64,000 nt of DNA from an uncultured Actinomycetes bacterium (GTDB lineage: Bacteria > Actinomycetota > Actinomycetes > Nanopelagicales > Nanopelagicaceae), in NCBI GenBank assembly GCA_903827945.1, contig CAIKKN010000003.1:1-64000 (forward strand), written 5' to 3'. The position numbers were made by a program, and so were the translations under genes. The notes below the pieces were generated by a model that saw nothing but the letters and a program-made list of their open reading frames with translations, did not search any database and was not told the DNA's origin. This document shows positions 1 to 64,000 of the stretch, piece by piece; position 1 is the first letter of the stretch, and each line of letters opens with the position of its first letter.

Positions 1-150
1 AACGGGGTTCAAAGATACGGTGAATAGATTAGGCCTTGCTCCATGTGAACCACCTGAGAACGTTCGGTATCTCAGCCTGCACGTAGGTATAACTATGGCC
101 GCCTGAAAGTTTTGTGTTCACCGTAAAAGTGGCCTTAACATCCTCCAAGT
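1..150 (+). other. Structured RNA-like segment upstream of a tRNA 3' end
   Basis: No ORF explains this stretch. It can fold extensively: positions 17-24 are perfectly complementary to 117-124 (8 bp), 6-11 to 46-51 (6 bp), and 54-59 to 70-75 (a 6-bp hairpin). Segment 31-35 could pair with 131-135, which would cross the 8-bp helix as a pseudoknot. A tRNA T-arm and acceptor strand follow directly. The segment could be the 3' part of an intron inside a tRNA gene, or another structured RNA that ends in a tRNA-like domain. The left window edge hides the 5' part, so the identity stays open. Confidence 0.35.
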
Positions 151-175
151 GTCGGTTCGAGTCCGACCGGGGGCA
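151..175 (+). tRNA. 3' end of a tRNA or tRNA-like RNA (T-arm and acceptor strand)
   Basis: A T-stem GTCGG (151-155) pairs with CCGAC (163-167) around the loop TTCGAGT. The 3' acceptor strand CGGGGGC (168-174) and discriminator A175 follow; CCA is not encoded. The matching 5' strand GCCCCCG is not found in the 150 bases upstream, so the 5' half lies beyond the window edge. This is too far away for an uninterrupted tRNA. The A discriminator and acceptor sequence would suit a leucine or arginine tRNA; the anticodon cannot be assigned. Confidence 0.5.
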
Positions 176-259
176 CGCATCCATTAAGCCAGATCCCTTT
201 ATTTAATTCGGACATTTCAGACTTATGCCCTCAATCTCCCCATTTCAAGGTGACATATT

Positions 260-306
260 TATAACTTTTTGTTATATTTACCCTGTGTTTATAACAAATT
301 GTTATG
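260..306 (+). promoter_or_regulatory. Twin palindromic operator boxes
   Basis: Two copies of TATAAC-N5-GTTATA occur at 260-276 (perfect) and 290-306 (last base G instead of A). Their starts are exactly 30 bp apart, about three helical turns, so two dimers would bind the same face of the DNA. They lie just upstream of the 60-aa gene at 333. The binding protein is unknown; the size and symmetry suit a winged-helix or TetR-type dimer. Confidence 0.5.
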
Positions 307-332
307 AACTGGCACCGAAAGGAGAGGCCAAA

Positions 333-515
333 ATGTCAAACTTATTGAACGTCCTCACCGGACGAAGTGGTCGCAAAGTTGCGGCTCAAATTATCCCGGC
401 ACCGGCCGGCCTAAAAGAAGCTCAAATCCGTCGCGAGTGGGAACGCCTACAAGCAGCGGCAATGACACCTTCTGAGCGATCAGAGATCGATGAGATCTTC
501 TCGCGCGCTATGTAA
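333..515 (+). CDS. 60-aa protein of unknown function
   Basis: The ATG at 333 is preceded by a good ribosome binding site (AAAGGAGAGG, 318-327), which favours it over the in-frame ATG at 225. The product is small, basic in its first half (GRSGRK near residues 11-16), has a Pro/Ala turn (residues 22-26) and a charged amphipathic helix with RREWERL. No membrane segment and no family are recognised. It stands as a single gene between the palindrome pair at 260-306 and a strong terminator at 560-590, so it is probably a regulated monocistronic unit. Confidence 0.65.
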   Translation: MSNLLNVLTGRSGRKVAAQIIPAPAGLKEAQIRREWERLQAAAMTPSERSEIDEIFSRAM

Positions 516-559
516 TTATGAGTAAGTATAAGTAAGTATTTCCGCCAAACGGAGAGAGA

Positions 560-590
560 CCCCCTAAGAAATTAGGGGGTTTATTTTTTT
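560..590 (+). terminator. Intrinsic terminator after the 60-aa gene
   Basis: An 8-bp stem (CCCCCTAA 560-567 with TTAGGGGG 572-579) with a GAAA loop is followed by a T-rich run to 590. Confidence 0.85.
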
Positions 591-681
591 GCCCTTCTCG
601 CGACAGAGGAATGGATTCTCAGGTTCCCTTGTTAATCTCTATACAGGCAATAAAGAGGTTTCCACCTACCGAGGAGTTCTG

Positions 682-1098
682 ATGAGTAAGCAAGAGCGCA
701 ACGAAGGCAAGGCAGGCATTTCCGATCTCACAGTAATTGCACTGGTGACAAGCGTCTTGCTTCCACTTGTTGGATGGATTCTCGGATTTAGAGCTCGGAA
801 ACAAATCGAGCAGTCCGAAGGAAAATTCACAGGTCGTCCATTCGCGACGGCGGCAATTTGGATTGGCGGGATTCTCACCATCGGATGGTTAGCGATGTTT
901 GCAATGATGCTGGCTTGCGCAGGAGTAAATAACAACGATGATGGTCAGTTTGGTAGAGGTGGTTTCCGACATATGGGAATGGGTAATCACCGCGCATTTA
1001 GTAACAATGGAAATCAGGGTTATCAGAACGATAATGGCTTCCCTGGTGGCCCAGGAATGATGTTCCAACCAGATCCATCTCAATCAACAAATCCTTAA
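682..1098 (+). CDS. DUF4190-like membrane protein with Gly/Asn/Met-rich tail
   Basis: The 138-aa product starts at an ATG preceded by GAGGAG (671-676). After a short polar N-terminus come two membrane segments, about residues 15-35 and 50-78, the usual layout of DUF4190-type proteins; the signature FRARKQI lies between them. The last 55 residues are unlike the rest: low-complexity, rich in Gly, Asn, Phe and Met. The gene is 19 bp upstream of the BI-1 family gene and probably co-transcribed with it. The family's function is unknown; the family assignment rests on the two-helix pattern. Confidence 0.6.
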   Translation: MSKQERNEGKAGISDLTVIALVTSVLLPLVGWILGFRARKQIEQSEGKFTGRPFATAAIWIGGILTIGWLAMFAMMLACAGVNNNDDGQFGRGGFRHMGMGNHRAFSNNGNQGYQNDNGFPGGPGMMFQPDPSQSTNP

Positions 1099-1117
1099 TC
1101 GAATACGGAGAGAATAA

Positions 1118-1912
1118 ATGGAAAGTTCAAATCCAGTACTGAGTCGTGGCTATGCTGCAATGCCTGGAAGTAGGAATTCTCGTTCGGGCGCTGTAACGCA
1201 ACAAGAACCAACGATTGAAGAAATTTACGCTGCCCCTTCAGCTTCAGGTCTTCAAACTGGTCGCATGACTATGGAAGATGTTGTTGCTCGTACAACCATT
1301 CTTTTTGTAGTACTCATTGCGGTCGGTGGCTTTGCTTGGACAGCAAATCTCGGCGGCGGCATCCTCATGGTTGGCTTCCTCGGAGCCTTTGTTGTTGGAA
1401 TGATTAATACATTCAGCAAGAAAGTACGCCCAGCGCTGGCTATTGCTTATGCTGCTTTAGAAGGCTTGGCCCTTGGAGTTCTTAGCCACGTTTATGAAAC
1501 TCGCTACCCAGGCATAGTTTCACAAGCAATCATCGGAACAGTTGCAGCATTTGCTGGCGTATTGTTCTTGTATCGAAGCGGTCGCGTGAAAGTAACTCCA
1601 CAATTCCAACGAGCAATGATGGGTGCCATGATCGGCTACCTAGTTCTCGGACTTGTTTCTATGGTTGCCGGTGCCTTTGGGGTTGGTAAAGGTTATGGTC
1701 TCTACACCGGTGGCATTGGTCTGCTTCTTTGTGTCGGCGGCGTAGCGCTAGCGTCATTTTTCTTGATTGTAGATTTCGATCAAATCCAGAAGATGATCAA
1801 CGCAGGAGCCCCTCATGAAGAGTCATGGCGCGCCGGCTTTGGCCTCATGGTGACTGTCGTGTGGCTCTACCTTGAAATCATTCGCTTACTCTCAATACTT
1901 CGCGATCGTTAA
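1118..1912 (+). CDS. Bax inhibitor-1/YccA family membrane protein
   Basis: The product has 264 aa: a polar, probably disordered N-terminus of about 50 residues and then seven hydrophobic helices, the layout of actinobacterial BI-1/YccA proteins. The C-terminus (DFDQIQKMINAGAP, then WLYLEIIRLLSILRD) matches the conserved end of the family. BI-1 proteins are integral membrane proteins linked to pH-sensitive calcium leak and stress tolerance; the role in bacteria is poorly defined. A GGAGAG site lies 8 bases upstream of the ATG and a bidirectional terminator follows. Confidence 0.9.
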   Translation: MESSNPVLSRGYAAMPGSRNSRSGAVTQQEPTIEEIYAAPSASGLQTGRMTMEDVVARTTILFVVLIAVGGFAWTANLGGGILMVGFLGAFVVGMINTFSKKVRPALAIAYAALEGLALGVLSHVYETRYPGIVSQAIIGTVAAFAGVLFLYRSGRVKVTPQFQRAMMGAMIGYLVLGLVSMVAGAFGVGKGYGLYTGGIGLLLCVGGVALASFFLIVDFDQIQKMINAGAPHEESWRAGFGLMVTVVWLYLEIIRLLSILRDR

Positions 1913-1920
1913 GAAGAATT

Positions 1921-1957
1921 AAAAAAGCCCCACCATTTTATTGGTGGGGCTTTTTTA
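1921..1957. terminator. Bidirectional terminator between convergent genes
   Basis: Stem AGCCCCACCA / TTGGTGGGGCT is flanked by an A-run on the left and a T-run on the right, so it can terminate both the BI-1 gene (+) and the exporter gene (-). Confidence 0.9.
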
Positions 1958-1966
1958 ATTGAGTTT

Positions 1967-3577
1967 TTAGCCGACAGCTTCTCCAGCTGCTTCATCACGT
2001 GCCGCAGCATGGGCCGCGCCCGTCTTCAATGGAGCTTCGCGCAAGAAGAACGCGATAGCAAGTCCGAGGAGAATGACTGGAAGCGCCGAGATAAAGACAG
2101 CATGGAAGCCCTTAACAAAAGCGCCCATGATGCCTTCTTGAAGTTGTGGAGTAAACGTCTTCAAAACAGACGTGTTGTTCCGCAGTTGCGCAGCTTTCTC
2201 TGGTGTAAAGCCAGCCATCGCCGCAGGATTGGTGGTCGCTACTTGAGTGATTGCCTTTGGAAGCTCTCGCGCCAACTTATTTGCATAGATAGTTCCAAAG
2301 AGTGCCACACCGATTGTTCCGCCGACTGAGCGGAAGAAGGTATTGGCAGATGTTGAAACACCCATGTCCTTGAATTCAACCGCGTTCTGCAAAGCAATAA
2401 CAATCGTCTGCATTGAGAAGCCAAGCCCCATTCCAATTAAGCAGGCATAAATTGCAAGCTTCCAGTAAGGAGTGTGGGTTCCAAGAGTTGTCATGAAGCC
2501 GATACCAATCGCCATCAAGGTGAGGCCGATGATTGGGAAACGCTTGTAATGACCATGCTTTGAAATTGTCTTACCGCTGTAGATAGACATCGAAACGATA
2601 CCGATCATAAATGGAATCAATTTCAAGCCAGCTGCAGTTGCAGAGTTACCTTGAACAATTTGTAGGTAGAGAGGCACCATAATGATTGCGCCAAACATGC
2701 CTGCGCCAATGATGAAGGCCAATATCGAGGTAATCGAGAAGGTGTGGTTCTTGAAAAGATTGAGCGGAAGAATTGGCTCTTTTGCCCTAGATTCTTGAAG
2801 CAAAAAGAGAAGAAACAGAACTGCAAATGCTCCAAAAGCGGCATATGTCTTTGGTGAAGACCAACCATTATCTGGTCCAAATACGGAAACCGCGAGGAGA
2901 AGTGCTGAGACTCCGGTGACAAGCAGGAGCGCGCCCAAGTAATCAATCTTGTGCTCGCGCTTTACCTTTGGAATGTGCAAACTTGCAGAAGTGATCACAA
3001 GAGCTGCTAGGCCAATTGGAAGGTTGATGTAGAAAATCCAACGCCATCCAACAATTCCCAAGATGTGTGCGTGATCAGAGAAGAAGCCTCCAAGGAGAGG
3101 GCCAGCTACAGATGAAAGACCCCAAACTCCACCGAAATATCCCTGGTACTTGCCTCGGTCACGAGGCGAAACAATATCTCCGATAATCACGAAGGTAAGT
3201 GCCATAAGGCCGCCGGCACCTAGTCCCTGAAGGGCACGGAAAATAATAAGTTGGGTCATTGTTTGAGCAGCACCTGCCGCAAATGAACCGATAAGGAATG
3301 TGATGATTGCGAATTGGAAGACAGGGCGACGGCCATACAAGTCTGAAATCTTTCCGTACAAAGGCGTCGAGGCTGTTGAAGTTAGAAGGTAAGCCGTAAC
3401 AACCCATGTGTAGTGGGAGAGGCCATTGAAATCTTCAACGATTCTCTTGAGAGCGGTTGAAACGATTGTCTGATCGAGTGCTGCGAGCAGCATTCCCATC
3501 ATCAAACCGCTGAGAACAGCCATAATTTCTTTATGACTTAATTGCCCATCATGAGCTTTTTTTGTGCCAGCAGACAT
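1967..3577 (-). CDS. MFS multidrug exporter, DHA2 (EmrB/QacA) family
   Basis: The 536-aa product has the 14-helix hydrophobicity of DHA2 drug:proton antiporters and the helix-1 motif [10 protein letters not shown] near residues 34-43. [13 protein letters not shown] near 75-87 is motif A of the major facilitator superfamily. The C-terminus is a short Ala-rich cytoplasmic tail. Such proteins export lipophilic drugs or dyes from the cytoplasmic membrane; the substrate cannot be read from sequence. No regulator gene is adjacent. The gene ends at the shared terminator at 1921-1957. Confidence 0.92.
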
Positions 3578-3607
3578 GTCTCTCCTTATGTATGTACTTC
3601 GATTTTG

Positions 3608-4087
3608 TTAATGAAATTTTGCGTCTTTAATCGTTACTTTGATTTCACGACCATTTGGAGCTGTGTATGTCACTGTCTCCCCAATCTTCTGTCCCATGAC
3701 AGCCGACCCGAGAGGTGATTTTTCACTGTAAACGTCCAAGCCTTCAATATCAATTTCACGGGAGCCGAGGAGGAAGTGCATCTCATCACCCATGATGTCG
3801 ACTATAACGCGCATGCCATGTCCGACTATTCCCGCGGCGCTGGCCGGAGGTTCACCAATATGGGCATTTTCAAGCATGTGCTTTAGCTGACGGATGCGGG
3901 CTTCGATTTTTCCTTGTTCATCCTTGGCTGCGTGGTAACCGCCATTTTCCTTTAGGTCACCTTCAGCGCGTGCTGCTTCAATCTTCTTCACGATGTCAGC
4001 GCGGCGTGGACCTTCAAGGTCTGAGAGTTCAGCGTTGAGTCGGTCTGCTGCTGCTTGGGTTAACCATGTCTTTGGGGTATCAGTCAT
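3608..4087 (-). CDS. greA: Transcription elongation factor GreA
   Basis: The 159-aa product has the GreA size and order: an N-terminal coiled coil (residues 1-80, with RADIVKKIEAARAEGDLKENGGYHAAK spread over 29-55, containing the tip acidic residues) and a C-terminal FKBP-like domain with SPLGSAVMGQ. GreA enters the secondary channel of RNA polymerase and stimulates cleavage of backtracked RNA. The next gene on the same strand is a DUF4307 protein, a common actinobacterial arrangement. Confidence 0.95.
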   Translation of the reverse strand: MTDTPKTWLTQAAADRLNAELSDLEGPRRADIVKKIEAARAEGDLKENGGYHAAKDEQGKIEARIRQLKHMLENAHIGEPPASAAGIVGHGMRVIVDIMGDEMHFLLGSREIDIEGLDVYSEKSPLGSAVMGQKIGETVTYTAPNGREIKVTIKDAKFH

Positions 4088-4108
4088 AAGAGGGAAAGTT
4101 TACAGGCA

Positions 4109-4522
4109 TTAAAGACTGGTACAGGAGCCAATCGCTGCATTCACGGCCTGCAGGCGCGTAGGGATTATCACCACACGCGTGGATGAAGCCTGACCTAGGG
4201 GGATTTGGTCAACGATTTCACCCACAGTGTTCTTGTCGCTGTCTCGAGCAATCAAGGTGCATTGGTGGTTTCCAATTGGATGCTTGATTTGTACTGAGTA
4301 ACGAATCTCCATCGAAGTTGAAGAAAGGGATGTAAAGGAGATGAGGGATGATCGGATTTCTGGATTAGCGGCATGGCTCCCACTCCAAATTAGCCAGCTT
4401 CCACCGATGAGTGTGATTACAAGCGCCGGCAGTTTCCATCCAGCGAGCCACTTTCTACCTTCGGAATTTCCGTAGCGCTCCCTCAAGAAGGCGGTTACTT
4501 GCGGATCTTGATTCGAGCTCAT
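4109..4522 (-). CDS. DUF4307 family single-pass membrane protein
   Basis: The 137-aa product starts with a polar segment containing LRERYG, followed by one membrane helix (about residues 28-47) and an extracytoplasmic beta-rich domain with C109 and C134, which could form a disulfide. This matches the DUF4307 pattern of actinobacteria, where the gene commonly lies beside greA. Function is unknown. The start is probably leaderless: TAGACT ends seven bases before the ATG. Confidence 0.75.
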   Translation of the reverse strand: MSSNQDPQVTAFLRERYGNSEGRKWLAGWKLPALVITLIGGSWLIWSGSHAANPEIRSSLISFTSLSSTSMEIRYSVQIKHPIGNHQCTLIARDSDKNTVGEIVDQIPLGQASSTRVVIIPTRLQAVNAAIGSCTSL

Positions 4523-4529
4523 GTCATAA

Positions 4530-4552
4530 AGTCTAGCGAGAGGGTGGATAAT
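4530..4552. promoter_or_regulatory. Divergent leaderless promoters
   Basis: On the minus strand TAGACT (4530-4535) is followed by 7 bases and the ATG of the DUF4307 gene. On the plus strand GATAAT (4547-4552) is followed by 6 bases and the ATG at 4559. Both are -10-like hexamers at the spacing expected for transcripts starting at the start codon. Confidence 0.5.
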
Positions 4553-4558
4553 TGCGGC

Positions 4559-4702
4559 ATGAATGATGCTCCAGCTACTGTGAATGTGGGTCTCGCTGGC
4601 TCACTCACCATGATTGTGCTCGTCGCAGCCGTCACACTTCTTATGGTCAGTTTTTATCGCAGATATAAGCGAGCAGCAAATAAACAAGATCCTGAGCAGT
4701 AA
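4559..4702 (+). CDS. 47-aa single-pass membrane protein
   Basis: The ATG at 4559 follows GATAAT by 6 bases. The product has one hydrophobic helix (about residues 10-31) followed by a basic tail (RRYKRAANK) that should stay in the cytoplasm. Small proteins of this kind occur beside DUF4307 genes in actinobacteria. It is followed after 10 bp by the SURF1 gene. No function is assigned. Confidence 0.6.
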   Translation: MNDAPATVNVGLAGSLTMIVLVAAVTLLMVSFYRRYKRAANKQDPEQ

Positions 4703-4712
4703 TTCATTCTGA

Positions 4713-5393
4713 ATGCGCAAAAGCCTTAAAACACTCTCATTTGCTCTTCTCATTATTCTGGCGACTTCCACATGCTTTGAATTAGGACTTTGGCAGTGGC
4801 ATCGCGCGCAAGGGATGGCCAAGTTTCAAAAGCCACAGCCAGAACGTTCTGTTGTGGAATTAACGAATGCGGCAAGTGCGGGTTCAAATCTTAGAAATAC
4901 AGCGTTCAATCGCTTGGTCACCTTTAATGCTTCATATGAAAAAAACTACGTCGCGCCAAATCAACTTGTGACCTTTACAGATGGAACCCAAAGTCGAAAA
5001 GACCTCGTAGTCTCCTTGGCAAGGCTTGCAGATAATCGAGCCGTTCTAGTTGTGCGTGGAATTTACGAGGGGACCTTCCCGGAAAAGCAATCGTCGGCAC
5101 GAGTAAATGGACGTTTATACCCGCGCCAAAATGTCGATCAGGCTGAAGGGGGAGTCGGAAGACTTTCGCGGTTGGACCCGGCGCTCGTTGCAGGGGATAG
5201 CGGATTCACTCTTTTTGACGGATATGTAATTGCGACCGGTGGCCAGATTGCTGCCCCGCAATTGCTCTCCCAGGGCGGCGCTTTTTATTGGCAGCACATC
5301 GCCTACGTCATCACCTGGTGGTTCATGGGTTTACTCATTCTTTCCTTCCCTTTTTATAATCGATTTCGGGACGCCAAACTTAAGGGCGAGTAA
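4713..5393 (+). CDS. SURF1 family cytochrome oxidase assembly protein
   Basis: The 226-aa product has the SURF1 topology: a membrane helix near residues 5-25, then LGLWQWHRAQ (24-33), the family's conserved GxWQxxR motif, a long extracytoplasmic loop, and a second helix near 198-218 preceded by FYWQHIAYVITWW. SURF1 proteins help insert heme a and assemble cytochrome c oxidase. The loop holds VVRGIYEG in place of the usual VnRGWv element, so the protein is divergent. Confidence 0.85.
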   Translation: MRKSLKTLSFALLIILATSTCFELGLWQWHRAQGMAKFQKPQPERSVVELTNAASAGSNLRNTAFNRLVTFNASYEKNYVAPNQLVTFTDGTQSRKDLVVSLARLADNRAVLVVRGIYEGTFPEKQSSARVNGRLYPRQNVDQAEGGVGRLSRLDPALVAGDSGFTLFDGYVIATGGQIAAPQLLSQGGAFYWQHIAYVITWWFMGLLILSFPFYNRFRDAKLKGE

Positions 5394-5402
5394 GGTTTAG
5401 GC

Positions 5403-5753
5403 ATGAACTTACTTAAATTTAACCGTGCAGGAGCACTGGCTCGGTTCCGCGTTATGGCTAATATTGCAGGCGTAATGTCACTACTTTTATGGCTTGTTTA
5501 TCTGCCAATCAAACTCACAGCAGTAAATGACAATGTCGCAACCCCAATCAGATTAATAGCCGTAGTACATGGATTTATGTACATGATTTATGTCCTTACT
5601 GCCTTTAATTATTCTCTTGCGGTTCGAAAGCCCTTCTTCTCAATGCTGGGATATCTTGCAGCAGGAACTCTTCCTATTGCTTCCTTTGTTGCCGATCGGC
5701 GGGCTCGCGCAGAATATGCAGCCCTCACTGGCGGCTCCAACCTTCCGGAGTAG
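5403..5753 (+). CDS. DUF3817 family membrane protein
   Basis: The 116-aa product contains the DUF3817 hallmarks: FRVMANIAGV in helix 1, HGFMYMIYVLTAF in helix 2 and a third helix ending in FVADRRAR. Three membrane segments are predicted by eye. The family occurs widely in actinobacteria, often near respiratory or housekeeping genes; its function is not known. It follows SURF1 by 9 bp and probably belongs to the same transcript. Confidence 0.8.
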   Translation: MNLLKFNRAGALARFRVMANIAGVMSLLLWLVYLPIKLTAVNDNVATPIRLIAVVHGFMYMIYVLTAFNYSLAVRKPFFSMLGYLAAGTLPIASFVADRRARAEYAALTGGSNLPE

Positions 5754-5765
5754 CAATACACAATC

Positions 5766-6554
5766 ATGAAAGCAGTCATCAAAAGCGTAATTAAGGCTGC
5801 TCTTTATCCTCTTTATGAGCGACGCTTACTCTCGCAGCTAAATTATAAAGAGACTCCGCATCATGTCGGAATCATTCTTGATGGGAATAGGCGTTGGGCG
5901 AAGAGCGCCTTTTCTATTCCACAAACACCAGAACATGGCCACCGTAAAGGTGCCGAAAAGATTATTGAAGTTCTTGAATGGTGCGAGGAAGCAAATGTAA
6001 AAGTCATTACGTTGTGGCTACTCTCAACCGATAATCTCAATCGCCCAGCCGAAGAGTTGGATCCGCTATTACAGATTATTGGCGCTGCTGTAGATAGATT
6101 GGCCGAGCTCCAAAGGTGGGAGATTAAACCTCTTGGCGCCTTGGACCTTCTGCCAACATGGTTGCATGAAAAGCTTTCGAAAGTTGCAATCGACAGTAAG
6201 GGCGCTTCGGATATCGTGGTCAATGTTGCAATCGGATACGGCGGTCGCCGGGAGATAGTCGATGCCGTACGTAATTACATTCGAACGGGCGTCACGTCTG
6301 GAAAGTCTGCGGATGAAATTGCTGATGAGATCAGTAGTGATGAGATTGGAAAGCACTTATATACGGCCGGGCTCCCAGACCCTGATTTGGTGATCAGAAC
6401 CTCGGGAGAACAGAGGCTCTCAGGATTTTTGTTGTGGCAATCGGCCCATTCTGAATTCTATTTTTGCGAGGCCTATTGGCCAGACTTTCGAAGAGTTGAT
6501 TTCCTCCGAGCTCTTCGTGCCTATAGCCAACGCCACCGTCGCTTCGGAGTTTGA
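5766..6554 (+). CDS. uppS: Isoprenyl (polyprenyl) diphosphate synthase, cis type
   Basis: The 262-aa product carries all cis-prenyltransferase signatures: HHVGIILDGNRRWAKS (residues 32-47, catalytic Asp and substrate-binding Arg/Asn), LWLLSTDNLNR (83-93), GYGGRREIVDA, and RTSGEQRLSGFLLWQ plus EFYF near the C-terminus. It makes the long polyprenyl diphosphate used as lipid carrier for peptidoglycan and surface glycans. Chain length cannot be told from sequence; both Z-FPP and decaprenyl enzymes share this size. The start lies 12 bp after the DUF3817 gene. Confidence 0.95.
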   Translation: MKAVIKSVIKAALYPLYERRLLSQLNYKETPHHVGIILDGNRRWAKSAFSIPQTPEHGHRKGAEKIIEVLEWCEEANVKVITLWLLSTDNLNRPAEELDPLLQIIGAAVDRLAELQRWEIKPLGALDLLPTWLHEKLSKVAIDSKGASDIVVNVAIGYGGRREIVDAVRNYIRTGVTSGKSADEIADEISSDEIGKHLYTAGLPDPDLVIRTSGEQRLSGFLLWQSAHSEFYFCEAYWPDFRRVDFLRALRAYSQRHRRFGV

Positions 6555-6703
6555 AACAAAACTGTTACCTAAAATTCAACCCGCGCTCGAGCGTGTCGGT
6601 GCGCTTGGCGCCTGTCCGAGATTTACCTTATGTCTGTAGATGACTTATAAGTCCGTTTTCCCCGCGGAGAGGCGCTTATTAATGCCGCAAGTCGGCAAAG
6701 ATT

Positions 6704-8095
6704 GTGAGACCTACATTGGCTCGATCTCCCAAAGATGGCCGCAAGACGTATGTAATCGACACTAGCGTCCTTCTAGCAGATCCGGGAGCAATAGCCCGCT
6801 TTGCAGAGCACCAAGTAATTATTCCGATAGTGGTCATTGGTGAATTAGAGACCAAAAGAGAGCACCCAGAGCTTGGTTATTTTGCTCGTCTAGCCCTTCG
6901 CTCCCTAGATGATTTACGAGTCAAGCATGGTCGCCTGGATGAAGAGATTTCAATCAACGATGAAGGCGGCACTCTCAAAGTAGAACTCAACCACACCGAC
7001 CCTTCCTCACTTCCTGCCGGCTTCCTTCGAGACAGTTCTAATGATTCTCGAATCCTTGCTGTTGCCAGAAATTTCATGGCGGAGGGCGCTGACGTAGTTC
7101 TCGTCACGAAAGACTTGCCACTTCGGGTCAAGGCATCATCTGTTGGAGTTGAAGCTGATGAATACCGCGCCGAACTAGCTCCAACAAGTGGGTGGTCTGG
7201 AATTGTTGAAGCAAATGTTGGGCACTCCATGATTGATTCCCTTTATGAAGGCGAAAAGATCAAACACGAATTAGCGCAGACAAACCCAGTCCATACCGGC
7301 GTCGTCCTGCATTCTGAAAAGGGAAGCGCCCTCGCGAAGGTAACTGCTGACAAGCGCCTCCAATTAGTTCGCGGAGATCGCGCGGCTTTTGGGTTGCATG
7401 GTCGAAGCGCGGAACAGCGCATCGCTCTTGACCTGCTTTTGGATAATGAAATTGGCATAGTTTCCCTTGGGGGTCGGGCAGGAACAGGAAAGTCCGCTCT
7501 TGCTTTGTGCGCCGGACTAGAAACAGTTCTTGAACGTCGCCAACATAAGAAAGTTGTGATCTTTAGGCCTCTTTATGCCGTCGGGGGTCAAGAGCTTGGC
7601 TACCTTCCAGGATCAGAGGGCGAGAAAATGTCGCCTTGGGCTCAGGCTGTTTTCGATACCTTGGGAGCTTTAGTCAGCCAGCAGGTTATCGACGAGATTA
7701 TCGAGCGCGGCCTCATCGAAGTTCTGCCGTTGACCCATATTCGCGGGCGCTCCTTGCATGATTCCTTCGTCATTGTTGATGAAGCCCAGTCGTTGGAGCG
7801 TGGTGTTTTGCTCACGGTTCTCTCTCGAATGGGTCAAAACTCCAGAGTCGTCTTAACTCACGACGTTGCCCAGAGAGACAACATCCGAGTTGGCCGTCAT
7901 GACGGCGTCGTCGCAGTGGTCGAGTCGCTCAAAGGCCATCCGCTCTTTGCCCACGTCACTTTGACCAGGTCCGAGCGCTCTGCCATCGCCGCGCTTGTCA
8001 CCGAGATGCTTGAGGAGCCTTTGAACTTCAGCGGCTGGTATCCAGATTCAGCCGCATCTGAGGCCACAAAGAGCTCTGCCCGACAAAAGGGTTAA
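6704..8095 (+). CDS. PIN domain-PhoH family ATPase/ribonuclease
   Basis: The 463-aa product fuses an N-terminal PIN nuclease domain (VIDTSVLL with the first acidic residue at D19, VVLVTKD further on) to a C-terminal PhoH ATPase domain with Walker [14 protein letters not shown] and Walker [12 protein letters not shown]. This is the PhoH2 architecture, an RNA helicase/RNase in mycobacteria. There it is linked to a small antitoxin gene; none is visible here. The start is GTG at 6704 with only a weak purine run upstream. The 149 bp before it show no other gene. Confidence 0.88.
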
Positions 8096-8282
8096 ATCGG
8101 ACAGTTACCTGTCTGACCTGCACTTTTGCAAGGGTAGAAAACTGTGACATAAATCTTTTTTCCGCCCCACGCGGGATTAGATTTGCCCTGACTTGCCATC
8201 CTTGAAAGCCTTCACCCGTACAAGAAGCCCGCAGATTAACTGCAGGTGAATTTAACGGTTCAGAAGGAAGGAGTCGCAGAGG

Positions 8283-8849
8283 ATGTTTGAAAAGTTTCGC
8301 AAGCCAGGTTTCGCAGTAGCAGTCGCATTCGGACTCTCCATCCTTGCAACCGTCGACACCTCTTTTGCTCAAAACGCAATGTCTCGCGAAGTTACCCTTC
8401 CTGATCTTCCTGCCCAAACTGCCATCGACCCAACATCGTTGGAGCCAGGTCTTCTTGATCTTGGAAATGTTCCGTCGGTGAACGCCCATGTCATGGCTCT
8501 GGTCTCTCTCCAGGCAAAGCAAGTGGAATTAGCAAAGACTCCTCTTGGAGCGAAATCTGTGGCAGCCGACCTCATCGCGGTCAATTATTCAAAGTGGAAC
8601 TCGAGCCAGATTTCCTGTCTGGACCAGCTTTGGAATAACGAGAGCCATTGGAACTTTAAAGCCCACAATTACCGAAGCGGCGCCCACGGAATTCCTCAGG
8701 CAATGCCTGCGGACAAGATGGCAGTCATTTCACTAGATTGGCGAACAAATCCAGTCACCCAAATTCGCTGGGGACTTCGTTATATCAATTCCCGTTATGG
8801 CTCACCATGCGCGGCTCTTCGCAAGCAACATCGGAGCCACGGCTACTAA
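8283..8849 (+). CDS. Secreted lytic transglycosylase-like protein
   Basis: The 188-aa product has a signal peptide (basic start, hydrophobic core, cleavage near residue 29 after SFA). The C-terminal 85 residues contain [13 protein letters not shown], in which the Glu sits where lysozyme-like transglycosylases have the catalytic acid, then [11 protein letters not shown] and [16 protein letters not shown]. The family is common in actinobacteria, cuts peptidoglycan and resembles the Rpf fold. A strong ribosome binding site (GAAGGAAGGAG, 8262-8272) precedes the ATG. The 187-bp leader from 8096 may be structured, but no riboswitch could be matched. The last 4 bases overlap the convergent fumarase gene. 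Confidence 0.85.
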
Positions 8850-10501
8850 TTTTCCGGCTTTAAGCCAATCTGCATTGGTTTGGAAGTTGCAGCAAAAAAA
8901 TCATTGCCTTTATCGTCCACAACAATAAATGCTGGGAAGTTTTCAACTTCAATCTTCCAGATTGCTTCCATTCCTAGCTCCTCGTAATCCAGGACTTCAA
9001 CTTTCTTGATGCAATCTTGCGCAAGTCGTGCAGCTGGCCCACCAATTGATCCTAGATAGAAGCCACCATTTTTTTGGCAAGCATCTGTGACGGCCTTTGA
9101 GCGATTGCCTTTTGCGAGCATGATCATGGAGCCGCCCAAGGATTGAAATTGATCGACGTAAGAATCCATGCGTCCAGCCGTTGTCGGACCGAAAGAACCC
9201 GATGCATAACCTTCAGGAGTTTTGGCAGGGCCGGCATAGTAAACCGCGTGATTTTTGATGTAGTCCGGCATCGGCTTTCCAGCATCAATTAACTCTTTGA
9301 TTTTTGCATGCGCGATATCTCTTGCAACTACCAGAGTTCCGTTGAGCGAGAGTCTGGTCTTAATTGGGTATTGTGAGAGCGTCTTTAGGACTTCTGACAT
9401 TGGTTGATTCAAATCGACATGTACGACGTTGTCGTCTAGATGTTCATCGGTTGTTTCTGGCAAGAAATGAGCAGGCTCGCGTTCCAATTTTTCTAGGAAA
9501 ATTCCATCCTTTGTAATTTTTCCCTTTGCTTGGCGGTCAGCTGAACATGAGACTGCAATAGCAATTGGCAAGGAGGCTCCGTGACGAGGAAGGCGAACGA
9601 CGCGCACATCGTGACAGAAATACTTGCCCCCGAATTGGGCACCTATTCCAAGGGTGCGGGTAAGTTTCAAGACTTCCTCTTCAAGTTCAATATCGCGAAA
9701 TGCATGGCCAGTTACTGGATCGCCTTTAAGAGGCAGAGCATCAAGGTACTTAGTAGAAGCCAATTTCGCTGTTTTTAAGGTGTGTTCGGCGCTCGTTCCA
9801 CCTATGACAATTGCCAAGTGATATGGCGGACAGGCTGCCGTTCCAAGTGAGCGAAGCTTTTCATCTAGCCAATTCATAAATGACTTGGGATTCAATACGG
9901 CTTTGGTCTCTTGGTAGAGAAATGACTTGTTCGCGCTTCCGCCGCCCTTTGCGATGAAAAGGAAGTTGTATTCAGATGCATGTTGCGAATCTGAATAAAT
10001 TTCAACTTGAGCAGGGAGGTTATTTCCAGTGTTCTTCTCTTCCCATGTGGTGACGGGCGCCATCTGGGAGTAACGAAGGTTTAAAGTTGTGTAAGCGTCA
10101 TAGACGCCCTTTGAAATTGATTTCTCATCCTTTTCGGAGGTCAACACATGCTGACCTTTTTTACCCATGACAAGTGCGGTTCCAGTGTCTTGGCACATTG
10201 GCAAAATTCCGCCAGCTGAAATATTTGCGTTTTTCAATAAATCGATTGCCACAAATCTATCGTTAGGAGAGCTCTCTGGATCGTTGACAATATTTTGAAG
10301 TTGTTGAAGATGAGCCGGACGAAGATAATGGTTGATGTCATGGATTGCCTCGGCCGTTAACCGCTCTAGTGCTTCCGGGGCGACTCTTAAGAATTCGATT
10401 CCTTCGGCCGAGAACGTTGAGAGACCTTCTGTAGATACAAGGCGGTATTCGGTTTTATCTTCTCCGATAGGAAGAAGATCGCTGTAATGAAACTCAGGCA
10501 T
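8846..10501 (-). CDS. Class I fumarate hydratase (iron-sulfur type)
   Basis: The product (551 aa from the ATG at 10501) aligns in layout with two-domain FumA/FumB enzymes: CQDTGTA in the alpha part, [21 protein letters not shown] split over one loop, SCSADRQ, and the beta domain with [12 protein letters not shown] and KGNRSKAV. Three cysteines (CQDTG, AACPP, SCSAD) would hold the [4Fe-4S] cluster. It converts fumarate to malate. The ORF is open to 10537, but the ATG inside the last codons of xseB (8-base overlap) gives the usual length and suggests translational coupling. No class II fumarase gene is in the window. Confidence 0.93.
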
Positions 10502-10688
10502 CTTTCGCCACCGCATCCAGTTTCGCTTTGGCTCCATCTAGCCACTCTTGACAAATTTTGGCAAGCGCTTCTCCGCGCTCCCACAGTGCGAGGGATTCTT
10601 CAAGTGAAGCTTGTCCACTTTCTAATTGCGAAACTAGTTCAGCGAGTTCATCTCGGGCTGCTTCATAAGAAATCTTCTTCTCGGTCAT
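10494..10688 (-). CDS. xseB: Exodeoxyribonuclease VII small subunit
   Basis: The 64-aa product has the compact XseB pattern: [19 protein letters not shown], then [17 protein letters not shown] and a C-terminal helix. XseB binds XseA to form the ATP-independent single-strand exonuclease VII. It lies 9 bp downstream of xseA and overlaps the start of the fumarase gene. Confidence 0.95.
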
Positions 10689-10697
10689 TTCTTAAAT

Positions 10698-11915
10698 CTA
10701 CTCCTCTTCTTTGACGCCATCGGTTGTGGCGGCAACCACACCGTGTGCTACGCGGATGGCAATCTTCTGGCCAACCATGAGCGATGAAGCTTTTCTAACG
10801 ATATTTCCCTCTTGTGTAAGAACGACGGCATAGCCGCGATCCAAAGTGGCTTGCGGGGAGAGTGTGCGGACTTGAGCACGCAAATTAGTGAGTTCTTCCT
10901 GGGCAAGGTTTAGGCGGTGGCCCGTGCTTCGAATAGACCTCGCACGCAATGCGCTTATTGCTTCTTGGCGAAGAGTCACCATTGAAAGTGGATCTCGGAA
11001 TATGGGCCGGCTGCGAATGTTTTCCAATCGATGACGTTCAAAATCGATGAAGTTGCTGATATGTCTTGCGGCTCGGTCTTGCAGATTTCTAATCTTCGTC
11101 ATTTCTTCTTGCACATCTGGCACAACGCGTTTGCCAGCATCAGTCGGAGTCGAAGCGCGATAATCTGCAACGAGATCAAGAAGAGGAGCATCCTTTTCAT
11201 GTCCAATTGCGCTCACGATTGGCGTCACTGCATCTGCTACCAAACGAACCAAGCTCTCGTCGCTGAAAGGTAGGAGGTCTTCAAAGGAGCCACCGCCTCG
11301 GGTAATAATGATTACATCCACATCAGGATCTGCGTCGAGATCCAATAGCGCTTGTGAAACCTCAACTACGGCAGCGGCGCCTTGTACGGCAACTTCTCGA
11401 AGTTCAAATTGCACAGATGGCCAACGCCTCTTCGCATTTTCGATGACATCCTTTTCGGCGTCACTGTTGCGCCCACAAATGAGGCCAACTTTTCTCGGTA
11501 GAAATGGAAGTGGTTTCTTGCGGTCAAGGTCGAAAAGGCCTTCGCTAGCTAGCGTTGATTTTAGAAGTTCAAGTCTTGCAAGAAGTTCGCCAACGCCGAC
11601 TTGCCGAATTTCTTTTACAGACATTGAGAGCGAACCGTTCTTGGCATACCAAGAGACTTTTGAGTGCATAACTACGCGCGCATTTTGTGGCAGCGGTTGT
11701 ACGGCTTCCAAAACTGATCGGTGACACATAATCGAAAGACTCATGTCGGCGCTTGTGTCTCGAAGGCGCATAAAGACCATCGGAGCCCCGGGTCTTACGG
11801 TGACTTCGGAAAGTTCGCCCTCAATCCATACAGCGCCCAGTTTGCTTATGTAATCACCGATCGCCTCAGAAATAACGCGGACGGAGAGGGGCTTTTCCGC
11901 GGATGTCTCGTGCAC
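10698..11915 (-). CDS. xseA: Exodeoxyribonuclease VII large subunit
   Basis: The 405-aa product has an N-terminal OB-fold (VWIEGELSEV near residues 29-38), the catalytic domain with VGLICGRNSDAEKDVI, IIITRGGGSFEDL and VSAIGHEKDAPLLD, and a coiled-coil C-terminus ending in a small domain (LDRGYAVVL). Length and motif order are normal. It sits divergently from ispH, as in many actinobacteria, with only 25 bp between the two starts. Confidence 0.95.
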   Translation of the reverse strand: MHETSAEKPLSVRVISEAIGDYISKLGAVWIEGELSEVTVRPGAPMVFMRLRDTSADMSLSIMCHRSVLEAVQPLPQNARVVMHSKVSWYAKNGSLSMSVKEIRQVGVGELLARLELLKSTLASEGLFDLDRKKPLPFLPRKVGLICGRNSDAEKDVIENAKRRWPSVQFELREVAVQGAAAVVEVSQALLDLDADPDVDVIIITRGGGSFEDLLPFSDESLVRLVADAVTPIVSAIGHEKDAPLLDLVADYRASTPTDAGKRVVPDVQEEMTKIRNLQDRAARHISNFIDFERHRLENIRSRPIFRDPLSMVTLRQEAISALRARSIRSTGHRLNLAQEELTNLRAQVRTLSPQATLDRGYAVVLTQEGNIVRKASSLMVGQKIAIRVAHGVVAATTDGVKEEE

Positions 11916-11928
11916 CCGCTAACTCTAT

Positions 11929-11934
11929 TAGTAT
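11929..11934 (+). promoter_or_regulatory. Leaderless promoter -10 box of ispH
   Basis: TAGTAT is followed by six bases and the ispH ATG at 11941, with no ribosome binding site in between other than a G-run. Confidence 0.45.
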
Positions 11935-11940
11935 CGGGGG

Positions 11941-12897
11941 ATGGCTAAACGAGTTCTTCTTGCCGCACCACGCGGTTATTGCGCAGGGGTCGATAGAGCA
12001 GTAATTGCTGTCCAAAAGGCGCTTGAGCTTTACGGCGCTCCTGTTTATGTCCGAAAGCAGATCGTCCATAACAAGCACGTAGTAGCAACTCTTGAGGCAA
12101 AAGGCGCGATTTTTGTGGAAGAGGTCGATGAGGTGCCAGAGGGTGCAACCGTAGTTTTCTCCGCTCATGGAGTTGCCCCATCGGTGCATGACGAATCTGC
12201 AAAACGTAACTTGAAGACTATCGATGCAACCTGTCCGCTGGTGACAAAGGTTCACCATGAAGCAAAGCGATTTGCGCGCGAAGATTACGACATTTTACTT
12301 ATTGGTCACGAAGGACATGAAGAAGTTGAAGGTACGGCTGGTGAGGCGCCGGGGCATGTACAACTTGTGGATGGAGTTAATGGCATCAAGAACGCCACAG
12401 TTCGCGATGAGAAGAAAGTTATTTGGCTTTCGCAGACAACTCTGAGCGTTGATGAAACTCTTGCAACCGTCGCATCATTAAAACAGAAATTCCCACTTCT
12501 TCAAGATCCGCCAAGTGATGACATTTGCTACGCAACTCAGAATCGCCAGCAAGCAATAAAACAGATTGCCCCGCAGGCTGATTTGGTTCTTGTTGTCGGT
12601 TCCACTAATTCTTCTAACTCAGTTCGCCTTGTAGAAGTTTCAAAAGAGTACGGTGCCAAGAACGCCTACCTTGTGGATTTTGCCTCAGAAGTTAATGAAG
12701 AATGGCTTGTTGGAGTTGAGACTATTGGAGTCTCCAGTGGGGCATCAGTTCCCGAAATTTTGGTTGATGATTTGCTCGATTGGCTTGCGCAGCGAGGCTT
12801 TGGAGATGTGCAGACAGTGACAGCTATTGAAGAGAGCCTAACTTTTGCGCTTCCTCAGGAACTTCGCAAAGACTTAAAAGATGCTGGCGTGAATTAG
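11941..12897 (+). CDS. ispH: 4-hydroxy-3-methylbut-2-enyl diphosphate reductase
   Basis: The 318-aa product shows the IspH motifs [11 protein letters not shown] (first cluster cysteine, C18), [29 protein letters not shown] (second cysteine) and CYATQNRQ (third cysteine). It makes isopentenyl and dimethylallyl diphosphate in the last step of the MEP pathway with a [4Fe-4S] cluster, feeding uppS at 5766. Confidence 0.97.
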
Positions 12898-12899
12898 CG

Positions 12900-13319
12900 C
12901 TATTTCTTTAATTTTTGAATGAAGTAGTACAACCATCCAGCGGCAGCGCCAATAACTAAAAATGGAGCGGCAGCGCCGAGCATTGAGACAAGATCAAGTC
13001 CGATATGAGAAACACTTAGCCCTGCACCCCCAATACTTGCAATCAAAAGCAGAGTTGAGAAAAGAAATGCGAGTGGCGGCGTCACTACGGCAGTAAAAAT
13101 TGTTCCACTGCGACCAAGATAAATTCCACCCAGAAATGCAATCAAAATTGCTAGCCCTGTAAAAATTCCTACTTTTGTGAAGGCATATTCAAAAGTCTCA
13201 AAGAAGAGAATAAGAAGAAATTGTAAGATAACAATTCCAGGACCCTTAAGCCCAGGACCCTTGATTGGGTTTGAAATCCTTATATCGGTTATATTGTTCA
13301 AATTGCTCACACCGCTCAT
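12900..13319 (-). CDS. DUF6542-like membrane protein
   Basis: The 139-aa product has a polar N-terminus (about 25 residues with GPGLKGPG) and four hydrophobic helices, ending in a short basic tail (FIQKLKK). A membrane protein of this size lies between ispH and ychF in many actinobacteria and is assigned to DUF6542; the assignment here rests on position and topology. The gene ends 2 bp from ispH (convergent) and its first 4 bases overlap the end of rmuC. Confidence 0.6.
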   Translation of the reverse strand: MSGVSNLNNITDIRISNPIKGPGLKGPGIVILQFLLILFFETFEYAFTKVGIFTGLAILIAFLGGIYLGRSGTIFTAVVTPPLAFLFSTLLLIASIGGAGLSVSHIGLDLVSMLGAAAPFLVIGAAAGWLYYFIQKLKK

Positions 13320-14506
13320 TCTAACTCTCCATCCGTCTCATCCAAATCAATATCTTCATCATCGAAGAGTTCGCCATTCACAATCGCAAGTTTTGGCTTT
13401 ATTTCACGGAGTTCATCATCTAGATGCTCATTAGATTTGAGTTTATTGGATGAGGGAACGCCAAGTGAGAGCATTTTGCGGGCAGGGCGCAACATGTTTT
13501 CTTCCGCACTTTGTACCAAGTCGTTGAAGGCACGCTCTGAAGTCTTGATGGATTTACCAAGGGCGGCAATTTTGTTGTGGACGACGCCAATTCGCTTAAG
13601 AAGAAGCCCAGCCAAATCGGTAATTGCAGTTGCGTTGTGCGCCATCTCTGATTGATTAAATACGTAAGCAACGGTGCGAAGAAGGGCCATCATCGTGGTG
13701 GGTGTTGCGATGGTTATGCCTTTTTCAAATGACTTGTGAAGAATCTGTGGATCAACTTCGAGAGCCTCCGAGAGTATGGATTCAAATGGCGCAAAGAGGA
13801 CTACGTAGTCAGGAGAATTTGAACTCTCTTGATAGCCACGTTTAGCAAGAGCGTTTACGTGCCCCATCAAATCTTTTGCGTGTAACTCCATCAGGGAGCG
13901 ACGAGTGGTCGGATCACTTTCACCGATTGCTTCAAGAAAGCGATCAAAGGGAAACTTGGAATCGATAAATATTTCAGAACCACCGGGAATTGCGATGCGG
14001 ATATCAGGCTTTGAAATTGCAGCATCTTTCGATCGGTAATCCTGTTTGAAGAAATGCACGCCTTCGATAAGCCCTGAATTTTCCAAAATCATCTCAAGTT
14101 GTGTTTCGCCAAACTTTCCACGGGTTTGAGAATTTGAAAGTGCGCCAGCCAATCGAGTTGTCTCGCGAAGAAGTGTTTCATTTCCAGTGCGCATATTTTC
14201 GATTTGAGTACGCATCACAGATTCGGCTTCAACGCGTTTTAGCTCTGCCTCTTGCGATTGCTTGGAGAGAATATTGATTGTTTGAGTAACGGCTTGTAGC
14301 GACTGATCGAGGCGAACCTTCTCGCTCTCTTCTTTTCGAAGGGCATCAAGTTGATCTGTTAAGACCTTATTTTTTGCTATTTCAGCAGAAATCTCGGAAT
14401 TAAGTTTTGAAGAGCGAGCGCGAGCGTAAAGGGTGGCCAAAGCCCCGCCTACGACTAGGCCCACTAGACCGACTAGCGCTGAAATCACGAGGGAATGGTT
14501 GCTCAT
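13316..14506 (-). CDS. rmuC: DNA recombination protein RmuC
   Basis: The 396-aa product has the RmuC order: an N-terminal membrane helix (residues 7-28), a long coiled coil (about 35-135), and a PD-(D/E)XK-like domain with RGKFGETQLE, KPDIRIAIPGGSEIFIDSKFPFDRF and PDYVVLFAPFESILSEAL. RmuC proteins limit inversions between short repeats, a role of interest in a region so rich in tandem repeats. The start ATG is followed by the leader MSNHSLVISALVG. Confidence 0.92.
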   Translation of the reverse strand: MSNHSLVISALVGLVGLVVGGALATLYARARSSKLNSEISAEIAKNKVLTDQLDALRKEESEKVRLDQSLQAVTQTINILSKQSQEAELKRVEAESVMRTQIENMRTGNETLLRETTRLAGALSNSQTRGKFGETQLEMILENSGLIEGVHFFKQDYRSKDAAISKPDIRIAIPGGSEIFIDSKFPFDRFLEAIGESDPTTRRSLMELHAKDLMGHVNALAKRGYQESSNSPDYVVLFAPFESILSEALEVDPQILHKSFEKGITIATPTTMMALLRTVAYVFNQSEMAHNATAITDLAGLLLKRIGVVHNKIAALGKSIKTSERAFNDLVQSAEENMLRPARKMLSLGVPSSNKLKSNEHLDDELREIKPKLAIVNGELFDDEDIDLDETDGELE

Positions 14507-14557
14507 GGACGTATCGTGGCAGGAAGGACCGACAAAGCCCCGTATCCTTAACCCCCT

Positions 14558-15643
14558 GTGAGCCTCTCAATTGGAATCGTCGGACTGCCAAACGTGGGTA
14601 AGTCGACCCTATTTAATGCCCTCACCAAGAACAACGTCCTAGCGGCCAACTATCCCTTTGCCACCATTGAGCCGAACGTGGGCGTCGTGGGGGTCCCAGA
14701 TGAGCGCCTAGCTAAATTGGCAACAGTCTTCGGATCAGAAAAGCTCCTCCCTGCTGTCGTCTCCTTCGTGGATATCGCCGGAATTGTGAAAGGCGCCTCT
14801 GAAGGTGCTGGACTCGGTAATAAATTCTTAGCCAACATCCGCGAGACAGATGCAATCTGCCAAGTCATTCGAGTCTTCACAGATGAGAACGTCACTCGTG
14901 AAGGTGAACGCACATCTGCCTTCGTTGACCCAGCGTCGGATATCGAAGTTATCAATACAGAGCTTGCGCTCGCTGACCTTCAAACAATCGAGAAAGCAAT
15001 TCCTCGCCTAGAAAAAGAAGCGCGTATTCAAAAAGAGAAGGCAGGCGTTCTTGAAGAAGTGAAGAAAGCCCAGTTCATCTTGAATGAGGGAAAACTTCTT
15101 TACGGTTCAAAAATTGACCTCTCACTTATAGCTGAACTTCAACTGATGACGACAAAGCCTTTCTTGTATGTTTTCAATGTTGATGCCCAAGAACTTGGTG
15201 ATTCCGAACTCCGCGCAAAGCTGCAAGCGTTAGTTGCCCCTTCGGAAGCAATCTTGTTAGATGCAAAGACAGAGGCAGAACTTTCTGAACTCGATGACGC
15301 TGATGCGATGGAGTTGTTGGAAGCAATCGGGTTAACAGAACCTGGACTCACAACTTTGGCACGCGTTGGTTTCGACACTTTGGGACTGCAGACTTATCTG
15401 ACTGCTGGTCCAAAAGAATCACGTGCTTGGACAATTCATAAGGGTGACACTGCGCCAATGGCAGCTGGCGTCATTCATACAGATTTTCAAAAAGGTTTTA
15501 TCAAGGCAGAAGTTGTTTCCTTCAACGATTTAATCGCTGCAGGGTCGATGGCAGAAGCACGTGCGCATGGAAAAGTGCGCATGGAAGGTAAAGATTACGT
15601 AATGCAAGATGGAGATGTCGTTGAATTCCGATTCAACGTCTAA
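14558..15643 (+). CDS. ychF: Redox-regulated ATPase YchF (Obg family)
   Basis: The 361-aa product starts with GTG. It carries the P-loop GLPNVGKST (residues 8-16), NYPFATIEPNVG, VDIAGIVKGASEGAGLGNKF, and the family's ATP-specifying NVDAQE in place of NKxD. A coiled-coil arm and a C-terminal TGS domain (IHTDFQKGFIKAEV to the end) follow. YchF binds ribosomes and influences translation and oxidative stress response. TATCCT lies 9 bases upstream of the GTG, so the gene may be leaderless. Confidence 0.96.
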   Translation: MSLSIGIVGLPNVGKSTLFNALTKNNVLAANYPFATIEPNVGVVGVPDERLAKLATVFGSEKLLPAVVSFVDIAGIVKGASEGAGLGNKFLANIRETDAICQVIRVFTDENVTREGERTSAFVDPASDIEVINTELALADLQTIEKAIPRLEKEARIQKEKAGVLEEVKKAQFILNEGKLLYGSKIDLSLIAELQLMTTKPFLYVFNVDAQELGDSELRAKLQALVAPSEAILLDAKTEAELSELDDADAMELLEAIGLTEPGLTTLARVGFDTLGLQTYLTAGPKESRAWTIHKGDTAPMAAGVIHTDFQKGFIKAEVVSFNDLIAAGSMAEARAHGKVRMEGKDYVMQDGDVVEFRFNV

Positions 15644-15659
15644 ACAAACGAGGATATAA

Positions 15660-17558
15660 ATGAAAAAGCAACCACACCTTAAAGACCTGCCTGTAAAGAA
15701 ACGCGAAGATCTTCGTAACGTTGCGATCATTGCCCACGTTGACCATGGCAAGACCACACTTGTTGACGCGATGTTGTGGCAATCTGGCGCATTTGCTGCG
15801 CATAAAAAGCAGAATGAAGGCCAAGACCGCATGATGGATTCCATGGATCTTGAGCGCGAAAAGGGAATTACGATCCTTGCCAAGAACACCGCTGTTAAGC
15901 GCGGAAACACCATCGTAAACATCATTGATACTCCGGGCCACGCCGACTTCGGTGGCGAGGTAGAGCGCGGACTTGAAATGGTCGATGGCGTTATCTTGCT
16001 TGTTGACGCTTCAGAAGGCCCACTTCCTCAGACACGTTTCGTGTTGCGCAAGGCTCTTCAAAAGAATCTTCCAGTTATCTTGGTTATTAACAAAGTTGAC
16101 CGTCCGGATTCACGTATCGCTGAAGTTGTTGATGAAGCTTATGAATTGTTCTTGGATCTAGATGCGAACGAACAACAAATTGAATTCCCAGTTGTATATG
16201 CATCAGCGAAAGCAGGCCGTGCATCATTGACTCGTCCTGCAGATGGTGGAATGCCAGAAGAAGAGAACCTCGACGTTTTGTTCGACACAATTTTCTCTGC
16301 AATTCCAGCACCTGAATATCATGAAGGTGCCCCACTTCAAGCTCACGTGACAAACCTTGACTCATCTCCATTCCTTGGTCGCCTTGCACTCTGTCGCGTT
16401 CGTGAAGGTGTAATTAAGAAGGGCCAGCAAGTTGTTTGGATGAAGACAGATGGAACATCTGAGCGAGTAAAGATTTCAGAGCTTTTGATTACCGAAGCAC
16501 TTGAACGTGTTCCGGCTCTTGAAGCACATCCTGGAGACATCATTGCTGTAGCGGGTATTGAGACCATCACACTTGGTGAAACACTTGCAGATGTAGAAAA
16601 CCCAGTTGCACTTCCATTGATTACAGTGGATGAACCTTCAATTTCTATGACAATTGGTATCAACACTTCTCCTCTTGCTGGCAAGAGTGGAACAAAGCTC
16701 ACTGCTCGCCAAGTTAAGGGTCGCCTTGATGCCGAGCTCGTTGGTAACGTTTCACTTCGCGTTCTCAACACAGAACGCCCAGATACATGGGAAGTTCAAG
16801 GCCGCGGAGAATTGCAGCTTGCTGTTCTTGTTGAAATCATGAAGCGCGAAGGTTTCGAACTTACAGTTGGAAAGCCACAAGTAGTTTTGAAGAAGGTCGA
16901 TGGCAAAGTTCACGAGCCAATGGAGCGTCTATCCATTGATGCACCTGAAGAATTCCTCGGAGTTCTTACTCAGCTAATGGCGCTTCGCAAAGGCCGCATG
17001 GAGCAAATGGTTAACCATGGCACCGGATGGATTCGGCTTGATTACCGCGTTCCTTCACGTGGGCTTATTGGTTTCAGAACTGAATTCTTAACTGAAACTC
17101 GTGGAACAGGCCTCCTGCACCACGTATTTGATGGTTATGAAGCTTGGCACGGAGATATCCGCACCCGCGGAACTGGATCACTTGTTTCAGACCGAATGGG
17201 AACAGTTACTTCTTATGCTCTTTATGGAACACAAGACCGCGGAAGCATCTTTGTTGAGCCAGGTGATGAAGTTTACGAAGGCATGGTTATCGGTGAGAAC
17301 TCACGTTCTGAAGATATGGACGTTAACTGTGTTCGCGAAAAGAAGCTCACGAACATGCGTGCTTCAGGTACAGATGAATCAGAGCGTTTGATTCCACCGA
17401 AGAAGCTCAACATGGAAGGTGCTTTGGAATTCTGCCGCGAAGATGAATGCGTTGAAGTTACCCCTGCCGTTGTTCGTATCCGCAAGGTCACCCTTGACGG
17501 CAACGAGCGCGCACGTGCAACTGCTCGCGCAAAGAAATCCAACCTAACCGCCAATTAG
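15660..17558 (+). CDS. typA: Ribosome-associated GTPase TypA/BipA
   Basis: The 632-aa product contains the translational GTPase motifs IAHVDHGKTTLVD (G1, residues 23-35), EKGITI (G2), DTPGHADFGGEV (G3) and NKVDRPD (G4), then EF-G-like domains III and V and the BipA-specific C-terminal domain. It assists 50S subunit assembly and stress adaptation. The first 17 residues are basic. The start is 16 bp after ychF with a GAGG element (15650-15653), so the two may share a transcript; a hairpin terminator follows. Confidence 0.96.
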   Translation: MKKQPHLKDLPVKKREDLRNVAIIAHVDHGKTTLVDAMLWQSGAFAAHKKQNEGQDRMMDSMDLEREKGITILAKNTAVKRGNTIVNIIDTPGHADFGGEVERGLEMVDGVILLVDASEGPLPQTRFVLRKALQKNLPVILVINKVDRPDSRIAEVVDEAYELFLDLDANEQQIEFPVVYASAKAGRASLTRPADGGMPEEENLDVLFDTIFSAIPAPEYHEGAPLQAHVTNLDSSPFLGRLALCRVREGVIKKGQQVVWMKTDGTSERVKISELLITEALERVPALEAHPGDIIAVAGIETITLGETLADVENPVALPLITVDEPSISMTIGINTSPLAGKSGTKLTARQVKGRLDAELVGNVSLRVLNTERPDTWEVQGRGELQLAVLVEIMKREGFELTVGKPQVVLKKVDGKVHEPMERLSIDAPEEFLGVLTQLMALRKGRMEQMVNHGTGWIRLDYRVPSRGLIGFRTEFLTETRGTGLLHHVFDGYEAWHGDIRTRGTGSLVSDRMGTVTSYALYGTQDRGSIFVEPGDEVYEGMVIGENSRSEDMDVNCVREKKLTNMRASGTDESERLIPPKKLNMEGALEFCREDECVEVTPAVVRIRKVTLDGNERARATARAKKSNLTAN

Positions 17559-17566
17559 TTTGACCT

Positions 17567-17602
17567 CGAAAGTCCCGATTCCACGTTGAGTCGGGACTTT
17601 CG
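17567..17602 (+). terminator. Terminator-like hairpin after typA
   Basis: A perfect 12-bp inverted repeat (CGAAAGTCCCGA, 17567-17578, with its complement at 17591-17602) encloses a 12-base loop. The T-tract behind it is weak (TCATTTCC). Confidence 0.65.
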
Positions 17603-17647
17603 TCATTTCCATCCTCATTTGTCAGTCTCATTGGGTTAGATAGTGCC

Positions 17648-20600
17648 ATGGCCGCCAATCTGAAGCTCGTTCGTCGAGCAATTGCCGTGCCCACCTTCAC
17701 ATCAGATTCTGCTCAAGAGGAAGTAATTAGTTTCAGAGGTTCACTCGGGGTTTTTGGCAAAGCTGGATGCGGCAAAACTACGACGCTCATTCGCGCCGCA
17801 CTTTCTCGAATGGATGCAGGGCAAGATCCAAATACAGTTTTGATTATCACCTACGGCCGCGAGAGTGCATCGATAATTCGTGATCAGATTGCTATTGGTG
17901 CAAAGAGCACAGCGACAAATCCGTTGGCCAGAACTTTTCACTCTTTGGCTTTCTCTATTCTCAACGAGAAGCTTTCTCCCGAAGATCCTATGTATATATT
18001 GGTATCAGGTGCCGAACAAGATGCATTTATTAGTGAAATGCTTGAAAGCGGCTTTGATAAATCTGCGTGGCATGAAGATTTAGATTTAGCAAGAAAGACC
18101 AAAGGATTTGTTCGCGAAGTGCGCGATTTGATTCTTCGAGGTACCGAACTTGGTCTATTGCCTGAAGATTTAAAACGATTGGCACATGAGATGAATGAGC
18201 CATATTGGAATGGAGCAGCAGATTTTTGGGCATCATATGTCGATGTGATGAATTTGCGAAGCATGAGCGTTGGTGAAACAGTAATTCGCATTGACCCCTC
18301 TGCCATTATTGTTGAAGCGATTAATCGTTTGAAATCATCGCCAGAATTACTTTCAAAGTATCGCTCGATGTTTACAACCATTCTGATTGATGAATTCCAA
18401 GAGAGTGATAAGAGTCAACGCGAACTTCTTGAATTGATTGCGCCAAAAGATACTATTTTCTTTCTCGATGCAGAATCTGCGGTTGGTCGATTCCGTGGCG
18501 CAGATCCAGATAGCATTGAAAGATATGTTCGGGAAAAAACTTCAAAACAGATCACATTGGAGAAAGGACATCGCTTCATTGGTGAACGAGTTGAAGAGGC
18601 GGCAAAGCTTGCAAGCCACGCTGAAGCTGCTCAATACATCGCTCACGCACTAAAACGTTCATATCTTCACGATGGACTGCCTTGGTCAGAGATGGCCGTG
18701 CTTGTTCGAAATCCTGGCCTTCAAGTGGCTGCCTTGCAAAGAGCGCTTGCGCAAAATGGAATTCCTTTAAGCGTTGATGCCGGCGCCCTTGCATTGGCTT
18801 ATAACCCTGCTGTTCGTCCAATTTTGGATATCGCAAACTTTGCGCTTCGCCCACATCTTTTAACTCCAGGTAATTGGGAGCGAATTGAGGCTGTTTTGCT
18901 CTCAGAATTCTGTGGAGCAGATGCATTGGAGCTTCGACAAATTCGCGTGAAATTAGCGAAGGAACGTATCGACGGTGAATCAAAAACAACGACAGAGATG
19001 GCACTGGAACTCATTGAGAATCCGACGATTTCGGTGGATTCAGAGTTTCGCCCTTTTGCTCGATTGAGAGATTTGTTGGTTGCTGCACGGAAAGCATCGC
19101 GTGGAGATGTGAGTGATGTCTTGTGGGCAATTTGGGATAGTTCAATGGATTACAACGGAGCAAAAATTTCGCTTCTGTGGCGGGAAAGAGCTCTCAACGG
19201 TGGAAATAAAGGAGCACTTGCCGATCGCGATATAGATTCTGTGATTCAACTCTTTGAATCGGCTCGCAGGTTTAGTGAACGAGCACCAGGAGCGCGCGCG
19301 ACTACATTTATTGATCAACTCTTCGAAGAGCGAATTCTCAGCGATGCAATCTTTTCAAAGGCACAAAAAGAGAATGTAGTCTCTTTGTTGACGGTTCATG
19401 CTGCCAAAGGTTTGGAGTGGAATTTTGTCGCACTCGCCGGACTACAAGAAGGCGCTTGGCCAAATTTAAAAGAGCGAGGTTCGCTGCTGGGAAGTGAGCG
19501 TCTAGTGGAAGCAGAGCGCACTGGCTTGCGCTCACCTAGTGAAATTGCAGCGAGTGCTTCATATGGACTCATTAAAGATGAACGACGACTCCTCAACGTT
19601 GCGCGAACGCGCGCCAAGTCGCGGCTCTTGGTTACTGCCGTGCAGGCCGAAGACTTGCAACCTTCTCGCTTCTTTGATGAGATATATGAAGAAATTTATG
19701 GAATCTCATCGGATGAGGGTGAGCATGCAACGAGTGAGCGAGCACTGACCCCGCAAGCACTGATTTCCCAGCTTCGTAGAGTTCTAGAAGGCGGCGCAGA
19801 AGGAGACAAAGAGTTTGCAGCCTCGTTATTAAAGAGCCTGGCATCGGAAGGATTTTCATCAGCTAATCCATCAACGTGGCTTGGCGCCCGCCCGTTGAGC
19901 AGTGACGCCCCTGTAGTTGCACAAGATCAATCTGTCTTTGTATCTCCCAGTGGATTGCAGAGTTTCGAAGATTGTGGACTGAAATGGTTTCTTGAAAAGA
20001 ATGGCGCACGAGATGGAGATTCAACTGCTCAACTTCTCGGAACTGCAATTCACGCCCTTGCGCGAATGGCAGCAGATGATTCGACCCTCACTCTAGAAGA
20101 GGCTATTGTGAAATTGACTGCCTCGTGGTCAATCGTGGATCAAAGCGTTGGCTGGTTTAAAGAAGCTCAGCTTGTTGAGGCGCGTGCCATGTTGAAGCGT
20201 TTCTTTGATTGGCACCGCGAAAATAAGCGCGAAATAGTGGCAGTAGAAGAGAAATTCAAAGTAGAAATTGGTCGAGCAATATTGAGTGGAAGTGTTGATC
20301 GACTTGAAAGTGATGGCACGTCTTTGCATGTTGTTGATCTGAAGACTGGCGCAACCGCAATTTCACCCGCAGATGCTCTAGAACATAAACAACTTGCCGC
20401 TTATCAACTTGCCGTCATGGAAGGTGGATTCGCTGCAGTTACAGATATTAAGAAATCCGGGGGAGCGGAACTTCTCTTTGTAGCGGGAGATCGCGCAGAT
20501 GCCGCCCATCGAAGCCAACCAACGGTAGACCGTGACGCTGTTGCTGCTGAAATAGAGAGCGCTGCTGAAGGAATGAGTGCAAATCAATTCACTGCAACTC

Positions 20601-20677
20601 TGAACAAGAACTGCCGCACATGCTCAGTCAAACTCATCTGTCCTTTGCAAGCAAATGGAAGGAGTGTGATTGAGTAA
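17648..20677 (+). CDS. adnA: AdnA-like helicase-nuclease subunit
   Basis: The 1009-aa product has an N-terminal UvrD-like motor, with Walker A FGKAGCGKTTTL (residues 36-47), LIDEFQESD (Walker B) and HAAKGLEWNFVAL (motif V-like). The C-terminal RecB-like nuclease has GTAIHAL, VEEKF, VVDLKTGAT and QLAAYQLAVM. A cysteine in FEDCGLKWFL and the late CRTCSVKLIC (CxxC-x5-C) match the four-Cys iron-sulfur arrangement of AddB/Cas4-type nucleases. With AdnB it would resect DNA double-strand ends. Gene order adnA-adnB-nudC-uvrD2-whiB7 parallels mycobacteria. The start is probably leaderless (TAGATA five bases before ATG). Confidence 0.9.
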   Translation: MAANLKLVRRAIAVPTFTSDSAQEEVISFRGSLGVFGKAGCGKTTTLIRAALSRMDAGQDPNTVLIITYGRESASIIRDQIAIGAKSTATNPLARTFHSLAFSILNEKLSPEDPMYILVSGAEQDAFISEMLESGFDKSAWHEDLDLARKTKGFVREVRDLILRGTELGLLPEDLKRLAHEMNEPYWNGAADFWASYVDVMNLRSMSVGETVIRIDPSAIIVEAINRLKSSPELLSKYRSMFTTILIDEFQESDKSQRELLELIAPKDTIFFLDAESAVGRFRGADPDSIERYVREKTSKQITLEKGHRFIGERVEEAAKLASHAEAAQYIAHALKRSYLHDGLPWSEMAVLVRNPGLQVAALQRALAQNGIPLSVDAGALALAYNPAVRPILDIANFALRPHLLTPGNWERIEAVLLSEFCGADALELRQIRVKLAKERIDGESKTTTEMALELIENPTISVDSEFRPFARLRDLLVAARKASRGDVSDVLWAIWDSSMDYNGAKISLLWRERALNGGNKGALADRDIDSVIQLFESARRFSERAPGARATTFIDQLFEERILSDAIFSKAQKENVVSLLTVHAAKGLEWNFVALAGLQEGAWPNLKERGSLLGSERLVEAERTGLRSPSEIAASASYGLIKDERRLLNVARTRAKSRLLVTAVQAEDLQPSRFFDEIYEEIYGISSDEGEHATSERALTPQALISQLRRVLEGGAEGDKEFAASLLKSLASEGFSSANPSTWLGARPLSSDAPVVAQDQSVFVSPSGLQSFEDCGLKWFLEKNGARDGDSTAQLLGTAIHALARMAADDSTLTLEEAIVKLTASWSIVDQSVGWFKEAQLVEARAMLKRFFDWHRENKREIVAVEEKFKVEIGRAILSGSVDRLESDGTSLHVVDLKTGATAISPADALEHKQLAAYQLAVMEGGFAAVTDIKKSGGAELLFVAGDRADAAHRSQPTVDRDAVAAEIESAAEGMSANQFTATLNKNCRTCSVKLICPLQANGRSVIE

Positions 20678-23600
20678 TGACAAGTAACGCTCGCATAGTT
20701 GATGGAAAAATCGAACTTCGCAAGGAAATAAGTTCCACCCAAATTGCCGAAGCGCTCGGATCCTTAAGTGGAAAACTAATTCTGCCAACCGCAGAACAGC
20801 GTGCAATTATTGAATCTAAACATTGGGGTCCTGCTGTCATCATTGCCGGTGCTGGCTCAGGTAAAACTGAGACGATGAGCCAACGAGTTCTTTGGCTGGT
20901 TGCAAACGGAGTTGTCGCGCCAAATGAGATTCTCGGACTTACATTTACACGAAAGGCGGCGGGAGAACTTTCTCAACGTATTCGCAAGCGCCTTCGTCAA
21001 TTGCGCAAAGTTGGTTTGTTACCAAACGATGAGATTGGCGAGAGTCTAGATATCGCTGTCGAAGTTTCTACATATCATTCCTATGCCGGACGGGCGCTCA
21101 ATGAATATGGAATCTTGCTAGGAATTGATTCCTCGGTTGAGCCAATTGGCGAGGCAGCGGCTTGGCAATTAACGCACAATATCGTCACCCGTGAAGGAGA
21201 TATCGAATTCCCAATCACGCACAAGCCAAAGAAAATTGTCGAAAATGTAATGTCGCTCTCTTCCCAGATTGCTGAACATAATCTGACTATCGGGGAAGTC
21301 GAAGCTCTCGATAGGGCGAAATTGGCTGAGTTTGAGGCCATAACTGGGCGCTCAAATCAGGATGTTCGCGATGCGATAACGGTCTTGAAAGAGCGAATAT
21401 CGATACTGCGCATGGTGCGGGAGGCAGATGAATATCGAAAGTCGAATGGCACTCTGACATTTGATGATCACATGGCTCTAGCAGCGCGCTTATCTGAAGA
21501 AGTTAAAGAAATGTCAGTCCGAGAATCTGCTCGTTACAAAGTGGTCTTACTTGATGAATATCAAGACACATCATTTAGCCAAGTGCGCTTTCTCTCTAAT
21601 CTCTTTGGAAACTCTGGACATTGCGTCACGGCGGTAGGTGATCCCCATCAATCTATTTATGGGTGGCGCGGCGCGGCAGCGCAAACACTTGGAGACTTCG
21701 AAAAGCGATTTGCCTCGAGTGGTAGGCAATGCGTCGAATTTAATTTGCTCACAACATGGCGTAACGACCTTGAAATTCTTGATTTCGCAAACTTGATAAT
21801 TGATCAACATGCAGCAGCTATCAACGAATCCAAAGGGAGCGGCTCTAGAACGAGTGTAAAGAAACTCTCATTACGACCTGGAGCAGGCAACGGTGAAGTG
21901 TTTGCTGGACGTTATGTAACTCGTCAAGATGAAGCCGAAGGAATTGCAGATTATTTCGAGAAACTATGGATGGATGAGACAGGAAAACCACGGCCGGCCG
22001 ATGAGCGCCCTACGTGTGCAGTCTTAGTTCGCACTAAGAGTTATATAACTGAGATTGAAAATGCGCTGCGAGATCGCGGCCTCCCAACGGAAGTGGTTGG
22101 CCTTGGGGGGTTAATCCATGTCCCAGAGATTGCGGACATCATCGCTGTATTGAGGTCGGTGACATTTCCAGATCACGGAACAGCGCTTGCTCGATTACTT
22201 GTAGGACCACGTGTAGCCCTTGGACCAAAAGATCTTGCAGGGCTCGGTCGATTTGCTCGCGATAGAGCGAAAGATGGAAATGACTCTCGAGCAAAATCTC
22301 TGGAGTACGCCCTTGAAAATGGCAGCCCAGATGTATTGGAAGCCGATGATTTGCCAGTCGGTTCCCTTATTGAAGCTTTGGATGAGATTGAAAAAGCTCA
22401 AAGCTCATATTTCACCGGCGAGGGTTTGAAACGATTGAAGGAATTTGCCTTAGAACTGGCTTCTTTGCGTCGTTCCCTCGGAGGATCACTGACCGACATC
22501 ATTACAGAAGTTGAAAGATTTCTCCGACTAGATACTGAACTTCTCGTGCGCGATGGTTGGCAATCAGGTCGCAGACATATCGATTCATTCTTGGATGAAG
22601 CATCATCATTTCAACGAAGCGGGGGAACGCTTTCCGCCTTCCTTCGCTGGTTAGAAGTCGCCGAGGCTCAGGAAGGTGGGCTTAAACCCGCAACCGTTAC
22701 CGTTTCTAATGATGCAATTCAAATATTGACTATTCACACTTCTAAGGGAGCGGAATGGGAAGCAGTTGCAGTTCCTGGGCTTAACGAAAAGAATTTTCCA
22801 AATGCAGGCAAAGGCTCAGATAGTTGGCTCAAGAGTTCAGGTTCAATTCAACTTGCGCTTCGAAAAGATTCCATGGATGTAGATGACTTTAGGCTTCCGA
22901 TTGAGAATACATTTGTGGCCACTGGAAGAGCACTGAAGGAATTTGAATCTCGCTGGAAACGAAAGAAGCGTGAGGAAGAGTTACGACTTGCCTATGTGGC
23001 TTTTACACGTGCCAAGACCCATCTTTTTGGAACAAGTGCGATGTACGGAGATGGCAAGCGAGCTAACGCTGAGAGTGAAATATTTACCTGGATGAAAGAG
23101 TTTGTCGAAGCTAGATATCCGGAGAGAGTGCTCTCGCAAATAAGTGAAGATGTTATCGAGAATCCAAATCTTGTCACAAAGAAGAGTGCAACATGGCCAC
23201 TTGCCCCCTTGCGTCAAGCATCTATCCAAAGATCGGCGAAATTGGTGGAAAGTACAGAAGAGAGGAAATATGAAGATATTTCTGCTACAACGAGTGGTGA
23301 AGAGGCACTTCTTAAAGATGCAGCTGCCCTCATTCTAGAACGCCGAAGATACTCGGCAGTTACTGAGGTTTATTTACCAACAAGGCTTTCCGTTTCCACG
23401 CTCATTCGATTGAAATCTGATCCGAGCGAGCTTGCATTAAATATTCGAAGACCAATGCCCTCACATACCCCACACGTTGCGCGCCAAGGAACAGATTTTC
23501 ATACCTGGATTGAACGACACTTTGAGAGAAGCGTTCTCTTTGATGATGACATCTTTGGAAATGAAGATGCTGATGAAATCGAACATATGAGCGAGGAAAA

Positions 23601-23988
23601 AGGCTCTGCTGCCCTTAAAAAGTTACAAGGCCAATGGCTCGCTAGTGAGTGGGGCTCTAGGCAGCCGCTCAGTGTGGAGGAAGGGTTTGAAACAGTAATT
23701 GAAGGCATCCTCCTTCGAGGTCGAATCGATGCGGTTTATCGGATTGGGGAGGAAAAGTATGAAGTAGTTGATTGGAAGACTGGAAAGGTGAAGAGCGGGG
23801 AAGAATTGGCCGATGCCGCTATCCAATTAGCAATGTATCGCTTGGCCTATTCAAAACTTCACGAAATTCCATTGGAAAATATAAGCGCAGCTTTCCATTA
23901 CATCCCAGCAAACAAAACTATTCGTCCTGCAGATATTCTTGATGAAGATGGAATCAAGAAGTTAATTTCGGCTGTTACTTTAGTTTAA
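20677..23988 (+). CDS. adnB: AdnB-like helicase-nuclease subunit
   Basis: The 1103-aa product has Walker A IIAGAGSGKTETMS (near residue 60), LTFTRKAAGEL (motif Ia), LLDEYQDTS (motif II), TIHTSKGAEWEAVAV (motif V) and RLAYVAFTRAKTHLF (motif VI). A RecB-type nuclease domain follows: GRIDAVYR, EVVDWKTGKVK and QLAMYRLAY hold the catalytic Asp/Lys and QxxxY elements. Its ATG shares one base with the adnA stop codon (TAATG), so the two are translationally coupled. The length matches mycobacterial AdnB. In mycobacteria AdnB is the leading motor of the heterodimer. Confidence 0.93.
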   Translation: MTSNARIVDGKIELRKEISSTQIAEALGSLSGKLILPTAEQRAIIESKHWGPAVIIAGAGSGKTETMSQRVLWLVANGVVAPNEILGLTFTRKAAGELSQRIRKRLRQLRKVGLLPNDEIGESLDIAVEVSTYHSYAGRALNEYGILLGIDSSVEPIGEAAAWQLTHNIVTREGDIEFPITHKPKKIVENVMSLSSQIAEHNLTIGEVEALDRAKLAEFEAITGRSNQDVRDAITVLKERISILRMVREADEYRKSNGTLTFDDHMALAARLSEEVKEMSVRESARYKVVLLDEYQDTSFSQVRFLSNLFGNSGHCVTAVGDPHQSIYGWRGAAAQTLGDFEKRFASSGRQCVEFNLLTTWRNDLEILDFANLIIDQHAAAINESKGSGSRTSVKKLSLRPGAGNGEVFAGRYVTRQDEAEGIADYFEKLWMDETGKPRPADERPTCAVLVRTKSYITEIENALRDRGLPTEVVGLGGLIHVPEIADIIAVLRSVTFPDHGTALARLLVGPRVALGPKDLAGLGRFARDRAKDGNDSRAKSLEYALENGSPDVLEADDLPVGSLIEALDEIEKAQSSYFTGEGLKRLKEFALELASLRRSLGGSLTDIITEVERFLRLDTELLVRDGWQSGRRHIDSFLDEASSFQRSGGTLSAFLRWLEVAEAQEGGLKPATVTVSNDAIQILTIHTSKGAEWEAVAVPGLNEKNFPNAGKGSDSWLKSSGSIQLALRKDSMDVDDFRLPIENTFVATGRALKEFESRWKRKKREEELRLAYVAFTRAKTHLFGTSAMYGDGKRANAESEIFTWMKEFVEARYPERVLSQISEDVIENPNLVTKKSATWPLAPLRQASIQRSAKLVESTEERKYEDISATTSGEEALLKDAAALILERRRYSAVTEVYLPTRLSVSTLIRLKSDPSELALNIRRPMPSHTPHVARQGTDFHTWIERHFERSVLFDDDIFGNEDADEIEHMSEEKGSAALKKLQGQWLASEWGSRQPLSVEEGFETVIEGILLRGRIDAVYRIGEEKYEVVDWKTGKVKSGEELADAAIQLAMYRLAYSKLHEIPLENISAAFHYIPANKTIRPADILDEDGIKKLISAVTLV

Positions 23989-24787
23989 TCACAGCGCCTA
24001 TTGCTAGATGATCGCTAACACCAAGCTCTTTTATTGAAAGCTCGTCCACATCTATTTTTGCCAGATTCTTTTTTGAAGCCAAAAGGTAATCAAATTGAAT
24101 CTTTGGACCCCACGATGGATAGGTGAGTTTTGACGTGATTGATTTCCATCCAGTGCGCTCCGGTAAATTCCATGGCAAGTTTAGATCTCCAATAATTATT
24201 GCTATCCCGGGAAGCTTATGGAGTTCGCGTTGCAATTTTTTAAGTTGTAGAAAGTTTAGAATTGGTACAAAAGAAAGATGTGTCACAGCAACAGTAAAGC
24301 CATTTTCAAGTTCAGCGACAAGTGCAACTCGAGGTTCATCGCGAACATAAGCAAGACCCACGCCGCGCTTGCTTGGAACAGCAAGTGGTAAGCCAACTCG
24401 TGAGCGTCCAAGTTCGACTCGATGCCATTTTTTGACAGGGATTCGCGATATTAAGCCGATGCCATAAGCGCTCTCGCCGAGAACACCTTTATCGTGAGAA
24501 ACTATTTTCGATTCATCTTCTCCAACAGCGTGCCAGCTTTCACCCGGTGTCCCGATTAGTGTTGGCGCAAATGCCCAATGGTGAGTCTCCATCGCGTGGG
24601 CAATTTCCTGCACATGATGAATATGAAAAGAACGACTTTGCTTGTGGTCAATTTCTTGAAGGCCTAGAACATCCACGTCCAACTTCGCCACCGCTTGCTG
24701 AAGTCTGGAAAGGGCCTGCTCGAAGCCACTATCTGGGGCAGGGGGAATGGCCATTCCGTGGAGCACATTCCAAGAAATAACCTTCAT
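23975..24787 (-). CDS. Endonuclease/exonuclease/phosphatase (EEP) family protein
   Basis: The 270-aa product has EEP motifs: SWNVLHG (residues 5-11, metal-binding Asn), DVLGLQEIDH (catalytic Glu), VAVTHLSF, IIIGDLNLPW (metal Asp/Asn), and SDHLAIGAVI with the catalytic Asp-His pair. Such enzymes cleave phosphodiesters in DNA, RNA, lipids or inositol phosphates; no signal peptide is seen, so it acts in the cytoplasm. It lies antisense between adnB and nudC, its end overlapping the adnB 3' end by 14 bases. The start follows TACGCT by six bases. Confidence 0.85.
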   Translation of the reverse strand: MKVISWNVLHGMAIPPAPDSGFEQALSRLQQAVAKLDVDVLGLQEIDHKQSRSFHIHHVQEIAHAMETHHWAFAPTLIGTPGESWHAVGEDESKIVSHDKGVLGESAYGIGLISRIPVKKWHRVELGRSRVGLPLAVPSKRGVGLAYVRDEPRVALVAELENGFTVAVTHLSFVPILNFLQLKKLQRELHKLPGIAIIIGDLNLPWNLPERTGWKSITSKLTYPSWGPKIQFDYLLASKKNLAKIDVDELSIKELGVSDHLAIGAVIKLK

Positions 24788-24793
24788 GGAACG

Positions 24794-24816
24794 AGCGTAG
24801 CTGGGTCTAGTAGGGT
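24794..24816. promoter_or_regulatory. Divergent leaderless promoters of the EEP gene and nudC
   Basis: TACGCT on the minus strand (24794-24799) is six bases before the EEP ATG, and TAGGGT on the plus strand (24811-24816) is six bases before the nudC ATG at 24823. The whole divergent control region is only 35 bp. Confidence 0.5.
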
Positions 24817-24822
24817 CGCCCT

Positions 24823-25740
24823 ATGGTCGCTCCGCTCAATTTCCCGCTCAATTTGCCGCTGGCAAAGAGTGGGGTCGATAGGGCGGCGCATTTTCGTCTC
24901 GATCAAGGGAAACTAGATTCTCTTTGGGCGCAAGGAAAAATTACCCACTTCAATGGAGAGAAGTTTCTGACGGATGAAAACGGTTTAGTTTTTCTAGAAC
25001 CGACATCTATCGGCCATGGCGAACGATATTTTCTAGGTGTTGATGGCTCAGGCGTGGCATATTTTCTCTTCCATTCAGAAACTCTCTTAGCGCCGGAAGA
25101 AAATTATCACTTGCTTCGCGAAGCACAATTAAATGATTTACATATCGGCCTGGCGGTACATGGTCAATCATTAGCACTGTGGCATAAACGCCACCCGCAT
25201 TGTTCAATGTGCGGGGCAGGCACTGCGCCAGCTCAGGGCGGGGCCGTTCGCAAATGTCCAAGCTGTGAAGCAGAACATTACCCACGTACAGATCCAGCAA
25301 TCATTGTTTTAACTCGCGACAGTAATGACCGAATTCTCCTTGGTCGCCAACAAGTATGGCCAGAACATCGCTTCTCAACTTTTGCCGGATTTGTTGAGCC
25401 TGGTGAATCTTTTGAAGCTGCTGTTGTTCGTGAGGTAAAAGAAGAAGCTAACGTCAAAGTACATTCCATTGAATATATTGGCTCGCAACCTTGGCCATTC
25501 CCAGCATCACTCATGATTGCGTTCAGCGCAATTATCGAAGACCCGTCAAATGCTAAACCAGATGGCGAAGAGATTGTTGATATTAAGTGGCTTGATCGTG
25601 ACTCTATTGTGGAGCAATTAAAAGCTGAGACTCTTCTGCTTCCACCTCCCCTTTCAGTGGCGCGAGCAATGATTGATGCTTGGTACATCGCCGACGGAGT
25701 AGAACGTCCACGTCTTGATAGCCCAGAGAGTTGGCGTTAA
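24823..25740 (+). CDS. nudC: NAD(H) diphosphatase, NudC family
   Basis: The 305-aa product has the NudC layout: an N-terminal domain, a four-cysteine zinc ribbon (C127, C130, C145, C148), a Nudix domain with GFVEPGESFEAAVVREVKEE, and the NADH-specific SQPWPFPASLM motif. The Nudix box has Asn where the last Gly is usual (EEANV). NudC hydrolyses NADH and removes NAD caps from RNA. Residues 4-13 contain a 12-bp DNA repeat (PLNF PLNL PL). It ends 4 bp before uvrD2. Confidence 0.93.
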   Translation: MVAPLNFPLNLPLAKSGVDRAAHFRLDQGKLDSLWAQGKITHFNGEKFLTDENGLVFLEPTSIGHGERYFLGVDGSGVAYFLFHSETLLAPEENYHLLREAQLNDLHIGLAVHGQSLALWHKRHPHCSMCGAGTAPAQGGAVRKCPSCEAEHYPRTDPAIIVLTRDSNDRILLGRQQVWPEHRFSTFAGFVEPGESFEAAVVREVKEEANVKVHSIEYIGSQPWPFPASLMIAFSAIIEDPSNAKPDGEEIVDIKWLDRDSIVEQLKAETLLLPPPLSVARAMIDAWYIADGVERPRLDSPESWR

Positions 25741-25744
25741 GTAG

Positions 25745-27394
25745 ATGGCACTCAATCCAGAAGAAATACTTGAAGGACTAGATGCCGAACAGCGTGAAGC
25801 GGTTACTACAATTCGAGGGCCGGTTGTGGTCATTGCCGGAGCCGGTACAGGAAAAACAAGAGTAATTACACACCGCATCGCCTACGCAGTTGCATCAGGT
25901 GTTGCTGATCCATCAAAGACTTTAGCCCTGACATTTACTGCTCGGGCAGCAGGGGAGATGCGTGCACGCTTGCGCCAGCTTGGCGTTCCAAATGCATCTG
26001 CCAGAACATTTCACTCAGCAGCGCTTCGACAGTTAATGTTTTTCTGGCCGCATTCACTGGGTGGCCAATTTCCCCGCCTTTTAACGACAAAAGCGCCACT
26101 TCTAGCAGCTTCAATAAATGCGACAGATACATATCTGACTCAAGGGGCTCAAACGCTGCGCGATATCTCTTCGGAGATTGAATGGGCTAAGTCGATGGAA
26201 ATCGCTCCACATTTTTATGTGGACGAAGCGACAGCAGCATCCCGGACTCTCATGATGCCAAATGGAAAGAGCAATAAGGAAAATCTCTTTGAGATTGCGA
26301 AAGTTTATGAACAATATGAAGCAACGAAGAAACAGGAACGCGTAATTGATTTCGAAGATGTGCTCCTGCTCACCGTCGGAATGATGGAAGAAGATCGCGC
26401 AGTCCGTGAACGAGTGAGAGATCAGTATCGATACTTCACAGTCGATGAATACCAGGATGTCTCCCCGCTTCAACAGCGCCTTCTTAATCTCTGGTTGGGC
26501 AATCGCGAAGAGATATGCGTTGTCGGGGATTCGGCACAAACTATTTACTCATTCGCTGGCGCCTCCTCCACCTTTCTTCTTTCATTCACAAAGCGCTTTC
26601 CACAAGCAAAAGTTGTGCGATTAAGCCGTGGCTATCGATCAACACCTGAAATCATTCGCGCCGCAAATAAGGTATTGAGGCAGGCAGGACAGCATCACGA
26701 TGTAGAGCATCACGAACTTGTATCAATGAACCAACCGGGGGAGCCATTTACTCTCAATGAATACAAGACAACTTTTGATGAAGCCCGAGCAGTCGTTGAA
26801 TACTTGGGCGAACTTCGCGAGAAGAACGAGAATTTAGAGTTGGCAATCTTGGCTCGTACAAATTCGCAATTAGATATTTTTGAGAATGAACTTGCAAAGC
26901 GAGGTATTCCCTCACAAGTAAAAGGCGCTGACCGATTCTTTGAACGCGTTGATGTGAGAGATGCAATGAAAGTCATCCGCCAAGCTTCGGTGCTGCCTTC
27001 AGATGATTGGTATCGCGACCTAGAATCGGTTCTTACGCCCTTTGGAAAAGCAGATTATGTCTACGCCTTTCTTAATCTGGGATTGGAGTTGAAGGCGAGT
27101 GGAACAACAACGCTCCGCCAATTCTTACGTGAACTTGAAGACCGTGCCGAACAGAACAATCCGCCAACTTTGCCTGGGGTTGTTCTTTCCACGCTCCACG
27201 CTGCTAAAGGCTTGGAATGGGATCACGTCTTTCTTGTTGGCGTAAATGATGGGACATTGCCGCTTTCAAATATTCGCGGGTCTGCAGAGGTCGAAGAGGA
27301 ACGCCGTCTCTTTTATGTGGGTCTGACTCGAGCGAAGAAGCAAGTGCACCTAAGTTATGTGGCAAAACCCAGCCAATTTCTCGCTTCCATTTAA
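25745..27394 (+). CDS. uvrD2: UvrD2-like SF1 DNA helicase, short form
   Basis: The 549-aa product has a complete SF1A motor: IAGAGTGKTRVIT (Walker A), LTFTARAAGEM, VDEYQDVSPLQ, STLHAAKGLEWDHVFLVG and RRLFYVGLTRAKKQVHL. Mycobacterial UvrD2 continues for roughly 150 residues with a tetracysteine motif and an HRDC domain; this protein stops soon after motif VI (AKPSQFLASI). The stop is clean and no remnant of the missing part can be read in the next 110 bp, which hold the whiB7 promoter. Position between nudC and whiB7 supports the UvrD2 name. Confidence 0.88.
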   Translation: MALNPEEILEGLDAEQREAVTTIRGPVVVIAGAGTGKTRVITHRIAYAVASGVADPSKTLALTFTARAAGEMRARLRQLGVPNASARTFHSAALRQLMFFWPHSLGGQFPRLLTTKAPLLAASINATDTYLTQGAQTLRDISSEIEWAKSMEIAPHFYVDEATAASRTLMMPNGKSNKENLFEIAKVYEQYEATKKQERVIDFEDVLLLTVGMMEEDRAVRERVRDQYRYFTVDEYQDVSPLQQRLLNLWLGNREEICVVGDSAQTIYSFAGASSTFLLSFTKRFPQAKVVRLSRGYRSTPEIIRAANKVLRQAGQHHDVEHHELVSMNQPGEPFTLNEYKTTFDEARAVVEYLGELREKNENLELAILARTNSQLDIFENELAKRGIPSQVKGADRFFERVDVRDAMKVIRQASVLPSDDWYRDLESVLTPFGKADYVYAFLNLGLELKASGTTTLRQFLRELEDRAEQNNPPTLPGVVLSTLHAAKGLEWDHVFLVGVNDGTLPLSNIRGSAEVEEERRLFYVGLTRAKKQVHLSYVAKPSQFLASI

Positions 27395-27408
27395 TCCCTG
27401 CTCACTCG

Positions 27409-27449
27409 AATTAATTAAGTTGCGCGGTTCAATCCTCGCCCCGTACCCT
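27409..27449 (+). promoter_or_regulatory. Probable WhiB7-type promoter
   Basis: An AT-only block AATTAATTAA (27409-27418) lies directly upstream of a TTGCGC -35 element (27420-27425), followed by TACCCT (27444-27449) at 18-bp spacing. Known WhiB7-dependent promoters carry an AT-rich block just upstream of the -35 box, which the WhiB7 AT-hook contacts; autoregulation of whiB7 would fit. Confidence 0.55.
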
Positions 27450-27506
27450 TGGCACTTCACGGCAACCGCTGTGAGGCTTTCAGAGAAATCCAGAAGGGAG
27501 TGGCAA

Positions 27507-27677
27507 ATGTTGGATTCAACACTTGTTACGACTTCTAGTGCTTTGCAATCAGGCGCAGCTACAACTGCGTCACTCTGGCATGCCACAACAACAACCGCAG
27601 CTAACGCCTATGCGTTTACAGCAGCCTTCGCCAATCATAAGTATGCGAAGAGCGGAACCTGGGGGATTATCGGCTAA
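27507..27677 (+). CDS. Upstream ORF in the whiB7 leader (56 aa)
   Basis: The ATG is preceded by AGAAGGGAG (27492-27500), a strong ribosome binding site. The 56-residue product is dominated by Ala, Thr and Ser with a few aromatic residues and has no recognisable domain; it could be a leader peptide. Its stop codon lies in the loop of a 6-bp hairpin (TATCGG 27668-27673 with CCGATA 27678-27683), and a terminator follows 19 bp later, before whiB7. In mycobacteria and streptomycetes whiB7/wblC is controlled by a translated uORF and conditional termination; the arrangement here looks the same. Confidence 0.65.
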   Translation: MLDSTLVTTSSALQSGAATTASLWHATTTTAANAYAFTAAFANHKYAKSGTWGIIG

Positions 27678-27695
27678 CCGATAAAAGTCCACACC

Positions 27696-27735
27696 AGGGC
27701 CGCTCATCCAAACGGATGGCGGTCCTTTTTCTTTT
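27696..27735 (+). terminator. Attenuator-like terminator in the whiB7 leader
   Basis: AGGGCCGC-T-CATCC (27696-27709) pairs with GGATGGCGGTCCT (27714-27726) as a 13-bp stem with one bulged T and an AAAC loop, followed by TTTTTCTTTT. It lies between the uORF stop (27677) and the whiB7 start. CCTGG (658-662 of the 27-kb block) just before the uORF stop is complementary to CCAGG at 27694-27698, which could compete with the base of the terminator stem. Confidence 0.75.
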
Positions 27736-27802
27736 CCAGAAGGAAAATAAATAAAACCAGATCAATAATCAATAGAAATCAAGTAGAGAGGAAGTGAGAA
27801 CA

Positions 27803-28246
27803 ATGGGAGTTCTCCTGAGTGAGCTATTAGTCCCAGGGTGGGCTGATAGCGGCATAGTAAGTAGTTCTAGTAGTTCTAGTAGTTCTGGCAGTTCTAGCAG
27901 TTCTGGCGCCGGAGTGATGATTGGCCTGCGCGAAGTGACCTGCCTTGAAGGTGAAGTGAATGCGATGAGCTTGCCTTGTCACAGCGCTGATCCTGAAATC
28001 TTTTTCGCCGAAGATTTGGAAACGATCGCGCGCGCGAAGAGGGCTTGTGGCGCATGTCCAATGGCGAGGGCATGCCTTGAAGGTGCTCTCTCTCGCAGTG
28101 AACCGTGTGGAGTATGGGGCGGTCAATTATTCGACAATGGTCGGGTTATAAGTCAAAAGCGAGGAGTTGGGCGACCACGACTTACACTCGAAACTCAATT
28201 GGACATTAATTCAGAGGCTGAGTTGATGGACGAACGCGTTGCTTGA
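27803..28246 (+). CDS. whiB7: WhiB7-type iron-sulfur transcription regulator
   Basis: The core matches mycobacterial WhiB7 closely: LPCHSADPEIFFAED, then CGACPMARAC, GVWGGQLFD and an AT-hook KRGVGRPR. Cluster cysteines are C59, C82, C85 and C91 counted from the ATG at 27803. WhiB7 binds sigma A and switches on intrinsic antibiotic resistance. At 147 aa it is longer than the roughly 90-aa mycobacterial protein: the N-terminus contains a 16-residue Ser/Gly tract made by a 9-bp DNA repeat. The site GAGAGGAA supports starts at GTG 27794 or ATG 27803, but ATG 27917 or 27965 would give a normal-length protein. The end overlaps the opposite gene by 36 bp. Confidence 0.9.
   Translation: MGVLLSELLVPGWADSGIVSSSSSSSSSGSSSSSGAGVMIGLREVTCLEGEVNAMSLPCHSADPEIFFAEDLETIARAKRACGACPMARACLEGALSRSEPCGVWGGQLFDNGRVISQKRGVGRPRLTLETQLDINSEAELMDERVA
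27860..27907 (+). repeat. 9-bp tandem repeat coding a Ser tract in WhiB7
   Basis: Units AGTAGTTCT, AGTAGTTCT, AGTAGTTCT, then GGCAGTTCT, AGCAGTTCT and GGC. They are in frame with whiB7 and encode nine Ser, Gly, five Ser, Gly. Confidence 0.9.
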
Positions 28247-29335
28247 GGCACAACCACATTCAGGATGCGTGCTCCAATGGTGATGGCGTATGCCCTCAAG
28301 AGGTTTTAGAAGATCGATTGTGAGCGAATGGTTGATGAGGGAAGTTCTTCCTCCTGCTGCAAATTCGCAAATATAAGAAGTAACTGCGCCTGCCGCAAAT
28401 GATGTTGAAGCAGTTGTCATCTCTCGACTTTTGAGTTGCATGGTGTTGTTTTGAGTCGCAATGCTGATAAAAAGCGGCACATAATCGCGCCGGTGGAGTC
28501 TCACACAATTGAGACATGCGCTAGAGCCCGATGCAGCCGTAGAAGTATCACTGGGAATGACCAACGGCCCGATTTCAAGGGTGTGAGATGTTGGCATTGA
28601 AATCTGAAGGTGAGGAATCCCTTCACTCGTCCATGGCTGAATGAAATCAAATTCAGTATTACCAGTTGAAATTATCAATTGAGGGGCCAAATCAATAGCA
28701 TGCTCGGCATAAGTCAATTGAGAACTGCCAATGATCTCCTTATTGATTTCAAGGTATTTTCTCCCAATATCTAGGGGCTTTACGAATACGCCGCAGACAT
28801 CTTTTGGTGAAGTTCGTTTATTTGAGCTCTCTGGTGTCGTAAATATTTTCGATTGGCTAAAACCGCTAGCCTGCAGATTCGCCAGCAGGGCCCGAGCCAA
28901 TCTGTTATCTCCAAGAATGAGGATTGCAAATGATTTTCGTGATGCAACTTCGCGCTCCCCGCCATCAGAGGTAGCCGCTCTCCACGTATAAAGGTCGAAC
29001 TCGGGTGTGACGCGCTCGAGGTAATGATTCTTCAAAAGATTCAAACCAAGCTTTTGCGGGATGCTTGTGCGAAACTCAACATAGTTGTGAGTGGTGAGCT
29101 CCTTGAGGAAATCCAGGATTACTTCGTGATCGAGATTACAAAGTTCAGCGATTGACCCCGTACTCCTCGTGCCATCACACGCGCGAGCAATCGAAAGATA
29201 TGGATCTGATGGAACGTACAACCCAGCGCTTTCTTCTCCTACGTAGAATTCCTTTGTGTTCAATTGAATGAGCAAAATCCCAGGCTTGAGCATTGGAAAG
29301 ATCTGGTTGGGGGAGCTAAACCTTGGATGATGCAC
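28211..29335 (-). CDS. ThiF/E1-like protein of the TOMM leader-binding type
   Basis: The 374-aa product has an N-terminal winged-helix-like part (residues 15-100, HEVILDFLKELTTHNYVEF), a Rossmann segment FAILILGDNRLARALLANL (about 134-152), and two cysteine pairs, CLNC and HPECGC near the C-terminus, that could bind zinc. This layout resembles the ocin-ThiF/TOMM-precursor-binding proteins of actinobacteria, which share the E1 fold; a clear ATP-binding GxGxxG and catalytic Cys are not obvious. It lies opposite whiB7, where such genes also occur in other actinobacteria. No cyclodehydratase partner is adjacent. Family call moderate, function unknown. Confidence 0.6.
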   Translation of the reverse strand: MHHPRFSSPNQIFPMLKPGILLIQLNTKEFYVGEESAGLYVPSDPYLSIARACDGTRSTGSIAELCNLDHEVILDFLKELTTHNYVEFRTSIPQKLGLNLLKNHYLERVTPEFDLYTWRAATSDGGEREVASRKSFAILILGDNRLARALLANLQASGFSQSKIFTTPESSNKRTSPKDVCGVFVKPLDIGRKYLEINKEIIGSSQLTYAEHAIDLAPQLIISTGNTEFDFIQPWTSEGIPHLQISMPTSHTLEIGPLVIPSDTSTAASGSSACLNCVRLHRRDYVPLFISIATQNNTMQLKSREMTTASTSFAAGAVTSYICEFAAGGRTSLINHSLTIDLLKPLEGIRHHHWSTHPECGCASSNAFVHQLSL

Positions 29336-29419
29336 GAGGCAGAGTGTTCAGTGAATTGCCTTTAAATATCTGGCGTTGCGCCAAACCTGGGGATTCCACA
29401 GGTCACCTTCTACTGCGAG

Positions 29420-29480
29420 GGAAATAAAAAACCGCAACTTCATATCTTGAGAAGCAATCTCTCAATGATGAAGCTGCGGT
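29420..29480 (-). terminator. Terminator downstream of the DUF5679 gene
   Basis: Arms ACCGCAACTTCAT (29431-29443) and ATGAAGCTGCGGT (29468-29480) pair over 13 positions with one G-U type mismatch, with an inner TTGAGA/TCTCAA helix. On the minus strand the stem is followed by a T-run (29430 to 29425), so it ends transcripts coming from the DUF5679 gene. Confidence 0.75.
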
Positions 29481-29549
29481 CTTTATAGAATTTTGAGGCT
29501 CAAATTTACAAATTCAAAATGGCCTTCGCTTAATCGAGCTGTTTAGCTA

Positions 29550-29708
29550 TTAAGCCTTACCCAAGATGCGATTCACTTTGGTACCGCATACTGGACAGAT
29601 GCCCTGTGCCATGCGGCGACCGGAATCTGAGACCTTGACGTGTCCTTCAAAGGCACGCTTCTCTTTGCACTTTACGCAGTAAGCCTCACCCTTATATTCC
29701 TCAGCCAT
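29550..29708 (-). CDS. DUF5679 zinc-ribbon protein (52 aa)
   Basis: The ATG at 29708, preceded on the minus strand by GGAGCAAT, gives MAEEYKGEAYCVKCKEKR at the start, and CPVCG later: two CxxC knuckles, the DUF5679 zinc ribbon. An in-frame ATG 39 codons upstream gives an implausible arginine-rich extension. The family occurs as a stand-alone protein in actinobacteria beside ThiF-like and metalloprotease genes, as here. Function unknown; nucleic-acid binding is possible for a basic zinc ribbon. Confidence 0.85.
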   Translation of the reverse strand: MAEEYKGEAYCVKCKEKRAFEGHVKVSDSGRRMAQGICPVCGTKVNRILGKA

Positions 29709-29865
29709 ATTGCTCCTCCAATCACCGCGACGCCCTTGTCGAGTTCGACGCCTTTCCTTTTGGAGTAAGGCAATGGCCGGGAGCCTCCCGACCTGAGCGT
29801 GCGTATGCATAGAGGTTACAGGCACTTCACGCTTGAGCGGGGGATTTTGACGCGTATTTGTGGAT

Positions 29866-30582
29866 TTAATCCACGGATGAATTCAGCACTGGCGAGTCTG
29901 GCAGGAGCTGAATTCCAGCCTCAAAGCCCTCCAGCCAGGCTTCTGCCCGCGCAAGATCGGGGAATCGGGCTAATTGGGCGTAAAAAGCCTCGCTGTGGTC
30001 AGCGATACGAAGATGTATGAGCTCATGAATGAGGACACACGCTAGAACGTATTCAGGAGCCCCATTAAGGCGGTCTGAAATTCGAATGGTTCGGTCTATG
30101 GTTGTACAAGAACCCCAGCGCTCGCGCATAGAGCGCCAGGAGACCGAAGCGGGTCTCTCATGAAAGTCGGGCAGGTGTTGCTCTAGAAGCTCCAAGGCCA
30201 TCTTCTCCAAAACCTCATTGCCTCGTTTGAGTTTGGCTTCCCGGCGAAGCAGCGCGCCAATCATCTCGGGGATGATCTCTCGCTCTTGACGCCTGGTCAT
30301 CTTTTCAGGGATATGGATTTCAATAAGTCCGTTTTGTCGGATTGCCGAGATTCCTCGTTTGCGGCGGGCACTTCTGATGACCCGAAACTCGGGAAGGTTG
30401 GCCGGAAGAGAGGGCAGGCCTGAAAGATTTGTGGATCTTGTGGTTGTGCGAGCCTGACGAGTTCTTACGGCTTTTTCTCCCACACCTTCAAAGATATCTC
30501 CAAAAATTAACTCCTGAATATATTTGTCAGGATCTCTGTGAATAGGTGAGTTGCTGTCTTTCATTGGGTTATCCACCGACAC
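29866..30582 (-). CDS. M48/YgjP-like zinc metallopeptidase
   Basis: The product has up to 238 aa. The C-terminal half contains LIHELIHLRIADHSEAFYAQL, the HExxH-type motif followed by a third His ligand, and WGSCTTIDRTIRI, the WGS motif of the DUF45/YgjP (WLM-like) metallopeptidase family. No membrane helix is seen, so it is cytoplasmic. The reading frame opens with GTG at 30582; ATG at 30564 (six codons later) is an alternative start, and neither has a clear ribosome binding site. It neighbours DUF5679 and a second metalloprotease-like gene. Confidence 0.82.
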   Translation of the reverse strand: MSVDNPMKDSNSPIHRDPDKYIQELIFGDIFEGVGEKAVRTRQARTTTRSTNLSGLPSLPANLPEFRVIRSARRKRGISAIRQNGLIEIHIPEKMTRRQEREIIPEMIGALLRREAKLKRGNEVLEKMALELLEQHLPDFHERPASVSWRSMRERWGSCTTIDRTIRISDRLNGAPEYVLACVLIHELIHLRIADHSEAFYAQLARFPDLARAEAWLEGFEAGIQLLPDSPVLNSSVD

Positions 30583-30967
30583 TGTGAGTTATCCCCGTCT
30601 TCTCCACATGTTTATCAACAGGCGGCAGCTCGTACGTTAAGAATCGCACATCGATTCATCAATCACCAAGTGATAACGGTCAATCTCATCCCGGTCCAAA
30701 GCAAGGACATCCACATCAGTGCGACACCGGCCACTTTTAACAGTGAATAGTAAATACTGTTGAAATTCACAAAAATATTCTCGCCCACACGGAGTTCTCA
30801 TTTGATTCTAATTCTTAGTTCTCGTAGGTTGAGCACACGAAGTCCTCGGATAACCGTTCATTATTTGCAAGGGGAAGGCAAATAAAGAATCGTGCGCCCG
30901 GGGGCTTCGCTTTTTTATGGCCTAAATCAAAATCTAGATCAGGCCAAAATCAAAAGGCGAGAGCGGT
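30583..30967. promoter_or_regulatory. 385-bp intergenic region with DnaA-box-like motifs and a possible small RNA
   Basis: No ORF is credible. Three DnaA-box-like 9-mers lie at or near its left end: TTATCCACC (30569), TTATCCCCG (30589) and TTATCAACA (30612). Further right are interleaved inverted repeats: AACAGT (30739-30744) with ACTGTT (30756-30761), and GTGAAT (30743-30748) with ATTCAC (30765-30770). A 7-bp hairpin TATTTGC-N9-GCAAATA follows near 30870, and then a GC-rich segment ending in CGCTTTTTT (about 30908-30916) that could terminate a plus-strand small RNA. TGGCCT/AGGCCA arms flank 30917-30946. Confidence 0.4.
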
Positions 30968-32269
30968 CTAGAGAAGGCCCGATAAATCATCAGGAACAGT
31001 AGTGCTTCGAATAAAACCCTCGGGGTCAGCGAGATCTTTTAAAGTTGGTAGAAGCGCAGAATCTTCCCAACGATGATCACGAATTTTAATACCTTCAGGC
31101 AATTCCTGCGTTGCGAGTGCAACGAGTTCGCCCCAGAAGATCGAACATTCTCGAGTTTTGCGTGGTGAAACTTCTAATCCCAGCAAAGTTGCAAAGAGTT
31201 GTTGAGAAGGTGAATTAGTTGCTCGACTTCGACGCTGCATTTCTTGAAGCGAAATAAATGCTGGCAAGCGATCCTTTGCAGCCATCGTCACGACATGATC
31301 AACCCATCCTTCAATGAGAGCCAATGCCATTTCTAATTTCTCTAGCGCTGATGCTTGTTGTTGAGTAGTTTCTGGCATAAACATTCCCTGGTTGATTGCA
31401 ATATTAATTGATGCAGGGTTGTTTATATCGAGTTCACCTGACGCCATTGCGTCTTCTGCCTGACGCTGAATACTTTCAACATCGATGCGGATACCTTTTC
31501 CATATTGCGTCATGCAATCTTGAATATATTGTGTGAGCCACGGAGTATGAGCGAAAAGTCTTGCCGCCGCAGCTTCGCGAAGTGCCAAGAAATATGTAAC
31601 TTCTCGTTCTTCGATATCAAGATCCTTCGCCCATTCCTTTATGTTTTGTGGGATGAGGTGAGTACCAGGCTTTGTGAACAATGGAAGTGAAACATCATGA
31701 GATCCAGTGATTTTCAGAGCTAAACCACCGACGGATAGTCCAAGTTGAGTTGCTACAAGTGAACCCATAAATCCCCGCATAATCGGATTTATCGCCTCAA
31801 CGCTAAAGCCGCCCATAGGAAATCCTTGAGGTAATCCAAGATTTTCAGCGATTGCATCTCGAACTTCATTAGAGGTTTCCGCATCCATTCCTTCAGGATT
31901 CGAACCTCCGAGTTGCTGAGTCATTTCTGTGAGAACAGTGGAGAGCGCGGTTGCCATGCCTTCTGCAAGGGGTTCGACCATCTTCTGCCAACCTGCCAAC
32001 GAATTATCTAGCCACTCACGACGCGACCACGCGACATCGTTGCTGGAATTTGTGGAAGGGAAAACTGTTACGTCATCGAGCCAAAGCTCGGCAAGTTCGA
32101 GCGCCTCCTTCATCTGTGAGACATCAGTTGAACCAACTGGGATGATTTCGTGAGCGGCAATAAATGTGCGAGAACTTTCGCGAAGTGCATCGAGAGTTAT
32201 GAGCTCGCTATTGTTTTTTCCTCGGGCAGCGTTCAGGAAGTCTCCAGGGCCAAATCCAAAATTGCTCAT
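30968..32269 (-). CDS. Zincin-like metalloprotease family protein (DUF2342)
   Basis: The ATG at 32269, with AAGGA six bases upstream on the minus strand, gives 433 aa. The protein is alpha-helical, with GFGPGDFLNAARG at the start, GFMGSLVATQLGLSVGGLAL in the middle and ALIEGWVDHVV later, which matches the conserved EGWxDHV motif of the DUF2342 'zinc-dependent metalloprotease' family. Whether it is an active protease is not established. The frame is open upstream to 32509 through a GPD-repeat segment; that extension is judged non-coding. It neighbours the YgjP-like metallopeptidase and UPF0182, as in other actinobacteria. Confidence 0.8.
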   Translation of the reverse strand: MSNFGFGPGDFLNAARGKNNSELITLDALRESSRTFIAAHEIIPVGSTDVSQMKEALELAELWLDDVTVFPSTNSSNDVAWSRREWLDNSLAGWQKMVEPLAEGMATALSTVLTEMTQQLGGSNPEGMDAETSNEVRDAIAENLGLPQGFPMGGFSVEAINPIMRGFMGSLVATQLGLSVGGLALKITGSHDVSLPLFTKPGTHLIPQNIKEWAKDLDIEEREVTYFLALREAAAARLFAHTPWLTQYIQDCMTQYGKGIRIDVESIQRQAEDAMASGELDINNPASINIAINQGMFMPETTQQQASALEKLEMALALIEGWVDHVVTMAAKDRLPAFISLQEMQRRSRATNSPSQQLFATLLGLEVSPRKTRECSIFWGELVALATQELPEGIKIRDHRWEDSALLPTLKDLADPEGFIRSTTVPDDLSGLL

Positions 32270-32284
32270 TCCGATCCTTTCATT

Positions 32285-32329
32285 CCTTCTGATCCTTCTA
32301 ATCCCGCTAATCCTTCTAATCCCGCTAGT
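32285..32329. repeat. Five imperfect 9-bp tandem repeats
   Basis: Units CCTTCTGAT, CCTTCTAAT, CCCGCTAAT, CCTTCTAAT, CCCGCTAGT lie directly upstream of the start codon of the DUF2342 gene, overlapping its probable 5' leader. Confidence 0.9.
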
Positions 32330-32383
32330 ACGTGCAAGTTTTTCTGTATGGTGATGGTAACAACCGAAGCGCGCATAAACATT

Positions 32384-32437
32384 CCCATCTGGCCCATCTG
32401 GCCCATCTGGCCCATCTGGCCCATCTGGCCCATCTGG
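32384..32437. repeat. Six perfect 9-bp tandem repeats (CCCATCTGG)
   Basis: Six identical copies lie in the 189-bp divergent gap between the DUF2342 gene and the 77-aa membrane protein, ending 10 bp before the latter's -10 box. Confidence 0.95.
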
Positions 32438-32446
32438 CAAAACGGC

Positions 32447-32452
32447 TAGACT
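32447..32452 (+). promoter_or_regulatory. Leaderless promoter -10 box of the 77-aa gene
   Basis: TAGACT is followed by six bases and the ATG at 32459. Confidence 0.45.
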
Positions 32453-32458
32453 CTGCTC

Positions 32459-32692
32459 ATGTTCAAAGCTGTGGCAATTAAATCTCTGGCTCTCAAGGGT
32501 GGTATTCACGCCAGCTCATCGGCCATTGCCGCGCTTGCCTGGTGGATAGTTCCAATTCTTGCCGTTCTTGGCGCAATTGCGTACGTGGTTTGGGTCTCCA
32601 AATTCAAGTCGGGTTTCGACAATCAAACACACCGATCTGTAGGGAAGTTCAACAAATTTCAGGCAAGTTTCAAGGATGACCAGCCTAAGTAG
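32459..32692 (+). CDS. 77-aa membrane protein of unknown function
   Basis: An N-terminal amphipathic stretch (KSLALKGGIHASSSAIAALA) is followed by one strong membrane helix (about residues 27-46) and a polar, Lys/Phe-rich tail (KFNKFQASF). No family is recognised. The gene lies between two repeat arrays, upstream of UPF0182 with 100 bp between them. Confidence 0.6.
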   Translation: MFKAVAIKSLALKGGIHASSSAIAALAWWIVPILAVLGAIAYVVWVSKFKSGFDNQTHRSVGKFNKFQASFKDDQPK

Positions 32693-32702
32693 TTCAAATC
32701 CA

Positions 32703-32762
32703 CCAGTTCTAGCCGGTTATAACCAGTTCTAGCCAGTTGTAACCAGTTGTAACCAGTTATAA
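32703..32762. repeat. Six 10-bp tandem repeats upstream of the UPF0182 gene
   Basis: Units CCAGTTCTAG, CCGGTTATAA, CCAGTTCTAG, CCAGTTGTAA, CCAGTTGTAA, CCAGTTATAA repeat without gaps. Two related units, GGTCTATCCA and GGTCTATTAG, follow at 32764-32783 and run into the -10 box. The period is close to one helical turn. Confidence 0.92.
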
Positions 32763-32780
32763 AGGTCTATCCAGGTCTAT

Positions 32781-32786
32781 TAGTGT
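32781..32786 (+). promoter_or_regulatory. Leaderless promoter -10 box of the UPF0182 gene
   Basis: TAGTGT followed by six bases and the ATG at 32793; it overlaps the end of the decamer repeat zone. Confidence 0.45.
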
Positions 32787-32792
32787 TGCCCT

Positions 32793-35678
32793 ATGAGTTC
32801 ATTCCAGTTTCCAGGCAATCCTTTCTCCCAAAACCAAGGTGGCGGTGCACCTCGCCGCAAGATCGGTCCGGCAGGGCTGACGGCAATTGTTTTCGCCATC
32901 CTCGTAGTGATTTTCCTGTCTTTGAGCTCCTTCTACGCAGACCTACTTTGGTTTAGATCAGTCTCATTTACTGAAGTCTGGCGCACAACACTTTTCACTA
33001 AATTTGAACTCTTTGTATTGTTTGGATTAATCAGCTCACTTTTCATCACTGCCTTTGTAATCATCGCTTACCGGACTCGTCCGATCTACGCGCCGGTTGA
33101 GATCGATAATTTAGAACGATACCGCGGCCAAATTGAGCCAATTAGGAAGACTGTCATTGCAGCAATCGCTGTTGGACTCTTCTATTTCTCTGGCAGCTCA
33201 GGAAGCCGGCTTTGGGAAACATGGCTTCAATTTAGGAATGCCACAGCATTTGGCGTGAAGGATCCGCAATTTGGAAAAGACATTTCATTTTATGCCTTCA
33301 AGCTTCCTATGTATCAATCTCTTCTTTCTTGGGCTATATCAATTGTAGTTTTGACTCTCCTTATTTCAGCTGGCGTGCACTACCTCTATGGCGGAATTCG
33401 CCCACAGGTTCGCGAGGATCGCACAACCGTTGCGGCTCGGGTACAACTTTCAGTTCTGCTTGGCGCCCTTGTTCTTTTGAAGGCGGTTGCATATTGGTTA
33501 GACCGATACAACCTGGCTTTGAAACAAGGCAAGCTAATTACTGGTCTTGCGTATACGGATGTAAATGCAACGCTTCCTGCCAAAGCGATTCTTGCCGGAA
33601 TTGCAGTAATTTGTGCGCTCTTGTTCTTCGCAAATATTGTTCGTCGCTCTTGGGTATTGCCTGCAGCAGGAACGGCTCTATTGGGTATTTCATCTCTCTT
33701 GATAGCTGGCGTTTATCCATCATTCATTCAGCAGTTCACTGTTAAACCAAGTGAATCTTCGAAGGAAGCCCCATATATTCAGCGCAATATCGATGCAACT
33801 CGCGCCGCTTACGGCCTGAGCAACGTCACTGTGCAGGATTATCAAGCAGTGAGTTCAACTGCGGCCGGGCAACTTGCAAATGATGCTTCCACAATCTCAA
33901 ATATTCGACTCATTGACCCGAATGTAGTTTCGGCTACCTTCCGCCAATTGCAGCAAATAAAGCCTTATTACACATTCCCAGATTCTTTGGATGTCGATCG
34001 TTACAACGTAAACGGGAAAAGTCGTGACACCGTAGTAGCTGTTCGAGAATTAAATATTGCGGGAAACCCAGTCCGAAATTGGATTAACGATCATTTGGTT
34101 TACACGCATGGCTTCGGATTTGTTGGTGCTTACGCAAACACTGTAGATGCCGATGGAAAACCAAACTTCAGCGTAGGAAATATTCCACCGACTAACGGAC
34201 TTGGTAAATTTGAACCTCGCATTTACTTTGGTGAGAACGTCCCTGACTATTCGATTATTGGAGGAGCCAAGAATTCTGCTCCGACGGAGTTGGATTATCC
34301 AGATGACACATCTTCAAACGGACAGAAGAATTACACATACACGGGTACTGGCGGAGTTCCTATGGGCTCAATGCTTACTCGCATCCTATTTGCAGTTAAA
34401 TATAAAGAGCAGAGAATTGTGCTTTCAAATCTCATCAACTCTGATTCGAAAATCCTCTTCAACCGTGACCCAAGTGTTCGCGTTCAAAAAGTTGCGCCAT
34501 GGTTAACACTCGATGGAAACCCTTATCCAGCAATTGTTAATGGCAAGGTGCTTTGGATAATTGATGGCTACACAACAAGTGCTGGCTATCCTTATTCGAA
34601 GTTCACAAACCTAGCTAGTGCTACGAGCAACTCTGTCACTGCAGCAACGACTTCTGTTGCCCCACTTGCTGATAAGAATGTGAACTACATCCGCAATAGC
34701 GTAAAAGCAACAGTTGATGCTTATGACGGAACAGTCACCCTTTATCAATGGGACACAGCAGATCCTGTGCTGAAAACGTGGTCTAAGGCATTCCCTGGAA
34801 CTGTTAAGCCAAAGAGCGCTATTTCACCAGCTTTGTTGCAGCACATTCGTTACCCTGCAGATATCTTCGAAGTACAACGAGATGTCTTGGGTACCTACCA
34901 CGTGACAACTGCGGGTGCGTTCTACGGAGGACAAGACTTCTGGCGCATTCCAAGTGACCCATCATCCTTGGGCGCAAATGCAGGAGCGCAACCACCTCTT
35001 TATCAAACAATGAAATTGCCTGGAAGCAAGACGCAAGACTTCTCGCTTTCGACGGCATTTGTTCCTCGTGGTGGTCGTCAAAACCTCACAGCACTTGCTG
35101 TTGTAAATTCTGACTCAGGTCCAAATTACGGCAAAATGACTGTGCTTCAACTACCTCGCTCGACAAACATTCCAGGGCCATCACAGGTTGCTTCAAACTT
35201 TGAAGCCAAGCCAGATGTTGCACAAGCACTTTCATTGCTCAGACAAGGTGGCTCTGATGTAGTGCTTGGTAATTTGCTCACACTTCCAGTTGGAAGTGGT
35301 TTGCTCTATGTCCAACCTGTTTATGTGAAGGCAACAGCGAACTCTTCGGCCTATCCACTTTTGCAAAAAGTATTGGTTTCATTCGGTGATCAAATTGGAT
35401 TTGATAACAACTTGAAATCAGCGCTGGATCAAGTTTTTGGTGGAAACTCTGGAACAACTCTTAACAACACAGGATCTACATCGACTTCTACATCCACCTC
35501 CACATCTACAACGGTTCTTTCAAGTTCTGTAAAAGCTGCATTAGCGGCAGCACAGGCGGCTATAAAGGATTCGCAAACAGCGTTGAAGAATGGAGATTTT
35601 GGTGCATACGGAAAAGCACAAGATCGCTTAAAGTCGGCAATTAGCGATGCGATAAAGGCCCAAGCCGCAGGAAAGTAG
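32793..35678 (+). CDS. UPF0182 family large membrane protein
   Basis: The 961-aa product has a Gly/Pro/Gln-rich cytoplasmic N-terminus, seven membrane helices (about residues 27-325, with SFYADLLWFRSVSFTEVW in the first loop and ERYRGQIEPIRK after helix 2), and a very large extracytoplasmic domain with YVYTHGFGFV-like HLVYTHGFGFVGAYAN and DYSIIGG. A Thr/Ser linker (STSTSTSTSTTV near 895-905) leads to a helical tail. Length and layout are those of UPF0182 proteins, conserved in actinobacteria, function unknown. Confidence 0.93.
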   Translation: MSSFQFPGNPFSQNQGGGAPRRKIGPAGLTAIVFAILVVIFLSLSSFYADLLWFRSVSFTEVWRTTLFTKFELFVLFGLISSLFITAFVIIAYRTRPIYAPVEIDNLERYRGQIEPIRKTVIAAIAVGLFYFSGSSGSRLWETWLQFRNATAFGVKDPQFGKDISFYAFKLPMYQSLLSWAISIVVLTLLISAGVHYLYGGIRPQVREDRTTVAARVQLSVLLGALVLLKAVAYWLDRYNLALKQGKLITGLAYTDVNATLPAKAILAGIAVICALLFFANIVRRSWVLPAAGTALLGISSLLIAGVYPSFIQQFTVKPSESSKEAPYIQRNIDATRAAYGLSNVTVQDYQAVSSTAAGQLANDASTISNIRLIDPNVVSATFRQLQQIKPYYTFPDSLDVDRYNVNGKSRDTVVAVRELNIAGNPVRNWINDHLVYTHGFGFVGAYANTVDADGKPNFSVGNIPPTNGLGKFEPRIYFGENVPDYSIIGGAKNSAPTELDYPDDTSSNGQKNYTYTGTGGVPMGSMLTRILFAVKYKEQRIVLSNLINSDSKILFNRDPSVRVQKVAPWLTLDGNPYPAIVNGKVLWIIDGYTTSAGYPYSKFTNLASATSNSVTAATTSVAPLADKNVNYIRNSVKATVDAYDGTVTLYQWDTADPVLKTWSKAFPGTVKPKSAISPALLQHIRYPADIFEVQRDVLGTYHVTTAGAFYGGQDFWRIPSDPSSLGANAGAQPPLYQTMKLPGSKTQDFSLSTAFVPRGGRQNLTALAVVNSDSGPNYGKMTVLQLPRSTNIPGPSQVASNFEAKPDVAQALSLLRQGGSDVVLGNLLTLPVGSGLLYVQPVYVKATANSSAYPLLQKVLVSFGDQIGFDNNLKSALDQVFGGNSGTTLNNTGSTSTSTSTSTSTTVLSSSVKAALAAAQAAIKDSQTALKNGDFGAYGKAQDRLKSAISDAIKAQAAGK

Positions 35679-35713
35679 AGTAAATAGACCGTTTCGGTTG
35701 AATTTTACTTATG

Positions 35714-35740
35714 TAGTGGAATCAAACTAAGATTCCACTA
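35714..35740. repeat. Perfect 10-bp inverted repeat before tRNA-Met
   Basis: TAGTGGAATC (35714-35723) and GATTCCACTA (35731-35740) enclose AAACTAA. There is no T-run, so it is not a standard terminator. It ends 4 bp before the tRNA. Confidence 0.85.
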
Positions 35741-35744
35741 CCGA

Positions 35745-35818
35745 CGCGGGGTGGAGCAGCTCGGTAGCTCGCTGGGCTCATAACCCAGAGGTCATAGGTT
35801 CAAATCCTGTCCCCGCTA
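35745..35818 (+). tRNA. Initiator tRNA-Met (CAT)
   Basis: A complete cloverleaf: acceptor CGCGGGG with CCCCGCT, leaving the C1-U72 mismatch that marks initiators. The D-arm and the anticodon stem CTGGG/CCCAG (three G-C pairs next to the loop, another initiator mark) with loop CTCATAA and anticodon CAT follow; T-loop TTCAAAT. CCA is not encoded. The ATG of the next gene begins 3 bases after A73. Confidence 0.95.
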
Positions 35819-35820
35819 CT

Positions 35821-36552
35821 ATGAACGTCACGACAATCACCGACCCCTCAACAGGGGTTCTTGTCTCTGACGTCGTGAACAAAACCGTGGCAGCAATTTC
35901 CCACAATTGGAAACAATTTCGCCCAGCCCACATAGTTCTGACGGGTGGCCGCACAGGCGTCTTAATTGCCGAAACTCTTGATATTGAATTGTTCCGGCTT
36001 ATCTCTGCGGATAAGAGTGGAGATGTCTTTGATCTTCATATTTGGTTTAGCGACGAGCGCTTTACCGATCTCTTGGATCCTGAGCGGACTGATACAAAAC
36101 TCATTGCTGCATTTACAAAATCAATTAAATCCAAATTCTTGCGCATTCATTTTCACCGCGTTTCCTCTCCCAAGCTTGTCACCCTCGAGGACGCCGCAGA
36201 TGACTATTCCCACCTTCTCGACGATCTATTGAGCGAGCATCCATTTGATGCCGTCATTCTGAGCATGGGTGAAGATGGCCATGTTGCTTCACTTTTTCCA
36301 GGGCTCGATTCGACCCTGCATTCATTCAAATTGGCAGTTGCAGTGGATAATTCTCCTAAGCCTCCCGCCGAGCGGGTAAGTATCAGTGTTGATCGGCTTG
36401 CAAATGCATCAGCAATCTATATTTTTGCCTTGGGCGAGGGCAAACGTGAAGCCTTGGTGAATTTATTGGAACATCATGATGGACCGGTGGCATTGCTCCA
36501 GGAAGTTGGTAGATTCGCTCAGATGGTGATTGCTACAGATTTGCAAATATAG
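35821..36552 (+). CDS. pgl: 6-phosphogluconolactonase
   Basis: The 243-aa product has TGGRTGVLIAETL near residues 41-53, WFSDERF (73-79, substrate binding) and ILSMGEDGHVASLFPG (about 148-163, with the catalytic His), the 6PGL/DevB pattern. It hydrolyses 6-phosphogluconolactone to 6-phosphogluconate. With gnd and zwf it forms the oxidative pentose phosphate branch. The ATG lies 3 bases after the tRNA, so its mRNA may come from processing of a tRNA-pgl transcript and carry almost no leader. Confidence 0.93.
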   Translation: MNVTTITDPSTGVLVSDVVNKTVAAISHNWKQFRPAHIVLTGGRTGVLIAETLDIELFRLISADKSGDVFDLHIWFSDERFTDLLDPERTDTKLIAAFTKSIKSKFLRIHFHRVSSPKLVTLEDAADDYSHLLDDLLSEHPFDAVILSMGEDGHVASLFPGLDSTLHSFKLAVAVDNSPKPPAERVSISVDRLANASAIYIFALGEGKREALVNLLEHHDGPVALLQEVGRFAQMVIATDLQI

Positions 36553-36612
36553 TCAGACTTATTTAAGTAGGAATTTAGGCACGAATATAGGAAAGCCGAA
36601 GCGGAGAGAAAA

Positions 36613-37665
36613 ATGACTACACAACTTCAATTCACCATGGTCGGTCTCGGTCGAATGGGCGCAAACATCGCTCGACGAGTTCAAAAGCACATAGACCCAT
36701 CAACGCCAGTAAATATCTCAGTCTTTGATGTAAACGCCGATTCTGTGGCCACTCTTTCCAAAGAAGGTTTCACGGGACTGGCCTCACTCTCCGAGCTTTC
36801 TCACTATAACAACGACGCTAATCCACAAATTGTTTGGGTGATGGTTCCTGCAGAAGTAACAAAGGAAACAATCATGAAGATTTCAGAGCATCTTTCTCCG
36901 GGCTCAACGATTATTGATGGCGGAAACACTTTCTATCGCGATGATATTGCGAACGCCGATTTGCTAGCAGAAAAGAAGATTAATTTTGTTGATGTAGGAA
37001 CTTCTGGCGGTGTCTATGGACTTGATCGTGGATATAGCCTAATGATTGGTGGGGATAGCGCTGTTGTCGAACGCCTCAACCCAATATTCAAGGCACTCGC
37101 TCCAGGAATTGAAGCAGCAGAACGTACTCCTGGAAAAGATGGAACACCGTCGCAAGCAGAATATGGTTTTTACCATTGTGGGCCTGTCGGTGCTGGCCAC
37201 TTTGTAAAGATGGTTCACAACGGAATTGAGTATGGTGCGATGGCAGCGTATGCAGAAGGTTTAAATCTTCTTCATGCGGCAGGGGATGGAATAAAACATC
37301 CAACATCAGTTGGTGATCACAACGAAACGAAATATGACTTAAACCTCACTGAAATTACTGAAGTCTGGCGCCGTGGCTCAGTTGTAGCTTCATGGCTTCT
37401 AGATTTGACCGCCACTGCATATGAAGAGGATCCAGAACTTTCAACTTATGAGGGCTCGGTTTCAGACTCTGGTGAAGGCCGCTGGACAGTTCAGACAGCA
37501 ATTGATGCAGGAACTCCAGCAAATGTGTTGAGTGCCTCACTGATGGATCGATTCTCCTCGCGTGGGAATGGAATGTATGGAAATAAGGTTCTCTCTGCAA
37601 TGAGAAAGAAATTTGGTGGCCACATAGAGGTCAAGAAATCAGAAGTTAAGAAGTCTTCTAATTGA
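36613..37665 (+). CDS. gnd: 6-phosphogluconate dehydrogenase, short (GndA-like) form
   Basis: The 350-aa product has the dinucleotide fold [13 protein letters not shown] (residues 8-20), [31 protein letters not shown] and [22 protein letters not shown] (catalytic Lys and HNGIEY). It is the shorter bacterial form (the long form has about 470 residues), often NAD-dependent. It oxidatively decarboxylates 6-phosphogluconate to ribulose 5-phosphate. GGAGAG lies 6 bases before the ATG. Its stop codon overlaps the zwf start by one base. Confidence 0.94.
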
Positions 37666-39050
37666 TGAACCCGAGAGTCTTTCAAAAGCGACCAGCTGAT
37701 GCGTTGGTTATGTTTGGCGCGACGGGTGACTTGGCGAAAAAGAAACTCTTTCCAGCTTTGTATAACATGGCTAAAAGTGGATTTCTCAACGTCCCTGTTT
37801 ACGGCGTCGCCTCCTCAAAATGGGATCATGCAGAATTTACAAAGCATGCAAATGAAGGAATTCTTGCAGCTATCAAGGATCCAGATCCTGAAGTCCTTGC
37901 AAAGTTAGATTCATATCTTGATCTGATTGTCGGAAACTATGAATCTCCAGAGTTGTACGAACAACTTGCTGAAGTCTTGAAAGATAAAGAGAAGCCAGTT
38001 ATTTATTTGGCAATTCCTCCAGCAGCATTTGAGAATGTGACGCAGGGTTTGGCTCGCGTTGGTCTCACAAATCGTTGCAGATTAGTTGTTGAGAAACCAT
38101 TTGGACGCGATCTTGAATCTGCAGAACATTTGCAAGATGTTCTTGAAGCAGTTCTTCCAGAAAAGCGGATTTATCGAATTGATCATTATCTCGGCAAAGA
38201 ATCAGTTGAAGATATCTTGATCTTCCGCTTCGCAAATTCCATTTGGGAACCACTTTGGAATCGTAGATATATCAATAGCATTCAAATCACAATGGCCGAA
38301 GATTTTGGTATCGAAGGTCGTGGCAAGTTTTACGATGGTGTGGGCGCTATTCGCGATGTCTTGCAGAACCACCTTCTTCAAGTTGTAGCACTTATTGCAA
38401 TGGAACCACCGGCAGATATGTCTGCTGAATCCATGGAAATGGAGAAGCTAAAGGTATTCCGCGCAATTTCAGAGTTAAAACCAACTGAGGTAGTTCGCGG
38501 CCAATATGTCGGGTATTTGCAAGAACCTGGCGTTGCAGAACATTCACAGACTGAAACATTTGCAGCTGCGAAGGTTCATGTTGATTCATGGCGCTGGGCT
38601 GGAGTTCCCTTCATTATCAGAACAGGAAAAGCACTCGCTGAAACAACCCTTGAAGTAATTGTGGAATTCAAACAACCACCTCGCATGCTATTTGCCGAGA
38701 CTGAGAAAGCTTCACCAAATATTCTGCGCTTTCGCCTAGGCAAGAAAGATGGCGTGGATATCGAATTGATGGCAAAGGCTCCAGGTGATCACCTTTCAAC
38801 CATTCCCGTGCAGCTAAATGTTGAATTCAGCGCTGCTTTGGGGGAGCGACAAGAGGCGTATGAGCGCTTAATCCGAGCTGCGATGCTTGGCGATCATATG
38901 CGCTTTACTCGCATTGATTCAGTTCTAGAAACCTGGAGAATCGTCAAAGATATTCTTAATAATGAATCGCCCGTACATCCCTACTTCGTTGGGACTTGGG
39001 GTCCAGATAACTCAGATGAGCTAGTCGGCGGAAATTGGATTGATCTGTAA
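37665..39050 (+). CDS. zwf: Glucose-6-phosphate 1-dehydrogenase
   Basis: The 461-aa product shows the coenzyme site [17 protein letters not shown], the active-site motif RIDHYLGKE (about residue 170) and [16 protein letters not shown] near the end. It oxidises glucose 6-phosphate and supplies NADPH. The ATG (37665) is part of TGATG with the gnd stop; a TTG one codon earlier is also in frame. No opcA, tkt or tal gene is next to it, unlike the larger cluster of many actinobacteria. Confidence 0.96.
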
Positions 39051-39054
39051 CGCT

Positions 39055-39579
39055 TTATTTCATTTCGCGCTTGATGACGATTGCTGCATAAGCAATACCA
39101 TCTATAGCGGCTAAATGCAGAGTTGAGTCAACTGCCAAATCTCGATTTACAATTTCTGAAATATCGGGGTGTAAATCAGTTGTTGCTCGCCGAACATAAC
39201 TCGCGCCTCCGATTAAAACTCTGCGATCCTTTGGGAATTGCGTATTATCGCCAGAATTATCTCGAACAACTGCGGCATAGCCCCGTTCTGTATTGTGACT
39301 GTATCCGGTTGAAAGAAAATCAAAAGGTGCTTTCATCTCATCAATAATCAAATTATTTACTTTTGTGCCTTGATTTTTTAAGACAGCAGTTATGCAGGAT
39401 CGGATAACGCCTTCATCAAGTACTGTGCCAGAAACTTTGCCAAGGGGCGCTGGAACAATTACCAAATCGGTTATCGAGAAATGTTCAGTCAGCGAGGGAG
39501 CACCTTTGCGGGCGCTAACTGTGGAGTTTTGCGGATTGCTACCGGATTTGCGCCCAAAAAGTTTAGAAAAAATCCCCAT
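39055..39579 (-). CDS. 174-aa protein of unknown function
   Basis: The N-terminus MGIFSKLFGRKSG looks like a short amphipathic, possibly membrane-associating helix, followed by a disordered linker. The rest is an alpha/beta domain with VIVPAPLGKVSGTVLDEG (about 40-57), RRVLIGGASYVRR and SEIVNRDLAVDSTLHLAAIDGIAYAAIVI. No catalytic motif is recognised. It ends 4 bp from zwf (convergent) and may be co-transcribed downstream of hisN. Confidence 0.6.
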   Translation of the reverse strand: MGIFSKLFGRKSGSNPQNSTVSARKGAPSLTEHFSITDLVIVPAPLGKVSGTVLDEGVIRSCITAVLKNQGTKVNNLIIDEMKAPFDFLSTGYSHNTERGYAAVVRDNSGDNTQFPKDRRVLIGGASYVRRATTDLHPDISEIVNRDLAVDSTLHLAAIDGIAYAAIVIKREMK

Positions 39580-39584
39580 AAGTT

Positions 39585-40397
39585 CTACTTGCTTTCGTTG
39601 AGTGCTTCAAGGAAAGCGCTGTGAAGCTTTCCGTTACTTGAAACTCCGCTACGGCCATGAGGTCCAGGCGCTCCATCTATATTAGAAAATGAACCGCCAG
39701 CTTCCCGCACAATAATGTCGAGAGCGGCCATATCCCAGACTGCCAATACGGGTTCAACAGCAATGTCTGCAGCCCCCTCAGCAACCAACATGTGTGACCA
39801 AAAATCTCCAATGCCACGAGTACGCCAAACCTTTTCCTGCAATTCAAGCATTGCTGATTTACGCGATCCCCATCCGATGAGGTCGCTGTACATAAGTTGC
39901 GCATCTTCTAGTTTGGAAACTGCAGAGACCTGGATTCTTTGTGGAGATGATCCATTTGCAGAAATAAATGCTCCATGTCCTTCTGCAGCGCTCCATCTGC
40001 GAGCCAGAGCAGGAGATGAGACAACTCCAGCTACAACTTTGTGGTCTGGTGAGACGAGCCCGATAAGGGTTGCCCAAACTGGAATTCCACGGACAAAATT
40101 CTTTGTTCCATCAATTGGATCGATAACCCAGTAATACTTTCCGCTTGTGTCACTGGCTGGGTCTGGTGCGCCAAATTCTTCACCGATGACCAAATCTTCA
40201 GGCCGATCTTTGGAAATGAATTCGCGAATCTTCTTTTCTGTAGCTTTATCTGCATCCGTTACCGGGGTCGTATCCGGCTTTGTTTCGATAATTAAATCAT
40301 TTGATTGAAAGCGGCTCAAGGTAATGAGATCTGCAGCATCAGCCATCTTGTGGGCGAGTGCTAAATCTGCGAGAAGCTCGCGCGGTTGTGAAGTCAC
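39585..40397 (-). CDS. hisN: Inositol monophosphatase family; probable histidinol-phosphatase
   Basis: The 270-aa product has IGEEFG (about residue 72), the metal site WVIDPIDGTKNFVRG (about 91-105) and VWDMAALDIIVREAGG (about 221-236): the lithium-sensitive phosphatase fold. HisN of actinobacteria belongs here and sits beside rsgA and aroA, so histidinol-phosphatase is the best guess over inositol monophosphatase. The start is GTG at 40397; TAACCT lies six bases upstream on its strand, suggesting a leaderless message. Confidence 0.85.
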   Translation of the reverse strand: MTSQPRELLADLALAHKMADAADLITLSRFQSNDLIIETKPDTTPVTDADKATEKKIREFISKDRPEDLVIGEEFGAPDPASDTSGKYYWVIDPIDGTKNFVRGIPVWATLIGLVSPDHKVVAGVVSSPALARRWSAAEGHGAFISANGSSPQRIQVSAVSKLEDAQLMYSDLIGWGSRKSAMLELQEKVWRTRGIGDFWSHMLVAEGAADIAVEPVLAVWDMAALDIIVREAGGSFSNIDGAPGPHGRSGVSSNGKLHSAFLEALNESK

Positions 40398-40406
40398 GGG
40401 AGAAGG

Positions 40407-41387
40407 TTATCGCTCGTTGAGCAAGCCGCGTAAATTCACAAGGCGAGCCTTTGTTTCATCGGTAAATTCCCAGTGATTGAGAGCGCAGTCTTCCTCGTCA
40501 TGAGAGCAATTTCGTGGGCAATGTTCAATCGCCTCGGTGAACTCTCCGAAAGCTCGGATTACTCGATCCCGTTCAACGTGTGCAAGTCCAAAGGAGCGAA
40601 CACCCGGTGTATCGATAATCCATGTTCCCTTGTCATGTGGAATTGCATCAAGTGAAAGAGCAAGGGCGCTAGATGAAGTATGACGGCCACGACCAGTGAT
40701 TGTGTTGACATCTCCGGTTGCCCGGACATCGTTACCAAAAAGAGCGTTAACAAGAGTGGATTTACCGACACCAGAGTGCCCAAGCAAAACTGTTCTCTTT
40801 CCTTCAAGTGCTTTCTTTAATTCAGAAAGGTCAGATCCTCTTTGGACTCGGATGGAGGGAACCAGGAGCGTTTCATAGGGCGCCAAGAATTCTGAAGGAT
40901 TTTGCAGGTCGCACTTTGTCACAATGATAAGAGGCTTAATTCCCTGGTCGAATGCAACGACCAAGGCTCTATCAACAAATCCGTGACGAGGTTCTGGATC
41001 AGCGGCTGCAATCACTATCGCGATTTGATCTACATTTGAAACAATCATTCTTTCAAATTGAGCAGCGTCGTCAACAGTACGAGTGAGTACATTCGATCTT
41101 GTTTGAACAGCAACAATTCTGCAGAGAGTTCCCTCGGTTCCCGAAATATCCCCGACGAGTGAAACAAGGTCACCAACAACAACCGATTTTTGGCCAAGTT
41201 CGCGAGCCTTCATCGCTGTTACTGGTTTATTGTGCTCAAGTACCAAACATGTGGTCCGTCCACGATCTACCCCTATTACACGGCCTTCAATTGCATCAGA
41301 GTGGTCGGGGCGATCTTTAGTCCGAGGGCGAGTTCTGCGAGATGGACGAATGCGAACGTCCTCTTCATCATATGAGCGAGAAGTCAT
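40407..41387 (-). CDS. rsgA: Ribosome small subunit-dependent GTPase RsgA
   Basis: The 326-aa product has an OB-fold, then circularly permuted GTPase motifs: TKCD (G4) before GHSGVGKSTL (G1) and DTPGVRSF (G3). A zinc finger CPRNCSHDEEDC follows at the C-terminus. RsgA checks late 30S subunit maturation. The N-terminal 30 residues are strongly basic (RIRPSRRTRPRTKDR). It lies downstream of aroA on the same strand. Confidence 0.95.
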   Translation of the reverse strand: MTSRSYDEEDVRIRPSRRTRPRTKDRPDHSDAIEGRVIGVDRGRTTCLVLEHNKPVTAMKARELGQKSVVVGDLVSLVGDISGTEGTLCRIVAVQTRSNVLTRTVDDAAQFERMIVSNVDQIAIVIAAADPEPRHGFVDRALVVAFDQGIKPLIIVTKCDLQNPSEFLAPYETLLVPSIRVQRGSDLSELKKALEGKRTVLLGHSGVGKSTLVNALFGNDVRATGDVNTITGRGRHTSSSALALSLDAIPHDKGTWIIDTPGVRSFGLAHVERDRVIRAFGEFTEAIEHCPRNCSHDEEDCALNHWEFTDETKARLVNLRGLLNER

Positions 41388-41418
41388 CGCAAATACCTAA
41401 TAATCCTAATTACCTTAA

Positions 41419-42717
41419 TTATTTTGAATGTACCTGAGAAAGCAGATCAGCCCAAGCACCTGGAAAATCGGGAAGGGTCTTCTGCGTGGTGGCGATATTC
41501 TCTACTTCAATTCCAGGAATTCGAAGTCCAATCATTGCTCCCGCAGTTGCGAGGCGATGATCTTCGTAAGTGTGGAAAGTGCCGCCGTGGAGTGGAGCTG
41601 GCGTGATGTGAAGAGCGCTCTCTTCTTCAACAACCGCTCCGCCAAGGGCATTAACTTCATGGGCGATCGCAGCAAGTCGATCAGTCTCATGAAGGCGCAA
41701 GTGTCCGATGCCTCGCAAAGAGGAAGGTGAGTCAGCTAGCACTGCAAGGGCTGCAATTGATGGCGTCAACTCTCCGACATCGTGTAGGTCAACATCAATC
41801 CCGTGAATTTTGCCATCGCTCGTTAACTTCAAATCAAAACCTGTTGAAGATTTTTCGAAAGAAACAGATGCTCCCATGTGAGTGAGAATTGAGCGTAGAT
41901 GATCCCCGGGTTGGGTTGTCGATTGTGGCCAATCAGTAATAGTTACCGAACCTCCACAAATCATCGCCGCTCCCATGAATGGCGCAGCATTTGAAAGGTC
42001 AGGCTCGATTGTTATTTCTCGTCCGTGCAGCACAGAGGGAGAAACTCGCCATTCTTTGTTATCAATAATTTCGATTTCGACTCCGAGTTCGCGAAGCATA
42101 TGAACTGTCATGTCGATATGTGGCATTGAAGGTAACGAGGTACCTGTATGCCGAATTGTGATTCCATCCTTTGTTGCAGGAGCCACAAGAAGAAGAGCAG
42201 AGATAAATTGGCTGGAAGATGATGCATCCACATCAACGCTTCCACCTTGCAATTGACCGTTTGAATTCATTGTTAATGGAAGTGAGTATCTACCACCATG
42301 CTCGATTGAAACGCCAAGAGATTCGAGCGCCGCTATGACCGGACCGAGTGGCCTTTCATGCGAACGAGGATCTCCATCGAAATGCAGAATTCCCTTTGCC
42401 ATTGCCGCAACAGGAGGAAGAAATCTCATAACTGTTCCTGCATTGCCAACATCAATATGTGCTGGGCCAAAGAGCGGGGCAGGAGTAATGGTGAGATCAC
42501 CGTTTTCTGCTTCAGCAATTCCTACGCCAAGTGCTTTCAATCCGCCGATCATTAAAGCCGAATCGCGCGAATGAAGGGGCTTGCGCATTAATGTTGGAGA
42601 ATCTGAAAGCGCGGCAAGGATTAGTGCTCGATTAGTTACAGATTTGGATCCAGGAATTGTGATGCGCGCATCTACGGGAACCATCCCGCGATACGGTGCA
42701 CTCCACAAATTCGTCAT
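41419..42717 (-). CDS. aroA: 3-phosphoshikimate 1-carboxyvinyltransferase (EPSP synthase)
   Basis: The 432-aa product has IPGSKSVTNRALILAAL (residues 22-38), GNAGTVMRFLPPVAAM (about 91-106, where class I enzymes have GNAGTAxRPL), ASSSSQFISALLL and LRLHETDRLAAIAHE. It joins phosphoenolpyruvate to shikimate 3-phosphate. The reading frame is full length. On the minus strand TAAGAT stands seven bases before the ATG, consistent with a leaderless start. Confidence 0.95.
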   Translation of the reverse strand: MTNLWSAPYRGMVPVDARITIPGSKSVTNRALILAALSDSPTLMRKPLHSRDSALMIGGLKALGVGIAEAENGDLTITPAPLFGPAHIDVGNAGTVMRFLPPVAAMAKGILHFDGDPRSHERPLGPVIAALESLGVSIEHGGRYSLPLTMNSNGQLQGGSVDVDASSSSQFISALLLVAPATKDGITIRHTGTSLPSMPHIDMTVHMLRELGVEIEIIDNKEWRVSPSVLHGREITIEPDLSNAAPFMGAAMICGGSVTITDWPQSTTQPGDHLRSILTHMGASVSFEKSSTGFDLKLTSDGKIHGIDVDLHDVGELTPSIAALAVLADSPSSLRGIGHLRLHETDRLAAIAHEVNALGGAVVEEESALHITPAPLHGGTFHTYEDHRLATAGAMIGLRIPGIEVENIATTQKTLPDFPGAWADLLSQVHSK

Positions 42718-42752
42718 ATAGGGAATCTTAACGCAGTGCCCCTGAGCCTTGA

Positions 42753-42758
42753 TACGCT
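42753..42758 (+). promoter_or_regulatory. Leaderless promoter -10 box of the SRAP gene
   Basis: TACGCT followed by six bases and the ATG at 42765. Confidence 0.45.
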
Positions 42759-42764
42759 GAAGCC

Positions 42765-43487
42765 ATGTGTGGCCGCTACGCTCTCAGCAAGCTTCCGGCT
42801 GAATTAATAGAAGAATTTGAAATTCATACGGGGAAAACTCTCCCGCTCTTGCCTGCGGATTGGAATATTGCTCCGACAAAGCAAATTTATCTCATTCGCC
42901 AAGGATCAGATGATAAGCGTGAATTAACGACGGCCTCATGGGGATTGATTGCCCCATGGAGCAAGACGGTATCTGATGCGGTGAAGTCGCAATCGATTGC
43001 TATTAATGCACGGAGTGAATCAGTCGATGTTAAACCAACATTTAGAAGTGCATTTGTTTCGCGCCGGTGTTTGATTCCTGCCGATGGATATTATGAGTGG
43101 GCAACTGAATTAACTGCGCCCTCCAAACAACCTTTTTATATTTCAAGAAGTGATCAAGGGACAATGCTTTTTGCAGGAATTTGGGATCGCTGGGTTTCGC
43201 CCACTGGTGAAATAAAGGAGAGCGCATCCATCATCACACGAGAAGCCGTTGATCCTTTGGCTAAAATTCATCATCGGATGCCAACTTTCTTACCGAAAGA
43301 GCGGTGGGATTCTTGGCTTGACTCAAGAATTCAAAAATTGGACGAGATTCGAGAGATGATGAATGTAGCTTCGCCTGCCGAAGGGCTTACCGCCTATCCT
43401 GTGAGCAAGGCTGTGAATCTTGTGCGCAACAACGGGCCGCAGCTGACAGTTCAGGTGGAACTTGGGGAGCCTGAGACTCTCTTTTAG
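42765..43487 (+). CDS. SRAP (YedK/HMCES-type) abasic-site-binding protein
   Basis: The 240-aa product begins MCGRYAL: after removal of Met, Cys2 is the residue that crosslinks to abasic sites. NIAPTKQIYLIR, INARSES, RRCLIPADGYYEW (catalytic Glu) and IHHRMPTFL (catalytic His) complete the SRAP pattern. It shields abasic sites in single-stranded DNA. A SRAP gene lies between aroA and sigR/sigH in several actinobacteria. Confidence 0.95.
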   Translation: MCGRYALSKLPAELIEEFEIHTGKTLPLLPADWNIAPTKQIYLIRQGSDDKRELTTASWGLIAPWSKTVSDAVKSQSIAINARSESVDVKPTFRSAFVSRRCLIPADGYYEWATELTAPSKQPFYISRSDQGTMLFAGIWDRWVSPTGEIKESASIITREAVDPLAKIHHRMPTFLPKERWDSWLDSRIQKLDEIREMMNVASPAEGLTAYPVSKAVNLVRNNGPQLTVQVELGEPETLF

Positions 43488-43547
43488 TGCTCATTGATAC
43501 CTCGCTCGGCCGTGGCTGGAGGCCATACTGTCAAGACAGCAAGCATG

Positions 43548-43573
43548 GGAATAATTCCCGGAGGCAACGGGTT
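43548..43573 (+). promoter_or_regulatory. SigR-dependent autoregulatory promoter of sigR
   Basis: GGAAT (43548-43552), exactly 18 bases, then GTT (43571-43573): the consensus of SigR/SigH promoters. The ATG at 43582 is eight bases after GTT, about where transcription should begin, so the induced transcript may be leaderless. Confidence 0.8.
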
Positions 43574-43581
43574 CTCTGAAT

Positions 43582-44265
43582 ATGGCTGTAGCCTTATTAA
43601 CGATGAAGAACGATTCGAGCTCTGAAATCGCCCCTGCTCGCAGAGGTGGCGTTGCGCTTTCTGGCAGCACAGAGTCTGTTGTGCAGCGCAAAGAAAGATT
43701 TGAGCGAGATGCACTTCAATACACAAATCAACTTTATGCCGCGGCGATGCGATACACAAAGAATCCAAGTGACGCTGAAGATCTGGTTCAAGATACATAT
43801 GCGAAAGCATTCGTCTCTTTCCATCAATTTGAAGAAGGCACAAATCTCAAAGCGTGGCTATACCGCATTTTGACAACAACTTTTATCAACAACTATCGCA
43901 AGGATCAACGTCGTCCACTTCAATCCAATGGGGGAGAAGTCGAGGATTGGCAACTGCATGATGCAGCTTCGCATACAAGTGATCAGGGTAAGAGCGCCGA
44001 AGATGAAGTCTTAGAAAACATCGCAGATGTTGATATTAAAAAAGCCCTTGCCGATATGCCTGAAGAGTTTCGCATGGCTGTTTATCTTGCAGATGTCGAA
44101 GGTTTTGCATACAAGGAAATAGCAGAAATTGTTGGCGTTCCTACAGGAACTGTAATGTCTCGACTCCACCGTGGTCGCAAACTTTTGCGCGCATCCCTTG
44201 CTGACTATGCAAAGGATCGTGGATTCATTTCTGCCAAGGGCTCAGTAGAGGAGGGTGAGAAATGA
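43582..44265 (+). CDS. sigR: ECF sigma factor SigR/SigH (thiol-oxidative stress)
   Basis: The 227-aa product has region 2 ([17 protein letters not shown] and [19 protein letters not shown] split over 68-108) and region 4 ([26 protein letters not shown] near 175-200). It directs the disulfide-stress regulon. The region before [12 protein letters not shown] is long (about 40 residues); a shorter isoform could start at the internal ATG 43603. The gene has its own SigR-type promoter and overlaps rsrA by 4 bases (ATGA). Confidence 0.95.
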
Positions 44266-44681
44266 GTTGCGGTAATCCTCACGAAACTCCCTGCCACGAT
44301 GTCCTTCACTCCCTGATCCTCTTTATCGACGACGAACTTGAAGATCAGAACCAGGTTCATCAAATTGAAATTCATATTCAAGAATGCCCACCGTGCAACC
44401 AGGAACTACAGCACGAACAAGTAGTCCTTTCAAGACTTAAAGAGCTCATGACAAGTTCTTGTAATGAAAAAGCTTCAGACGCCCTTCACGAAAAAATTCT
44501 CAGCCAAACAGAAGAGCTGGCGCAACAGATGCAGGCGCAATTCTTTGGGATGCCTTCTGTGTTCGCTTCACAGGTCTTTACTCAATACAGCCGCACTGAG
44601 TTCACCGTTGATGGCATTGAAACTCGCATAGAGATCGAAACGACGGAAATAACACATCATTTCGACTCCGAAGAAGAGTAA
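44262..44681 (+). CDS. rsrA: Zinc-binding anti-sigma factor RsrA/RshA
   Basis: The 139-aa product carries the ZAS signature at nearly the same positions as Streptomyces RsrA: C11, H38, C42 and C45 (HIQECPPC). Zinc-bound reduced RsrA holds SigR; a disulfide, typically between the first and last of these cysteines, releases it. The C-terminal 50 residues (after [13 protein letters not shown]) are acidic and longer than in RsrA (about 105 aa). Translational coupling to sigR is shown by the ATGA overlap. Confidence 0.93.
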
Positions 44682-44708
44682 ATCCCCACCAATTCCGTAA
44701 TTCCCGAG

Positions 44709-44714
44709 TAGGTT
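44709..44714 (+). promoter_or_regulatory. Possible leaderless -10 box
   Basis: TAGGTT followed by seven bases and the ATG at 44722. Confidence 0.35.
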
Positions 44715-44721
44715 TTCCGTT

Positions 44722-45123
44722 ATGGATTACGAGGCGGTTCTGGGATGCGTTGGAATGGCATCAATTTCAGTACGTCCTGGCGATACATCTGTTGCAATGG
44801 GAATCAACGATCTTTCAGTCGTTTCTTCCATGGCAATCCTCAATGTGATTGAAAGTGCATGTAGTTCAGCAGTGATTGACTTGCTTGAGATTGGTGAGAC
44901 GACACAAACAGCAAAATTCACTTTGGAAATCATGACAACGGTGACCGCTGGAGAGGAATTACGCGCAAATGCGCGATGCATAGAAATCGATGACAATGTC
45001 TTTACTTTTGAAGCAGAAGTTACACATTTAAATAGAACAATCGCCACTGCAGAAGTGCAGCGGCGATTGGTAGATCGAGTTTCTTACATGGCCCGGATTG
45101 CGGCCGAAAGAATTAATTCCTAA
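44722..45123 (+). CDS. Thioesterase-like hotdog-fold protein
   Basis: The 133-aa product has a hotdog-type pattern: MAILNVIESACSSAVIDLLEIGETTQTAKFTLE resembles the central helix and following strand of FlK/PaaI thioesterases, and VTAGEELRANARCIEIDDNVFTFEAEVTH the paired outer strands (motifs quoted in parts: MAILNVIESAC, GEELRANARCIEID). The catalytic residue cannot be fixed. Substrate unknown. It is 40 bp after rsrA and may be read from the SigR promoter. Confidence 0.6.
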   Translation: MDYEAVLGCVGMASISVRPGDTSVAMGINDLSVVSSMAILNVIESACSSAVIDLLEIGETTQTAKFTLEIMTTVTAGEELRANARCIEIDDNVFTFEAEVTHLNRTIATAEVQRRLVDRVSYMARIAAERINS

Positions 45124-45138
45124 GTAAGAGTTTTTGAA

Positions 45139-45531
45139 TTACTTCTTTGTTGCCCAGAAGATTTCAGAAATCTCTTCAATCTTTCCAAGAAGCTTGTCGG
45201 CTACTGCAACGTCATTTGTTCCCTTTGTGCCGCCGGCGCCAGCTAATTTTGTTGCTTCGTTGAATAGAACATGAAGCTGTGGGTAGGCTTCAAAGTGATT
45301 TGGCTTGAAATAGTCGGTCCAAAGCACCCATAGATGATGCTTGACCATCTCAGAACGCTCCTCTTTGACAGCAACAGCGCGAGATTTGAAATCAGCATCG
45401 GTCGATGCAGCATATTTTTCCATTGCAGCCTTAACTGACTGTGCTTCAAGCTTTGCTTGTGCAGGGTCATAGACGCCACATGGAAGATCGCAGTGAGCAA
45501 GAGCCACTATTGTCTTTTCAAAAAGCTTCAT
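45139..45531 (-). CDS. sodN: Nickel superoxide dismutase precursor
   Basis: The 130-aa product has a 12-residue propeptide (MKLFEKTIVALA) followed by HCDLPCGVYDP. After cleavage His1, Cys2 and Cys6 form the nickel hook of SodN. The rest is the four-helix bundle of the family (HHLWVLWTDYFKP, EISEIFWATKK). It dismutates superoxide in the cytoplasm and depends on nickel supply. AGGAGAG lies 5 bases before the ATG. The maturation protease gene sodX is divergent, 104 bp away. Confidence 0.97.
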   Translation of the reverse strand: MKLFEKTIVALAHCDLPCGVYDPAQAKLEAQSVKAAMEKYAASTDADFKSRAVAVKEERSEMVKHHLWVLWTDYFKPNHFEAYPQLHVLFNEATKLAGAGGTKGTNDVAVADKLLGKIEEISEIFWATKK

Positions 45532-45559
45532 TTTTCTCTCCTATTGATTTCAGTTTCCT

Positions 45560-45603
45560 AAGTTAACCTTAATTGACTTGCCGCTTGAAGTGAACCTTCA
45601 CTT
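45560..45603. promoter_or_regulatory. Paired operator-like boxes between sodN and sodX
   Basis: AAGTGAACCTTCACTT (45588-45603) is a perfect 7-bp inverted repeat with a 2-base centre. A related copy, AAGTTAACCTTAATT, lies at 45560-45574, 28 bp upstream. Both sit in the divergent sodN/sodX control region, so one regulator could control both. They do not resemble the published Nur box. Confidence 0.55.
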
Positions 45604-45635
45604 GCGAATCCTACATATGTGAGACTACTACTCCT

Positions 45636-45953
45636 ATGACACTCCTGCCCATTCGTACCTGGTCGCCATTTCCCATTAGGCGTGTGAAGATTTCTGGGCG
45701 CTCTATGCTTCCCACATTTCAAGATGGGAAGGTGTTGTATTTTCGTGGGGGAGCAACCCTAAGGAGAGTGGGACAAATCGTTCTGATCGAGCGAGAAAGC
45801 TATCCGGGTATTTTCTATATAAAGCGGATCACATCCATCACATCAGAGGGCATCTGGGTTGAGGGTGACAATTTGGAAGAATCAACTGATTCGCGAAAGT
45901 GGGGATATTTATCCCCAGAGGAAATCATTGCAGTTGCCTTTCGACACCACTAA
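45636..45953 (+). CDS. sodX: SodX, nickel-SOD maturation signal peptidase-like protease
   Basis: The 105-aa product is a minimal S26 peptidase: GRSMLPTF (residues 21-28) holds the catalytic Ser, FYIKRI (about 59-64) the catalytic Lys, and GDNLEESTDSRKWG the conserved GDN box. It lacks the membrane helix of true signal peptidase I. SodX proteins cleave the SodN propeptide; pairing with sodN makes the assignment firm. Confidence 0.93.
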   Translation: MTLLPIRTWSPFPIRRVKISGRSMLPTFQDGKVLYFRGGATLRRVGQIVLIERESYPGIFYIKRITSITSEGIWVEGDNLEESTDSRKWGYLSPEEIIAVAFRHH

Positions 45954-45959
45954 CTAGGA

Positions 45960-48900
45960 CTAGCGAGTGAATGCTTCCATGATGAGTGCATTTTGCTCTT
46001 CTTCATGAAGATGATGGCTTCCAGTTGCCGGACTTGCAGTTGCGCGGCGAGAAACTCTGCGAAGTGTGCGTCCATTGAATGAGTTTGCAGTCCGAAGTCC
46101 AATGTAAGGGTATGGACCTTGGTTTGCTGGCTCATCTTGAACCCAGAGCAAAGTTGCGTTCGGATGCTTACTAGCCTCATCAGCCATTTCATTAGCTGGG
46201 AATGGATACAAGAGTTCAACGCGAACAATTGCTGTCGTCCATTCTCCAAGCTTTTCTCTCTGGGCGAGGAGGTCGTAATAGACCTTTCCTGAACAGAAGA
46301 TTACGCGAGTTGCATTCTGGACCTTGTCATCAGAAATTACTGGCTGAAAATGTCCAGTGGTGAAATCTTGCAAACCTGATGCAGCTGCCTTTAAGCGGAG
46401 CATCGATTTTGGCTCGAAGACAATGAGAGGACGTCGTGCGCTGTTCTTCATGTGCCAGCGAAGTAGATGGAAATACTGTGCAGGAGAGGAAGGTTGGGCA
46501 ATGGTCATGTTTTGCTCAGCAGCGAGTGTTAAGAATCGCTCGATGCGAGCTGATGAGTGATCAGGACCTTGGCCTTCATAGCCGTGCGGCAAAAGCATCA
46601 CGAGGCCAGAACGCTCGCCCCACTTTTGAAGAGATGAAGAGACGAATTCGTCCACAATTGTTTGCGCGCCATTCATGAAGTCACCAAATTGTGCTTCCCA
46701 AATTGTTAAGGCTTCACTTCGCTCTACTGAATAACCATATTCAAAACCAAGCGCCGCATACTCAGAAAGAAGTGAGTCGAAGATAAAGAACTGATTTTCA
46801 TCATCGATGAGACCGCGTAGGGGAGTCCACTCACTTCCATTGTTTTGATCAATGATTACGGCATGACGATTAGAGAATGTTCCGCGGCGTACATCTTGTC
46901 CGGCCATTCGAATTGGATGACCTTCAAGAAGAATTGAGCCAAACGCCAACATCTCTCCAGTTGCCCAATCCACTGAAGCATCATTGAGCATCTCATTTCT
47001 CTTGGCCAACTGAGGCAAGAGTTTTGAATGCATGGTAAATCCTTCAGGTATTGCAATTTGAGTTGCGGCGATGCGACGAAGTGTTGCTTCATCCACAGCT
47101 GTAACAATTTCATGGGCCGCTGGAGGCATAGGCTCACGGAAGTTTGGATCCGATTCTGGTTCAACATTATGAACAATGCTGAAGTCGCCATCAAGTTTTG
47201 ACTGGTAATCGCGAAGTACTTCTTCAGCTTCTTCTACGGTGATGTCGCCACGACCGATGAGAGCTTCTGTGTACAACTTACGAGTGCTTCTCTTTTGGTC
47301 GATCAGTTTGTACATCTCTGGTTGCGTGAATGCTGGTTCATCACCTTCGTTGTGGCCGCGCCGGCGGTAGCAAACTAGATCAATGATGACATCTTTATTA
47401 AATGCTTGGCGATATTCATATGCCAGTCTTGCTACACGCACAACGGATTCTGGATCATCGCCATTGACGTGGAAAACAGGCGCCTGAATCATCTTTGCGA
47501 TATCCGTGCAATATGTTGATGAACGCGAAGCGTGAGGAGAAGTTGTGAATCCAACTTGGTTATTGATCACTATGTGAATTGTTCCCCCGACGCGGTATCC
47601 CTTCAATAATGAAAGGCTCAATGTCTCAGAAACGACACCTTGTCCAGCAAAAGCAGCATCTCCGTGAATCAAAATTGGCATTACGGAATAGCTCTCTTTT
47701 GTATTCATTCGGTCTTGCTTAGCGCGAACAATTCCTTCGAGTACGGGATTTACTGCTTCTAGATGAGATGGATTAGCGGCCAAGTAGACCTTTGTCTGCG
47801 AGCCAGATGGTGCGGTGAAAGTTCCTTTAGTTCCGAGGTGATACTTAACATCGCCTGAACCTTGAACCTGGTTGTCGTGGTAGTGGCCTTCAAATTCCTG
47901 GAAAATTTGTCCAATGGATTTGCCAGCGATGTTTGCAAGAACATTGAGGCGACCACGGTGTGGCATACCAATGCAAACTTCGTCGAGCTGATTGTCGGCT
48001 GCGCCGGAAATAATTGCATCCAAGAGCGGAATTACTGACTCGCCACCTTCCAGTGAAAAGCGCTTTTGCCCAACATATTTTGTATGTAAGAAAGTTTCGA
48101 ATGCTTCAGCGCTATTGAGTTTATAGAGAATTCGCAGTTGTTCTTCGCGTGGAGTTTGCGTTGCGCCGGATTCGACATGTTCTTGAATCCACTGACGCTC
48201 TTCAGTGCTGTCGATGTACATGTACTCGACGCCAATCGTGCGGCAATACGAGTCACGCAGGCGACCAAGAATCTTGCGGAGAGGCAAGAATGCTTTCCCA
48301 CCAAATCCGCCTGTGAGAAATTCGCGATCTAGATCCCACAAAGTTAATCCGTGCGTTAAGACATCTAAGTCAGGATGATATTTCTGCTCATACTTGAGGG
48401 GATCAATATCTGCCATGAGATGACCGTTTGTGCGATATGAGCGAATGAGCTCTTGAATTCGAGTTTCTTTAGAAATCTGATCTTTTCGTGTTACTTGGAT
48501 ATCTTGGCTCCAACGGATTGGAACGTATGGAATTCGAAGTGCAGCGAAAATCTCGTCGTAGAAATTATCTTCTCCAAGCAGAATTGCATGAATACGACGA
48601 AGGAAATCACCCGAAGTCGCGCCTTGAATAATGCGATGATCATACGTACTTGTGAGTGTTACAACCTTGCTAATTGCGAGGTTTGCAAGCGTCTCTTCCG
48701 AGGCGCCTTGGAATTCGGCAGGGTAATCCATCGCTCCAACGCCAAGAATCAAACCTTGGCCTTGCACTAAGCGAGGTACTGAATGAACAGTTCCGATAGT
48801 TCCAGGGTTTGTTAAAGAGACTGTTGTTCCTGCAAAATCATCGACCGTGAGCTGGCCATTACGCGCCTTTCGAACAGTATCTTCATACGATGCCCAAAAT

Positions 48901-49787
48901 TGTCCAAAATCTAATTCTTCGCAACCCTTGATTGAGGGAACTAACAATTGGCGCTCACCACTTGGCTTAGCCAAATCAATTGCGATACCAAGGTTTATAT
49001 GTTCTGGTTTTCCAATTGCAGGCTTGCCATCAACTTGTGTGAAGAAGGCGTTCATCTCTGGCATTTGGCGCATTGCCTTGATCATCGCGTAACCAATGAG
49101 ATGAGTAAATGAAACTTTTCCGCCTCGTGCGCGCTTCAAATGATTATTAATAACAATGCGATTGTCGATCATCAATTTTGCTGGGACTACGCGAACTGAA
49201 GTTGCTGTTGGAACTGTTAACGATGCTTCCATGCTCTGGACAACTCTTGCCGCTACGCCTCTTATTGGCTCGGCACTTGATGCGCCCGGTGTCACAAGAG
49301 TTGGAATTGGTTTAACAACTGGATCAGCAGGAGTTTGGGCAGGAGTAGTCACAACAGGTGCCACCGTTTCTTGTACATTTACTTGAACTTTTTCTTGAAC
49401 TTTTACTTGCTCTGTTATTTCAGTATTAACAATTGGAGTACTGACTGGTGCGGGCGCAGGTGTAGCAACAGGCGCTGCTGTAGCAACAGGCGCTGGTGTA
49501 GCAACAGGCGCTGGTGTAGCAACAGGCGCTGGTGAAGTCCCTGACTTGGCTACTGATTTTGGAACGGGCGGTGTGCCACCACGAGGGGCGTCGCTCAGTG
49601 GGGAAATTGTTTGTGTTGCTGATTTTGCTTGAGCGTAATCGCCAAAAAATTCGTGCCACGCTTTGTCAACGGAATTCGGATCAGCAAGGAAACGCTGATA
49701 CATCTCATCAACTAACCACTCGTTGGCTCCAAAAGAACCACCGAAATGATTTGAAGGTGTATTACTTCCCGTTGCCGGCACTGGCAT
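45960..49787 (-). CDS. kgd: Multifunctional 2-oxoglutarate decarboxylase/dehydrogenase E1-E2 (Kgd/OdhA)
   Basis: The 1275-aa product has three parts. Residues 1-50 (NEWLVDEMYQRFLADP, HEFFGDYA) are the E1 N-terminal segment. A long Ala/Pro/Val/Thr linker (about 80-150) precedes an E2-type succinyltransferase domain (HLIGYAMIKAMRQMPEMNAFF, DHRIIQGA near 380). The thiamine-dependent E1 (about 430-1275) has GMPHRGRLNVLANI and HGDAAFAGQGVV. This is the actinobacterial Kgd/OdhA architecture of the TCA cycle. No lipoyl domain is present. AAGGAG lies 4 bases before the ATG. Confidence 0.96.
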   Translation of the reverse strand: MPVPATGSNTPSNHFGGSFGANEWLVDEMYQRFLADPNSVDKAWHEFFGDYAQAKSATQTISPLSDAPRGGTPPVPKSVAKSGTSPAPVATPAPVATPAPVATAAPVATPAPAPVSTPIVNTEITEQVKVQEKVQVNVQETVAPVVTTPAQTPADPVVKPIPTLVTPGASSAEPIRGVAARVVQSMEASLTVPTATSVRVVPAKLMIDNRIVINNHLKRARGGKVSFTHLIGYAMIKAMRQMPEMNAFFTQVDGKPAIGKPEHINLGIAIDLAKPSGERQLLVPSIKGCEELDFGQFWASYEDTVRKARNGQLTVDDFAGTTVSLTNPGTIGTVHSVPRLVQGQGLILGVGAMDYPAEFQGASEETLANLAISKVVTLTSTYDHRIIQGATSGDFLRRIHAILLGEDNFYDEIFAALRIPYVPIRWSQDIQVTRKDQISKETRIQELIRSYRTNGHLMADIDPLKYEQKYHPDLDVLTHGLTLWDLDREFLTGGFGGKAFLPLRKILGRLRDSYCRTIGVEYMYIDSTEERQWIQEHVESGATQTPREEQLRILYKLNSAEAFETFLHTKYVGQKRFSLEGGESVIPLLDAIISGAADNQLDEVCIGMPHRGRLNVLANIAGKSIGQIFQEFEGHYHDNQVQGSGDVKYHLGTKGTFTAPSGSQTKVYLAANPSHLEAVNPVLEGIVRAKQDRMNTKESYSVMPILIHGDAAFAGQGVVSETLSLSLLKGYRVGGTIHIVINNQVGFTTSPHASRSSTYCTDIAKMIQAPVFHVNGDDPESVVRVARLAYEYRQAFNKDVIIDLVCYRRRGHNEGDEPAFTQPEMYKLIDQKRSTRKLYTEALIGRGDITVEEAEEVLRDYQSKLDGDFSIVHNVEPESDPNFREPMPPAAHEIVTAVDEATLRRIAATQIAIPEGFTMHSKLLPQLAKRNEMLNDASVDWATGEMLAFGSILLEGHPIRMAGQDVRRGTFSNRHAVIIDQNNGSEWTPLRGLIDDENQFFIFDSLLSEYAALGFEYGYSVERSEALTIWEAQFGDFMNGAQTIVDEFVSSSLQKWGERSGLVMLLPHGYEGQGPDHSSARIERFLTLAAEQNMTIAQPSSPAQYFHLLRWHMKNSARRPLIVFEPKSMLRLKAAASGLQDFTTGHFQPVISDDKVQNATRVIFCSGKVYYDLLAQREKLGEWTTAIVRVELLYPFPANEMADEASKHPNATLLWVQDEPANQGPYPYIGLRTANSFNGRTLRRVSRRATASPATGSHHLHEEEQNALIMEAFTR
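49462..49533 (-). repeat. Four 18-bp tandem repeats in the Kgd linker
   Basis: GTAGCAACAGGCGCTGGT (first copy GCT at its end) repeated four times; on the minus strand it encodes APVATP-type hexapeptides of the linker. Confidence 0.92.
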
Positions 49788-49904
49788 TTACTCCTTTACG
49801 TCCGGCCAAAGTCTAGGGTGCTTGGCTCCAAGGTTCACAAACGACCGGAATGTGAGAAATGTGGGATGGGTTACCCGCTTTTGCAGATTCTGGGGCTTAG
49901 CCAA

Positions 49905-50306
49905 TTACTCCGTATAGCCAAGCAGCGCAGATAGGGCTGTAGCGAAGGCCAGGAGAGCAAGAAGGGCTCCAACCCATACCAACTTCCCAGAAATCATGAA
50001 ATAGGCAACCCCAAGGGCAATGAGGTTGGCCAAAAGCGCCGGCGCCCGACCATAAGACTTTCTTTGAGTGAACCCACGGGAGCAGATGAAGAGTCCAATT
50101 GCAGCAATTAAGGAGAACGAAATCTCACCGGCAAGTGCTCCTGGGGCGGATACAGTTTTTATCATTGCAGAAATGGAGAGGTAGAGGGCAAGCAAGATGA
50201 GTAGCGCTGATTCAATGCGAAGGAGGTGGCACGCACTTTTCCGCGCGAACTCCATCAATGGAGGGAACTTTTCCTCAGAATTACGGGAGTGGTGAATCTC
50301 TTCCAT
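49905..50306 (-). CDS. 133-aa membrane protein of unknown function
   Basis: A charged N-terminus (about 25 residues) is followed by four hydrophobic helices (roughly 35-55, 62-80, 90-106, 108-130). No family is recognised. It lies upstream of kgd on the same strand, 117 bp before it, and divergent from the gene at 50339. Confidence 0.6.
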   Translation of the reverse strand: MEEIHHSRNSEEKFPPLMEFARKSACHLLRIESALLILLALYLSISAMIKTVSAPGALAGEISFSLIAAIGLFICSRGFTQRKSYGRAPALLANLIALGVAYFMISGKLVWVGALLALLAFATALSALLGYTE

Positions 50307-50338
50307 GAGAAGAGAATAACCGTTAATTTCAATTCACC

Positions 50339-50761
50339 ATGGGTGTTCTCGAATTTTCCAATAATGGCTTAATTGATTCGCTGACTCACGCGCCAGCTCC
50401 GGCAGTTTTTCTTTCTAGCCTCTCAAGAGAGCACGCGGGGGCATCGCGCGATTCTCGCACCTTGTCAATTTTATCGATCAGGCCAACGAACTCTTCAACC
50501 TTGACGGAGTTGCAACTCATTTCAATGGCACGAACCATCGTCTCTCACTTGAGGAGCGGGGAATTTTTCTCGAGAATATCTGAAGATGGTTATTGGATTG
50601 CTGTTCGGGGAGACAAAAGCTCTGCTTCGAAACTTTCAGAAAGAATTCTTGGGCAATCCCTCAAAGGCAAATGGCGCACATCCATAATCGAATGCGCGCC
50701 ACCGATTTCAATTGATGAGTGGATAGCCTTGAGCGATTGCGCCCATTTTTCTACTTCTTAG
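50339..50761 (+). CDS. Degenerate GGDEF-like protein, function unknown
   Basis: The 140-aa product has the secondary-structure order of a diguanylate cyclase-like domain: LSILSIRPTN (first strand), VSHLRSGEFFSRISEDGYWIAVRG, where a GGDEF would stand as SEDGYW, and IIECAPPISIDEWIALSD, close to the end motif of GGDEF domains (motifs cited in parts). The catalytic GG(D/E)EF is missing, so cyclase activity is not expected. The resemblance is by eye and moderate. It overlaps the next, convergent gene by 11 bases. Confidence 0.45.
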   Translation: MGVLEFSNNGLIDSLTHAPAPAVFLSSLSREHAGASRDSRTLSILSIRPTNSSTLTELQLISMARTIVSHLRSGEFFSRISEDGYWIAVRGDKSSASKLSERILGQSLKGKWRTSIIECAPPISIDEWIALSDCAHFSTS

Positions 50762-51431
50762 GCGCACACTTTGAAAGCGCGGCTGCAATTTTTGGACTTT
50801 TCTTATCGAGAGTCGCAATTTGCGCAGCAGTTGTTACGTTGACTCCATTTGCATTAAGACATGAAATATACGCAGCGCCCGCCGCTGGCTTAGATGCAGC
50901 TTTAGACGCAGCTGTAGACGGAGCGACTTTCTTGATAATAGTTCCGGCACTTGGATTTATACCCGCTGGTCGTTTTCCTCCGTCAAATCCGCGCCCAAAT
51001 GAAGGTCGAAGTGGCGCGCACTTATCTAGGGCTGCTTGTTGCGCAGCAGAAAGAGTTGGACGTGCCTTCGGAGGATTGGCGGGATTAGCGGGATTAGCGG
51101 GCGCACCCGTGGGGCGCACGCGATTTTGATCATCTGCTCCTCCGCCAAAACCACGACCGCCAAAGCTTGGAAGTGCGACGCCAGTCTTTGTTAAGCAATC
51201 TTGGTACTTTGCGAACGCAGCGCGAGGAGCAACACCTTCTGCAGATCCTTCTTGGGAATTTCCGCCACCAATCGTTGGACGTGCAGCGCCCAGCGATGGT
51301 TTTGCAATTGGAGTCGCGCCTTGTGCGAGCGATCCAGCCGAGAGAGTGGTGAATGCACCAATCATTAAAGCGCCTAAGGCGATGACTGATGAAGCAGAGG
51401 AAAGGCGACTCTTAGAAGAAGAAGTTTTCAT
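50751..51431 (-). CDS. Secreted two-repeat cysteine protein, function unknown
   Basis: The 226-aa product has a signal peptide (basic Ser-rich start, hydrophobic core at about 15-33, Ala at the end). The mature part contains two copies of a small module: YQDCLTKTGVALP ... AALDKCAPL, and YISCLNANGVNVT ... AALSKCAPK. Each has two Cys that could form a disulfide. Between and around them are Gly/Pro/Ala-rich linkers, one holding the NPANPANP repeat from a 9-bp DNA repeat (about 51079-51102). Similar FxxCLxxNGV modules occur in actinobacterial exported proteins; their role is unknown. Confidence 0.65.
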   Translation of the reverse strand: MKTSSSKSRLSSASSVIALGALMIGAFTTLSAGSLAQGATPIAKPSLGAARPTIGGGNSQEGSAEGVAPRAAFAKYQDCLTKTGVALPSFGGRGFGGGADDQNRVRPTGAPANPANPANPPKARPTLSAAQQAALDKCAPLRPSFGRGFDGGKRPAGINPSAGTIIKKVAPSTAASKAASKPAAGAAYISCLNANGVNVTTAAQIATLDKKSPKIAAALSKCAPKK

Positions 51432-51524
51432 GGGAGAAGGTTAGATGGGAGTTGATTTCCCGCCTATCAAAATTATCAATTTTGGGCTGAGTACTGCCTG
51501 TGAATTTTGGCTCTCCGTACGCAT

Positions 51525-52928
<1,404 letters not shown>

Positions 52929-52931
<3 letters not shown>

Positions 52932-53198
52932 GAACTGCTGTTGCTGCTCCATCATGCGTGCGCGGTTACGCGCAGCACGGCGCTTCATAGCGCGGCGTTC
53001 GTCTTCTGAAAGTCCGCCCCATACTCCAGCGTCTTGGCCAGATTCGATTGCCCAAGCCAGGCAGGCATCTTTAACAATGCATCGCTGACAAACCTTTTTT
53101 GCTTCTTCAATCTGAGCGATTGCGGGCCCTGTATTTCCGATAGGGAAAAAGAGCTCTGGATCTTCATCTCGGCAAGCCGATTCATGTCGCCAATCCAT
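52929..53198 (-). CDS. whiB1: WhiB1-type iron-sulfur transcription regulator
   Basis: The ATG at 53198, with AAGGAG six bases upstream, gives 89 aa starting MDWRHESACRDEDPELFFP, almost the WhiB1 N-terminus of mycobacteria. Cluster cysteines are C9 and CQRCIVKDAC; GVWGG and a basic C-terminus (KRRAARNRARM) follow. WhiB1 is an essential, nitric-oxide-sensitive regulator that binds sigma A in mycobacteria. The C-terminus ends in a Gln run (QQQQ). Its stop lies in the GAGTAATTA array. Confidence 0.95.
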
Positions 53199-53509
53199 GG
53201 CATCTCCTTCATAACTCAAAAACCGCAGTTCGGGGGATCGAACTATCAGGGTACAAATACTGTGTCAGGCCGACGTCGACCTGCTGCTGCAACGCTGCAT
53301 CATTGAAAAGCTAGGTAAAAACTGGGTTCAATCAGATTTACAAGTACGCGTTTCTGAGCGAAACGCACACCGTATTCTCCCGTTTATCTACTCGCATAAC
53401 AAGGGCGAAACGAAAAAGATTCCTCATATTCTTAATAAAAGGGTGTGATTTAGTTCTACTTTCAACCAAAATCTTGATTATCCCTAAGAATCCATAAAAT
53501 TAAGGGGAG
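53199..53509. promoter_or_regulatory. 311-bp region upstream of whiB1
   Basis: No credible gene is seen. It should hold the whiB1 promoter on the minus strand. A 7-bp inverted repeat GCGTTTC-TGAGC-GAAACGC lies at 53348-53366, about 150 bp upstream of whiB1, and could be an operator or a hairpin in a long leader. The part next to the tRNA (53400-53509) is AT-rich without clear signals. Confidence 0.4.
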
Positions 53510-53581
53510 TGCCCTCGGCAGGAATCGAACCTGCGCACCTGCCTCCGGAGGGCAGTGCTCTATCCCCTGAGCTACGAGGGC
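53510..53581 (-). tRNA. tRNA-Arg (CCG)
   Basis: On the minus strand a full cloverleaf is read: acceptor GCCCTCG/CGAGGGC, D-arm with AGCTCAGGGGATAGAGC, anticodon stem CTGCC/GGCAG with loop CTCCGGA (anticodon CCG), T-loop TTCGATT and discriminator A. CCA is not encoded. Confidence 0.95.
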
Positions 53582-53635
53582 GCGTTGATTGCACGCCAGT
53601 AAGCAACTCTAGACGAAAGTGGCAGGATTACCCTC

Positions 53636-54190
53636 ATGAGCGAATTCCAGACTGACGGCCCAACACATCCGCATGAAACTGCTTATTTTGCAACAGGCTG
53701 CTTTTGGGGAGCCGAGCGTCGATTCTGGAATATGCCTGGCGTGATCCAAACTTCAGTTGGTTATATGGGGGGAACCAAGAGTCAGCCAACTTACGAAGAA
53801 GTTTGCACTGGCACCACTGGCCATGCAGAAATGGTGAAAGTCGAATTCAATCCACTTGAAATTTCTTACAATCGATTACTTCAGGAATTTTGGACGATGC
53901 ATGATCCAACCTCACTTAACAAACAAGGTGGAGATATTGGTACGCAATATCGAAGTGCAATTTATACGACTACTCCAGATCAGATGATCGAAGCAGTAAA
54001 TACTCGCGATATCTATGATTCAGAGTTAAACAAAAGTGACCTTGGGAAAATTTGTACCGAAATCCAGGAGGCAGAAAGCCATCAATATTGGGATGCCGAG
54101 GAATATCATCAACGTTATTTGGAGAAAAATCCAAATGGATATGACTGCCACTCTTCAACAGGAGTTGCATTCCCAGTCTTGAGTAATTAA
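53636..54190 (+). CDS. msrA: Peptide methionine sulfoxide reductase MsrA
   Basis: The 184-aa product contains FATGCFWGAERRFW with catalytic C22, VGYMGG, GHAEMVKVEF, and the end motif YHQRYLEKNPNGYDC with a resolving cysteine. It repairs S-methionine sulfoxide. It is transcribed away from tRNA-Arg; no SigR-type GGAAT-N18-GTT was seen in front of it. Confidence 0.95.
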   Translation: MSEFQTDGPTHPHETAYFATGCFWGAERRFWNMPGVIQTSVGYMGGTKSQPTYEEVCTGTTGHAEMVKVEFNPLEISYNRLLQEFWTMHDPTSLNKQGGDIGTQYRSAIYTTTPDQMIEAVNTRDIYDSELNKSDLGKICTEIQEAESHQYWDAEEYHQRYLEKNPNGYDCHSSTGVAFPVLSN

Positions 54191-54194
54191 TTCT

Positions 54195-54821
54195 TTATTT
54201 CGTATCTGTTGCCCGCCAGCAGTACCAAGCGACAACGGATTGAAATCCGTCAAAAGTTTCGCCCAAGAGGTCTAACTTTTTCGCCTCTATTTCCGTCTTC
54301 TTTCCGTGAACCATTTGCCACCCTTTTCGGACGGCCAAATCGCCGACTGGCCAGACATCTAAGCGGCCAAGATGGAAGATGAGAAACATTTCGACGGTCC
54401 AGCGACCTATCCCTGTAATTTTAATCAGTTCTTTGGAAATTTCTTCGTTCGATAATCTGCTCAAACTTTTGAAATTAATCTGCCCCAAGAGAGATGCTTC
54501 GGCTAATTCGGTGATAGCTCGCGTTTTGACATTTGTTAGCCCAGCGCTTCGAAGTTTCTCATGTGAAAGCCGGCTAAGACTTTCAGGCGTTAATTCTCCC
54601 TTTCCAAGCTCTCGCACCCGAGCGGTAATTGTGTCGGCTGCTTTTGTTGAAATCAGTTGCGAGAGAATCGACTCGACAAGCGTTTCAAAGTGCCCATGTT
54701 TTGGTCGCTTCTGGCCAATAGTGCATAGCGGGGAGTTCTTAATGATTGGTTTGAAAGCGGGGTCTGCCTTAATAATCTTCTTCGTGATCGCAACCATTTG
54801 CGCTTCATTAATCAGGGCCAC
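54195..54821 (-). CDS. HhH-GPD DNA glycosylase, AlkA-like
   Basis: The 208-aa product consists of an HhH-GPD domain only: SILSQLISTKAADTI near residues 51-65, LTNVKTRAITELA, and ITGIGRWTVEMFLIFHLGRLD, with the catalytic Asp in VWPVGDLAVRKG. It should remove alkylated bases such as 3-methyladenine. It lacks the AlkA N-terminal domain and has no iron-sulfur cysteines. The gene ends 4 bp from msrA (convergent). Confidence 0.88.
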   Translation of the reverse strand: MALINEAQMVAITKKIIKADPAFKPIIKNSPLCTIGQKRPKHGHFETLVESILSQLISTKAADTITARVRELGKGELTPESLSRLSHEKLRSAGLTNVKTRAITELAEASLLGQINFKSLSRLSNEEISKELIKITGIGRWTVEMFLIFHLGRLDVWPVGDLAVRKGWQMVHGKKTEIEAKKLDLLGETFDGFQSVVAWYCWRATDTK

Positions 54822-54854
54822 GCAAGAACTTTAGTGGCGAATCCTCTACCTTGA

Positions 54855-54860
54855 TAGAGT
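54855..54860 (+). promoter_or_regulatory. Leaderless promoter -10 box of the TerC gene
   Basis: TAGAGT followed by seven bases and the ATG at 54868. Confidence 0.4.
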
Positions 54861-54867
54861 TCTCGCA

Positions 54868-55788
54868 ATGACTACCTCCACCTCAATGAGCACTCATGCC
54901 TGGGTTTTCACCCTTGCAGGTCTCACACTTGTCTTGGCCTTTGATTTTGCGATGGCTTTCATCAATAGAAACAAGAAGACAACGCTGAGAGCAGCGACTT
55001 TTTGGACACTTTTTTATGTTGGCCTCGCAATTGCTTTCGGGCTATACCTTGCGGCCTGGGCTTCAGAAGGAGCGCGAAGTGAATTCTTCGCGGGCTGGAT
55101 TACTGAGTATTCATTATCTTTCGATAACCTTTTTGTATTTATATTGATCCTTGCCAGGCTCCAAGTTCCTAAAGAGAAAGAGGAGCTTGTCCTCTATATT
55201 GGAATTCTCTCTTCTCTCTTCCTCCGAGGAATTTTTATTGCCGGAGGATCTGCGCTTGTGAATCGATATGCCTGGATTTTCTACTTCTTTGGTTTCTTCC
55301 TTATTTATACCGCAGTGCAACTTTTCCGCGAATCTGAATCAGATGAGTGGAAAGAAGGGCGATTTATCTCCCTCATTCGCTCAAAAGGCGCGTCGACATT
55401 TGTCTTGGCATTGATAGCAATTTCAACTACAAATGTTCTCTTCGCTTTTGATTCAATTCCTGCAATCTTTGGCCTGACAAAGAATCCCTTTATTATTGTG
55501 ACCGCAAATGTTTTTGCTCTGATGGGACTGCGACAACTTTACTTTCTCATCGGTGGTTTAATGTCAAAACTGATCTATTTGACCGAAGGTCTATCGTTGA
55601 TACTCGCATTCATAGGAGTGAAATTAGTTCTTGAGGCTGCGGTTAATGGTGGCCACCACAAGGTTCTTGGAGTCCATCTCCCTGAGGTCTCTCTACAAGT
55701 GAGCCTCGGTTTCATCATTGTTGTGCTAATTACGACTGCAATTGTGAGCCTTGCCTCTTCCAAGCGAGAAGAACGAAAACTTTCTTAA
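54868..55788 (+). CDS. TerC/Alx family integral membrane protein
   Basis: The 306-aa product has about nine helices with the TerC signatures EYSLSFDNLFVFILI (helix with the conserved Asp-Asn) and VLFAFDSIPAIFGLT (second Asp), then ALMGLRQLYFLIGG. TerC/Alx proteins are proposed manganese or other metal exporters in the cytoplasmic membrane and were first named for tellurite resistance. No ter genes are nearby, so a role in metal homeostasis is more likely. Confidence 0.93.
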   Translation: MTTSTSMSTHAWVFTLAGLTLVLAFDFAMAFINRNKKTTLRAATFWTLFYVGLAIAFGLYLAAWASEGARSEFFAGWITEYSLSFDNLFVFILILARLQVPKEKEELVLYIGILSSLFLRGIFIAGGSALVNRYAWIFYFFGFFLIYTAVQLFRESESDEWKEGRFISLIRSKGASTFVLALIAISTTNVLFAFDSIPAIFGLTKNPFIIVTANVFALMGLRQLYFLIGGLMSKLIYLTEGLSLILAFIGVKLVLEAAVNGGHHKVLGVHLPEVSLQVSLGFIIVVLITTAIVSLASSKREERKLS

Positions 55789-55869
55789 GTAGTACGTCTG
55801 GCAATAAAAGAAGCGCTTTAGGTTGTAAATCACCTAGAAAAAAAAGGCCTCCCGTGAAATACTGACGAT

Positions 55870-57012
55870 ATGCAACCGTTGAAGGCACTTCCATTAATAG
55901 AACTTCAAAAACGGCTTTCAACAAAATGGCGAGGTTTTCCATCAGATGTACTTCCTCTCCCAGTGGCGGAGATGGACTTTGAGATTGCCGAACCAATTCG
56001 AAATCAACTTATTGAGATGCTTAATCGCTCAGATACGGGTTATCTTGGATCTATCCCGGAGTTGGGTGTAAATCTGGCTAAGTTCATGGGAGATCGTTGG
56101 AATTGGAAGGTGGATACAGACCAAGTATTTCCATCCACTGATGTCGGGGTTGGCATGGTGGAAATGGCACGAATGGTTGTGAAGCCAGGGGATCACATCT
56201 TGGTTGATTCTCCCGTTTATCATAATTTTGCAAACTGGATAAATGAACTGAAGTGCCACATCGTTGATGTCCCAATGAAAAAGGATGGATTGCACTACAC
56301 CTTGAATATCCCTTTAATTGAAGCGGGATATAAAAACGGTGTGAAGATTCACTTCCTATGCAATCCTCAAAATCCAACTGGAACAGTTCACACAAAAGCG
56401 GAATTGGCGGAGTTGGCGGAGTTGGCCAAGAAGTATGGCGTAGTTATTTTTAGCGATGAAATTCATGCCCCACTTACTTATTCGGAAAATGAATTTGTAC
56501 CTTTTCTCAACGTCAGCCAGACTGCTCGCGAAGTTGGAATAACGGTGACCGCCGCAAGTAAGGCGTGGAATATCGCAGGTCTTAAATGCGCAACCATTAT
56601 TACGCAACACGAGAAATGGGCGCAGACTGCAAAGGAAATGCCACCAGCAGTCCATGGGAGAGCATCCTTATTTGGCGCCTTTGCCGCTGCCCGGGCTTAT
56701 CAGTGCGTGGATTGGTTAGACGCATGTTTGGTAACTCTGGACGAAAATCGAAAATTTCTAAAGACACTCTTGACTGAACAACTACCTAGCGTCGGATATC
56801 GAATTCCAAACAATAGTTACCTTGCTTGGTTGGATATGACTGCCCTCAATTTAGGGGAGAACCCTTCAGAGGCCCTGCTTGAAAAAGGCCGAGTGGCATT
56901 TAATGCCGGAAGCAGTTTCAGCAGTACGCATTCTCAATTTATACGCCTTAATTTTGCTACCAGCCAAGAAATTCTGACTCAAGCTATTGATCGAATTGCG
57001 AAAATCGCTTAA
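55870..57012 (+). CDS. MalY/PatB-type PLP-dependent C-S lyase
   Basis: The 380-aa product is a fold-type I PLP enzyme: LPVAEMDFEIAEPI, YGVVIFSDEIHAPLTY (cofactor-binding Asp) and TAASKAWNIAGLKCA with the Schiff-base Lys near residue 233. The MalY/PatB subgroup cleaves cystathionine or similar C-S bonds. A 9-bp DNA repeat gives AELAELAELA near residue 178. It lies 32 bp upstream of a cystathionine synthase/lyase-like gene, consistent with a methionine/cysteine role. Confidence 0.9.
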   Translation: MQPLKALPLIELQKRLSTKWRGFPSDVLPLPVAEMDFEIAEPIRNQLIEMLNRSDTGYLGSIPELGVNLAKFMGDRWNWKVDTDQVFPSTDVGVGMVEMARMVVKPGDHILVDSPVYHNFANWINELKCHIVDVPMKKDGLHYTLNIPLIEAGYKNGVKIHFLCNPQNPTGTVHTKAELAELAELAKKYGVVIFSDEIHAPLTYSENEFVPFLNVSQTAREVGITVTAASKAWNIAGLKCATIITQHEKWAQTAKEMPPAVHGRASLFGAFAAARAYQCVDWLDACLVTLDENRKFLKTLLTEQLPSVGYRIPNNSYLAWLDMTALNLGENPSEALLEKGRVAFNAGSSFSSTHSQFIRLNFATSQEILTQAIDRIAKIA

Positions 57013-57032
57013 ATCCTCACGGCTGGCAAGGG

Positions 57033-57038
57033 TACGAT
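57033..57038 (+). promoter_or_regulatory. Leaderless promoter -10 box
   Basis: TACGAT followed by six bases and the ATG at 57045. Confidence 0.4.
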
Positions 57039-57044
57039 TCACCG

Positions 57045-58175
57045 ATGAGTACACCCAAAGATTCGCGGCCTCTTAGTCCGGCTTCCCTTGTGGTTAGTGC
57101 AGGTCGTCCTGCAGTGACTCCGGATGGAGAACTGAATCCATCAATCTCTTTGAACTCAACATTTCATGCACCAAATGCAGGTGGCGCCGGTTATGGTCGC
57201 TATGGAAATGAGACGTGGAGTGCGCTGGAAGAAGCTATCTCCGCCCTTGAAGGTGGACGGACATTACTTTTTGGATCAGGCATGGCAGCAATTTCAGCTG
57301 TCTTTAACATGTTGCCTCATGGAGCAGTAATCACTGCCTCCAAGAATGGTTACAGCGGAACAATGTCGCTGCTAAAAAAGCTGGAGTCTGATGGCAGAGT
57401 TGACGTTCGCTATGTCGATGTCTCAAACACAAGTGAAGTCTTAGATTCACTACCGGGAACGGTCTTGCTTTGGCTCGAATCGCCCACAAATCCAGCACTT
57501 GAAGTTGCCGATCTCCCAACAATTATTACCGCCGCGAAGAAATTGAATTGTGGAGTTGGTGTCGATAATACTTTTGCTACAGCGCTTAATCAGCAGCCAC
57601 TTGCCATGGGCGCTGATATTTCGATGAATTCAGTAACTAAATTTCTTGCAGGACACAGCGATGTGTTGTTGGGTTCTCTCTCAACGAGTGACGGCGCTTT
57701 ATTTACACGTCTTGAAGATCAGCGCAAATTGGGCGGTGCAATCGCTGGACCTTTTGAAGCCTGGTTAGCGTTACGCGGAATTCGCACTCTTGCGATTCGC
57801 CTAAAGCAATCTCAGGAAAATGCTCTAGAAATTGCGACTCGTTTGAGTAAGCACCCGAAGGTGAGTAAAGTGCGTTACCCGGGGTTGCCTTCAGATCCAC
57901 ACCATGCGACAGCCAAGAAATTCATGAAGGGGTTTGGGGCGGTACTAAGTTTTGAAATTGCCGGAAGTGCTGGCGATGCCGACAAAGTCTGTTCAGCATC
58001 CAAACTCATTTCGCAAGCAACTTCACTTGGGGGAGTTGAGTCTCTTTGGGAGCGCCGCCATCGTTGGAGCGCGGAAAGCCCTTCCATTCCGGAAAATTTG
58101 ATTCGACTCTCAGTTGGGATTGAGGATGTCGAAGACTTGTGGGCAGATATTGACTCCGCCCTCGGGTATTATTGA
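57045..58175 (+). CDS. Cystathionine gamma-synthase/lyase family PLP enzyme
   Basis: The 376-aa product has the Cys/Met-metabolism PLP pattern: STFHAPNAGGAGYGRYGNETW, LFGSGMAAISAVF, WLESPTNPALEV, VDNTFATAL and MNSVTKFLAGHSDVLLG with the PLP Lys (motifs in order of position). Synthase, gamma-lyase or a related sulfhydrylase cannot be told apart by eye. It ends with LSVGIEDVEDLWADID, normal for the family. Confidence 0.9.
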   Translation: MSTPKDSRPLSPASLVVSAGRPAVTPDGELNPSISLNSTFHAPNAGGAGYGRYGNETWSALEEAISALEGGRTLLFGSGMAAISAVFNMLPHGAVITASKNGYSGTMSLLKKLESDGRVDVRYVDVSNTSEVLDSLPGTVLLWLESPTNPALEVADLPTIITAAKKLNCGVGVDNTFATALNQQPLAMGADISMNSVTKFLAGHSDVLLGSLSTSDGALFTRLEDQRKLGGAIAGPFEAWLALRGIRTLAIRLKQSQENALEIATRLSKHPKVSKVRYPGLPSDPHHATAKKFMKGFGAVLSFEIAGSAGDADKVCSASKLISQATSLGGVESLWERRHRWSAESPSIPENLIRLSVGIEDVEDLWADIDSALGYY

Positions 58176-58178
58176 GCC

Positions 58179-58322
58179 ATGTTGAAAGCTATTCGTCGCC
58201 TTTTTGGCCTCTTTGCTCTCATTGCTTTAATTTTTGGCGCGCTTAAGAGTCTTTTTGAGTGGTTAGATCAGAACGAGCATGACAGCAACGAAGTTTTCGA
58301 AGACGAAGAGCACGCTCTTTAA
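58179..58322 (+). CDS. 47-aa membrane-anchored acidic peptide
   Basis: The ATG lies 3 bases after the preceding stop codon. The product starts with a basic amphipathic stretch (MLKAIRRLFG), continues as one hydrophobic helix (residues 8-22) and ends in an acidic tail (NEVFEDEEHAL). There is no strong ribosome binding site; coding potential rests on the charge pattern and tight spacing between two genes. Function unknown. Confidence 0.5.
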   Translation: MLKAIRRLFGLFALIALIFGALKSLFEWLDQNEHDSNEVFEDEEHAL

Positions 58323-58343
58323 GGGCGCCTGAGACATTTAATA

Positions 58344-58730
58344 ATGACTGAAAATAATTACATTCCCGGAACCTGCAATATTGGTCCAGCAGAAATACGT
58401 CGTCGCAGAATTGTTATGTGGCTCGGCTGCATCCTCTCGGTAGTCACTCTTGCAAGTTTTCAACAAAGCCATGCTGCTCGTATCGATCGCATAAGTATCG
58501 CGCTGCCTGCATTTGTTTTTGCAATCGGATTTGTTCAATCTCGTAAGAAGTTCTGCCTCGCTTTTGGTTTCATGGGAGCCTTTAACTTTGGCAAGGTCGG
58601 GGCAATTACGAAAGTATTAACGCCCGAGCAACGCGCTGAAGATCGCAAGACTGCGCTTTCATTGCTTGGTCAGGCAATATTGCTCACGGCAGTGATTGTT
58701 GCCGTCACAATGGCAATGCCAATTAAATAG
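58344..58730 (+). CDS. Conserved membrane protein of unknown function (128 aa)
   Basis: The product starts with YIPGTCNIGPAEIRRRR, a motif seen at the start of a conserved bacterial membrane family, followed by two helices (about 24-42 and 50-64) and a last helix (about 105-124) after a charged loop with LTPEQRAEDRKT. No function is known. It is convergent with the SulP gene. Confidence 0.65.
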   Translation: MTENNYIPGTCNIGPAEIRRRRIVMWLGCILSVVTLASFQQSHAARIDRISIALPAFVFAIGFVQSRKKFCLAFGFMGAFNFGKVGAITKVLTPEQRAEDRKTALSLLGQAILLTAVIVAVTMAMPIK

Positions 58731-58750
58731 TTTTAACGGGCGACTTTTCT

Positions 58751-60022
58751 TTAAGCAACTTTCTTTTTTAGATATTTTGTTAAAATCACATGAAGAGCAA
58801 TTCCAATTGCGATTCCCCAAATTAAATCAATAAGCAAAACGGATAGAGCAGTTACAACTAAAACCGCTTCATTCGGGCCAGTTGTGCGAAGAACTTCGAT
58901 AAGACGCTTAGGGCTTGCAATACGAATCGATGTTCCAATTAAGACGGCAGCCAAGGTTGCTGTGGGAACGTTTGAAATTACTGAACTTAATGAGGTAATA
59001 ACCAAGATAAGAAAAAGTGAATGCGCAATGGCGGCAAATCTCGTTCTTGCTCCGGACCGTACATTCACACTGGTGCGCGCAATCGCGCCAGTCGCAGGAA
59101 TTCCACCGAGCGCCGACGCAACTATCGTTGCCAAGCCTTGCCCGAATAATTCACGATTAGGAAGCGTCTTTGTGAGATTACTGTGATGGGCCATTTGATC
59201 AGCAACGCGAGCTGAAAGCAAAGATTCAATTCCAGATAGGGCCGCAATTGAAAAAGCTGCGTAAGCAAAAGCGATTGCGCTCATCCCTTGAAGAGAATAT
59301 GAGTGCCCGTGAGTGTTCACCAGCGCTCGTGGAACATCACCTACCTTTGCTACGTGAGCGCTCCAAAGGAGCGCAGTCATCACGAAGATCGAGAGAAAGC
59401 TTCCTGGAATAAATATCTTAATTTTCAACTTCTTAAGCATATGAGGAGTAGCAAATTTAATTCCAAGAGTTGCAATTACTATCCCGATGGAGGTCCAATT
59501 AAATCCAGCGCTCATCGCGTTCTTCAAAGTCTCCCAAGCAACGGGAATTGTGCGCTCTCCATGGCCTTTGGCAACATCTAGAGCCATCGGCAATTGTTGA
59601 AGCCCAATAACCATTGCAATTCCTAGCGTGAAACCCTCCATCACTGACCATGGAACGCGATTGATTAAATTTCCGACTCCAAAAATTCCAGAAAAAATGA
59701 CGAGGGCGCCGGCTACAACTCCAAGAGGTACCAGGACACCTATTCCAAATTTAGCAACGATTGGTACGAGCACAACTGTCATTGCGCCGGTGGGACCGCT
59801 GACTTGAAGGTGGGAACCTCCGAAAATAGCAGCCACCAAGCCAGCTAGAACTGCAGTGATGAGCCCAGCCGAAGCGCCTGCTCCGGTCGTGATACCAAAT
59901 GCAAGTGCGAGGGGTAGAGCGACAATTCCAACAGTAATTCCGGCAACTAGATCACTCCGCCAACTTTTGGAGAGTCCGGAATAATCGGATTTCTTCGGAA
60001 ACAAATTCTCAGGCAACTTCAT
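58751..60022 (-). CDS. SulP family anion transporter lacking a STAS domain
   Basis: The 423-aa product is the membrane part of a SulP transporter: a short leader (SWRSDLVAGITVGIVALPLALAFGI), QVSGPTGAMTVVL and a long helical region with GLATIVASALGGIPATGAIARTSVNV (motifs cited in parts: LGGIPATGAIARTSVN). It stops at KYLKKKVA directly after the last helix, so the C-terminal STAS domain of most SulP proteins is absent. The substrate may be sulfate, bicarbonate or another anion; two sulfur-metabolism genes lie nearby. Confidence 0.9.
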   Translation of the reverse strand: MKLPENLFPKKSDYSGLSKSWRSDLVAGITVGIVALPLALAFGITTGAGASAGLITAVLAGLVAAIFGGSHLQVSGPTGAMTVVLVPIVAKFGIGVLVPLGVVAGALVIFSGIFGVGNLINRVPWSVMEGFTLGIAMVIGLQQLPMALDVAKGHGERTIPVAWETLKNAMSAGFNWTSIGIVIATLGIKFATPHMLKKLKIKIFIPGSFLSIFVMTALLWSAHVAKVGDVPRALVNTHGHSYSLQGMSAIAFAYAAFSIAALSGIESLLSARVADQMAHHSNLTKTLPNRELFGQGLATIVASALGGIPATGAIARTSVNVRSGARTRFAAIAHSLFLILVITSLSSVISNVPTATLAAVLIGTSIRIASPKRLIEVLRTTGPNEAVLVVTALSVLLIDLIWGIAIGIALHVILTKYLKKKVA

Positions 60023-60057
60023 GGTTCAGTAACCGTACACCCATCCAGCTTTATTAG

Positions 60058-60063
60058 TAGATT
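60058..60063 (+). promoter_or_regulatory. Leaderless promoter -10 box of the glycosyltransferase gene
   Basis: TAGATT followed by six bases and the ATG at 60070. Confidence 0.45.
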
Positions 60064-60069
60064 CCGCCT

Positions 60070-61362
60070 ATGGGAAATTCGCCACAATCTAATGCAAAAG
60101 TGGCTCCTCGCACCCTGCATATTGTGCTCAATGCAGTTGTAGAAGATTCCCGTGTTTTGAAATGTGCATGGTCTCTCGGGAATGCAGGTTGGGATGTTCT
60201 TGTTATTGGAGCCACTTCCACGCAACATATAGATGAAATTGGTATTGGCTATGCCCGCATCAAGAGGTTGCACTTAAAGCCAGTCGTAACGCAACAACAA
60301 ATGGCGCTGTTTTTGCGTTACATGAGAAAAATTAAACGAAAGATTGAAAATCGAATCATTAAGAAATTAAATCCACCAATTCCTAACTTGCACCGTTCGG
60401 TTGCCGCTATTTCACCAGTGGCCCTCGAATTCTTACCCGACGTCATTCATGCCCACGATTACACCGCTCTTCCTATCGCTGGAGCAATCGTTGAAAAATT
60501 GAAGAAATCAGGTCACGTTTGCAAGCTTGTTTACGATGCTCATGAATATGTGCCTGGAGTTGCACATCTCAATAAGCCACTTCGCCGTGTCTACACAAAT
60601 AAAGAGCGCTACTTCGCAGCTCGCTCCTCTGCAATCTTGTCAGTCAGTGAAGGTATGAATGAACTCCTGATTCCTCACTTAGGTATCTCAGCAATTCCTG
60701 ACATCGTCGCAAATGATCCACTTTTTGAGGGCCAACAACCTTCCAAGCGCAATCTTCGCACTGACTGTGGCATCTCCTCGGATGTACCTCTATTGGTTTA
60801 CAGCGGAGCCGTTGCTCCACAACGCGGTGTTGGCGATGCCTTGAACGCTCTTCGAAATATGCCAGGTGTACATCTTGCTCTTATCGCCAATCCCAAGAAC
60901 GCAACCGTTATTAAATATGTTGAGGATCATCCAGATTTAGAAGACCGTTTCCATGTCTTGCCATATGTTCCAAATGCCGAATTAGTTTCCTATCTTTCAA
61001 CTGCAGATATTGGGTTGATACCGATTCACCACAAACTCAATCACGAGATTTCCTTGATCACTAAATTCGGTGAATACATGCAAGCGCGGCTTCCGATCGT
61101 CGTTAGCGATGTTCGTACCATGTCGGCAGAAGTTCGCCGGTTAGGTAATGGAGAGGTCTTTATCGCTGCGGACACCGCGGATTTCGCTAGGGCAGTTAAC
61201 AAAGTACTTAAGAATAAAGCCGCTTACGTAAATGTTTACACGCCAGAAGTTTTGAGTGAGCGATCATGGGAACGTCAGGCAGAACACTTGGTTGCCATCT
61301 ACAACAAGATTGCTGATGTCTCGCCTACTCCTCGGGCTCATATGCCCTTCGAAATTAATTAA
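60070..61362 (+). CDS. GT4-type glycosyltransferase
   Basis: The 430-aa product has the GT-B two-domain layout: VLNAVVEDSRVLKCAWSL at the N-terminus, DVIHAHDYTALPIA in the middle, and in the C-terminal domain PLLVYSGAVAPQRGVGDAL, LPYVPNAELVSYLSTADIGLIP and LITKFGEYMQARLPIVVSD (family GT4 E/KxxxE region, cited in parts). It probably transfers a sugar to a surface glycan acceptor at the cytoplasmic membrane. It stands at the edge of the nucleotide-sugar gene cluster. Its stop codon lies inside the first copy of a 51-bp direct repeat. Confidence 0.85.
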   Translation: MGNSPQSNAKVAPRTLHIVLNAVVEDSRVLKCAWSLGNAGWDVLVIGATSTQHIDEIGIGYARIKRLHLKPVVTQQQMALFLRYMRKIKRKIENRIIKKLNPPIPNLHRSVAAISPVALEFLPDVIHAHDYTALPIAGAIVEKLKKSGHVCKLVYDAHEYVPGVAHLNKPLRRVYTNKERYFAARSSAILSVSEGMNELLIPHLGISAIPDIVANDPLFEGQQPSKRNLRTDCGISSDVPLLVYSGAVAPQRGVGDALNALRNMPGVHLALIANPKNATVIKYVEDHPDLEDRFHVLPYVPNAELVSYLSTADIGLIPIHHKLNHEISLITKFGEYMQARLPIVVSDVRTMSAEVRRLGNGEVFIAADTADFARAVNKVLKNKAAYVNVYTPEVLSERSWERQAEHLVAIYNKIADVSPTPRAHMPFEIN

Positions 61363-61405
61363 TTACTTCGACGTACAGGCGCCGGTGACCCCGCCAATAG
61401 ATGCC
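61355..61405. repeat. 51-bp direct repeat, copy 1
   Basis: Identical to 61470-61520. It begins within the last codons of the glycosyltransferase gene (TTAATTAATTAC) and ends with AATAGATGCC. Confidence 0.95.
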
Positions 61406-61473
61406 TTCGGCATATTGGGCGAAAAACTTTTTAGGGTCACACTCGCACCTGTAACGTCTTCGAAATTACTTAA
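61363..61473 (-). pseudogene. C-terminal gene remnant between the 51-bp repeats
   Basis: On the minus strand an open frame of 36 codons ends in a stop at 61363-61365. Its product contains EDVTGASVTLKSF and the end ASIGGVTGACTSK, which reads like the C-terminus of an exported protein; an in-frame stop at 61474-61476 and lack of a start mark it as a fragment. The same 13-residue end is encoded again in repeat copy 2, in frame with and just after the stop codon of the wbpA-like gene. The parent gene is not in the window. Confidence 0.4.
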
Positions 61474-61520
61474 TTAATTACTTCGACGTACAGGCGCCGG
61501 TGACCCCGCCAATAGATGCC
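61470..61520. repeat. 51-bp direct repeat, copy 2
   Basis: Perfect copy of 61355-61405, separated from it by 64 bp, ending 11 bp from the end of the wbpA-like gene. Confidence 0.95.
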
Positions 61521-61531
61521 ATTAATTGAAT

Positions 61532-62827
61532 TTAACGCGCCGGAGCGCCGATAACTCTGAATGCAACTCCTGGGAAGTTAGCCGAATCTAGTGAGCGGCG
61601 ACCGTCAACGACCGCTTGGACTCCTGGGAAATCTTTCGAAGTGAGTTTTTTGTATTCGCTGTGATCAGCTTGCAGTACGACTCCATCAACAGCTGCGCCC
61701 ATTGCGTAAGGGGTGAATCCAAGGCGAATTGATTCTTCATCGGTGTACATAGGATCATGGACAACAACTTCGGCGCCTTGAGCCGCAAGAGCAGTGACGG
61801 TTCCAAATACTCCAGAGAATGCAGATTCCTTCACTCCACCGCGATAAGAAATTCCAAGAACAACAACCTTTTTGCCTTGAAGATTTCCAAGTGCATCAGC
61901 GAGAAGTGAAACTGCGTGCGCTGGCATTCCTGCATTTGCTTCACGTGCTGCTCGAACAACAGTTGCCTCTGGATCATTCCAAAGGTAGAAACGTGGATAA
62001 ATCGGAATACAGTGACCACCAACAGCTATGCCTGGTTGGTGAATATGGCTGTATGGCTGGGAGTTTGATGCCGCAATAACTTTTGCAATATCGATGTTTG
62101 CACCTTCGGCAAAAATTGCGAATTGATTGGCCAGGGCAATATTGACGTCCCGATAAGTTGTTTCTGCCAGCTTTGCCATTTCAGAAGCCTCGGATGTGCC
62201 CAAATCCCATACGCCATTCTTTTGTGCGAGGTCAGGACGATCATCAAAATCAAGGACAGCTTCATAAAACTTTATTCCTGCTGCAGTTGATGACTCATTG
62301 ATTCCACCGACGAGCTTTGGATACTTACGTAGATCAGCAAATACTCGTCCAGTAAGAACGCGCTCAGGGGAGAAGACGAGGTGGAAATCTTTGCCAGCAA
62401 CAAGTCCTGATCCTTTTTCAAGGGCTTTTGCAAAACGATTACGTGTGGTTCCAACTGGAAGAGTAGTTTCGTAAGAGACAAGCGTGCCGGGCTTGAGACC
62501 AGCGGCAATCTTCTGCGTTGCTTCATCCATCCAGCCAAAGTCAGGAACGCCATCGTTATCTACAAAAAGAGGTACGACAATGACAACGGCTTCTGATTCG
62601 GCAACTGCCGCGGTTGTATCTGTTGTTGCAACAAGATGAGCTGATCCAACAACTTCCTTCATGTAAGTGTCTAGGTGTGCTTCACCTGGGAATGGTTCTG
62701 TACCGGCGTTGACGAGTTCGACAGTCTTTGGATTTACATCGCAACCAATAACGTGGTGACCCTTTTTAGCGAATTGAACAGCCAGAGGAAGCCCAATCTT
62801 TCCGAGTGCTACAACAGCTATTTTCAT
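61532..62827 (-). CDS. Nucleotide-sugar dehydrogenase (WbpA/WecC family)
   Basis: The 431-aa product has MKIAVVALGKIGLPLAVQFAKKGHHVIGCDVN at the start (NAD fold, GKIGLPLA), FSPERVLTGR, a central lysine/Asn segment ETTYRDVNIALANQFA, and the GGHCIPIYPRFYL motif with the catalytic Cys. It oxidises the C6 hydroxyl of a UDP-HexNAc to a uronic acid. With the WbpB- and WbpE-like genes upstream on the same strand it would start synthesis of a 2,3-diamino-uronic acid. Confidence 0.9.
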   Translation of the reverse strand: MKIAVVALGKIGLPLAVQFAKKGHHVIGCDVNPKTVELVNAGTEPFPGEAHLDTYMKEVVGSAHLVATTDTTAAVAESEAVVIVVPLFVDNDGVPDFGWMDEATQKIAAGLKPGTLVSYETTLPVGTTRNRFAKALEKGSGLVAGKDFHLVFSPERVLTGRVFADLRKYPKLVGGINESSTAAGIKFYEAVLDFDDRPDLAQKNGVWDLGTSEASEMAKLAETTYRDVNIALANQFAIFAEGANIDIAKVIAASNSQPYSHIHQPGIAVGGHCIPIYPRFYLWNDPEATVVRAAREANAGMPAHAVSLLADALGNLQGKKVVVLGISYRGGVKESAFSGVFGTVTALAAQGAEVVVHDPMYTDEESIRLGFTPYAMGAAVDGVVLQADHSEYKKLTSKDFPGVQAVVDGRRSLDSANFPGVAFRVIGAPAR

Positions 62828-63825
62828 AGTAAAACCACATTTCCATTCTTTGAGCTATCAATCATTGCGGAGGCAACAGCAACTGTTGCAAGACCTTGTT
62901 CCATCGTGACAATTCGATCAACCGCGCCAGGGAGTCCAAGTACCGCATCACGGAATGCTTCGTGTTCTGTGCGAAGTGGTTCTGGCTTTGAGAATGCGTA
63001 ACGAATGACATCGCCCTCACTCACACCGCGAAAAGCGGCCACAGAGTCCCATTCAGTATCGACAGATGCGTTTGCGAAGAAAGTGAGATCTGCGGTTAAT
63101 GTATCTGCAACAAGTGCGCCGCGTTCGCCGGTGACAATCGTTAGACGCTCCTTGAATGGTGTTAACCAATTGACAAGGTGATTTGTGATGATTCCATTTT
63201 CCAATTTGCCAATTGCGGCGACCATATCTTCATGCGGCCGCCCAGATTTATGGGCGGTTTGTGCAGAAACTGAAACAAATTTGGAACGAGCAACCCAAGC
63301 AGTTGAATCAATATCGTGGGTTGCCAGATCTTTTATAACGCCAACGTCTGCAATACGGGCTGGGAATGGGCCTTGGCGACGGGTTGCAATTTGATAAACC
63401 GCGCCGAGCTCACCGTTATCAAGACGTGCGCGAAGTTGTTGGAGAGCGGGGTTGTAACGCTCGATATGACCAACTGCGCCTACAAGTCCTTTAGCAGCGA
63501 ATGCTTCTTGGATGCGCTTTGCTGCAGGAGTATCGACTGCGAGAGGTTTTTCAATGAGCGCATGAATTCCAGCCTCAGCTAATTCAAGAGCAAGCTCTTC
63601 GTGGAAAGCAGTTGGCGCGGCAACCATTGCATAATCAATTCCTGCGGCAATCAACTCGGAAACTTTTGTGAAAACGGGACGTCCGCCTGCAACGTTGTGC
63701 GCGTCTCCCATGGGATCACAGACCGCTACGAGTTCAACTCCATCAAGGGAACCAAGAACGCGTGCATGATGGCGACCCATCATGCCAAGACCGACTAATC
63801 CTGCGCGGAGTTTCTTATCGCTCAC
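62824..63825 (-). CDS. Gfo/Idh/MocA oxidoreductase, WbpB-like
   Basis: The 333-aa product has GLVGLGMMGRHHARVL (residues 9-24), VAAPTAFHEELALE, ALIEKPLAVD (catalytic Lys in EKP) and VIKDLATHDID. In the diamino-uronic acid pathway WbpB oxidises C3 of a UDP-HexNAcA. The end overlaps the start of the wbpA-like gene by 4 bases (ATGA), so they are coupled. Confidence 0.88.
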   Translation of the reverse strand: MSDKKLRAGLVGLGMMGRHHARVLGSLDGVELVAVCDPMGDAHNVAGGRPVFTKVSELIAAGIDYAMVAAPTAFHEELALELAEAGIHALIEKPLAVDTPAAKRIQEAFAAKGLVGAVGHIERYNPALQQLRARLDNGELGAVYQIATRRQGPFPARIADVGVIKDLATHDIDSTAWVARSKFVSVSAQTAHKSGRPHEDMVAAIGKLENGIITNHLVNWLTPFKERLTIVTGERGALVADTLTADLTFFANASVDTEWDSVAAFRGVSEGDVIRYAFSKPEPLRTEHEAFRDAVLGLPGAVDRIVTMEQGLATVAVASAMIDSSKNGNVVLL

Positions 63826-63878
63826 GTTTTGTCCATTTCCATTTGAATTGCACTCTTACAATTGATTTGAATTAAATA

Positions 63879-64000
63879 TTAAAGCGATGCCGCCACTTCA
63901 TTTACTGCTGTTGCAATAGTCTCAAGATCGCTCTGCGAAAGTGATGGATGTACAGGAAGAGAAACACACTCTTTTGCGAGCAATTCTGTCTCTGGAAGGT
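63879..64000 (-). CDS. DegT/DnrJ/EryC1 aminotransferase, 3' end (WbpE-like)
   Basis: The window edge cuts the gene; 39 full codons remain. The visible end, LAKECVSLPVHPSLSQSDL then IATAVNEVAASL, is the typical C-terminus of sugar aminotransferases of the DegT family. In the WbpB-WbpE pair it adds the amino group at C3 of the 3-keto sugar. It lies 53 bp upstream of the WbpB-like gene. Confidence 0.8.
   Translation of the reverse strand, partial: LPETELLAKECVSLPVHPSLSQSDLETIATAVNEVAASL

Follow-up and report, generated by a model that had tools for sequence, protein, structure and literature searches.

A probable ribosome-controlled attenuator of whiB7 in an actinobacterium of the family Nanopelagicaceae

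Introduction

Does a very reduced, free-living actinobacterial lineage, common in lakes, retain the translation-stress switch of whiB7? Actinobacterial whiB7 genes typically possess a long leader with a uORF and an attenuator, and stalling leads to an antiterminator built from overlapping uORF and terminator sequences (PMC10727445). Attenuation of whiB7 has been demonstrated in two mycobacteria (PMC4128351), and the leader mechanism has been described for actinobacterial whiB7/wblC (PMC10727445, PMC9618640, PMC13393426, PMC4128351). A search of the open literature, which leaves out most subscription papers, gave no publication that connects whiB7 leaders to Nanopelagicales. The locus considered here lies in the window, i.e. 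the whole 64,000-nt stretch of DNA analysed, which is contig 3 in a genome of 1.5 Mb and 34 contigs. A sequence-only reading had proposed an attenuator-type leader at this position, with the whole logic retained if the window came from a streamlined lineage. Following computational analysis of the leader and its relatives, we consider it very probable that ribosomes control whiB7 transcription by attenuation at this locus, in a member of the Nanopelagicaceae, and that WhiB7 boosts its own promoter.

Results

The gene downstream of the leader had been read as whiB7, and this assignment was borne out by its translation. The protein contains a Whib domain (PF02467, 56.5 bits against a Pfam cut-off of 23.6), the four-cysteine set, and EPCGVWGG; the best structure match is M. 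tuberculosis WhiB7 (PDB 7kif, E 1.4e-21), with WhiB1 at 3.4e-9. Judged from its sequence, the gene is a true whiB7, nearer to WhiB7 than to any other Wbl protein, and a search of NCBIfam returned no family above threshold for the protein. The C-terminal AT-hook, RGVGRPR, is a variant of RPRGRPR. Translation was assigned to start at ATG 27803 rather than at the mechanical GTG 27794, because the N-terminus M[G/S/T/A]VL[L/F]S[E/D]LLVPGWA is conserved in about 25 relatives. The gene order is nudC (NAD diphosphatase), a UvrD-type helicase, the leader, and whiB7; mycobacterial whiB7 likewise adjoins uvrD2 and nudC.

The other parts named in the sequence-only reading are all present in the window (Table 1): an AT-only block beside a -35 box, a 56-codon ORF with its own strong ribosome binding site, a hairpin with the uORF stop codon in its loop, and a 13-bp terminator with a T-run.

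Table 1. Features of the leader and of whiB7 in the window
Feature	Position	Strand	Basis or remark
AT-only block AATTAATTAA, predicted WhiB7 AT-hook contact	27409..27418	+	directly 5' of -35; kept in nearly all relatives
-35 element TTGCGC	27420..27425	+	sequence and family conservation
-10 element TACCCT	27444..27449	+	18-nt spacer after -35
Ribosome binding site of uORF, AAGGGAG	27494..27500	+	ends 6 nt before ATG
uORF, 56 codons, MLDSTLVTTSSALQSGAATTASLWHATTTTAANAYAFTAAFANHKYAKSGTWGIIG	27507..27677	+	ATG 27507, TAA 27675-27677
Attenuator segment 1, AGCGG-AA-CCTGG, last uORF codons (S-G-T-W), antiterminator 5' side	27651..27662	+	folding, recoding
Stop-codon hairpin TTATCGG-[CTAA]-CCGATAA, apical part of antiterminator	27667..27684	+	sequence, folding, relatives
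Attenuator segment 2, CCAGG-G-CCGCT, antiterminator 3' side, overlaps terminator 5' arm	27694..27704	+	folding, pair counts
Intrinsic terminator hairpin AGGGCCGC.CATCC-AAAC-GGATG.GCGGTCCT, segments 2 and 3	27696..27726	+	13 pairs, -22.4 kcal/mol
U-tract TTTTTCTTTT	27726..27735	+	sequence
Probable whiB7 ribosome binding site, GGAAGTGAG	27790..27798	+	conserved E-V-R-x reading directly 5' of start in relatives
whiB7, 147 codons, Whib domain, EPCGVWGG turn, variant AT-hook RGVGRPR	27803..28246	+	Pfam, PDB, conservation

Alignment of relatives revealed that the promoter AATTAATTARGTTGC-N20-TACCCT is almost invariant across the family. A strict pattern derived for this promoter identified the whiB7 promoter in almost every genome with a contig reaching that far, and gave few other matches. 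By analogy with studied leaders, transcription is predicted to start near 27456. Generic promoter and terminator scanners by themselves did not place the leader region above chance, and the case for the leader therefore rests on conservation.

The uORF was compared among relatives with its last 13 codons excluded, i.e. outside the pairing region, and pN was lower than pS in each of the 12 pairs compared (0.11 versus 0.27 for the nearest relative). The substitution pattern indicates that the peptide is under purifying selection outside the pairing region and, in combination with the ribosome binding site, predicts that the uORF is translated in the leader. The uORFs of the family are composed of 20.8% Ala, 14.8% Thr, and 12.6% Ser, two- to threefold above three neighbouring proteins, and no Pfam family matched the peptide of the window. 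The C-terminus, TWxxIG-stop, is strongly conserved among Nanopelagicaceae. This conservation is for the most part a by-product of RNA pairing, because the codon before TGG varies between ACC, TCC, and GCC in relatives, such that the residue changes while the pairing bases stay.

Within the leader RNA, segment 1 base-pairs with segment 2, and the stop-codon hairpin is nested inside. The resulting antiterminator, which competes with the terminator and is composed of the uORF 3' end and the terminator 5' arm, is the part that the sequence-only reading had missed. Because the terminator takes its lower 5' arm from segment 2, the two structures are mutually exclusive at the shared stem. In relatives, the antiterminator runs on through TATGGA (Tyr-Gly) to ATCCA of the terminator upper arm. 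Folding of the leader gave a z of -6.0 versus dinucleotide shuffles, with the antiterminator as the minimum-energy form. RNAalifold recovered the terminator alone from the family alignment, because the linker 5' of the terminator differs in length; the antiterminator was assessed by folding leaders singly, by recoding, and on an alignment from which the linker had been removed.

The contribution of codon choice was evaluated by synonymously recoding the last 12 uORF codons 1000 times. The nascent antiterminator of the window (-33.8 kcal/mol, versus a mean of -18.9 for the recodings; z -3.8) is more stable than 99.9% of these alternatives, and 23 of the 24 leaders fall at or below the 3% tail of their recodings, with a mean z of -3.2. 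Codon choice at the uORF end favours antiterminator pairing. Covariation is modest, because the core pairs hardly vary within the genus. The terminator is 97% paired, with 3 double-sided changes compared to 0.3 in shuffles. The central antiterminator stem, counted over the family and other Actinomycetes, is 82% paired with 7 double-sided changes compared to 1.8 in shuffles; registers for the other families were picked partly by fit, and these pair counts are therefore weaker evidence than synonymous recoding. When the partner was slid along, antiterminator pairing reached at most 55%, and double-sided changes alone did not separate the true register from every slid version. The sequence-only reading had proposed alignment with related genomes as one check; the outcome is modest covariation of the stems together with a codon bias towards pairing.

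To mimic a terminating ribosome, bases up to 12 nt beyond the stop codon were blocked during folding. Under this constraint, each of the 21 leaders folded makes the full terminator. When the RNA is left free, 15 of the 21 prefer the antiterminator state, the gain being 0.7 kcal/mol for the window and as much as 8.3 kcal/mol for relatives; the terminator is favoured in the other six, all of them relatives, by 0.7 to 5.2 kcal/mol. Given that the two states are almost equal in the window (-0.7 kcal/mol) and that these six relatives favour the terminator, switching would depend on folding order. Computation establishes the parts of the leader, their conservation, their mutual exclusion, and the bias of codons towards pairing.

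The same leader layout occurs in 24 relatives. Conservation of the uORF, stop hairpin, and terminator in related genomes was a point on which the sequence-only reading had staked its case, and all three are kept throughout Nanopelagicaceae wherever the contig reaches. A model built on the 3' portion of the leader matches the window at 91 bits and E 5.7e-22 (the window being among the model-building sequences), and matches whiB7 leaders in 30 Nanopelagicaceae genomes from five genera with E 2e-8 or better; across 23 other families, it matched no whiB7 leader. Strict and lax searches of Rfam 15 yielded no matching family. Weak matches of the leader model elsewhere in the genomes were, among those checked, ordinary gene-end terminators (of rplL-, glnA-, and lexA-like genes).

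Discussion

The shared layout in 24 relatives, the recoding results, selection on the uORF, compensatory changes, and promoter conservation together support the reading of the leader as an attenuator. Transcription start, actual termination, stalling, induction, and autoactivation are modelled on the studied relatives, and the following sequence of events is proposed on that analogy. Transcription would begin at the AT-block promoter, probably activated by WhiB7 itself. Ribosomes translating the uORF to its stop would cover segment 1, such that the antiterminator could not form, and segments 2 and 3 would then make the terminator, leaving whiB7 off. A ribosome-targeting drug or a shortage of charged tRNA would hold ribosomes in earlier uORF codons, and the freed segment 1 would pair with segment 2, with the stop-codon hairpin at the tip. 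The terminator would thereby be blocked, RNA polymerase would read into whiB7, and WhiB7 would raise the activity of its own promoter. In this organism, induction by ribosome-targeting drugs or amino-acid starvation would be expected on the same basis.

Comparison with known leaders places the locus close to the mycobacterial arrangement. In M. abscessus, the WhiB7 motif is an AT-rich sequence 3 bp 5' of the -35 element (PMC10727445), and the mycobacterial whiB7 leader (M. tuberculosis, M. bovis, M. marinum, M. abscessus; PMC4128351, PMC10727445) resembles that of the window in this AT block 3 bp 5' of -35, in its length, in its uORF with a Shine-Dalgarno sequence, in the terminator behind the uORF, and in an antiterminator that shares uORF and terminator bases. 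The distance from transcription start to gene is about 350 nt in mycobacteria and about 347 nt (predicted) in the window, whereas the uORF peptide and stem sequences differ. In S. coelicolor wblC, according to papers that cite Lee, Lee and Roe (2022, doi 10.1111/mmi.14834), uORF translation leads to the terminator and stalled translation to the antiterminator, like the logic proposed here. Leaders in other families of Actinomycetes (loci L074-L093) similarly have a uORF stop some 20-40 nt before the terminator arm and, by folding, a stop-codon hairpin and a uORF end complementary to the terminator arm GGCCGCGG. Their stems are GC-rich (e.g. CTGGAG/CTCCAG and TTCCGC/GCGGAA), compared to CCTGG/CCAGG and GCGG/CCGC in Nanopelagicaceae, and their uORFs often end in WSPPV, PPD, or PPL rather than TWxxIG. 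The sequence-only reading had set the leader apart from other whiB7 leaders by both its peptide and its stop hairpin; the former distinction stands, but the latter falls, as analogous hairpins occur in other Actinomycetes. On sequence grounds, the leader represents a known device in well-preserved form, and what is new is the lineage, not the device. All elements named in the earlier reading, together with the competing antiterminator, are present, and the layout recurs in 24 relatives, in line with its suggestion that a streamlined lineage has kept the whole logic.

Other interpretations of the same elements were also weighed. The ORF could be a small conserved protein gene that makes a functional peptide, followed by a plain intrinsic terminator that ends its transcript, with whiB7 served by its own promoter. 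Selection at the amino-acid level and the good ribosome binding site of the uORF would suit such an arrangement; however, it does not sit well with a codon choice at the uORF end that is tuned for pairing to the terminator arm, with residues that change before TGG while the pairing bases stay, with a peptide lacking a Pfam family, or with a strict AT-block promoter found solely 5' of the uORF, and we regard it as highly improbable. It is similarly far-fetched that the conserved TWxxIG-stop is an arrest peptide that itself stalls the ribosome. Although these residues are strongly conserved in the family, their conservation falls where the RNA pairs and extends to the bases themselves, the uORFs of other families have other endings although the register is the same, and a stall at the uORF end would favour termination, not read-through.

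Within the attenuator reading, the inducer may be a drug or an amino-acid shortage. The leader might be mainly an amino-acid attenuator that senses charged Ala, Thr, or Ser tRNA, with the drug response secondary in this lineage, as would fit the enrichment of these residues over neighbouring proteins and the response of mycobacterial whiB7 to alanine starvation (cited in PMC10727445). We consider this unlikely: the Ala and Thr runs differ in position between uORFs, their skewed composition may instead keep the RNA poorly structured or make the leader generally sensitive, and any stall would act alike. With respect to the regulon, which comprises dozens of genes in mycobacteria, the strict promoter pattern found none in the lineage of the window, and in the genomes scanned it revealed no conserved promoter besides that of whiB7, although it is too strict to exclude a regulon. 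The remaining matches to strict and relaxed patterns are mostly inside or antisense to coding genes, looser sites are indistinguishable from chance, and hflX has no AT block upstream. One tentative and rather doubtful scenario is that Nanopelagicaceae, being streamlined, have lost most of the antibiotic regulon but kept the attenuator. The targets of WhiB7 may then be few, perhaps its own gene alone or a small group of starvation genes, and the uORF, rich in Ala, Thr, and Ser, would act as a sensor of general translation stress rather than of drugs.

Retention of the switch nearly base for base in such a lineage opens the question of what purpose whiB7 serves beyond pathogens and antibiotic producers. 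In addition, the family-wide alignment offers a clean model for separating the bases that serve RNA pairing from those that serve the peptide.

Several minor observations concern the protein and the other uORFs. Five 9-base repeats AGTAGTTCT at window positions 27860-27904 encode a stretch of serines in the WhiB7 N-terminal linker, at which position relatives have Ser/Gln linkers of other lengths, or none. The residue before GVWGG is mostly Cys, and also Ala or Val, in Nanopelagicaceae WhiB7; Trp occupies this position in mycobacterial and other class members and is retained in a few Nanopelagicaceae relatives. The AT-hook of Nanopelagicaceae WhiB7 is without the first RPR. Among the other Actinomycetes, the uORFs of L076, L083, L088, L090, L091, and L093 carry Pro-Pro (or His-Pro) plus Val, Leu, or Asp directly before the stop. 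Such endings belong to a motif class known for slow translation, but their presence may be due just to the stop hairpin and its CCGG stem.

Two further observations relate to the assemblies. Two lexA-like gene ends, almost identical and sharing one terminator sequence, occur on separate contigs of the genome that contains the window (L142, G000:C30:19734-19818; L143, G000:C2:1945-2029); one of the lexA-like copies is apparently frame-disrupted, and the pair may represent a strain mixture in the assembly. In many metagenome assemblies (G001, G006, G007, G009, G020, G021, G023, G024, G029), contigs stop a few hundred bases or less from the whiB7 leader, and these breaks are perhaps caused by conservation of the leader among co-occurring species.
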